From positions 1 through 34,632 of the forward strand of contig JACYME010000024.1 in NCBI GenBank assembly GCA_015272155.1: a stretch of DNA of 34,632 nucleotides, written 5' to 3'. The translations under genes and the position numbers were made by a program. The notes beneath the pieces were generated by a model. That model had not been told where the DNA came from. It was given only the letters and a program-made list of their open reading frames with translations, and searched no databases. Numbering within the stretch: the first letter of the stretch is position 1; the number at the start of each line of letters is the position of its first letter. The DNA comes from Leptolyngbyaceae cyanobacterium T60_A2020_046. Lineage in GTDB: Bacteria > Cyanobacteriota > Cyanobacteriia > Phormidesmidales > Phormidesmidaceae. This document shows, piece by piece, positions 1 through 34,632 of the stretch.

Positions 1-27
1 TCCAGTAATTTCAAGTATTCTGGAAGT
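1..27. other. Partial spacer (or array edge) at window start
   Basis: These 27 bases precede the first complete repeat. Complete spacers in the array are 33-37 nt, so this is most simply the 3' part of a spacer cut by the window edge, and the array continues to the left. A leader end cannot be excluded, but nothing here looks like an AT-rich leader. Confidence 0.6.
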
Positions 28-3000
28 GTTGTCCCCACACCCGTGGGGGTGAACCGCTTAAGCAGGCCATCCAGTTTGCCAAAGTCAGCTGTTGTCCCCA
101 CACCCGTGGGGGTGAACCGGCCTTGGGGACTGCCTCGGAGGAGGCAGGCTTGCGTTGTCCCCACACCCGTGGGGGTGAACCACCTATGCAAAACCAAACG
201 ATCGCACCATCCGCCGTTGTCCCCACACCCGTGGGGGTGAACCCCATCAGACGGCTTTTCCCCACGGCGAATAGCATCGTTGTCCCCACACCCGTGGGGG
301 TGAACCGTATTCAACGCAGCAAAAGATGCCGCCGACAAAATGTTGTCCCCACACCCGTGGGGGTGAACCGCTAGAGCCTGGTTTCTCAGTAATTCTATTC
401 CAAGTTGTCCCCACACCCGTGGGGGTGAACCGCCAGCGCCCCGAGCTCTCTGAGGCGGAATGCAGGTTGTCCCCACACCCGTGGGGGTGAACCGCGGCTG
501 TTGGCCGATATTGCCGCTCTCAAGGCCGTTGTCCCCACACCCGTGGGGGTGAACCTTCGAGGTTTCGCTCTTGCTCCCGTTCTTCTTTAGTTGTCCCCAC
601 ACCCGTGGGGGTGAACCCTCGTTCATCATTTGCTGCATGGACATCTCAGCGGTTGTCCCCACACCCGTGGGGGTGAACCGCCATCTCCAGCTCATGCCTG
701 GCTACCTCTAGCGTTGTCCCCACACCCGTGGGGGTGAACCATTTCCAGTGGTTCTCTGCCCACGCCCTACTAGGGCGTTGTCCCCACACCCGTGGGGGTG
801 AACCAACTGATTGGGTACATTAGGATTGTAGGTTCTGCGTTGTCCCCACACCCGTGGGGGTGAACCTGTGCATTGGAGAGTGCGCCAAGGTCGATATCCT
901 CGTTGTCCCCACACCCGTGGGGGTGAACCGTCTCAGAGGAACATGCAAGAGGGCTGATTCCCTTGTTGTCCCCACACCCGTGGGGGTGAACCGACCCAGT
1001 CACCAGAGAGAAAACCTATCCCAGCGTGTTGTCCCCACACCCGTGGGGGTGAACCTCCCCGTTTCAGTACCTCCAGGCCCTGTATCGGCGTTGTCCCCAC
1101 ACCCGTGGGGGTGAACCGCACAAGCACTCAAAATTGCCCGTGAGATTAGTCCGTTGTCCCCACACCCGTGGGGGTGAACCGTGCCTAATACATACTCGCA
1201 ACAGTCGTCTATATCGTTGTCCCCACACCCGTGGGGGTGAACCGGCCGTCCTTTGTTCGCCTTTCTATGTTTCGACTCGTTGTCCCCACACCCGTGGGGG
1301 TGAACCGCCCCATATCCACGACTTGTTGGCTTAGGTACGGAGTTGTCCCCACACCCGTGGGGGTGAACCGTTTCTCAAAACAAAGCCAGCAAGAACTATG
1401 ACAAGTTGTCCCCACACCCGTGGGGGTGAACCGAAGTCGAGCGTTTGGCTAACCTGGTAGATTTGCAGCGTTGTCCCCACACCCGTGGGGGTGAACCGTG
1501 AGGTTGGCCGTTGAGAGCAATTTGCAGGTCAGGTTGTCCCCACACCCGTGGGGGTGAACCATTTGGGTAGCCAACCACCGCCCCTTCTGAACTCCGTTGT
1601 CCCCACACCCGTGGGGGTGAACCAGTTGACCTGCGGACGGGGAAATACAACGGGTTTGGGTTGTCCCCACACCCGTGGGGGTGAACCTTGGATCAGCGGG
1701 CGATCGCGTCCAGCGCTGGATTGTTGTCCCCACACCCGTGGGGGTGAACCATGCTGATCGGCGCTGTTGCGCGCGCCTGTCGACCGTTGTCCCCACACCC
1801 GTGGGGGTGAACCTCCCCTCCCTGACCCCTACCCCCCCTGATCCATGGCGTTGTCCCCACACCCGTGGGGGTGAACCTGTTGAGTCCAAGATGTTTAACC
1901 CTGCTGCTGCTGGTTGTCCCCACACCCGTGGGGGTGAACCGATCACGCCAGGAATCCCTGAGAGATCCAGCGGGCGTTGTCCCCACACCCGTGGGGGTGA
2001 ACCTAGCGATTCTTACCGGCAACTATCGGCTGCCCTGAGTTGTCCCCACACCCGTGGGGGTGAACCGCTAAACGAAGGTGAAAACCCTTAATAACTAAAG
2101 TGTTGTCCCCACACCCGTGGGGGTGAACCGGGTTTCAGCACCCCCCGTCCCCTAGTTTTGCGTCGTTGTCCCCACACCCGTGGGGGTGAACCGCTGCCCG
2201 GCTAACCACAGCGTCGCATCGAGCCCGTTGTCCCCACACCCGTGGGGGTGAACCGAACTGGCACGAACCAGCCAGGCAAAATGGAGCCGTTGTCCCCACA
2301 CCCGTGGGGGTGAACCGTCCTCGGCACAACCCAGGTACTACTGGAGTTCAGTTGTCCCCACACCCGTGGGGGTGAACCGACGGGCATCGCCGGCTAGAAC
2401 GGTTGCTACGGGGTTGTCCCCACACCCGTGGGGGTGAACCACCGTATTGGCGTAAGCAATTATTCCCTGACTATGTTGTCCCCACACCCGTGGGGGTGAA
2501 CCTCAGAATAGCTTCGCAAGTACAACCAGAGCCAAATGTTGTCCCCACACCCGTGGGGGTGAACCGTCATCTTCGGTAAGATACCACCCCGTCATTACAT
2601 GTTGTCCCCACACCCGTGGGGGTGAACCGAATGGTTCGCGCCGCAGCTTCAGAAAGTAACCGTGTTGTCCCCACACCCGTGGGGGTGAACCGTGGGCTCG
2701 AAAACTTTGGGATACCATCGCTGAAGTTGTCCCCACACCCGTGGGGGTGAACCGACGGGTTTTGACGCGGTAGGCATGGCGATTCAAGTTGTCCCCACAC
2801 CCGTGGGGGTGAACCATCGTCACCCTGTCGGAAATGTTACCAACCGTGGGTTGTCCCCACACCCGTGGGGGTGAACCGCGAGTATGCGGCATCCCGAGCA
2901 TTAGTCGGGCTAGTTGTCCCCACACCCGTGGGGGTGAACCGCTTGAGTTCAAGGAAACTTCGGATGCCTACGTTAGTTGTCCCCACACCCGTGGGGGTGA

Positions 3001-4694
3001 ACCGATTTATTTGGTAAACAACCTGAGCGCCTATGTTAGTTGTCCCCACACCCGTGGGGGTGAACCAGTTACCATCACTTATTGGGAAGCGGGCTCTGGT
3101 AGTTGTCCCCACACCCGTGGGGGTGAACCTTCGTATCGATAATCGTAGTTAGACGCTGCTAGCTGTTGTCCCCACACCCGTGGGGGTGAACCGAGAGAGA
3201 AGGCGATGTGAACGTATTTGCTGCATGGTTGTCCCCACACCCGTGGGGGTGAACCGCTCTGGGGTTAGCCTTGTCTACATTAAACGGATAGTTGTCCCCA
3301 CACCCGTGGGGGTGAACCTCGTCTACCAACTTCTTGGCGCGACGGATGGCAGTTGTCCCCACACCCGTGGGGGTGAACCGGCTACCAAACCGCCCCTGAT
3401 ATCGATGGAATCCGGTTGTCCCCACACCCGTGGGGGTGAACCGCCCGGCATGAACGGATAACCGGTGCCGATATGCCGTTGTCCCCACACCCGTGGGGGT
3501 GAACCTTTCATGCTGGCTTTGGCTAATGCTAAGACAATGCGTTGTCCCCACACCCGTGGGGGTGAACCGGGTTAACGGGCAGCTTGTTAAGGCATGGTCG
3601 AAAGTTGTCCCCACACCCGTGGGGGTGAACCGAGCTACAGTCGCAGGTTAGGAAATACTTGGGCTCGTTGTCCCCACACCCGTGGGGGTGAACCACTGGT
3701 ACCTAGCCCTAGTGGTGTGGCTGCTTTGGTTGTCCCCACACCCGTGGGGGTGAACCGGGTATCTCAATCTGTTTGGGGCATCTAGCAGATGTTGTCCCCA
3801 CACCCGTGGGGGTGAACCATTGTAGTGACAGCGTCAGACACATTCCCTAGTTCGTTGTCCCCACACCCGTGGGGGTGAACCGGAAAACAACGGTTTAGCC
3901 TTAGCTCGTGAGTTAGGTTGTCCCCACACCCGTGGGGGTGAACCATTTAACACCCTCGGAGACCATCCGCAATCCTAACGTTGTCCCCACACCCGTGGGG
4001 GTGAACCGAAATAGCGGAACTCACGCGATACCTAGTTGGCGAGTTGTCCCCACACCCGTGGGGGTGAACCTTCTTCGAGAGCTATTTCAGGCTATGGGCT
4101 ACTCCGTTGTCCCCACACCCGTGGGGGTGAACCGGTGCTTAGCTAGCGTTGATTTGCCTACGCGGTCGGTTGTCCCCACACCCGTGGGGGTGAACCGGGG
4201 GGATGGCAAGACCTCTCATCACGCGAGATGGTTGTCCCCACACCCGTGGGGGTGAACCGCGCTGGGGCGTTGTGGGAGAGAGAGCCTATCCATGTTGTCC
4301 CCACACCCGTGGGGGTGAACCGATCTGAAGTGCTGGCAGCAGTAGGTCGTCCGAAGTTGTCCCCACACCCGTGGGGGTGAACCGGATGGTGGCTGGCTAC
4401 TCAATTAGCGTGCGGGAGTTGTCCCCACACCCGTGGGGGTGAACCGGTCGATCTACGAACGGGGAAATATAACGCATTTGGTTGTCCCCACACCCGTGGG
4501 GGTGAACCGCAATTGACTGACGAGTACGGCCTCAGTGAGCAAGTTGTCCCCACACCCGTGGGGGTGAACCGGTCGGCTTCCCACAGCTAGAGAAAGCGTT
4601 TGTCGTTGTCCCCACACCCGTGGGGGTGAACCGCGAAGAGTTAACGATCACTCCGCATACAATAGCGTTGTCCCCACACCCGTGGGGGTGAACC
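28..4694 (+). CRISPR. Type I-E-style CRISPR array, 75 repeats and 74 complete spacers
   Basis: A 28-nt unit recurs 75 times, first at 28-55 and last at 4667-4694, and I saw no mismatch in any copy. It begins GTTGTCCCC, contains the hairpin CCCCAC-ACCC-GTGGGG and ends GGTGAACC. A following G is present after 49 of 75 copies. This matches the type I-E repeat plan (E. coli: stem closing in GGGG, then an 8-nt handle ending ACCG). Cas6e-like cleavage after the stem would leave the handle GTGAACC plus the 29th base. Spacer lengths, counted with a 28-nt repeat, are 33 nt (2), 34 (24), 35 (44), 36 (3) and 37 (1). By analogy with E. coli the array is transcribed on the + strand, with the leader and newest spacers to the left outside the window. 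The last repeat is undegenerated. No cas gene is visible, so the subtype rests on the repeat alone. Confidence 0.98.
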
Positions 4695-4720
4695 GAGTTT
4701 AGCTAGATGTATCTGGAATG

Positions 4721-4740
4721 CCCCAAAACCCGTTCTGGGG
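4721..4740 (-). terminator. Hairpin after tRNA-Arg, possible terminator
   Basis: On the minus strand CCCCAGAAC and GTTTTGGGG can pair (one G-U), 15 nt beyond the tRNA 3' end. It lies in the 61-nt gap between the last CRISPR repeat and the tRNA. There is no T-tract after it, so it could instead be a processing or stability hairpin. Confidence 0.4.
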
Positions 4741-4755
4741 GACGGTTTCAACCTA

Positions 4756-4829
4756 CGGGACTGGCGCGATTCGAACGCGCGACCTGCCGCTTAGGAGGCG
4801 GCTGCTCTATCCTGCTGAGCTACAGCCCC
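4756..4829 (-). tRNA. tRNA-Arg (anticodon CCT)
   Basis: On the minus strand the 74 bases fold as a full cloverleaf. The acceptor is GGGGCTG with CAGTCCC (one G-U pair) and discriminator G. The D-arm stem is GCTC/GAGC. The anticodon stem is GCCGC/GCGGC around loop CTCCTAA, giving anticodon CCT that reads AGG. The T-arm is GCGCG/CGCGC around TTCGAAT. The 3' CCA is not encoded and would be added after transcription. The gene ends 61 nt from the last CRISPR repeat and faces it. Confidence 0.95.
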
Positions 4830-4840
4830 AAACATCCCAA

Positions 4841-4846
4841 ACTATA
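4841..4846 (-). promoter_or_regulatory. -10 element for tRNA-Arg
   Basis: The minus strand reads TATAGT here, 11 nt upstream of the first tRNA base, a good sigma70-type -10. I see no convincing -35 element at 16-18 nt. Confidence 0.5.
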
Positions 4847-4967
4847 ACCCGTCCGCCGTCCGCGTCGAGCTTTTTGGGCGGCAAACCTAGGGACGTAGCG
4901 GCTGCGTTCAGGATTCAGCACAACCCCCCTGAGCCCCTAGTGCTTTAGTCAGGCGATCGCGAGAGAT

Positions 4968-5708
4968 TCATCGCGCCGCAGAACCGCGATAGATGCGCTC
5001 CGACTGTTGGCGCGAGAGGCGCGTAGCCCCCGGTAAGTAGCTCGGGGGGCTTGGAGCACGGTTCGCGATCGCAGCATCCGGGTCAATTTTGCTGTGGGGA
5101 GTAACAAAATCGTGCTGCTCAGAGTCGTAGGCCAGCACCTCACCGGTTTCAATCTTGTAAATCCAAGCGTGAATCGACAAATCGTCCCGATAGAGTTTAG
5201 AGCGAACCACAGGATAGGTTCGCAGGTTTTCGATTTGGGTTAAGACATTTTCAGCCACCAAGACATCGAGCATCTCCTCTTTCTTAAGGTGCGTGTAGTT
5301 GTCTTTTACCAGCTTGCGGGTCGCTTCGGTATAGCGCAGCCAGTTATAAACCAAGGGCATCTTTTCTTCGAGTTCCCCAAGCTGCAAGAGCCCCTTCATT
5401 GCGCCGCAGTGGGTATGCCCACAAACAATGACCTGTTTGATGTCAAGGGCTTCGATCGCGTATTCAATGGTTGCCCCTTCACCGCCATTAGTGGCCTCAT
5501 AGGGGGGAATGATATTGCCCGCATTACGAATCACGAACAGGTCACCGATATCGGCTTGGGTAATGAGTGCCGGATCTACACGGGAATCAGAGCACGCAAT
5601 GAAGAGTACGCGAGGATGCTGGCCCCGGCTCAGTTCCGCCATCAGGGCTTTGTGGGTGGGAACATACTTGCTTTGGAACTGTCGTAGCCCGCTGATCAGT
5701 TTTTCCAC
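4968..5708 (-). CDS. ccaA: Carboxysomal-type beta-carbonic anhydrase CcaA
   Basis: This enzyme interconverts CO2 and bicarbonate; in beta-cyanobacteria CcaA (IcfA) supplies CO2 to RuBisCO inside the carboxysome. Visible beta-CA signatures are CSDSRVDP (first zinc Cys, with the Asp/Arg dyad) and CGHTHCGAMKG (zinc His and Cys). After the catalytic domain the protein carries a tail ending in ERIYRGSAAR, which resembles the C-terminal IYRGNAS I recall for the PCC 7942 enzyme. That supports the carboxysomal subgroup. The frame has no ATG near the start. I chose GTG at 5708 because it aligns with the start of known CcaA proteins and has a GGAG ribosome site 9 nt upstream; TTG at 5732 is the alternative. 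The product is 246 aa, shorter than the roughly 270 aa of known CcaA, and the shortening is in the linker before the tail. It is a single gene; carboxysome shell genes are not nearby. Confidence 0.9.
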   Translation of the reverse strand: MEKLISGLRQFQSKYVPTHKALMAELSRGQHPRVLFIACSDSRVDPALITQADIGDLFVIRNAGNIIPPYEATNGGEGATIEYAIEALDIKQVIVCGHTHCGAMKGLLQLGELEEKMPLVYNWLRYTEATRKLVKDNYTHLKKEEMLDVLVAENVLTQIENLRTYPVVRSKLYRDDLSIHAWIYKIETGEVLAYDSEQHDFVTPHSKIDPDAAIANRAPSPPSYLPGATRLSRQQSERIYRGSAAR

Positions 5709-5717
5709 GCTGCCATT

Positions 5718-5721
5718 CTCC
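5718..5721 (-). promoter_or_regulatory. GGAG ribosome binding site deciding the ccaA start
   Basis: GGAG on the minus strand lies 9 nt before GTG at 5708 and downstream of the competing TTG at 5732, so it favours the GTG start. Confidence 0.5.
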
Positions 5722-5961
5722 GGTGCAATCAATTCGCCGAGTGCAATCGCCTGATTCCAGATGGTTAGACCTCGAATTCTGATGCTGGCGATCCCACCGG
5801 ACTCACATTATTAACCCATATCTCTGACCGAAGGAAACAAAAGTTTTGCTAATACCTGCAATTGCAGATGCTTTTTAATAGTGGGCTTAGAATCCGTAAC
5901 GTTCTGAGGCTTGGGCAGGGCGCGATCGAAGCCGGAGGAGCCTGGGGATGACTGGGCAACC

Positions 5962-7131
5962 CTATCGCCGCCATATTTTGCTGACCAGTTTGCGCGAAAA
6001 GCGGAGGTTGAGGGCTTCTTGCTCGGCCCAGTCTTGCAGAATGCGGTAGAAAAGCTGGCGATCGGGCGCTTGCAGAACGGCGATTTGGTCTGCGGTCTCG
6101 ATCGCGTAGGGATAGCCGCCACCAATGATGACCTCAGCCCGCACCCAGTTGACGACGGTTTCGAGCTGGCCTGATTCCCAGATCCATCTGGGAATTTCGA
6201 GGCGGGCAGGGGGCCGATCGCGGGTGGTGCGCAGGTAAGTAAAGGTGACTTGATCAGCTTGGTCGCCATAGTCACTGAGAATGCCCTCGCGATCGCAGTG
6301 CAGCAGCGGCGTGCGATCGCCCCACTTCATCAGCCGATTCAGCATCTGGGCATCGTGGAGGGTTTCCACCTGGGGTAGGTCGGTCGCGGGCCAGTGATAG
6401 AGCAGGCCCGTCAGATCGCGGGCGGAGGAGTTATCGACATAGCCCACCAGTGGCACCCGGCAGGCTTGGCTGGTTTCGAGCAGGGCAACGATCGCATCCA
6501 CATAGGCCCGACGACTTTCGCCATCAAACACATCGGCAAAGGTTACCACCAGGGAACCGTCAAAAAAGACGAGGGTGCGATCGGGCGTCTTGCAGGTGCG
6601 CATGTAGCTCACCAGCCGCTCGGTTTCCATCACAAATCGGCGAATGTTGACCTGGCGATCCACAGGCTCATCCATGCGGCCCGTCTTCAGATCCTCCGGC
6701 GTCAGCACATCAAGGGCGATGTCTTTGGTGTAAGTGCCGTCGGGGGTGTGAGCATTTTCAAACCAGCCGATTTGCACCAGCGCCACGGGAATTGAAACAT
6801 CTTTGCTAGGGAAAATTTGCGACCCATCCACCGCAAAGGTCGTGATGCCCGCCAACTGCGATCGCACCCACTCTAGGCTCTCTTCCCGACTCGCCCAGTC
6901 CAGCCGTGAGGGTAAAACCCCCTTTTTCACCGCGTCATAGGGTTCGAGGGGGCGCGCCCCAATGCGCCCGGCGGGCAGGGATGCGGCCAGCTTGGCGGGG
7001 GGGGTTTGGGTCAACTGTTGCCACGCCGCCTGATAGCGCTGAAGGTCTTGCTGCCAGGTATGGTTAAAGTCCTGAAAGGCGTTGCGCTTGTCTTCGAGGG
7101 CGGCGCGAATCTGGGCGGGGCTGACGGGCAT
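5962..7131 (-). CDS. nurA: NurA-domain nuclease
   Basis: The 389-aa protein has the NurA-family layout: an N-terminal helical segment, the metal-binding strand motif VDGSQ at about residues 101-105, a second acidic strand FFDGS at about 189-193, and a C-terminal YPYAIETAD motif followed by helices. NurA enzymes are metal-dependent 5'-3' exonucleases and endonucleases. In archaea they work with the HerA translocase in double-strand-break end resection; in bacteria they also occur in repair and defence contexts. No herA-like gene is in this window. The ATG at 7131 starts the conserved N-terminus. The gene follows the TPR-CD225 gene on the same strand after 221 nt, enough for its own promoter. 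Catalytic activity is inferred from the motifs; the role in this organism is unknown. Confidence 0.8.
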   Translation of the reverse strand: MPVSPAQIRAALEDKRNAFQDFNHTWQQDLQRYQAAWQQLTQTPPAKLAASLPAGRIGARPLEPYDAVKKGVLPSRLDWASREESLEWVRSQLAGITTFAVDGSQIFPSKDVSIPVALVQIGWFENAHTPDGTYTKDIALDVLTPEDLKTGRMDEPVDRQVNIRRFVMETERLVSYMRTCKTPDRTLVFFDGSLVVTFADVFDGESRRAYVDAIVALLETSQACRVPLVGYVDNSSARDLTGLLYHWPATDLPQVETLHDAQMLNRLMKWGDRTPLLHCDREGILSDYGDQADQVTFTYLRTTRDRPPARLEIPRWIWESGQLETVVNWVRAEVIIGGGYPYAIETADQIAVLQAPDRQLFYRILQDWAEQEALNLRFSRKLVSKIWRR

Positions 7132-7352
7132 GGCGAACCCTTTCGTACAACGACGATCTGGAACTAATGTATTGCATTTTGCCCGAATTGCAACGGGTCA
7201 GGGCCATCGGTGCAGCAGCCTAGGTTTTCCTCGGCCATTCCCCGAATTGCGTGAATCGGCCCGGGAAGCAACCCGGTTGCTCGCCATCCTGTTGCGGAAG
7301 TCTCCCGCTCTATTGCCGGACACCACCGCCAGCGGAGCAAGGATGACAGATC

Positions 7353-8540
7353 CTAGGGCTCGACCGCGGAGTCGGCTTTGGGCCGCATCGCGGTCTTGGC
7401 GGCGGGGTTGGGATAGTGGACTTCGACGTTGGTGTATACCCCATAGCTGGCGAGGAAAAACAGCATCATGCCCATCACTACGCCGCTGCTGAGGCAGAGT
7501 TTTTTCACAGTGCGCGAGGCGCGCATAGCAGCAGGGTAGTCGCCCCGTTGGTAGGAGGCTTTGACTTGGGCAGAGCACAGCAGCGACAGGATGCCAAAGG
7601 GGGGAAACAGCAACAGCGTGGTAAGGACGGACATTTGCCAGCGGGCGGGCGGGCAGGGAACGCGATCGTAAATCCCGTAGGTTTGGTTCCACTCGGCAAG
7701 GGTGGAGTCGCCGGTATAGGCGATGAGGTGAAAGCTGCGCACGCCGGGCAGTTGCAGTTGAATTAGGTGATGGCGCAGGGTGTCGGGCAGGGTGAAGTAG
7801 TTGATGGGGACGCCTAGTTGACGGCGCAGTTCGAGGGTGAGGCGATCGCCCCGATGTTGCAGGCTGAGTTCGACCCCTGCGGGCAAAACGGCTTGCAGGG
7901 CTTGGGTTAGCGCGTGGCTGTGGATCTGGTGTTGAACCTTGAGCAACCATTCGCGGGCTTCGTCGAGGCGGAGATCGTTGCACAGGGCGAGTTCCCAGTC
8001 TGCCATCGCGCCTTCTGCGTCACCGAGGGCATATTTCCCATGAGCCCGGTGGTAGTAGGCTTCGGCCATGAGCGGATTTTTGTGCAGGGCGCGGTCAAAA
8101 TCTGCCAGGGCATCGCCATGTCGCCCCTGTTCGAGGGCAAGGAGGCCGCGATAGTAGCGGGCGATCGCGTTGTCGGGCTGGTAGTAGAGGGCGATGTCCC
8201 AATCGGTTTGGGCCTTGTCGTCTTCGCCGAGGCTGTAGTAAGCGATGCCACGATGCTGATAGGGGCGCGGGTCGTGGGGGCACAGGGCGATCGCGTGGCT
8301 AAAGTCTGCTAGAGCGGCGGCGGCGTTCTGCTGATGCCAGTGGGCCTGACCCCGCCGGAGGTAAATTTCTTCGGGCTTGAGGTGTTTGGAGAGGGCTTCG
8401 GTCAGTGCGGCGATCGCGCCCGCCACATTGCCCTGGAGCATGAGGTTGTGACTGCGGCGAACCAGCAGACGACCTTGCTGCGTCTGCACCCAAGTCTGCA
8501 ACGAATCCATGATTGCCCGTGCCTTTGTAGACAGCCTCAT
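7353..8540 (-). CDS. TPR protein with C-terminal CD225/dispanin-like membrane domain
   Basis: The 395-aa product begins with about five tetratricopeptide repeats (about residues 30-200), recognisable from repeated A-x-ADF-x-xAI and YYHRAHGKYALGD-type helices. A middle alpha/beta segment (about 205-290) matches nothing I can name. The C-terminus (about 303-370) has two hydrophobic helices flanking PPFGILSLLCSAQV and GDYPAAMRASRTVKKL. This is the CD225/dispanin pattern: P-x-GI before the first helix end, then Q-V, GD, A and S-R. That family sits in membranes with an intracellular loop. The start at 8540 has GGAG 8 nt upstream. The gene begins 61 nt after the CHAT-protein stop on the same strand, so the two are probably co-transcribed. 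Function is unknown: a membrane-attached scaffold is a reasonable guess from TPRs plus a membrane anchor. The CD225 call rests on pattern recognition only. Confidence 0.75.
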   Translation of the reverse strand: MRLSTKARAIMDSLQTWVQTQQGRLLVRRSHNLMLQGNVAGAIAALTEALSKHLKPEEIYLRRGQAHWHQQNAAAALADFSHAIALCPHDPRPYQHRGIAYYSLGEDDKAQTDWDIALYYQPDNAIARYYRGLLALEQGRHGDALADFDRALHKNPLMAEAYYHRAHGKYALGDAEGAMADWELALCNDLRLDEAREWLLKVQHQIHSHALTQALQAVLPAGVELSLQHRGDRLTLELRRQLGVPINYFTLPDTLRHHLIQLQLPGVRSFHLIAYTGDSTLAEWNQTYGIYDRVPCPPARWQMSVLTTLLLFPPFGILSLLCSAQVKASYQRGDYPAAMRASRTVKKLCLSSGVVMGMMLFFLASYGVYTNVEVHYPNPAAKTAMRPKADSAVEP

Positions 8541-8601
8541 AATGCCCGCTCCCGATCAGGACAAACGAAATCTGTCGCTTGTGTAACCAAAATCCGGAGA
8601 T

Positions 8602-11244
8602 TTACAGAGCATCCGTTGAGGTTCCCACAGGCTCAGGACGTAATTTTGCAGAAATGTCGTCAAAGTGAACCGCCCAATCGTTGACAGCCCTGGGTGTCCA
8701 GAGCCAGGTATAGGGCTGGGTCGGCGCGGTGGTATTGAGCAGTCGAGCGGGGTCAAGGTGCGCGATGTCGCTGGGGCGGCGGCTGGCAAACCAATCGCTC
8801 AAGTTATCAGCGTTGGCTTGGTCGCGCTCAATGCTGGGCTGAAGTTGGGCGGCAATTTGGGCGTCGAATTGCTCTTCGGCGATCGCGTCGGTATTCATCG
8901 CCACGAATTCTTCATAGATCAGAAGCTGGAGCGCTTGGGCGTTAAGCAGCAGCGGATCCGCCGGATCCGTTGCATACTGGGCCACGGTATTAAGGGCAGC
9001 CAGGGCTTCGATTTTGCGATCGGCGGCCTGTTGGGCAAACCCTAGGGCGAGGTGAAGTTCGCCGTAAATGCGACGGGCGAAGGCATCTTGAGGGGAAGGG
9101 GGGGCGATCGCGCTGCCTGCTTGCCATTCTGCAATGGCTTGGGTGCGGTATTCCCGAGCTTCGGGAGCCTCAAAGCCCGTTTCCCCCAGGAATTGAAGGT
9201 AGCGTTGCCAATAGGCCCGCCCCCGCAAAAGCCGCACCACTGCGATCGCCGTTGGCTGATCTGCTGCTGCCTCCACCGCACGGCCATCGAGTAGCGTTAG
9301 CACCGCGTCCGGCCCGCTGCGAATCGTGCTGGTATAGACGGCAGGATCCAGCACCTCAGACAGCGTGGCGTATACCGTTTCATCATCCCCTTGGGCAAGG
9401 GCATCCCTGGCTTGCTCTAGCAGTTGCTCGGCATTTGCAACGGATTCTGGGTCAACGGATTCTGGGTCAGAGGATGGCGTCGCCGCGCTCGGGGTGGCGG
9501 TGGGGAGGTCGGCGCGTTGGGCGTTGTTGAGCATAATCGCGGCAACGCCAATCACTGCGACGGCTCCAATCAGCCCCAGGGTGAACCACACCAGCACCGA
9601 TTGTTCTGCGCGATCGCGGGGTTCGCGGGTGAGGGGATTGAGCCCGCTCAGGGCGGTGAACGATCTCGGTAGAGACGCGATCGCCTCTCCTGTGGCAGGT
9701 TCGGGTTCGCGCCAGCCATTGCCCAGATCCGTGGCAGTGGTCTGGGCAGCGGTGGCAGCCCCGTTGGCAGCAGCGGCTTCCTCCGGCCCAGAAGCTAGGC
9801 CATCCTCAGGATTTTCGGGCAGCGCTTCGTAGATCGCCATGCCCGCTTGTTCTGGCATGTTGAAGACCAAAACCTCCGCTGCATCAGCCGGCATGGGGGA
9901 CGCATCACCCTCGTTCGTCGGCTGGGAAAGCTGTTGTACATAGGCGGCCACCTCGGCATCGGGGTCGGTGAAGGGGGCGTCGCTGGGGAAGGATTCTAGG
10001 GTGGCGATGAGGGTATCGGTGGCGGTGCGATCGCTGGGCAATGGCAGCGGGAGTTCTTCCGTTGTGTCGTGGAGTTGCCACGGATCGAGCTGGGCATCGG
10101 CGGCGCGATCGCGCAGGGTCAGATAGCCGTCAAACCCTGGCTGTAGGTACAAAATCGGCAGCGCCCAATAGTGCTGGGTAGACCCAAAGATGGAAATGAG
10201 ACCCTGGCGAGTGCGGCTGAGGCTGAGGTCGATGGGGTAGCCGCGCCGAACATTTTTGTAGAAGAGCTGGGTAAAGGCTAGGGCTACCTTATCGGGGATC
10301 CGTTCGGCCATGGCGATCACCGCCGGAACACCCCGGTTCACGAGTGCTTGCACAAAGTTCTGCTGTCGCCAGTCCATCTCGGCATCGTCTCCGGTGGTTT
10401 GGCCGCTGCGGCAGGAGTTGAGCACCGCGACGTATACCCCCGTATTGACCAATAAGCCCGCGAGATCTTCCCCGGTCAGGCGTTCGGTCAGCCCCGTTTG
10501 ACGGTTCACCAAATGTAAATCGCCGCCGCTGTCGCCAAAGTCGCTATGCCCGGCGTAGTGCAACACGTGGTACTGCCCTTGCTCTAGGGCTTGGGTCAGG
10601 GCGCTGCGATCGGGCTGTTCGAGCACAGTGATTTGCACCTTGAGGGAACTGCCAGGGGCGATCGCCAGCGCGTCTTGAATCTGGGTCACCTCCTGCCGCA
10701 AATTGAGGCGTTCTTGATCGTCTGGCCCAGCGATGACCATCAACACTTGCAGGGCTTTTCCGGCATCGGGCAGGGCAATGGGGCGCGATCGCGCCGCCAT
10801 CAGATCCGCAGAATAGCGGGCAAAGGTAAGGTTGGTGCGCGTGGTGATGGGGTGACCGTGGCTGCGCAAGACTTCCCAAGGCAAGCGCTGGAGGCGGCTA
10901 TCTTTGAAGCCCAGGCGCAGGCGCAAAATTTCCCGCCGGTTTTGGGCAATGCCCTGGGCCCGCGACCAGCTTTCGCGAATCGGATCTTCGTGGAACAGGG
11001 CATCGTACAGGATGTTGCCAAGGCGGTTTAGGTCGCCGTTGGCGATCGCAGATTGCCCCCCTTGCCCCCGCAACAGTGCCCGAATGGGGTCGTCTAGGGC
11101 GGGCTGGGCTTGGTTCAACCAGTCGTCAACGGGCCACTCCACCTGGGTTTCCGCCACAGGCACCCCATCCGCCATATCTTCGGTGCGGATAAGGTAGCGA
11201 TCGCTGCCCAGCGCAGTAATGGAGAGTTGGAATTCTTGGGTCAC
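8602..11244 (-). CDS. CHAT-domain (caspase-like) protein with a transmembrane helix
   Basis: This 880-aa protein has an N-terminal cyanobacterial CHAT-associated region (about 1-150) and a CHAT cysteine-protease domain (about 155-375). The catalytic His is in HYAGH (about H233) and the Cys in LNSCRSGQ (about C278), both intact. An acidic, low-complexity linker (about 395-540) follows, then one transmembrane helix (about 549-572), a Ser/Pro/Asp-rich spacer and a helical C-terminal domain (about 605-860) with weak TPR-like periodicity. CHAT proteases cleave partner proteins after activation; in bacteria some act in programmed death and immunity. No substrate is identifiable here. The next gene, 61 nt downstream, encodes a TPR-CD225 membrane protein, a candidate partner. 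A 15-bp tandem duplication in the spacer (9440-9469) encodes a repeated DPESV. Confidence 0.85.
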   Translation of the reverse strand: MTQEFQLSITALGSDRYLIRTEDMADGVPVAETQVEWPVDDWLNQAQPALDDPIRALLRGQGGQSAIANGDLNRLGNILYDALFHEDPIRESWSRAQGIAQNRREILRLRLGFKDSRLQRLPWEVLRSHGHPITTRTNLTFARYSADLMAARSRPIALPDAGKALQVLMVIAGPDDQERLNLRQEVTQIQDALAIAPGSSLKVQITVLEQPDRSALTQALEQGQYHVLHYAGHSDFGDSGGDLHLVNRQTGLTERLTGEDLAGLLVNTGVYVAVLNSCRSGQTTGDDAEMDWRQQNFVQALVNRGVPAVIAMAERIPDKVALAFTQLFYKNVRRGYPIDLSLSRTRQGLISIFGSTQHYWALPILYLQPGFDGYLTLRDRAADAQLDPWQLHDTTEELPLPLPSDRTATDTLIATLESFPSDAPFTDPDAEVAAYVQQLSQPTNEGDASPMPADAAEVLVFNMPEQAGMAIYEALPENPEDGLASGPEEAAAANGAATAAQTTATDLGNGWREPEPATGEAIASLPRSFTALSGLNPLTREPRDRAEQSVLVWFTLGLIGAVAVIGVAAIMLNNAQRADLPTATPSAATPSSDPESVDPESVANAEQLLEQARDALAQGDDETVYATLSEVLDPAVYTSTIRSGPDAVLTLLDGRAVEAAADQPTAIAVVRLLRGRAYWQRYLQFLGETGFEAPEAREYRTQAIAEWQAGSAIAPPSPQDAFARRIYGELHLALGFAQQAADRKIEALAALNTVAQYATDPADPLLLNAQALQLLIYEEFVAMNTDAIAEEQFDAQIAAQLQPSIERDQANADNLSDWFASRRPSDIAHLDPARLLNTTAPTQPYTWLWTPRAVNDWAVHFDDISAKLRPEPVGTSTDAL
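9440..9469 (-). repeat. 15-bp tandem duplication inside the CHAT gene
   Basis: The unit ACGGATTCTGGGTCA (plus strand) occurs twice in direct succession at 9440-9454 and 9455-9469. It keeps the frame and encodes two DPESV units in the linker just after the membrane helix. Confidence 0.9.
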
Positions 11245-11533
11245 AGCGGCGGCCTATCAGACGATCTAGCGCCCGGACTGTGGGGGCAGGTACGGCGCGC
11301 CATACCCTAGCATTCCCATCCGTGTCTCGGGGTTATTACCAGGGTAGATCACGGCTCGACCGTTGATTTACGGATGGTTGTATCTGGCACCCCAAAACCC
11401 CTCAAGCCATGCTGTTGCGCAGGAAAAGGTGCGATCGCCCCAACACGCTCAACGCTGTGACCTGTGAGTTCCTCATCTGCAAGAGGCCCAAGACGGGACA
11501 ACATCCCGTGGGCGAACCCCGCGCGATGGGGTG
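11245..11533. other. 289-nt intergenic region between CHAT gene and rdgB
   Basis: This holds the upstream region of the CHAT gene and the downstream region of rdgB. Apart from the hairpin at 11486-11513 I see no gene, tRNA or clear promoter. A short stretch near 11497-11518 faintly resembles the CRISPR repeat, but the match is broken and I attach no meaning to it. Confidence 0.5.
11486..11513 (-). terminator. Interrupted stem-loop downstream of rdgB
   Basis: GCCCA and CGGGA pair with TCCCG and TGGGC around a CAACA loop, with a 3-nt bulge. It begins 20 nt beyond the rdgB stop in the gene's reading direction. No T-tract follows, so termination is possible but not certain. Confidence 0.4.
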
Positions 11534-12112
11534 CTATGCGATTGCGATCGCCCGTAATGCTGGCATCAACTGCGCAAAGGCCACGCCGCGATGGCTGAGG
11601 CGTTCCTTTTCTTCCGCCGTCATTTCGGCAAAGGTTTTGCCAGCGCTGGGCACATAGAAGATGGGATCGTAGCCAAAGCCACCGCTACCCTTGGGGGCTG
11701 GGGCAATTTCGCCGGGGCAGTAGCCCTCTGTTTCTAGGGCGATGGTGCCGTCTGGGCGGGCTAGGGCGATCGCGCAGGCAAAGGAGGCGGTGCGATCGGG
11801 GGCTTTTTCGAGTGCGTTTAACAAGCGGGCAATGCGATCGGCATCGGTGTTGCCATAGCGGGCGGAATAGATGCCCGGTGCGCCATCCAGCGCATCCACA
11901 GATAGGCCAGAATCATCGGCGATCGCCCATTGGCCTGTGGCCTTGGCCACCACCGACGCCTTGAGCCGTGCATTTTCCAGAAACGTTGTGCCCGTTTCCT
12001 CCACATCAAGGGCGTCGGGCTTGAGCACCAGCGTCCAGCCCAACTCCGCCAGGTAGGTGTTCATTTCTTTCAATTTGCCGGGGTTGCCCGTTGCCACCAC
12101 AACCGTTGCCAT
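11534..12112 (-). CDS. rdgB: RdgB/HAM1 XTP/dITP pyrophosphatase
   Basis: This house-cleaning enzyme hydrolyses dITP, dXTP and ITP to monophosphates and pyrophosphate, keeping deaminated purines out of DNA and RNA. The 192-aa product has the full family pattern: the N-terminal nucleotide-binding motif TGNPGK (residues 8-13), ENARLKA, the catalytic DDSGL segment with Asp for Mg2+, PGIYSARY, GFGYDPIF and the C-terminal SHRG motif. Length is normal and the ATG at 12112 starts right at the first strand. The start codon is only 32 bp from the predicted start of the divergent ABC exporter, so the promoters of the two genes must overlap each other or the coding sequences. No operon partner is apparent downstream. 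Confidence 0.95.
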   Translation of the reverse strand: MATVVVATGNPGKLKEMNTYLAELGWTLVLKPDALDVEETGTTFLENARLKASVVAKATGQWAIADDSGLSVDALDGAPGIYSARYGNTDADRIARLLNALEKAPDRTASFACAIALARPDGTIALETEGYCPGEIAPAPKGSGGFGYDPIFYVPSAGKTFAEMTAEEKERLSHRGVAFAQLMPALRAIAIA

Positions 12113-12144
12113 TGTCTGACTCTGTGCTCCTAAAATCGGGCGCG

Positions 12145-14004
12145 ATGGTCTGGACTTTACCGCACATTGCGGCTGCGATCGCGCCCACAGTGCCGACCGA
12201 TATTGACCGGCCCCTTGGCCCGCAGCGCCATCCCCATAACCTGATAGCGTGGGAAAGCAGCCTGTGGAGCGATCGCTTGGCCCAACGTTCTAACTACTGG
12301 AAACTCGCGCCCTATGTAAAGCAGCAGTGGCACACGATTGTGTATGCGTTGCTGTGTACCCTCGTGTTCACCGCCTTTTGGCCGGTGCTGGCTTGGCTGG
12401 CGGGGCGCATGTTGTCGCTATTGGTGCAGGGCCGGGTTGTTGCCCTCGCCCAAACCGCTGCCCTCACCATCGGCGGCTTTGTGATTCACAAGCTGGGACA
12501 ATATGGCCAAGATTCACTGATGTCCAAGGCAGCGCTGGCCGCTGCCTTTCACCTACGGGTGGCCACCTACACCCACCTGCAAAAACTCAGCCTCGCCTAT
12601 TTTGAGAAGGCCCAAACCGGGGATCTTGCCTACCGCCTGACGGAGGATGTCGATCGCATTGGCGAAGTGATCAAAAAGCTGTTTCAGGACTTCATCCCCA
12701 GCATGTTGCAGCTCATTGTGGTGCTGATCTACATGCTCTGGCTAAACTGGCAGCTCACGATCGCGACCTTTGTGCTGGTGCCTGTGCTGGCCCTGTTGGT
12801 GGGCTGGTTTGGGGAACGGATGTTGGACTATTCGCGCCGCAGCCAAAACCTAGTGTCCGACCTTTCGGCCCAGTTGACGGAAGTCTTTAGTGGTATTCGG
12901 CTGGTGCAAGCCTTTGCGGCAGAAGATTACGCGATCGCCCGGTTTACGGAAGAAGCCGAACGCAACCGCCGAGCCAAATATCGCGCCGCGTGGCTGTTGG
13001 CGGTGCAATATCCCGTTGTGGGGCTGCTCTATGCGGGCATTGTGCTGTGTCTCTTTTTGGTGGGCAGTTGGCAAATTGCGATCGACAATCTTACGGGTGA
13101 AGCCTTTGCCAGCTATGTCACCGCTGGACTGCTGCTGATTGACCCCATCACCCACACCACCGAAAACTACAACCTGTTTAAGGAGGCGGAAGCGTCCGTC
13201 GATCGCATTTTTGAATTGTTTGCGATCGCGCCTGCCGTGCAAGAAATGCCGGACGCCACCGTGTTGCCCCCCGTCACGGGCAAGGTTGAATACCGCCGCG
13301 TCCAATTCCACTACACCGCCGATCAGCCCGTGCTGCGTGGTGTGGATATGGTTGCCCTACCGGGCGAAAAAATTGCCCTTGTGGGCTCCTCCGGCGCAGG
13401 CAAAAGTACGCTGATGAACCTGCTGCCCCGCTTCTACGATCCCCAAGATGGGCAGATTTTGATTGACGGCATGGACATTCGCACCGTGACCCTCAAGAGC
13501 CTGCGGCGACAGATTGGGATCGTCCCCCAAGAAACGATTCTGTTCTCGGGCAGCATCGCCCAAAATATCGCCTTTGGTCAGCACGATCTGGACATGGCGG
13601 CCATTGAGGCGGCGGCCAAGGTTGCCAATGCCCATGACTTTATCAGCCAATTTTCCCAGGGCTATCACACCTGGGTGGGTGAGCGCGGGGTCAACCTATC
13701 GGGCGGGCAGCGTCAGCGCCTCGCGATCGCCCGTGCGGTGCTCCTAAATCCCCGCATTTTGATCTTGGATGAAGCCACCTCTGCCCTCGATTCTGAGTCC
13801 GAAAAGCTGGTGCAAGAAGCCCTTGAGCGATTGATGGGCGATCGCACCGTTTTTATCATTGCCCACCGCCTCGCCACAATTCGCAGCGCCGATCGTATCG
13901 TTGTCATCGAGCAGGGTCGTGTCGTCGAATCTGGCACCCATGAGGAATTACTGGCGAAGGGCGATCGCTATGCTCACCTCCACGCCCAGCAGTTTCGGGA
14001 ATAA
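12145..14004 (+). CDS. ABC exporter, fused membrane and ATPase domains (MsbA-like)
   Basis: This half-size ABC exporter would work as a homodimer. An N-terminal type-1 exporter membrane domain of six helices (about residues 55-330) precedes a nucleotide-binding domain (about 375-615). The ATPase part has Walker A GSSGAGKST, Q-loop PQE, signature LSGGQRQR, Walker B ILILDEATSALD and switch His in AHRLAT. It resembles the MsbA/HepA group of lipid, polysaccharide or drug exporters; the substrate cannot be read from sequence. The frame stays open upstream to 12091, but that would overlap rdgB on the other strand, so I prefer ATG at 12145 (619 aa). The gene stands alone and is followed by a convergent 206-nt gap before devA. 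Confidence 0.88.
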   Translation: MVWTLPHIAAAIAPTVPTDIDRPLGPQRHPHNLIAWESSLWSDRLAQRSNYWKLAPYVKQQWHTIVYALLCTLVFTAFWPVLAWLAGRMLSLLVQGRVVALAQTAALTIGGFVIHKLGQYGQDSLMSKAALAAAFHLRVATYTHLQKLSLAYFEKAQTGDLAYRLTEDVDRIGEVIKKLFQDFIPSMLQLIVVLIYMLWLNWQLTIATFVLVPVLALLVGWFGERMLDYSRRSQNLVSDLSAQLTEVFSGIRLVQAFAAEDYAIARFTEEAERNRRAKYRAAWLLAVQYPVVGLLYAGIVLCLFLVGSWQIAIDNLTGEAFASYVTAGLLLIDPITHTTENYNLFKEAEASVDRIFELFAIAPAVQEMPDATVLPPVTGKVEYRRVQFHYTADQPVLRGVDMVALPGEKIALVGSSGAGKSTLMNLLPRFYDPQDGQILIDGMDIRTVTLKSLRRQIGIVPQETILFSGSIAQNIAFGQHDLDMAAIEAAAKVANAHDFISQFSQGYHTWVGERGVNLSGGQRQRLAIARAVLLNPRILILDEATSALDSESEKLVQEALERLMGDRTVFIIAHRLATIRSADRIVVIEQGRVVESGTHEELLAKGDRYAHLHAQQFRE

Positions 14005-14210
14005 GGCACGATCTGGTTGCTGTCTTTCTCCCCGACGTGGTGGGGTAAATCTGTGATGAATGACAATTGCTGAGCCAGTGCAGGGCGATCGCCCATTACG
14101 ATCCTGCGATATCCCCTATGTGTAGCTGGACAATCTGCCCGGAGTTCTTGAACAGTGCGAGCGGGACTGACGGCATCAGCGGTGTGGGATGCGCCCTGTG
14201 CCCTGCCGCC

Positions 14211-15002
14211 TTACAGGATGAACATGCGGCGATCGAGCACCTTGGGATCGTGGGTGGTGACAAAGGTGTCGAGGGTTTCGTCCGATTCAAGGCGGCCATC
14301 GACTAAGTTGATAATGCGATCGGCGACATCTAGAATCCGATTGTCGTGGGTCACCATGAGGATGGTTTTGCCCTGTTCCTTAGCGAGTTTTTGCATGAGG
14401 GTCACCACATCGCGACCGGATTTTTTGTCGAGGGCGGCGGTGGGTTCATCCGCCAAAATCAGGCGCGGTTGGTTGACGAGGGCGCGGGCGATCGCGACCC
14501 GTTGTTTTTGCCCCCCAGAGAGGGCATCGGGCTTGTAGTCTACCCGGTCTTTGAGGCCCACCTGAGTGAGAATTGCCGTGGCCTGATCGCGCTTTGTGGC
14601 AAATTCACCCGTGAGTTCAACGGCCATTTCGACGTTTTGTGCAGCGGTCAACGATTCAAATAAATTGTGGGCTTGAAAGATAAACCCAATGTTGCGGCGA
14701 ACCTCGACCAGTTGACGGTTACTGAGGCCCACAATTTCTTGATTGAGGACGCGCAAACTACCTTCCTGGGCCGATCTCAAGGCTCCAATTAACGTGAGTA
14801 GCGTCGTTTTGCCAGAGCCCGATGGCCCCGTCATAATCACAATTTGTCCGCGCGGCAGGGTCAGGTTAATGTCGTACAGCACCTGTTTGCAAAGATCGCC
14901 CCGACCAAAGGAATAGTTGAGGTTTTTGATGTGAACGGCGGCGTCTTTAATTTCAGCGATCGCCGTCGATTGTGGCAAAGAAAGATTGTGCGGAGTCTCC
15001 AT
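14211..15002 (-). CDS. devA: DevA-family ABC transporter ATP-binding protein
   Basis: This is the ATPase subunit of a DevBCA-type tripartite exporter (MacB-like mechanism). It couples ATP hydrolysis in the cytoplasm to conformational change in the DevC permeases. The 263-aa protein has Walker A GPSGSGKTT, Q-loop in FIFQAHNLF, signature ALSGGQKQR, Walker B LILADEPTAALD and switch His in VTHDNRI. It is the last gene of the devB-devC-devC-devA operon: its ATG shares one base with the TAA of the preceding devC (15002), indicating translational coupling. In Anabaena, DevBCA with an outer-membrane TolC exports heterocyst glycolipids. Non-heterocystous cyanobacteria also carry such operons, so the substrate here is open. 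Confidence 0.92.
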   Translation of the reverse strand: METPHNLSLPQSTAIAEIKDAAVHIKNLNYSFGRGDLCKQVLYDINLTLPRGQIVIMTGPSGSGKTTLLTLIGALRSAQEGSLRVLNQEIVGLSNRQLVEVRRNIGFIFQAHNLFESLTAAQNVEMAVELTGEFATKRDQATAILTQVGLKDRVDYKPDALSGGQKQRVAIARALVNQPRLILADEPTAALDKKSGRDVVTLMQKLAKEQGKTILMVTHDNRILDVADRIINLVDGRLESDETLDTFVTTHDPKVLDRRMFIL

Positions 15003-16189
15003 TAGCTAAACACCTCCGCAGGGTCTGCGGACTGTACCTTGTGCACCGCGATCGCCCCGGAGATGAGACACATCACAAAACACATGGCGTAAAGGGTCAG
15101 CACGCGATCAACGGTCATTTGAAAGAGCAACCCCGTCACGGAGGCAGCCCCACCGTAGAGCAAGCGACCGACCAACGCACCCGGAATAAAGCCCAAGGCT
15201 GACAAAATCAACGCCTCTTGAATGACCACCCCAAACAAAAACCGATTGGTGTAGCCCATCGCTTTGAGCGTAGCGTATTCTGCCCAGTGATCGGCCACGT
15301 CGGTGTAGAGAATTTGGTAGACGAGAATGATGCCCACCACAAAGCTCATCGCCGTCAGCAGCGAAAACACGAAGGCAATATTCGTACTGTCGCGCCAGTA
15401 TTCGCGTTCCTGCGCTTCTAAGCTATCCCCCGGCCCCGATCGCCGCATCACTCGCACATCATTGGGCAAGGCCGCCTGCAATTGCGCGACCAGGGCATCC
15501 ACATCCACCCCCGGCGACACCCGAATCAGCCCAATATCGACAGTGGCAAAGCTGCGATCGCTCTCTTCTGGGCCGCGATCGGCAAAATAGCGCAAAAAGT
15601 TTTGATCACTCATGATCAGGTTGCCGTTGCCCGAGGCAAAATCTGTCCCCAGGCGAAAGGTGCCCACAATGCGAATTTCGCGATCGGCCAACTCGGTGAT
15701 AATGCCCGCCTCCCGTGGCCCCACCTCTGCCCTGGCGCGCTCGTCAATCAGCGCCGTATTGGGCATTTGCAGGGCGGCGAGATTGGCCTGCACCTCCGGC
15801 AGCGTCAACACCGGATCGGCCAGGTTAAAGGCCAGCACCCGCACGGGCCGCGCCTGCTGAGTGATCGGGTTTTTCCAGCGTACGTCACTGAGATAGACCG
15901 GGTAGGCTGCCTCAACCCCCGGAAATGCCTGAGCCTGATACAGCCGTCGCCGCGCAAAAGCCCGGGGCACAAACATATTGTTTTTGAGACGGTTGATAAT
16001 CACAATGTCGCCGTTGAGCTGGTTGATGAGCTGCACCTGACTGTCGTACAGCGCATTTTTGAACCCGGTGAACAGGAACATCAGCAACACAGCGAACCCC
16101 ACGCCGCTGAGGGATGTGACAAAGCGACGGCGATCGTGGGTAAGGTTGAGCCAGGCGAGGGGGGTGCGGCGAGAGAAGGGGGGGAGCAT
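15002..16189 (-). CDS. devC: DevC-family ABC permease (second copy in operon)
   Basis: The protein has the MacB/FtsX-like layout: one N-terminal transmembrane helix (about residues 24-43), a large extracytoplasmic domain, then three C-terminal helices (roughly 270-295, 315-340 and 362-385). DevC signatures seen include YQILYTDVADHWAEYATLKAMGY before the third helix and the terminal SADPAEVFS. I chose ATG at 16189 (395 aa). The longer TTG start at 16240 would add a proline-rich stretch, and the ATG matches the N-terminus (RRTPLAWLNL) of the upstream paralog (MKRTPLALLNL). It is separated from that paralog by 75 nt and overlaps devA by one base. With the first DevC it may form a heterodimeric permease. 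Confidence 0.9.
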   Translation of the reverse strand: MLPPFSRRTPLAWLNLTHDRRRFVTSLSGVGFAVLLMFLFTGFKNALYDSQVQLINQLNGDIVIINRLKNNMFVPRAFARRRLYQAQAFPGVEAAYPVYLSDVRWKNPITQQARPVRVLAFNLADPVLTLPEVQANLAALQMPNTALIDERARAEVGPREAGIITELADREIRIVGTFRLGTDFASGNGNLIMSDQNFLRYFADRGPEESDRSFATVDIGLIRVSPGVDVDALVAQLQAALPNDVRVMRRSGPGDSLEAQEREYWRDSTNIAFVFSLLTAMSFVVGIILVYQILYTDVADHWAEYATLKAMGYTNRFLFGVVIQEALILSALGFIPGALVGRLLYGGAASVTGLLFQMTVDRVLTLYAMCFVMCLISGAIAVHKVQSADPAEVFS

Positions 16190-16264
16190 GGCGGAGGGGT
16201 ATGAGAGTGTGGGGGTGAGAGGGGCGGAGCCTGTCCGCAAAGCTGAGGAAAATGGGTCGGGGGG

Positions 16265-17404
16265 TTAGAACACGTCGGCGGGGTCAGCGGTGACGGCGCG
16301 GCGTACGGAGACGAGGCCAGACACGCTACACATAAAAATTGTCAGCAGCAGCACGGAGAGAATGCGGCCTGGGTTCATGGCAATGGGCAGTTGGGTGGCG
16401 CGAAAGGTGAGGTCGTAGAGAGCGACGGAGATCAGCAGGCCGGGGATGTAGCCGAGGATGGCGAGGATGATGGATTCTTGCAGGACGATTTGAAACAGGT
16501 AGCGGCTGCCGTAGCCCATGGCTTTGAGGGTGGCGTATTCGCGCAGGTGGTCGCGAATGTCGGTGTAGAGGATTTGGTAGACGATGACGATGCCGACGAT
16601 GAAGGAAACGGCAACACCGAGGCCAAAGATGAAGCCGATCGCGGTGTTTTCTTGCCAAAATTGGCGATCGCTGGCGATCATGTCGGCTTTGGTCAACACC
16701 CGCACGTCGGGCGGCAGGCGGGTGCGCATGGTGGCGACGACTTGATCGGCATTGGTGCCAGGAACCAACTGCACAAGGCCCATGCTGATCAGAGAAAGGG
16801 GGCGCGGCGCAAAGAAGCGGCGAAAGTTTTGGTCGCTCATGATCAGCGTGCCGTCGGCGGCAAATCCACCGCCGAGGGTGTACTGACCGCCAATGGTGAC
16901 GCGGCGGCGATCGGCTTCGGTTTCGAGCCCGGTGGTTTGGGGGCCAAATTCCGATCGCGAGCGGCGGTCAATAAACACCGTGTTGGGACGTTGCAGCGCC
17001 GCGATCGCGTCCGCAGTCTGCAACTCCGGCATTTTGAACACCGGATCCTGGGGATTGATGGCAAACACAAACATGGCGCGGCTGAGGCGCGTGTCTGGAT
17101 TTCGCCAGAGCAGGTATTCCATATACAGGGGCATGACCCGCGCCACACCTTCTATCCCTGCCACTTGGTAGAGGCGCTCGCGGGGAAAGGCTTTAGTGGA
17201 GCTAATTTCGAGGGATTGGGGCGACACGAGGAAGATATCGGCGTCAATTTGGTCGTACATGATCGTGGTGCTGGCGAGCAGTGCCCCCTGGAAACCCAGG
17301 TTCATAAAAATGAGCAGCACAGCAAAGGCCACCCCCGCGATCGCCACCACCAGCCGGGTGCGCTCGTGCAGCAGGTTTAGCAAGGCCAGGGGTGTGCGCT
17401 TCAT
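16265..17404 (-). CDS. devC: DevC-family ABC permease (first copy in operon)
   Basis: This 379-aa permease is a paralog of the gene directly downstream. It has the same plan: N-terminal membrane helix (about residues 17-38), extracytoplasmic domain (about 40-265) and three C-terminal helices. Shared landmarks are MSDQNFRRFF, the YQILYTDIRDHLREYATLKAMGY segment and the terminal TADPADVF. Its ATG overlaps the devB stop by 4 nt (17401-17404, ATGA), a strong sign of translational coupling. Two devC genes per operon suggests a heteromeric DevCC' membrane unit, or a duplication on the way to specialisation. Substrate unknown. Confidence 0.9.
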   Translation of the reverse strand: MKRTPLALLNLLHERTRLVVAIAGVAFAVLLIFMNLGFQGALLASTTIMYDQIDADIFLVSPQSLEISSTKAFPRERLYQVAGIEGVARVMPLYMEYLLWRNPDTRLSRAMFVFAINPQDPVFKMPELQTADAIAALQRPNTVFIDRRSRSEFGPQTTGLETEADRRRVTIGGQYTLGGGFAADGTLIMSDQNFRRFFAPRPLSLISMGLVQLVPGTNADQVVATMRTRLPPDVRVLTKADMIASDRQFWQENTAIGFIFGLGVAVSFIVGIVIVYQILYTDIRDHLREYATLKAMGYGSRYLFQIVLQESIILAILGYIPGLLISVALYDLTFRATQLPIAMNPGRILSVLLLTIFMCSVSGLVSVRRAVTADPADVF

Positions 17405-18579
17405 CGGCCCGACTCCACATCGATGGCAACATCCACTTGCAGATTGGTCAGCCCCGCGATCGCGGCACTTTGATCCACCCGGATGCGCACCTCCACCACC
17501 CGCGCATCGGCATTAGCGGCGGGGTCATCATCCAGCACATCGTTCTTGAAAATTTGCAGCCCGATTTGGTCAACGGTTCCCGTCAACGTCTCCTCAAAGG
17601 CTCCGTTGCGGCTGGTGATGGTGGCCGACTGACCAACCCGCACGAGCCCCACATCCGTTTCGTATACCTCCGCTACCACGTACATTTGGCTCGTGTCACC
17701 CAGAGCCAGCACCGGAGCTTCCGCACTCACCGCTTCTCCCGGCTCAACATAGCGCTGGAGAATCTGCCCCGCCCGAGGAGCCCGAATGATGGTCTGTGCC
17801 AGCCGTGCCTCTGCCAAGGCTAGGTTTTGAGCCGCAGACTCAACCTGCACCTGGGCTTGGGAAAGATCGAGATTGGCCGTTGCCGTACTCACTTGGGCCT
17901 GGGCATTGTCAAGGTTGGCCGATCGCGCGGCCATGAGTTCAAGCTTGCGGGCTTCGGCGCTGCGGACTTCTTCTTGCAGGCGATCGACGGTGGCCTGCTG
18001 GCGATCGCGCTCCTGCTCAGAAATCGCGCCATTGGCATAGAGCTGCTCAAAGCGTTGAAGATCGCCCTCGGCAATACCCAATTCTGCCCGTAGGCTGTTG
18101 ATCGTCTTTTCCTGTGCTTCGATCGCCGCCGCCTGGGGCGCAGCGATCTGCCCAACCCGAGTCCGCGCCTCTTGGATGGTGGCCTCTCCATAGCGAGTTT
18201 GGGCGGCGCGCAGGGCTTCAGCTTCGGCCAGTTGGCTGGCGGCATAGTCGCGCTCGGCCCGGCGCACTGCATACAGTTCCAAATAGGCTAGGATTTGCCC
18301 CGCTTCAACTTGGTCGCCCTCATCCACTAGGAGGCGCTCCAACCGTCCGCTTTCTGAGGGCACCACATTGATGACGCGACTCGCGGGCTCAACTCGCCCC
18401 AAGGCCACAACCTGCACCTGACGGGGTGGAGTGACAACGGTTTCTGCGGCTTCTTGGCGACGCGCTTCTCGCAGAGATTGGATCGCAAACCACGCTGCGC
18501 TACCGCCAACCAGCACCACCGCGATCGCAATCCACACTCCTCGATCTCGCAACGACACGCGCGGACGATTCGCAGCCAT
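17401..18579 (-). CDS. devB: DevB-family membrane fusion (periplasmic adaptor) protein
   Basis: This is the periplasmic adaptor linking the DevC permeases to an outer-membrane TolC-type channel. The 392-aa product has an N-terminal membrane anchor (about residues 14-33), a first lipoyl half (GRVEPASRVINV... GDQVEAGQ, about 60-100) and a long alpha-hairpin coiled coil rich in Glu, Gln, Ala and Arg (about 105-260). A second lipoyl half with IRAPRAGQIL follows, then beta-barrel and membrane-proximal domains (about 300-390). It is the first gene of the operon, with its promoter in the 192-bp divergent region shared with the TetR gene. It overlaps the next gene by 4 nt. The family is clear; the substrate is not. 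Confidence 0.93.
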   Translation of the reverse strand: MAANRPRVSLRDRGVWIAIAVVLVGGSAAWFAIQSLREARRQEAAETVVTPPRQVQVVALGRVEPASRVINVVPSESGRLERLLVDEGDQVEAGQILAYLELYAVRRAERDYAASQLAEAEALRAAQTRYGEATIQEARTRVGQIAAPQAAAIEAQEKTINSLRAELGIAEGDLQRFEQLYANGAISEQERDRQQATVDRLQEEVRSAEARKLELMAARSANLDNAQAQVSTATANLDLSQAQVQVESAAQNLALAEARLAQTIIRAPRAGQILQRYVEPGEAVSAEAPVLALGDTSQMYVVAEVYETDVGLVRVGQSATITSRNGAFEETLTGTVDQIGLQIFKNDVLDDDPAANADARVVEVRIRVDQSAAIAGLTNLQVDVAIDVESGR

Positions 18580-18639
18580 ACGGCAGAAGCCCCCAAGGCA
18601 TCACAAAATCAGTACTGTTCTGAAATCCATATGCCTTCA

Positions 18640-18668
18640 GGATAATTGCACTGCACCGTACAGTGCAA
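18640..18668 (-). promoter_or_regulatory. Predicted devB operon promoter
   Basis: Minus strand: TTGCAC (18668-18663), 17 nt, then TTATCC (18645-18640); TATCCT with 18-nt spacing is an alternative -10. The -35 lies inside the right arm of the 18645-18669 palindrome. Confidence 0.4.
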
Positions 18669-18669
18669 T
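18645..18669. promoter_or_regulatory. Candidate TetR operator, perfect 9-bp inverted repeat
   Basis: ATTGCACTG (18645-18653), 7 nt, then CAGTGCAAT (18661-18669). It lies between devB and the divergent tetR gene. Its two arms hold TTGCAC, a possible -35, on each strand, so a bound repressor would block both transcription directions. A TetR-family dimer is the natural candidate ligand; this is inference from position and symmetry. Confidence 0.7.
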
Positions 18670-18674
18670 AAGAT
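18646..18674 (+). promoter_or_regulatory. Predicted tetR promoter
   Basis: TTGCAC (18646-18651), 17 nt, TAAGAT (18669-18674). The hexamers are only moderately like consensus; the mirror arrangement with the devB promoter is the main support. Confidence 0.4.
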
Positions 18675-18689
18675 TTATATTTAAGCTAA

Positions 18690-18707
18690 CCCCCACAAAT
18701 GTGGGGG
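18690..18707. repeat. Inverted repeat in the tetR leader
   Basis: CCCCCACA, AA, TGTGGGGG: perfect 8-bp arms, downstream of the predicted tetR start site and upstream of its GTG codon. It could be an RNA hairpin in the tetR leader or a second protein site. Its stem resembles the CRISPR repeat stem, but the flanks do not. Confidence 0.6.
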
Positions 18708-18771
18708 CGTCCCATTCAAGGCCATCATGCAGAATCCTTTATCCTGAGGACACTTTGCTGATGGGTAGGCT

Positions 18772-19395
18772 GTGAAGATATCTGCCGATTCGCGATCGCC
18801 TGACAAAGCTGAAGCTATTTTGGCCGCGGCCACCGCCACCTTTTTGCAACATGGCTATGCCCACACCAGCATGGATCGCGTCGCCCTACAGGCGGGCGTT
18901 TCAAAACACACCATTTACAACCATTTTGGCGACAAGCGAGGCTTGTTTCGAGCCCTGATCGAGCACATGGTGCTCCGCCACTTTGCCCTCGAATTGACGG
19001 AGCCGCTCCCCCTTCACCTGCCGCCTGCTGTGGTGCTCAAAAACATCGCTCAAATTCTCCTGACACTGAAGGAAGACCCCGACTACATCGCCTTTTTGAG
19101 GCTCATGATTGCCGAATCAGAGAACTTCCCAGATCTCTCAGAACTCTATGCTCAAGAGGTCATGAAGTGCGGTCACGATTGGTTTGTGGCCTATGCCAAC
19201 GCCCATCCCCAAATTCACTTTACTCACCCGAGTCAGGTTGCTCACATCTTTTTTGGGGCGATCACGGCCCACATCATCGGGCAAGAAATTCTTGGTGCAA
19301 AGCGGGTCATTCCCATTGAGAGTGCAGGCTTCATTGACACGCTGATTGAGATGGTGACTACCCAAGGCCAGCATGACAAGTCATCACTCCCCTGA
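18772..19395 (+). CDS. TetR/AcrR-family transcriptional repressor
   Basis: The 207-aa protein has the TetR plan. An N-terminal DNA-binding domain (about residues 10-60) has the helix-turn-helix MDRVALQAGVSKHTIYNHF followed by GDKRGLFRALI. A helical ligand-binding and dimerisation domain makes up the rest, with the C-terminal pattern of the AcrR_C/YbjK-like group. The start is GTG at 18772; no ATG is available close by in frame. It diverges from devB, and the shared 192-bp region holds a perfect palindrome over both predicted promoters. It very likely represses itself and the dev export operon and is released by an exported or toxic ligand. The ligand cannot be inferred. Confidence 0.9.
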   Translation: MKISADSRSPDKAEAILAAATATFLQHGYAHTSMDRVALQAGVSKHTIYNHFGDKRGLFRALIEHMVLRHFALELTEPLPLHLPPAVVLKNIAQILLTLKEDPDYIAFLRLMIAESENFPDLSELYAQEVMKCGHDWFVAYANAHPQIHFTHPSQVAHIFFGAITAHIIGQEILGAKRVIPIESAGFIDTLIEMVTTQGQHDKSSLP

Positions 19396-19719
19396 CAGCC
19401 TGACGCACCTTTAGATCCCTTCCAAGGGGGCAAAATGGCCGCATTAAGGTCGAGCCTGCTGGTCAAGTCCTGGCTACGAAAGTGCCGATTTCAGGCAACA
19501 TCTGATACGCGGTTCACGTCCGTATCCCTACGGAGGCTACGGAGTCTTGCGTTTTGGCCCACCGATCTAGCTGATTTCGATCAAGATCAACTTAACCCCG
19601 ATGCTAATGCGCCAATTCTGTCTGGGCGTTTGTCGTGGGTCAGTGACAGCTTGGAAAGATTGGGCGATCTGGCGAAGATGGGGCCGCCATTTGTTCATTA
19701 ATGTCGAGGGGATTGAGTT
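19396..19719. other. 324-nt region without a convincing gene
   Basis: The frame open at 19435-19701 gives a peptide with no recognisable domain and is probably chance. A small hairpin TCCGTA-TCCC-TACGGA lies at 19519-19534, followed by a second CTACGGAG copy. GGGG just before GATTGAGTT serves as a possible ribosome site for the next gene. I see nothing else. Confidence 0.5.
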
Positions 19720-20748
19720 ATGGGGCACACGTCACGACGAATGGCGATCGCACTGAAAGGAAGCATCGCCGCCTTAGGGGCGATCGCAGGCATCAGCAGT
19801 ACCGTGGCGGGGCCAGCCCAAGCCTTCATCGTCACCCGCAACAATACCTTCGGTAATTTGCTGACCATTTTGTTAGGAGACACAACCGGGCTCAGTAATT
19901 TTGGGGGGCGCGTTGATGGGCATCGCGCGGCCTTTGGCATCTTTGAGGATGACCCATTTGGCTTGGGCTCGGGCATTGTGTTGAGCACGGGGCGCGTGGT
20001 TGATTTGCCGGGGCGCAATCGAGCCAGCAACTTATTTACTGACGGGGCAGATTTCAATACCGATCTCCCAGGATTTGATCGACCAAATCGAAATCTCTAT
20101 GACATCGCCCAATTGGAAATTAGTTTTGATGTTGATAACACCGTTGATCAACTCTTTTTTCAATACGTTTTTGGCTCCGAAGAATTTCTGGAGTATGCCG
20201 GGACGCGGTATAACGACTTTTTTACGCTGGAGCTGAATGGTCAAAACTTAGCTCTTTTGACTGATTCCGTGGGGGCGACGAATACCGTTGGCGTTAACAA
20301 CTTAGCGGCCAGTGAAAAAGGCCCCTTTAGTGCAGATTATATTGACTATCCCGCTGGGCCAAATACGAAAACTCGTCTCGACGGATTCACGCGGGCGTTG
20401 ACATTTACTGGGAATTTATCGCCGAACAGTCGCAACACTTTGAAGATTACGATCGCCGATGTTTCTGATCCTTACCTCGACTCTGCCGTTTTTCTCAAAG
20501 CCAAGACCTTTGGCACCGTTGAGATTGATCCCCCCGGCGACCCTGGCCCCAACCCGCCCCAACCCAAGCCCCCAAGCCCTGATCCTGACCCCGAAATTCC
20601 CCCGAACCCGTCGGTGGATGAGGGGGGCGATCGCGATCCCGTGCCGCCAACGTCCCTTGAGCCTACGCCAGTGCCCGAGCCCACAGCACTTTTAGGGATG
20701 GCGATCGCGGGGGGACTAGGAGCCCTGCTCCGCCGCTGTCGAGAGTAA
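19720..20748 (+). CDS. PEP-CTERM surface protein with choice-of-anchor L-like domain
   Basis: The 342-aa product has a signal peptide (cleavage likely after PAQA near residue 35) and a beta-rich extracellular domain. The domain has the choice-of-anchor L features GSGIVLSTG, FQYVFGSEEF and FKAKTF-type strands. A proline-rich linker (about 270-310) with PNPPQPKPPSPDPDP follows. The C-terminal sorting signal is VPEPTALLGMAIAGG, a hydrophobic helix and RRCRE. PEP-CTERM proteins are cut by exosortase and displayed or released at the cell surface, usually in organisms making exopolysaccharide. No exosortase gene is in the window. Single gene; the 3' end is 28 nt from the convergent L,D-transpeptidase gene. 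Confidence 0.88.
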   Translation: MGHTSRRMAIALKGSIAALGAIAGISSTVAGPAQAFIVTRNNTFGNLLTILLGDTTGLSNFGGRVDGHRAAFGIFEDDPFGLGSGIVLSTGRVVDLPGRNRASNLFTDGADFNTDLPGFDRPNRNLYDIAQLEISFDVDNTVDQLFFQYVFGSEEFLEYAGTRYNDFFTLELNGQNLALLTDSVGATNTVGVNNLAASEKGPFSADYIDYPAGPNTKTRLDGFTRALTFTGNLSPNSRNTLKITIADVSDPYLDSAVFLKAKTFGTVEIDPPGDPGPNPPQPKPPSPDPDPEIPPNPSVDEGGDRDPVPPTSLEPTPVPEPTALLGMAIAGGLGALLRRCRE

Positions 20749-20775
20749 CCGCACCCTCATCCCCGATTGGGATCG

Positions 20776-21348
20776 CTACTGAGGGCTGACGGTGATGGGC
20801 GTCCCGATGTTGAGTTGGTCAAACAAGAGCTGAATGTCTGCATTCCGCATCCGCACGCAGCCGTGGGACACCGCTTGGCCGATGAGTTCATCCTCGTAGG
20901 TGCCGTGGATGCCAATGTGGTATTCGCCCTGGGTGGCAAATCCAATCCAGCGAGATCCAAGGGGGTTTTGATCGCCGGAGCCAATGGCTTCCCCGGTGAT
21001 GGGGTGTTGCCACACCGGATCTCGCCGCATATCCATCACGACAAAATGACCGACCGGCGTCTCCCATTCGTCCTGCCCGATCGCGACGGGAAAGGTCTGG
21101 ACGCGGCGATCGCCCTCATAGAGTTCCAGTTGTCGCGTATTCAGGCGAATCACCAACCGCGTTTGTCTGACCATCGCGGCAATGGGTGATTTTTCAAGCA
21201 CGCTTTGCAGGCGCAAAATCCCAGAGGGCTGGAGTGAGGTTGCCACAAATTGCGATCGCAACATCTGCCATTCTGCGGCTATCAGCAGCCCTGCCGCACC
21301 AAAACACAGAATGACAACACATCGCCGAAGTGGAGCCTGAGTCAGCAT
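20776..21348 (-). CDS. L,D-transpeptidase (YkuD domain)
   Basis: The protein is 190 aa with an N-terminal membrane anchor (about residues 9-26) and a YkuD catalytic domain (about 60-188). The conserved HIGIHGT (His about 148) and SHGCVRMRN (catalytic Cys about 164) motifs are complete, as is the substrate-loop segment TPVGHFVV. These enzymes form 3-3 cross-links in peptidoglycan or attach proteins to it; the domain would face the periplasm. Length is typical for a minimal YkuD enzyme with an anchor. It reads toward the PEP-CTERM gene and ends 28 nt from it. ttcA lies upstream on the same strand 51 nt away. Confidence 0.9.
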   Translation of the reverse strand: MLTQAPLRRCVVILCFGAAGLLIAAEWQMLRSQFVATSLQPSGILRLQSVLEKSPIAAMVRQTRLVIRLNTRQLELYEGDRRVQTFPVAIGQDEWETPVGHFVVMDMRRDPVWQHPITGEAIGSGDQNPLGSRWIGFATQGEYHIGIHGTYEDELIGQAVSHGCVRMRNADIQLLFDQLNIGTPITVSPQ

Positions 21349-21399
21349 TTTTCAGCACATCTCCTTCATCGGTACGCGGCTGGTTTGCCGAGGTCAAGG

Positions 21400-22260
21400 T
21401 CAAAACAGACGATCGCTCGGAATCTCGTCAAAGTTTTCCTGGGGGGCCGCGATCGCCGGGCCGCGCAACGCCTCCAGGCCAGCAAAGTCGTAACAGTCTG
21501 CATCGGCCAAGTGTGAAGGGGCAACGTGCTGCAAACTCCTGAAAATGGTGTCAACACGCCCCGGAGATTCGCGCTCCCACGCCGCCAGCATCGCTTTAAT
21601 CTTCACCCGCTCTAGGTTTTCCTGGGAGCCGCAGAGATTGCAGGGAATAATCGGAAACTGTCGCTGGCGGGCATAGCGGGCGATCGCCTTTTCAGGACAG
21701 TAGGCCAGGGGGCGAATCACAATATGGCGGCGATCGTTGGTCAGCAGCTTGGGCGGCATGGCCTTGAGCTGTCCGCCGTGGAACAGATTGAGAAACAGTG
21801 TTTCAACGATATCGTCGCGGTGATGACCCAGGGCAATTTTGGTGGCCCCTTCCTCTGCCGCAACCCGATAGAGCACGCCCCGCCGTAGCCGCGAGCATAG
21901 GCTGCACAGGGTTTTCCCTTCGGGGATGACACGCTTCACCGTGCTGTAGGTGTCTTGCTCAACGATGCGATAGGGCACCCCCACAGATTCAAAATAGTCG
22001 GGCAACACGTGGGTTGGAAATCCTGGCTGTTTTTGATCTAGGTTGACGGCCAAGAGTTCAAACCGCACGGGGGCGCTGCGCTGGAGGCTCATCAGCAGAT
22101 CCAGGAGGGTGTAGGAATCTTTGCCGCCCGAGAGGCAAACCATGATTTTGTCGCCCTCTTGGATCATGTCGTAGTCTGCGATCGCCTTTCCAACCCAGGC
22201 ACGCAGCTTGGCTTGCAGCTTTTTGAACGTATTGGATGAAGCTGGGGAGGTTGTGATCAT
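21400..22260 (-). CDS. ttcA: tRNA 2-thiocytidine biosynthesis protein TtcA
   Basis: TtcA adds sulfur to cytidine 32 of certain tRNAs using ATP and an iron-sulfur cluster. Numbered from ATG at 22260, the 286-aa protein shows the PP-loop SGGKDS (44-49), a CxxC pair in CSLC (119, 122), GHHRDD and a further Cys pair in CNLC (207, 210). In TtcA three such cysteines ligate a [4Fe-4S] cluster. The open frame continues upstream to 22407, but those 49 residues look unlike the family. ATG at 22260 gives the normal length, so I start there. It is followed by the L,D-transpeptidase on the same strand; no functional link is evident. Confidence 0.92.
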
Positions 22261-22462
22261 GGGGTTGGCGACGGTGGCAAGATCCCACAGGACAGAATCG
22301 GGCAGCAAATGGAGCGCAAAAGTCCATTTTAGGGAGGCGGCTGGGCTTGACTCAAGGGCTGGTTTTGGGAAACGCAATGGGGCGCGATCGCGAAACGCCA
22401 GACGCACAATGATAGTCTGATAAAGTTGTGCAGACCATCATCTGTTCTTTTTTGGCCCGCCC

Positions 22463-23056
22463 ATGATTAATCCTGAGCTGCTGCAATCCCTCGTGTGGAT
22501 GGACTATCGCCTCGCTGTATTGTTCACCGTGGTGCTGCCGCTGATTTTGCTGGTGTGGGCCTTTGTGAAAAAGTCGGAAGGGCTGCAACTGCTACTCACC
22601 ATCTATTGGAAGGTGGCGAGCCTGCTGATGATTACGGTTTACCTGATGATCGGCGGGTTCAGCATTGGCTTTATTTCTGGGCTGATGGCGCGCATCTTGA
22701 TTCCCCTCAGCCTGTGGTTTTGGGAAGATCTGAACGAAGAAATTCGGGAGCAGCCCAACAGCCTGCTGCGGTTTTCCTTTGTGTCGTGGCGGTGGGCGGT
22801 GACGATCTACAACAGTATTGGCGCGATCGCGGTGGCGTTGTTCTTGCCCTGTGCCTTTTCGCGCGAGCAACTGTCGAGCGTGCAGTGCCAAACCTGGCTA
22901 GAGCCGCCGCTGCTCTATAAAGCCTACTTCCATGCCGATTACACCAACGGATTTTTGGGCTTCTTTGGCATTGTGGGGCTGATCATTTACATGGCGGCTT
23001 TGGGATACTTTGTGTTCGTCCGCTTGGGGCGTCAGGGGCGATCGGCCATCAACTAG
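22463..23056 (+). CDS. DUF3177-type conserved cyanobacterial membrane protein
   Basis: The 197-aa protein has about five hydrophobic helices (roughly residues 15-35, 45-75, 78-90, 110-130 and 160-185). It has short charged loops such as FWEDLNEEIREQPNSL, and SREQLSSVQCQTWLEPPLLYK between the last helices. I recognise it as resembling the DUF3177 family, found almost only in cyanobacteria and without assigned function. ATG at 22463 is the first start in frame. Its stop overlaps the beginning of an 11-bp tandem repeat that separates it from the next gene by 45 nt, so the two may be co-transcribed. Confidence 0.75.
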   Translation: MINPELLQSLVWMDYRLAVLFTVVLPLILLVWAFVKKSEGLQLLLTIYWKVASLLMITVYLMIGGFSIGFISGLMARILIPLSLWFWEDLNEEIREQPNSLLRFSFVSWRWAVTIYNSIGAIAVALFLPCAFSREQLSSVQCQTWLEPPLLYKAYFHADYTNGFLGFFGIVGLIIYMAALGYFVFVRLGRQGRSAIN

Positions 23057-23087
23057 TCCTGATTTAGTCCTGATTTAGTCCTGATTT
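23055..23087 (+). repeat. Three perfect tandem copies of an 11-bp unit
   Basis: AGTCCTGATTT occurs at 23055-23065, 23066-23076 and 23077-23087, between the stop of the DUF3177 gene and the start of the next gene. The copy number is the kind that changes by slippage and could alter spacing between two co-transcribed genes. Confidence 0.95.
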
Positions 23088-23101
23088 TGAATGATCGCAC
23101 C

Positions 23102-23404
23102 ATGTCAGATCTGCTTCCCATTCAACGCCTAGAACAGTACACCCTCAAGCATCCCCAGGAGGTGCTGTTGGTCAGCGCTGTAGTGGATGGCGAAGCAGAT
23201 GAGGTGGTGGTGTTTCGGGGCTTTTCCAGTTCCCTCATGCGCCCGACGGCCTTTGATCCTGAGGTGCCCGTGCTGCCTGAAACCGCTCAGATTATCGCGA
23301 TCGCGCGGCTCCAAGGCCCCTACACCCCCGACAACCCTCAATTTCTGGAACAGGGCTTAATCTGGGACGTCTTTGCTGAACGACTCACCGCCTTAGGACT
23401 CTGA
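23102..23404 (+). CDS. Small conserved protein of unknown function
   Basis: The 100-aa soluble protein starts at ATG 23102; an upstream TTG at 23087 would sit on the tandem repeat and is less likely. The sequence (LEQYTLKHPQEVLLVSAVVDGEADEVVVFRGF near the start, LQGPYTPDNPQFLEQGLIW near the end) looks like a compact, well-conserved fold. I believe similar proteins occur across cyanobacteria, but I cannot assign a function. It lies 45 nt after the DUF3177 gene on the same strand. Confidence 0.65.
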   Translation: MSDLLPIQRLEQYTLKHPQEVLLVSAVVDGEADEVVVFRGFSSSLMRPTAFDPEVPVLPETAQIIAIARLQGPYTPDNPQFLEQGLIWDVFAERLTALGL

Positions 23405-23535
23405 GGACGGCCCCAGTTGCGGCTGAAATCCGTCACACCATGCGGAAAACGCGCAGATGACTGTGGAAACCTGTGGAGTAGGGCGGTAATGGTGATACCC
23501 TTTGCCTGCCCAGACCTTCTCATGTGTGGATGTTT

Positions 23536-24666
23536 ATGACTGGTTTTTCTCCTTTGCGATCGCGGCGATTGGCCCGCCGCTGGCTGGCGCTAGCCCTCGC
23601 AGGCTGCTTGCTGGCCCTGGGTTTCTCCATAGAACCCAGCCGCGCCCAAACTTTGGTCAGCACGGGCGCATTTTGTGAAGCCAATTCCGATCCCATTCGG
23701 AATCCGCAACAGGGCCGCAGCTATGGCGACCCTCACATCAACACCTACGACGGTCTGCACTACAGCTTTCAGACCATTGGCGAATACATCCTCAGCAAAT
23801 CCCAGGATGGCAGCTTTGAGGTACAAGCCCGACAGGGGCGCGTTGCCAATAGCAACGCGCTGTCGCTGAATACCGCCGTGGCCATGAATGTGTGCGGTCA
23901 GCGAGTTGCCATCTACGTCAACAGCCCAAACACCAATGCCCTAGTTCGGGTCAATGGCCAGCCGATAACCATTACAGACGGCGCGATCGCGCTTGAGAAT
24001 GGCGGCGAAGTGCAGGAACTCAGAAACGGGAATTTTGCCGTGCTGTGGCCCAGTGGCGACCAAGTAAATCTCAACATAATTACCGTCGGGGGCGATCGCT
24101 TTTTGAACATCATGCCGATTTTGCGCTCCAGCCACGCCAACACCCTGACCGGACTCCTCGGCAACTTTAACGGCAACGCCAACGACGACCTGATGGGGCG
24201 AGATGGGCGCGTTGTCCCGGCGCAATCGACCTACAGCATCGCGACAACTGCGCTGGATCGCGTACTGCCCGCCGCGATTCCTGTTCGCCAGGTCGAAAAC
24301 GCCTACTTTGAGAACCTCTATCGACAATTTGGCGATAGCTGGCGGATTCGCCCAGAGGAATCGCTGTTTGACTATCGGACAGGGGAGTCTACGGAAACCT
24401 TCAGCGATCGCGCCTTTCCGCAGCAGTTTTTCACCCTCAACCAAGTTGCCCCAGCCCAGGTGGAATCCGCTTTGAACACCTGCCGCGACGCCAGGGTTGA
24501 AGAAGCCCTCCTCGACGGATGCGTCTTTGATGTGGCCGCAACGGGCGAAAATCGGTTTGTGAATGCGGCTGTAAATGCGATCGCCAATGCCGTTACCCGC
24601 CGAATTCGCGATCGGGCCATCGATGAACTTCGCGACCGGATTCCCATTCCGCGTTTCCCGTTCTAA
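23536..24666 (+). CDS. Secreted protein with von Willebrand factor type D-like domain
   Basis: The protein has an N-terminal signal peptide: RRLARR, then a hydrophobic core ALALAGCLLALGF, with cleavage near SRAQ. The following VWD-type domain spans about residues 60-220. Landmarks are YGDPHINTYDGLHYSFQTIGEYIL at its start and GLLGNFNGNANDDL at its end, the latter resembling the Ca2+-binding Gly-Asn loop of VWD domains. The last 150 residues have no domain I recognise but contain paired cysteines. Bacterial VWD proteins are secreted or outer-surface adhesive proteins; this role is inferred. Starts at GTG 23524, ATG 23530 and ATG 23536 are in frame; none has a clear ribosome site and I chose the last. 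Confidence 0.8.
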   Translation: MTGFSPLRSRRLARRWLALALAGCLLALGFSIEPSRAQTLVSTGAFCEANSDPIRNPQQGRSYGDPHINTYDGLHYSFQTIGEYILSKSQDGSFEVQARQGRVANSNALSLNTAVAMNVCGQRVAIYVNSPNTNALVRVNGQPITITDGAIALENGGEVQELRNGNFAVLWPSGDQVNLNIITVGGDRFLNIMPILRSSHANTLTGLLGNFNGNANDDLMGRDGRVVPAQSTYSIATTALDRVLPAAIPVRQVENAYFENLYRQFGDSWRIRPEESLFDYRTGESTETFSDRAFPQQFFTLNQVAPAQVESALNTCRDARVEEALLDGCVFDVAATGENRFVNAAVNAIANAVTRRIRDRAIDELRDRIPIPRFPF

Positions 24667-24725
24667 CCCCCTTCCCCCGACGCTGGAAATCCTCAAAGGT
24701 TGGGACAGAAATCCGGTTTCTCTAA

Positions 24726-24818
24726 ATGTTCTATGAAGGCTTTGACGGCCTTTCTTTGGAGGAGCGGGAGTCCTACAAACGCCTAAGTCGTCACCTCGTT
24801 GAGGCGCTATGTTCATAA
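24726..24818 (+). CDS. Possible 30-aa microprotein
   Basis: ATG to TAA encodes 30 residues, starting MFYEGFDGLSLEERE. The composition (charged, amphipathic, SLEERESYKRLSRHL) looks protein-like rather than random, and it may also be a remnant of a larger gene. There is no good ribosome site upstream and no way to check conservation here, so this is a weak call. Confidence 0.2.
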   Translation: MFYEGFDGLSLEERESYKRLSRHLVEALCS

Positions 24819-24948
24819 CCCAAAACCAATGCTTGATCGCAGTTGATAATCATCGTTGATGGAGTTTGGGTGAGGTCGCGATCGCGACTTTACGATGGGT
24901 AAACGGTGAGAAAAAATCTCGACACCCGAAACCAATTGGCTCGGGCGA

Positions 24949-24954
24949 TATAAT
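24949..24954 (+). promoter_or_regulatory. TATAAT -10 element upstream of argJ
   Basis: A perfect TATAAT, 32 nt before the argJ ATG. A matching -35 is not evident at 16-18 nt. Confidence 0.5.
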
Positions 24955-24986
24955 CAGGTTTCGGCGAGGGACAGGACAAAACGGGT

Positions 24987-26228
24987 ATGGCAAACTGGCG
25001 CACGGTAGAGGGGGGCGTGACGGCTCCGAAGGGGTTTCGCGCGGCGGGCATCGCAGCGGGCTTGAAGCCCTCCGGCGCGCCAGACTTGGCGTTGATCATG
25101 TCAGAGACGGAGGCGATCGCGGCGGGTGTATATACTCTCAGCCAAGTGCGTGCCGCCTGTGTCGATTATTGTCAGCAGCGCCTAGAAGCCAAAGCCACGG
25201 CCCAAGCAATTTTGGTGAATGCAGGACAAGCCAATGCCTGCACCGGTCCCCAGGGGTGGAAGGACGCGATCGCCAGTGCCGAAGCCGTCGCCCAGGCGCT
25301 CAATCTACCCGTGGAGTCTGTGCTGGTCGCCTCGACGGGGGTCATTGGCCAGCGCATTCGGATGGATGCGCTGCTTGCTGGGGTGCCCTCTTTGGTTGCG
25401 GCACTGTCACCCGAAGGCTCAGCGGATGCGGCTCAGGCCATTGTGACGACGGATCTGAAGCCTAAATCCATCGCGCTGGAAATGAGGTTGGGCGATCGCC
25501 CCGTGCGCATTGGCGGCATTGCCAAGGGCTCGGGCATGATTCACCCCAACATGGCGACCATGCTTGCCTTTATGACCTGCGATGCCACTGTATCATCGCC
25601 GCTGTGGCAGGCCATGCTGCACCGGGCGATCGCTGGCACCTTTAACCAAATCACCGTGGATGGCGACACCAGCACCAACGACTGTGTGCTGGCCTTAGCG
25701 AATGGCGAATCGCGCACCCCGGCGATTACAGAGCCCGGGCCAGAGGCCGACCAATTGGAAGCGATGCTGACAGCGGCGTGCGAATTCCTGGCCAAAGCGA
25801 TCGCCCGCGACGGTGAGGGCGCAACCTGCCTGATTGAAGTAGAAGTCACGGGCGCACCGGACGAGGCCGCCGCCCGCCAGATTGCCCGCACCATCGCCGG
25901 ATCCTCCCTGACAAAGTCCGCCATTTTTGGGCGCGATCCCAACTGGGGCCGCATTGCCGGGGCCGCTGGTCGTGCCGGAATTCCCTTTGACCAAGGTGAT
26001 TTGCGGGTGCAGCTTGGTGATTTTGTGCTGCTTGAGCACGGCCAACCCCTGAGCTTCGATCGTGCCGCTGCGAGCGACTACCTCAAACAGGCCGCCGCTG
26101 GCGACTACCTCAAAACCGACACCGTGCGGATTGTCGTCGGCGTTGGCCATGGCCCCGGCAGCGGCTTGGCCTGGGGCTGCGACCTCAGTTATGACTATGT
26201 GCGCATCAACGCCGAATACACCACCTGA
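24987..26228 (+). CDS. argJ: Bifunctional ornithine acetyltransferase / N-acetylglutamate synthase ArgJ
   Basis: ArgJ moves the acetyl group from N-acetylornithine to glutamate (cyclic arginine pathway); many versions also acetylate glutamate from acetyl-CoA. The 413-aa proenzyme self-cleaves before the Thr of the MATMLAF motif (about residue 194) to give alpha and beta chains. That motif, the upstream GGIAKGSGMIHPN, the beta-chain TVDGDTSTNDC and the C-terminal WGCDLSYDYVRIN are all intact. Near the C-terminus an in-frame 9-residue tandem duplication (AASDYLKQA / AAGDYLKTD, at 26074-26114) inserts one extra turn compared with the single YLK segment I expect in the family. ATG at 24987 gives the standard start (WRTVEGGVTAPKGF). 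Single-gene transcription unit. Confidence 0.96.
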   Translation: MANWRTVEGGVTAPKGFRAAGIAAGLKPSGAPDLALIMSETEAIAAGVYTLSQVRAACVDYCQQRLEAKATAQAILVNAGQANACTGPQGWKDAIASAEAVAQALNLPVESVLVASTGVIGQRIRMDALLAGVPSLVAALSPEGSADAAQAIVTTDLKPKSIALEMRLGDRPVRIGGIAKGSGMIHPNMATMLAFMTCDATVSSPLWQAMLHRAIAGTFNQITVDGDTSTNDCVLALANGESRTPAITEPGPEADQLEAMLTAACEFLAKAIARDGEGATCLIEVEVTGAPDEAAARQIARTIAGSSLTKSAIFGRDPNWGRIAGAAGRAGIPFDQGDLRVQLGDFVLLEHGQPLSFDRAAASDYLKQAAAGDYLKTDTVRIVVGVGHGPGSGLAWGCDLSYDYVRINAEYTT

Positions 26229-26263
26229 TATCAGCACACTGGCGATGACCGGGGCGATGAGGA

Positions 26264-26971
26264 TCACTCTGTCTCAGGATTCAGAACCTCTGAGGTGAGG
26301 GGGGCGAGGCAGGCTGGGCTGTCATTGCGAGCGTTGTTGACGTGGGTGCTGACGGGGTAAGCCTCCATCTCATCAGCCTCGTAGGGGCGTAGCAGCGGCG
26401 TCAGCGCCTCCGGCGCATCCAGGGTGGGGTCGAGCCAGGGGTCGTAGGCGCTGGGGGGCAAAATGACGGGCATCCGATTGTGGATGGGGGCCATCAGCGC
26501 ATTGGGTGTGGTTGTCAAAATGGTGCAAGAGAACCGAGGTTCTGCGATCGCCGGATCACGCCAGCGCTCCCAAAGCCCCGCAAAGGCAAAGGGCTGACGA
26601 TCGCGCAGATGAAGATAAAACGGCTGCTGGGTGCCGCGATCGCCCGTGCGCAGCCATTCATAAAAGCCATCGGCCACAACCAAACATCGCCGTCGCTGGA
26701 AGGCATCGCGAAAAGCGGATTTTTCGGCGACCGTTTCCGCTCGGGCATTGATCAGCCGCGCGCCGATGGCGGCATCCTTGGCCCATCTGGGAATCAGTCC
26801 CCAACGCTTGACATGGTGGACGCGATTGCCAGATCTCTGCGACATCGTCACCACCGACACCGCCTGAGTAGGAGCAATATTGTAGCGAGGGGCCAGGTCA
26901 GGAATGGCGCTGAGTTGAAAGGCCGCCGCGATCGCATCCGGTGATTGCGTTTGAGAAAACCGACCACACAT
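26264..26971 (-). CDS. yedK: SOS response-associated peptidase / abasic-site DNA cross-linking protein (SRAP, YedK/HMCES)
   Basis: SRAP proteins shield abasic sites in single-stranded DNA by forming a thiazolidine link through Cys2. The 235-aa product starts MCGRFSQ, placing the catalytic Cys directly after the initiator Met. It also has YNIAPTQ, WGLIPRWAKD, the NARAET segment, GFYEW and the conserved His in IHNRMP (active-site His). Length is standard. The C-terminal extension past the core is short. The gene is convergent with argJ (35 nt apart); the SRPBCC-protein gene lies upstream on the same strand with a 9-nt gap, so the two may form one transcript. Confidence 0.93.
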   Translation of the reverse strand: MCGRFSQTQSPDAIAAAFQLSAIPDLAPRYNIAPTQAVSVVTMSQRSGNRVHHVKRWGLIPRWAKDAAIGARLINARAETVAEKSAFRDAFQRRRCLVVADGFYEWLRTGDRGTQQPFYLHLRDRQPFAFAGLWERWRDPAIAEPRFSCTILTTTPNALMAPIHNRMPVILPPSAYDPWLDPTLDAPEALTPLLRPYEADEMEAYPVSTHVNNARNDSPACLAPLTSEVLNPETE

Positions 26972-26980
26972 CCCTGCCCC

Positions 26981-27529
26981 TTACCCCGCGCGGCGTTCTA
27001 TCTCGGTGCGGAGGTCGGCCATCGTCTCCACCAGCCCCGTTTCAAACACCTCATAAAAGTAGCTTTGCAGCGGCCCCAAATTGGCCTGGGCCACAATGTG
27101 CTGCACCAGCAGCGTACGCGCCCCCCGTTCGTGGGTGACATGGGCCAGCCGCCATGCTCCCTCCATCGACTCTAACGAGCCTTCGACCATGCGATAGTCG
27201 ATGCGCTCAGGATAGCGTTCCACATTTTCCGTCACGAGGCGGACTTTGATCGGCATCCAGCCCATTTTGCGGCGATCCTTACGCTCGACGATGACGCGAT
27301 TGTGCTGGCGCGATCGCACCCGACAGGCCGCCACCGATGGCAAAAACTGTGGAAATCCCTCATAATCCGTCAAAACTGACCACACCACCTCGGGCGTTGC
27401 CTCCACCAAGCTCCACACTCGATACTCGCCCAACTGCCCCGTACGGAGAATCTCACCCCGCTGAAGCTGGGCCTGCTGGGGAGCGTTGAGATCAAGGGTC
27501 AGTTCCTCAAAAGAAAGCGCAGACGGCAT
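26981..27529 (-). CDS. SRPBCC/START-like (cyclase/dehydrase-type) protein
   Basis: The 182-aa protein starts at ATG 27529; the upstream frame to 27586 has a low-complexity leader and seems unlikely. It reads as a SRPBCC fold: a beta-strand after an N-terminal linker, VEATPEVVWSVLTDYEGFPQFLPSV (the helix pair typical of polyketide-cyclase/START proteins), then alternating strands and a long C-terminal helix (about residues 150-178). Such proteins bind hydrophobic ligands, and the cyanobacterial group has no fixed function. It is 9 nt upstream of yedK on the same strand and divergent from the PNPOx-fold gene, 62 bp away. Confidence 0.8.
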   Translation of the reverse strand: MPSALSFEELTLDLNAPQQAQLQRGEILRTGQLGEYRVWSLVEATPEVVWSVLTDYEGFPQFLPSVAACRVRSRQHNRVIVERKDRRKMGWMPIKVRLVTENVERYPERIDYRMVEGSLESMEGAWRLAHVTHERGARTLLVQHIVAQANLGPLQSYFYEVFETGLVETMADLRTEIERRAG

Positions 27530-27591
27530 GGGAGTTCTGTGAATTACACTGCTACTGTCACTGTAGCGAACACCGTAACAAATCATTACGC

Positions 27592-28080
27592 ATGGCTGAT
27601 TTTTCTGAAATCGAACGGGCCTATCGGCAATTTCCTGACCGGGTCAAAAGCCTAATGCTGAGCACGGTTAACCCAGACGGCTTTCCCCACGCCAGCTATG
27701 CGCCCTTTGTCATGGGTCGCGATCGCGAGTTCTACATCTTTGTCAGTGGGTTGTCTACCCACACCGAAAACCTCAAAACCACGCCCCGCGCCGGCATTCT
27801 CCTCATTCAAGACGAAGGGGAAACAAACCAGATTTTTGCACGCCAGCGGCTCATGTATGACTGCGAAACCACCTGGGTCGAGCGCCACGACCCCAACTGG
27901 ACCGGCATTGCTGACTGGTTTGAACAACGCTTTGGCAGTATCATTACCATGCTGCGCCAATTGCCAGACTTCCAAATTTTTCGACTGAAGCCCGTGCAAG
28001 GGCGGTTTGTGCTGGGGTTTGGTGCCGCCTACGAGGTCGATCGCAGCAATTTAGAACGGCTGATCCCCACCGAAAATTGA
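27592..28080 (+). CDS. Pyridoxamine 5'-phosphate oxidase-fold protein (HugZ-like)
   Basis: The 162-aa product fits the split-barrel FMN-binding fold: RVKSLMLSTVNPDGFPHASYAPFV, then FYIFVSGLSTHTENL, PRAGILLIQDE and QRLMYDCE. The C-terminal half contains FQIFRLKPVQGRFVLGFGAAYEVD, the helix-strand end seen in HugZ-type haem-degrading or haem-binding members. The family mixes flavin enzymes and haem oxygenases, so I do not assign an activity. ATG at 27592 follows a short divergent region with the SRPBCC gene. Two stem-loops sit downstream. Confidence 0.82.
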   Translation: MADFSEIERAYRQFPDRVKSLMLSTVNPDGFPHASYAPFVMGRDREFYIFVSGLSTHTENLKTTPRAGILLIQDEGETNQIFARQRLMYDCETTWVERHDPNWTGIADWFEQRFGSIITMLRQLPDFQIFRLKPVQGRFVLGFGAAYEVDRSNLERLIPTEN

Positions 28081-28125
28081 TGAGAAACACCGCTTAACCA
28101 CCCTGCGTGAGGGAAGGTTGAAGAA

Positions 28126-28162
28126 AGCTGCCGATGGCTTCCTCGTCAGCCATTCGGCAGCT
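28126..28162. terminator. Long stem-loop after the PNPOx-fold gene
   Basis: AGCTGCCGATGGCT pairs with AGCCATTCGGCAGCT around an 8-nt loop, with one bulged T. It begins 46 nt past the stop codon. No T-run follows; it may terminate or stabilise the transcript. Confidence 0.5.
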
Positions 28163-28166
28163 CGTT

Positions 28167-28187
28167 CTCCCCCTCAAAACGGGGGAG
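28167..28187. terminator. Second stem-loop, CTCCCCC/GGGGGAG
   Basis: Perfect 7-bp arms around a 7-nt loop TCAAAAC, 4 nt after the previous stem-loop. Together they form a double hairpin block before the PAS-GGDEF gene. Confidence 0.5.
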
Positions 28188-28238
28188 TCTAGGCGCGATA
28201 AGTAGAGGATCTTTGCAGCGTCATACTAATCCTGATTG

Positions 28239-31200
28239 ATGAGATTGACCTTGAGCATGCTGGAAAGTATTCGCGATTGCGTTAGAAAGACAGCAAACAG
28301 GACAGTTGCGCAACTCTTGATCAGCCTGGGTGCGTTGCAACGTGCCACCCGCATCGTTTGGCAAGGCTCATGCCGAGGTTCTCAATCGTCGAGTGCCAAA
28401 CACCACGCGAGTTCTGTGAGTTGTTTGCCCATGCTGCCGCCCGAACAGCCTGAGGTTCTCTTGAATCAACCCCGACCTCCTGATCCTCGTCGGCAAATGC
28501 TGGAGGAGCATTGCGATCAGTCGGCCATGCAAAGCCTGTTTCACATGGCCCTTGACGCCATGCTGATTGCTGATGATGAGGGTCGTTATCTAGACGCGAA
28601 CCCAGCGGCCTGTCGATTGTTGGGGTTGCCCAAGGCGGAGATTATTGGCCGCACGATCGCGGATTTTTGTCTGCCCGAGATGGCCTTTGAGGCGGTGTGG
28701 CAGACATTTCTCCAGCAAGGAGAAGTGCAGGGGGAATTTTCCCTCCTGTGTGCCGATGGCCAACAACGCGACGTGGAGTTTTCGGCAACCGCCAATTTTT
28801 TGGCCCACCGTCACCTGTCGATTTTGCGGGATGTTAGCGATCGCAAGCGGGCCGAAGCCGAACTCCAGCGCCTCAATCAAGACCTGGAAAATCGGGTGGC
28901 GGCGCGCACCCATGAGCTTGCCCAGGCCCAAGCTTGTCTGGTGGCCCAGCAACAGCGCCTCGACAGCATTCTCAGCTCGCTCAATGCGGTGGTGTGGTCG
29001 GTGAATCCCGTCACTCTGGAGGTAATTTACCTCAACCCAGCGGTCGAAACGCTGTACGGGTATTCCGTGGATGCTTTTCTGGCGGATTCTGGGCTCTGGC
29101 TGACCCGCGTTCATCCTGACGATCAGCCCCGGTGGATAGCGGTATGGTCGCAAATTGTTGACTTGCGCCAGGTTAGTACCGAATACCGCATCCTGCGACG
29201 CGACGGCGAAATGCGGTGGGTGCGCGATCTCGCCAGCATCGTGACCGACGAGGGGGGCAATCCCCTGCGCATCGATGGGATCACCACCGATATCACAGAC
29301 ACCAAGCGGTACGAGCAAGCCTTGCAGTTGAGTGAAGCGTATAGCCGAGCCGTGTTTCACCAGGCGGCGATCGGCATCAACCAGGCTGATTTGGAAGGGC
29401 GCTTCATTCAGGTCAACGCGGCCTTTTGTCGCATGTTGGGCTATTCCGAGGCGGAACTGCTGAACAAGCGGTTTCAGGAGGTGACGCATCCCGACGATGT
29501 GGCCGAAACCGACGATGAGATGGTGCGGCTCTATCGGGGCGAAATTGACTCCATTAACCTTGAAAAACGCTATGTCCGTAAAGATGGCACCATTGTTTGG
29601 GGCAACACCACGCTGTCGATTTTGCGCGATCGCACGGGGCAACCCATTTCAAACATTGCTGTGGTGCAGGATATCAGCGATCGCAAAGCCACCGAGATGG
29701 CCTTGCAACAAAGCGAGCGCCGCCACCGAGCCTTGGTCAACGCCCTGCCGGATCTGATTTTTTGCATTGATCGCCAGGGCACCTATCTCAACTGCCACGT
29801 CGCCGACTCCACCCTGCTGTACCTGGCACCGGAGGATTTTCTGGGCAAAACGATGCGACAAGTTTTTCCGCCAGAGTGGGCCGAGCCCTTTATGGCCCGC
29901 CTTGATACTGCCCTCGCGACCCAAACCCTACAACAGTTTGAGTACACGCTAGCGGTTCAAGGGGTCGATCGCAACTTTGAAGGGCGCATGGTGCCCTGCG
30001 AAACGGATCAGGTCATCCTCATCGTGCGGGATATTAGTGATCGCAAACGGGCTGAGCAAGCCCTGGTCGAAGAACGTAGCCTGTTCATCGACGGTCCCAC
30101 CATTGTGTTTAAGTGGGCGGTGGCCCCAGGTTGGCCCATCGATTATGTGTCGCCCAACGTCCAGGCTCAACTCGGGTACGAGCCGGAGGTTTTCCTATCC
30201 CGTCAGCTCACTTATCTCGATATCCTGCACCCGGAGGATCGCGATCGCGTTCGCCAAGAGGTCAACCAGCATGTTGCAGCGCGCGATCGCTACTTTTCCC
30301 AGGAATATCGCCTGCGCCATGCCAACGGGGACTATCGCTGGTTCTATGACTTCACCCGCGTGTTGTACGACCGCCAGGGCAAGGTGGTGCAATTCCTCGG
30401 CTACGTGCAAGACATTAGCGATCGCAAAGCCGCCGAACTCGCCCTACAACAGAGCGAAGCCACCAAACGGGCCATGCTCGAAGCGATTCCTGACCTGCTC
30501 TTGCGCATCAACCGCGATGGCATTCGCCTCGAATTTATTTCTGGTGGCGAGGTGAGCCTCTGCCCCGGGATCCGGCCTGGCGATCGCCAATCTATCTACG
30601 ACACACTGCCCAAACCCCTGGCCGACCAGCGCATGCACTTCATTCGCCAAGCCCTGGCTACGGGCGATCTCCAGCGCTACGAACACACCATTGAGGTAAA
30701 CGGCACCCTACGCCACGAAGAAACCCGCATCGTGCCCCTCACTGCGGAGGAGGTCTTGGTGATGGTGCGCGACGTGACCGATCGCGTCACCGCTGAAGCC
30801 GCCCTGCGCGAAAGCGAAGCCCGCTGGCAGTTTGCCCTCAGCGGTTCCGGTGATGGCGTGTGGGATTGGAACCTCGAAACCAATCATATGTTTCTTTCGG
30901 CTCAGTGGAAGACCCTGCTGGGCTATGGCGAGCACGAGGTCGGCGACACCTTTGAAGCTTGGCAAAGCGTCATTCACCCAGACGATAAAGCCCAGTGCAT
31001 CGGAGATTTAGACCGTCACCTTCGCGGCGAAACCCAGATTTATCAAAACGAACACCGACTGCGCTGCAAAGACGGATCCTATAAATGGGTGCTCGATCGC
31101 GGCAAAGTGTTGCAGCGTGGGCCAGCGGGCGAACCGCTGCGCATGATTGGCACCCACACCGATGTCACCGAGCGCAAACAGCTTGAGCTGGATCTCAAAA

Positions 31201-32267
31201 CCTTGGCCGAGCAGCTTCAGCAGGCCCAGCGTGTCGCCCAATTGGGCAACTGGTGGTTTGACCTCAAAACCCAAACGCTGCACTGGTCAGAGGGGCTGTT
31301 TCGGCTTTTTGGCATGTCCCCCGACCAACCCCCCATCCTGCTGGAGGATCATCCCGAGCGGGTGCATCCCGAAGACTACGATCGCTGGACAACCTATATC
31401 TACGGTAATGAAACGGGCGAAGCCTATCGCGAGCTTGACTTTCGCATCATTCGTATGGATGGGGCGGTGCGCTATGTCAACGCCCGAACCCATGTAGAGC
31501 GCGATCGCACTCAACCCGAAGGCGAAGGGAAAATTGTGCGCATTGCGGGCACCTTCACAGACATCACAGAGCGTAAGCTCGTGGAAGAGCGCCAGGCGGA
31601 GCTATACGAAAAGCTGCAATCTGCCAATGCGGAGCTCTATCACCTGGCGATTGTGGATGGCCTGACTCAAATTGCCAATCGGCGCTATTTTGATCAGATG
31701 CTTACCCAAGAGTGGGCACGGGCAAAGCGCGATCGCACGCCCCTAGCGTTGATTCTGTGCGACATCGATTTCTTTAAGCCCTACAACGATCACTACGGCC
31801 ACCCAGCGGGCGATCGCTGCCTTCAGGCCGTTGCCCACGCCCTGCAACAGGTGGTTGGGCGTCCGGGGGATTTGGTGGCGCGCTATGGTGGCGAGGAATT
31901 TGCAGTGCTGTTGCCCAATACCGACGAGGCGGGGGCTATCCAGATCGCAGAATGCATTCAATCCGCGATCGCGGCCCTTGCCCTGCCCCACGGGTTTTCA
32001 GAGGTAAACACCTCCCTCACCCTCAGCTTGGGCATTGCCTGCAACAACCCCCACCAGCCCGCACGCACCTCGAATGAGCTGGTGCAATGGGCCGATGCAG
32101 GACTCTACCAAGCCAAGGCCCAGGGCCGCGATCGCTACTGTGTGGGAACTGCCAACCCGCTGCACTCGCGATCGCACACCCCCCGCCACACGAACGGCAC
32201 ACCGATCAACGCTGAATCTGAGCCCGATCCCCCATCTCGTCCTAACCTTCACAACAGGTTGCTGTAG
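28239..32267 (+). CDS. Multi-PAS diguanylate cyclase (eight PAS/PAC units and GGDEF)
   Basis: Large sensor that makes cyclic di-GMP from two GTP. It is 1342 aa from ATG 28239. After about 95 atypical N-terminal residues come eight PAS/PAC units at about 95-200, 238-357, 365-484, 492-603, 612-730, 738-850, 858-980 and 998-1113. They are joined by signature linkers of the DISDRK or DITERK type, with coiled-coil segments between the first and second and before the end. The GGDEF domain (about 1130-1305) has DIDFFKPYNDHYGHPAGD and GGEEF (about 1218-1222), so it is predicted active. RPGD five residues before GGEEF is an intact inhibitory I-site. There is no EAL domain and no membrane helix, so it is cytoplasmic with unknown input ligands. 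The start is uncertain: TTG 28236, ATG 28257 and ATG 28431 are also in frame, and the last lies closest to the first PAS unit. Confidence 0.9.
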   Translation: MRLTLSMLESIRDCVRKTANRTVAQLLISLGALQRATRIVWQGSCRGSQSSSAKHHASSVSCLPMLPPEQPEVLLNQPRPPDPRRQMLEEHCDQSAMQSLFHMALDAMLIADDEGRYLDANPAACRLLGLPKAEIIGRTIADFCLPEMAFEAVWQTFLQQGEVQGEFSLLCADGQQRDVEFSATANFLAHRHLSILRDVSDRKRAEAELQRLNQDLENRVAARTHELAQAQACLVAQQQRLDSILSSLNAVVWSVNPVTLEVIYLNPAVETLYGYSVDAFLADSGLWLTRVHPDDQPRWIAVWSQIVDLRQVSTEYRILRRDGEMRWVRDLASIVTDEGGNPLRIDGITTDITDTKRYEQALQLSEAYSRAVFHQAAIGINQADLEGRFIQVNAAFCRMLGYSEAELLNKRFQEVTHPDDVAETDDEMVRLYRGEIDSINLEKRYVRKDGTIVWGNTTLSILRDRTGQPISNIAVVQDISDRKATEMALQQSERRHRALVNALPDLIFCIDRQGTYLNCHVADSTLLYLAPEDFLGKTMRQVFPPEWAEPFMARLDTALATQTLQQFEYTLAVQGVDRNFEGRMVPCETDQVILIVRDISDRKRAEQALVEERSLFIDGPTIVFKWAVAPGWPIDYVSPNVQAQLGYEPEVFLSRQLTYLDILHPEDRDRVRQEVNQHVAARDRYFSQEYRLRHANGDYRWFYDFTRVLYDRQGKVVQFLGYVQDISDRKAAELALQQSEATKRAMLEAIPDLLLRINRDGIRLEFISGGEVSLCPGIRPGDRQSIYDTLPKPLADQRMHFIRQALATGDLQRYEHTIEVNGTLRHEETRIVPLTAEEVLVMVRDVTDRVTAEAALRESEARWQFALSGSGDGVWDWNLETNHMFLSAQWKTLLGYGEHEVGDTFEAWQSVIHPDDKAQCIGDLDRHLRGETQIYQNEHRLRCKDGSYKWVLDRGKVLQRGPAGEPLRMIGTHTDVTERKQLELDLKTLAEQLQQAQRVAQLGNWWFDLKTQTLHWSEGLFRLFGMSPDQPPILLEDHPERVHPEDYDRWTTYIYGNETGEAYRELDFRIIRMDGAVRYVNARTHVERDRTQPEGEGKIVRIAGTFTDITERKLVEERQAELYEKLQSANAELYHLAIVDGLTQIANRRYFDQMLTQEWARAKRDRTPLALILCDIDFFKPYNDHYGHPAGDRCLQAVAHALQQVVGRPGDLVARYGGEEFAVLLPNTDEAGAIQIAECIQSAIAALALPHGFSEVNTSLTLSLGIACNNPHQPARTSNELVQWADAGLYQAKAQGRDRYCVGTANPLHSRSHTPRHTNGTPINAESEPDPPSRPNLHNRLL

Positions 32268-32320
32268 CAAACCCGCGCGTATCTCCACGCTCTACCCGGA
32301 GACGGATCCCGTTGTTCCCT

Positions 32321-32326
32321 TAGAAT
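32321..32326 (+). promoter_or_regulatory. TAGAAT, possible psb28 -10 element
   Basis: TAGAAT lies 43 nt before the psb28 ATG; I see no good -35. Confidence 0.35.
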
Positions 32327-32356
32327 GAGACAATAAAAGTTTACAGTCAAAAAACT

Positions 32357-32362
32357 AAGGAA
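32357..32362 (+). promoter_or_regulatory. AAGGAA ribosome binding site of psb28
   Basis: AAGGAA with a 7-nt spacing to the ATG at 32370, one of the clearest ribosome sites in the window, fitting an actively expressed photosystem gene. Confidence 0.65.
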
Positions 32363-32369
32363 CATCTCG

Positions 32370-32705
32370 ATGGCTCATATTGAATTTGCCCGTGGCGTCG
32401 TGGAAGAAGTCATTCCTGACGTGCGCCTTACCCGCTCCCCAGACGGTACCAACGGCACCGCTACCTTTTACTTTGAGTATCCCAAGGCGCTGATGCCCGA
32501 AACTGGGGTTGAAGTCACCGGCATGTACCTAGTGGATGACGAGGGCGAGTTGGTGACCCGCGAGGTGAATGGCAAGTTCATCAATGGTGAGCCCGCAGGA
32601 ATTGAAGCAACTTACATCATTAAAAGCGTGCAAGAGTGGGATCGCTTTATGCGATTTATGACACGCTATGCCGAGCAAAATGGCTTAGGCTTTACGAAAA
32701 GCTAG
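32370..32705 (+). CDS. psb28: Photosystem II assembly protein Psb28
   Basis: Psb28 is a small cytoplasmic-side protein that binds the CP47-containing intermediate (RC47) during photosystem II assembly and repair and then leaves the mature complex. The 111-aa product has the family's landmarks: [18 protein letters not shown] at the start, [35 protein letters not shown] and the C-terminal helix with [17 protein letters not shown]. Length is standard. It is a stand-alone gene, typical for cyanobacterial photosystem assembly factors. Its presence is one of the strongest signs that the host is photosynthetic. Confidence 0.96.
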
Positions 32706-32752
32706 AGACTGTCATCAATTCAAGCCAAAGTCCCTATCCCGCCTGGGCTACA

Positions 32753-32775
32753 GTCCCTCGCACGGTTGCGAGGAC
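32753..32775. other. Stem-loop with CGGT loop in possible RNA region
   Basis: CCTCGCA pairs with TGCGAGG around the tetraloop CGGT, extended by two more base pairs past a bulged C. It is the first of three hairpins between psb28 and the cupin gene. Confidence 0.5.
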
Positions 32776-32850
32776 GGGCTCACCAACCGACGCCTGACAC
32801 GGGTTTTAGCGTGGGTGAATGGCGGGCCTGAAGGATGGTCGTCCACGACG

Positions 32851-32883
32851 AAACCCAACAGAGCCCCGGTTACTGTTGGGTTT
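32851..32883. terminator. Strong hairpin, terminator of the psb28 transcript
   Basis: AAACCCAACAG pairs perfectly with CTGTTGGGTTT (11 bp) around an 11-nt loop. It lies 146 nt after psb28, and a TTTTG follows on the plus strand. The A/T ends make it usable in both directions. Confidence 0.65.
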
Positions 32884-32992
32884 TGTGCTGTTTGGCCCCG
32901 CCGGGTCTGTTAGCGATTGCCGTTGGGGCATGGCAATGACACAAAAATTGTCCCAAAAGTATTGTTCTGGACGGGGCAATGTCCCGAAAAAA

Positions 32993-33024
32993 TCCCCTTC
33001 ACCGCGTTACATCGATGAAGGGGA
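32993..33024. terminator. Stem-loop upstream of the cupin gene 3' end
   Basis: TCCCCTTCA and TGAAGGGGA (9 bp, perfect) around a 14-nt loop. It could terminate the cupin gene, whose stop lies 145 nt away on the minus strand. There is no T-run. Confidence 0.4.
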
Positions 33025-33168
33025 AGAGACGTTTTCAGGAGAAAACACATGCGTTGAGCTGGGTTCACTTTCGATTTGCGAATGGATACCCGCAGAACAC
33101 TCAGACAGGTGCCATTGCCCTGAGGGGCGAAGTCTGTCGGGGTGTGCTGTGGTCAGTGCGATCGCGGG

Positions 33169-33657
33169 CTATGCGGCAATCCGCCAGGTTTCATCAAACC
33201 CGTGGCGCAGGGGCTGAATGCCCGACTCTAGCAGGCGGCGCAAACGGGGAATTTCGCTGGTGCTGTAAACCCGAAACTCAGACTGAACCGTAGCGCGGGC
33301 GGTGTGCGCCGCCTGGTTGAGCACCAGAGAACCCTGGGGATCAGACACTGAGCGATGGAAGGTGCCAGACGGCAAACGCAGGATATAGCGGTTTGCAGCT
33401 AGGCGAACCTCATGGAAGGGATGATCCCACGCAAAGTTCACTAGATAAAAGGTTCGCCCGCCGGAGACGGCCAGCAGGTTATCCTCCTGGTTTGGGTGTA
33501 GGTAAAACTGCCAAGCACCGTACTTATCATTGTTTGGGCTGGTGGCCGGGCCATCGTGAAAGACAAGATCGCGGGCGTTGGAGTCGTTTACCGTGATGTC
33601 AAAAAACTGGACGCTGGGCGTGTCGCGAAATCGGTGGAAGGGAAGCAGTTCAAACAT
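33169..33657 (-). CDS. Cupin-fold (RmlC-like) protein of unknown activity
   Basis: The 162-aa product is built of beta-strands with both cupin motifs in weakened form: motif 1 around YLHPNQEDNLLAVSGG and motif 2 around LRLPSGTFHRSVSD (P-x-G, then His). Metal-binding His residues are therefore partly present. Cupins range from dioxygenases and isomerases to binding proteins, so I assign only the fold. ATG at 33657 is preferred; TTG at 33672 is the alternative. The gene is divergent from the LysR regulator, with 117 bp between the starts. In LysR systems the divergent neighbour is often the target. Confidence 0.7.
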   Translation of the reverse strand: MFELLPFHRFRDTPSVQFFDITVNDSNARDLVFHDGPATSPNNDKYGAWQFYLHPNQEDNLLAVSGGRTFYLVNFAWDHPFHEVRLAANRYILRLPSGTFHRSVSDPQGSLVLNQAAHTARATVQSEFRVYSTSEIPRLRRLLESGIQPLRHGFDETWRIAA

Positions 33658-33727
33658 GGCAACCTGTAGCAATCGTCATGAAACCAGATTTCCCGTTACG
33701 CTATCCTCTTCCGCTAAGACGGATCAA

Positions 33728-33741
33728 AACCGCTTGCGGTT
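33728..33741. promoter_or_regulatory. Palindrome AACCGC-TT-GCGGTT between cupin gene and lysR
   Basis: Perfect 6-bp arms around TT. It is the upstream member of a pair of palindromes whose centres are about 21.5 bp apart; candidate LysR recognition site. Confidence 0.6.
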
Positions 33742-33748
33742 CTCATCG

Positions 33749-33763
33749 ATTCGGTTTGCGAAT
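33749..33763. promoter_or_regulatory. LysR-type box ATTCGGTTTGCGAAT (T-N11-A)
   Basis: Arms ATTCG and CGAAT around GTTTG fit the T-N11-A rule of LysR boxes. It ends 11 bp before the LysR start codon, a typical position for autoregulation. Confidence 0.65.
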
Positions 33764-33774
33764 AGATTCTTGCT

Positions 33775-34620
33775 ATGAACATTTCGCACCTTGAAGTGTT
33801 GGCGGCGATCGCGCGCGAAGGGAGTTTTTCGGGTGCGGCCTTGGCGCTGGAAATGTCGCAGGCAGCAGTGAGCCGGGCGATCGCGTCCCTTGAGGATGAG
33901 CTGGGCATTGCGCTGCTGACGCGCGGACGCTTTGGGGCCAAGCTGACCCAAGTGGGCGAGCGTGTCCTCTTCCATGCCGACAAAATGCTGGAACTCCGCG
34001 AGCGCATGGAATATGAGGTGAATCTGGAAAAAGGACTCTACGCCGGACGTTTGCGCATTGCCTCCTTTCGCAGTGCGGCGACCCACCTGCTGCCGCCGAT
34101 TATTGCCCGGTTTCGTCAGCGGTTTCCTCGGGTGGAGGTGTCGCTGATGGAGCTAGAGCCCGCTGGCGTTGAGCAGGCACTGCGCGATAGCCAGGTGGAT
34201 GTGGGGTTAGTGCCGCTGCCGCGATCGGAGGAATTTTCCATCTGGGAAGTAGCGCGGGACGAGTACGTGGTGTTGATTCCCCAGACTCGACTGCCGTTGC
34301 CGGATCCCATTACTTGGGATCATCTGTCGAGCTATTCCTTTGTGCTCTACAACTATGCAGAATGTACGACCGCCGTGCGCGAACACTGGGCACGCTGGGG
34401 GCAATCGCTCAAGGTTGCCTATGTCATCAAAGAAGATTCGACCATTGTGAGCATGGTGGCCCAGGGGTTGGGGGCGGCCATTTTGCCTCGGCTGGCGGCG
34501 TTGCCGATTCCGCCGACGGTGGCGGTGCGATCACTGCCCGAGCCACTAGAGCGCATCATTGGAGCCGCGACCCTTTCTCACGTAAAACTATCGATACGTT
34601 TGGAAGCCCCGTCTCTTTAG
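33775..34620 (+). CDS. LysR-family transcriptional regulator
   Basis: The N-terminal winged helix-turn-helix (about residues 1-60) contains FSGAALALEMSQAAVSRAIASLEDELGIALL. A linker helix follows, then a periplasmic-binding-protein-like effector domain (about 90-270) starting GRLRIASF. The product is 281 aa against a usual 290-310. The expected C-terminal helix after the last strand is replaced by a short tail, SHVKLSIRLEAPSL, and the stop codon sits inside a GC-rich hairpin. This suggests the 3' end has been overwritten. The regulator is divergent from the cupin gene, with two palindromes between them, so it probably controls that gene and itself. The inducer is unknown. Confidence 0.88.
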   Translation: MNISHLEVLAAIAREGSFSGAALALEMSQAAVSRAIASLEDELGIALLTRGRFGAKLTQVGERVLFHADKMLELRERMEYEVNLEKGLYAGRLRIASFRSAATHLLPPIIARFRQRFPRVEVSLMELEPAGVEQALRDSQVDVGLVPLPRSEEFSIWEVARDEYVVLIPQTRLPLPDPITWDHLSSYSFVLYNYAECTTAVREHWARWGQSLKVAYVIKEDSTIVSMVAQGLGAAILPRLAALPIPPTVAVRSLPEPLERIIGAATLSHVKLSIRLEAPSL

Positions 34621-34627
34621 AGCGGGG
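34607..34627. other. Hairpin overlapping the lysR stop codon
   Basis: CCCCG, a bulged T, CTC pair with GAG and CGGGG. It follows directly on the odd LysR tail. It may act as a terminator, or be the end of a mobile element; similar G+C-rich hairpins occur at the ends of cyanobacterial IS200/IS605-type elements. Confidence 0.45.
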
Positions 34628-34632
34628 AGGAA

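Follow-up and report, generated by a model that had tools for sequence, protein, structure and literature searches.

Several described systems resemble the CRISPR locus analyzed here. In Synechococcus from microbial mats, changes in phage protospacers are silent or conservative relative to the cyanobacterial spacers (Heidelberg et al. 2009, PMC2612747). In Legionella, older and newer spacers are directed at overlapping sites of the mobile element LME-1, possibly as a result of priming (Rao et al. 2016, PMC5071653). The type I-E system of E. coli has a Cascade and adaptation gene set, adds new spacers leader-first and converts the last PAM base into the first base of the spacer (PMC10011333). 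VapE primase-helicases (PF05272) are carried by 30-50 kb cyanobacterial plasmids of Nostoc, for example pTCL26-01_D.

The locus lies at the start of a 34,632-nucleotide stretch of DNA (the window) from Leptolyngbyaceae cyanobacterium T60_A2020_046. The mat phage study compared one spacer with virome reads of a lysozyme-like gene. In contrast, two spacers of one array record two variants here, and the gene codes for a primase-helicase that plasmid-like elements use in replication. The LME-1 case involves other CRISPR types and a known recurrent mobile element, whereas our system is type I-E, the 5' register of the two spacers is exactly equal and the element is known only through homologues. 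The gene set and the leader-first order are shared with E. coli, and the first spacer base is probably PAM-derived here too. Unlike in E. coli, where spacers measure 33 nt, most spacers are 34-35 nt including the PAM-derived base, G is the first base in 48 of 74, and a HicA-like ORF is located between cas1 and cas6e. The target belongs to the same gene family as the Nostoc plasmid proteins, but these are only about 40% identical to VapE of a relative of the host (G045), and the closest homologues of the protospacer are found in the host's own family. The locus is a clear natural case of known type I-E behavior and not a new system. The identity of the target, the exact shared register in one array and the coincidence with a tRNA gene are new.

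The array and two related spacers

The window starts inside the CRISPR locus. The array contains 75 identical 28-nt repeats and 74 spacers (Table 1). Window positions 1-55 overlap the start of contig C210 as its reverse complement, and cas2 is directly upstream there. Positions 1-27 are therefore the end of the leader, and their interpretation as a spacer was rejected. The newest spacers are at the low-coordinate end. The genes on C210 are arranged, from the array, in the order Cas2e, Cas1e, HicA-like ORF, Cas6e, Cas5e, Cas7e, Cse2 and Cse1. All seven Cas proteins (Cas1e, Cas2e, Cse1, Cse2, Cas7e, Cas5e and Cas6e) score above the NCBIfam cut-offs. The core gene of Cas3 is located on a separate contig of the host genome, C113 (TIGR01587, 227 bits), and is free of stops. 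Judged from sequence, the system is type I-E and its array is intact. The HicA-toxin-like ORF in the operon is on the opposite strand (L009 1311-1703). In a relative, G051, a similar type I-E array is found near an integrase-like ORF and a TrwC-relaxase-like fragment (L042 101-2122), so type I-E loci in the host's family may often be located beside integrative elements.

Table 1. Positions of features in the window
Feature	Position	Strand	Remarks
Array leader end	1..27	+	reverse complement overlaps C210 1-55; cas2e directly upstream
Type I-E CRISPR array	28..4694	+	75 exact repeats; cas genes on adjoining contig C210
Spacer 15	930..964	+	VSEEHARGLIPF; thyX-like; 31/35 to host's own thyX, not identical
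Spacer 24	1498..1532	+	VRLAVESNLQV; possible second VapE-family site, sense; p = 0.0009 or 0.019 by profile
Spacer 26 (newer)	1624..1659	+	(A)GTTGAC...; peptide VDLRTGKYNGFG; 27/35 to spacer 71
Spacer 28	1751..1785	+	MLIGAVARACRP; possible third site, VapE domain, sense; p = 0.0007 per spacer
Spacer 71 (older)	4446..4480	+	(G)GTCGAT...; peptide VDLRTGKYNAF; 27/35 to spacer 26
tRNA-Arg(CCT)	4755..4830	-	adjoins distal array end; ARAGORN, Rfam tRNA
Carbonic anhydrase gene	4968..5732	-	flanks tRNA; Pfam Pro_CA

By analogy with E. coli, each 'spacer' most likely begins with a base that belongs to the PAM, as its last position. Of 29 spacers in two relatives whose repeat is the same or nearly so, 28 start with G. 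In our array, across window positions 56-4666, the spacers that do not start with G start with A (12), T (12) or C (2), and PAM use looks looser than in the arrays of the two relatives. Spacers 66-74 at the old end (window 4134-4666) all start with G; the other starts are found in the middle and new parts. Spacer 15 resembles the host's thyX. Some of the differences between the two are synonymous, and the host copy has T instead of G at the PAM-derived position. This spacer was probably taken from a foreign thyX.

Spacers 26 and 71, which are 45 spacers apart, are identical at 27 of 35 positions at offset 0 and share the same 5' register. Comparison of all spacers on both strands gives 20 matches for the second-best pair, and the best pair in 40 shuffled arrays has at most 22. 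The resemblance is far beyond chance, and the coordinates, register and identity in the original prediction were right. The two spacers differ at indices 0, 3, 6, 9, 12, 24, 29 and 30, and seven of these eight differences fall in one codon phase (permutation p = 0.002). If substitutions were random, at least one of the six frames would show no more than one amino-acid change in 0.4-1.4% of cases. The predicted count of third-position differences was correct, but the pair alone does not fix the frame as had been claimed. The reverse frame (N[P/A]LYFPVRRST) has an equal 7/8 third-position pattern and one amino-acid change, and it fits equally well, so the pair by itself leaves both strand and frame open. 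Codon usage indicates a weak preference for the forward frame.

The target gene and the invading element

No protospacer was found in phages or plasmids by nucleotide searches with the two spacers and with the entire array, and exact degenerate patterns in both frames had no match in IMG/VR. Scans of GTDB contigs produced 0 and then 13 matches. The latter were judged to be chance, and none of them was in a plausible mobile gene with peptide and frame both preserved. An exact or near-exact protospacer for spacers 26 and 71 was found in none of these collections.

The target was found in relatives of the host. A pattern for both frames, allowing two mismatches, was searched in 380 related genomes. 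In addition to two out-of-frame chance matches, it identified G022 (CPVCQAPNFKVDLRTGKYSGFSCTC) and G045 (CPVCNAENFKVDLKTGKYNAFGCDC), both in the forward frame and N-terminal in proteins that contain a VapE-like domain. A pattern extended with the Lys codon matched five loci outside the array (G022, G045, G032, G033 and G017) and no controls. All five are homologous N-terminal ribbons, in frame. The site variants KVDLRTGKYSGF, KVDLKTGKYNAF, KVDLKTGKYGTY, KVDLKTNKYSGF and KVDLKSGKYSGF are found in homologues from other genera of the host's family, and in all of them the peptide is located at one shared site of one gene family. These genes favor the predicted frame, VDLRTGKYN followed by G or A and then F.

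The site is part of an N-terminal zinc ribbon, CPVC-x6-NFK-VDL[RK]TGKY..-CxC, of VapE-domain primase-helicases. The wider motif CPVC/CPAC-x6-NFK-V...-CxC is in frame in G022, G045, G024, G033, G032 (two loci) and G017, and the conserved ribbon peptide is (K)VDL[RK]TGKY[NSG][GAT][FY]. Genes holding the site score 236 bits (L083) and 212 bits (L084) for PF05272, for which the cut-off is 25, and the Pfam VapE-like domain is found in the site-bearing proteins with an E-value of 1e-62 or better. At the nucleotide level, spacer 26 and the VapE gene of G045 are the closest match, with 29 of 36 positions equal. Spacer 71 matches the same gene at 26 nucleotides and its protein at 10 of 11 amino acids. 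Spacers 26 and 71 alone among the 74 score 55 against the element proteins, compared to at most 39 for 296 shuffled spacers. The host genome contains no copy of the site and no VapE homologue, and the same query matches 101 of the 380 relatives. Together these searches identify the target as a VapE-domain primase-helicase that serves the replication of plasmid-like mobile elements. The conserved ribbon peptide and the mainly synonymous differences agree with the expectation that the homologous genes are under purifying selection.

In all homologues seen, the peptide is preceded by K. The codon of this residue is AAG in G022, G045, G033 and G032, and AAA in G024, which agrees with the first bases G of spacer 71 and A of spacer 26. 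Because exact protospacers were not found, the PAMs of the actual invaders can only be inferred. They would be AAG for spacer 71 and AAA for spacer 26, both Lys codons. Both spacers had been expected to hit orthologous genes in the predicted frame, next to the same PAM. The homologues agree with this in frame, and their Lys codon is AAG or AAA.

In G022, a member of another genus of the host's family, the VapE gene is accompanied by genes for a TrwC relaxase, a Rep3 initiator, ParA, ParB, an excisionase-like ORF and a tyrosine integrase, suggesting an integrated plasmid-like element. The relaxase, Rep3, ParA and ParB score above the Pfam cut-offs, and the integrase below (20 vs 27 bits). This element is homologous to the source of the spacers but is not that source itself. 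Relatives of the VapE gene are found on Nostoc plasmids and, in parts, in the Synechococcus phages S-CBS4 and S-LBS1. As far as the actual invaders can be judged from homologous sequences, they resemble plasmids and are not clearly viral.

Two probably independent acquisitions at one site

The best explanation, with a probability of about 0.9, is that diverged plasmid-like homologues of one VapE gene were sampled twice at one site. Purifying selection on the zinc-ribbon peptide would leave mainly synonymous differences between variants, so that the later spacer resembles a recoded version of the earlier one. At a first encounter, the source of the old spacer 71 would have been a variant whose Lys codon, AAG, served as PAM. 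At a later one, spacer 26 would have come from a variant with AAA. This PAM is non-consensus, which, like the failure to find an exact or near-exact protospacer, counts against the explanation.

The second acquisition could have taken place in two ways. We give an even chance to plain repeated naive sampling, in which a same-site pair arose by chance among 74 spacers, as would be expected if one element family supplied a sizeable share of them. An element of 36-45 kb contains roughly 1,000-1,500 AAG sites, and about 2 same-site pairs are expected if all 74 spacers came from one family, fewer with more families. However, few other spacers match the element family, which lowers this expectation, and the suggestive cluster of spacers 24, 26 and 28 is not predicted by naive sampling.

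Primed adaptation would refine the best explanation, and we consider it possible at somewhat less than even odds. Spacer 71, partly matching the later variant, may have recruited Cascade-Cas3 to it and set off a same-strand burst of acquisition that produced spacers 28, 26 and 24. Spacers 24 and 28 are located two places on either side of 26, rank in the top five for VapE similarity in each of the two profile scans and resemble the sense strand, like 71. Spacer 28 shares 25 of 35 nucleotides with the VapE gene in L103. The type I-E system of E. coli draws primed spacers from the same strand as the priming protospacer (PMC10011333), and overlapping protospacers of old and new spacers in Legionella have been read as priming (PMC5071653). 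The positions of the mismatches are also consistent with priming. Cascade leaves every sixth base unpaired (PMC12871591). With the PAM-derived base as position 0, the two protospacers differ at 3, 6, 9, 12, 24, 29 and 30. If base 0 is PAM-derived, four of these seven are at the unread positions 6, 12, 24 and 30 (hypergeometric p = 0.0035), leaving as read mismatches only 3, 9 and 29 in addition to the PAM change, so that spacer 71 could weakly recognize the later variant and prime acquisition.

Several observations argue against priming. The enrichment at unread positions is not significant when only wobble positions are considered (p = 0.18). The matches of spacers 24 and 28 are suggestive only, and their family-wise p is about 0.05 at best. 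In one scan, spacer 57 falls between them in rank, and in the other the opposite-strand spacer 27 does. Spacers 25 and 27 gave no convincing match to the element genes. Over 90% of the spacers acquired by priming in E. coli have an AAG PAM (PMC6568314), whereas spacer 26 implies AAA. On balance, the matches suggest that spacers 24 and 28 may represent further VapE sites and that spacer 71 may have primed their acquisition. Since chance among many spacers or priming can explain the resampling, no special hotspot is needed. The proposal of repeated attack by one virus or plasmid family holds with a plasmid-like family, rather than a known virus, as the invader.

It is very unlikely that the spacers target another protein with a similar peptide, or a reverse-frame peptide. 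DLRTGKYN-type strings do occur in portal and sheath-like proteins in IMG/VR, and lax patterns there returned a T4-like tail protein (L015), sheath-like proteins and a P22-like portal (L055). The portal failed tests with phage homologues and with a profile, which gives the spacers 4-6 bits compared to 12.8 for L055 itself. In portals, neither the [GA]F ending nor the upstream Lys is present, and the spacers encode V at a position where portals have a near-invariant N. The VapE ribbon fits the whole peptide, the upstream Lys included. Matches to the reverse-frame peptides were spurious.

Duplication of one spacer within the array followed by mutation would account for the shared register and 77% identity of the pair, but it can be dismissed: the 75 identical repeats limit divergence to at most 0.14% per site (95% upper bound) vs 23% for the pair, the neighbors of 26 and 71 are unrelated and so were not duplicated as a block, and the changes follow codons and agree with natural variants of a real gene. 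With duplication rejected and homologous gene variants identified, it follows strongly that spacers 26 and 71 are independent acquisitions from diverged homologues, as the original prediction had proposed.

The tRNA-Arg(CCT) locus and the record of invasion

The array ends 60 bp from a tRNA-Arg(CCT) gene, with a carbonic anhydrase gene next to it. In G022, the integrase of the element is located about 130 bp from tRNA-Arg(CCT), again followed by a carbonic anhydrase gene (L085 12353-14482). No att direct repeat of the tRNA end was found around the G022 element or in the host genome. This one genome, G022, suggests that the array may occupy an integration site of the targeted element family. 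A more far-reaching idea, which we consider improbable, is that the array is located at the tRNA-Arg(CCT)/carbonic-anhydrase integration locus of the element family and also repeatedly samples a drift-tolerant protospacer. The PAM phase would place every second wobble base at a position unread by Cascade, and synonymous escape would be hard. If true, this memory would be located on the entry route of one element family and would also be tuned to it.

Most spacers of environmental cyanobacteria have no known source. Here, a diverged spacer pair used as a miniature coding alignment, combined with degenerate searches in relatives, led to the target family where nucleotide searches had failed. This approach can be used on other arrays. 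The locus also provides a natural type I-E case of an outdated and a newer spacer at one site. The pair makes the roles of unread sixth positions and of AAA vs AAG PAMs in priming directly testable.
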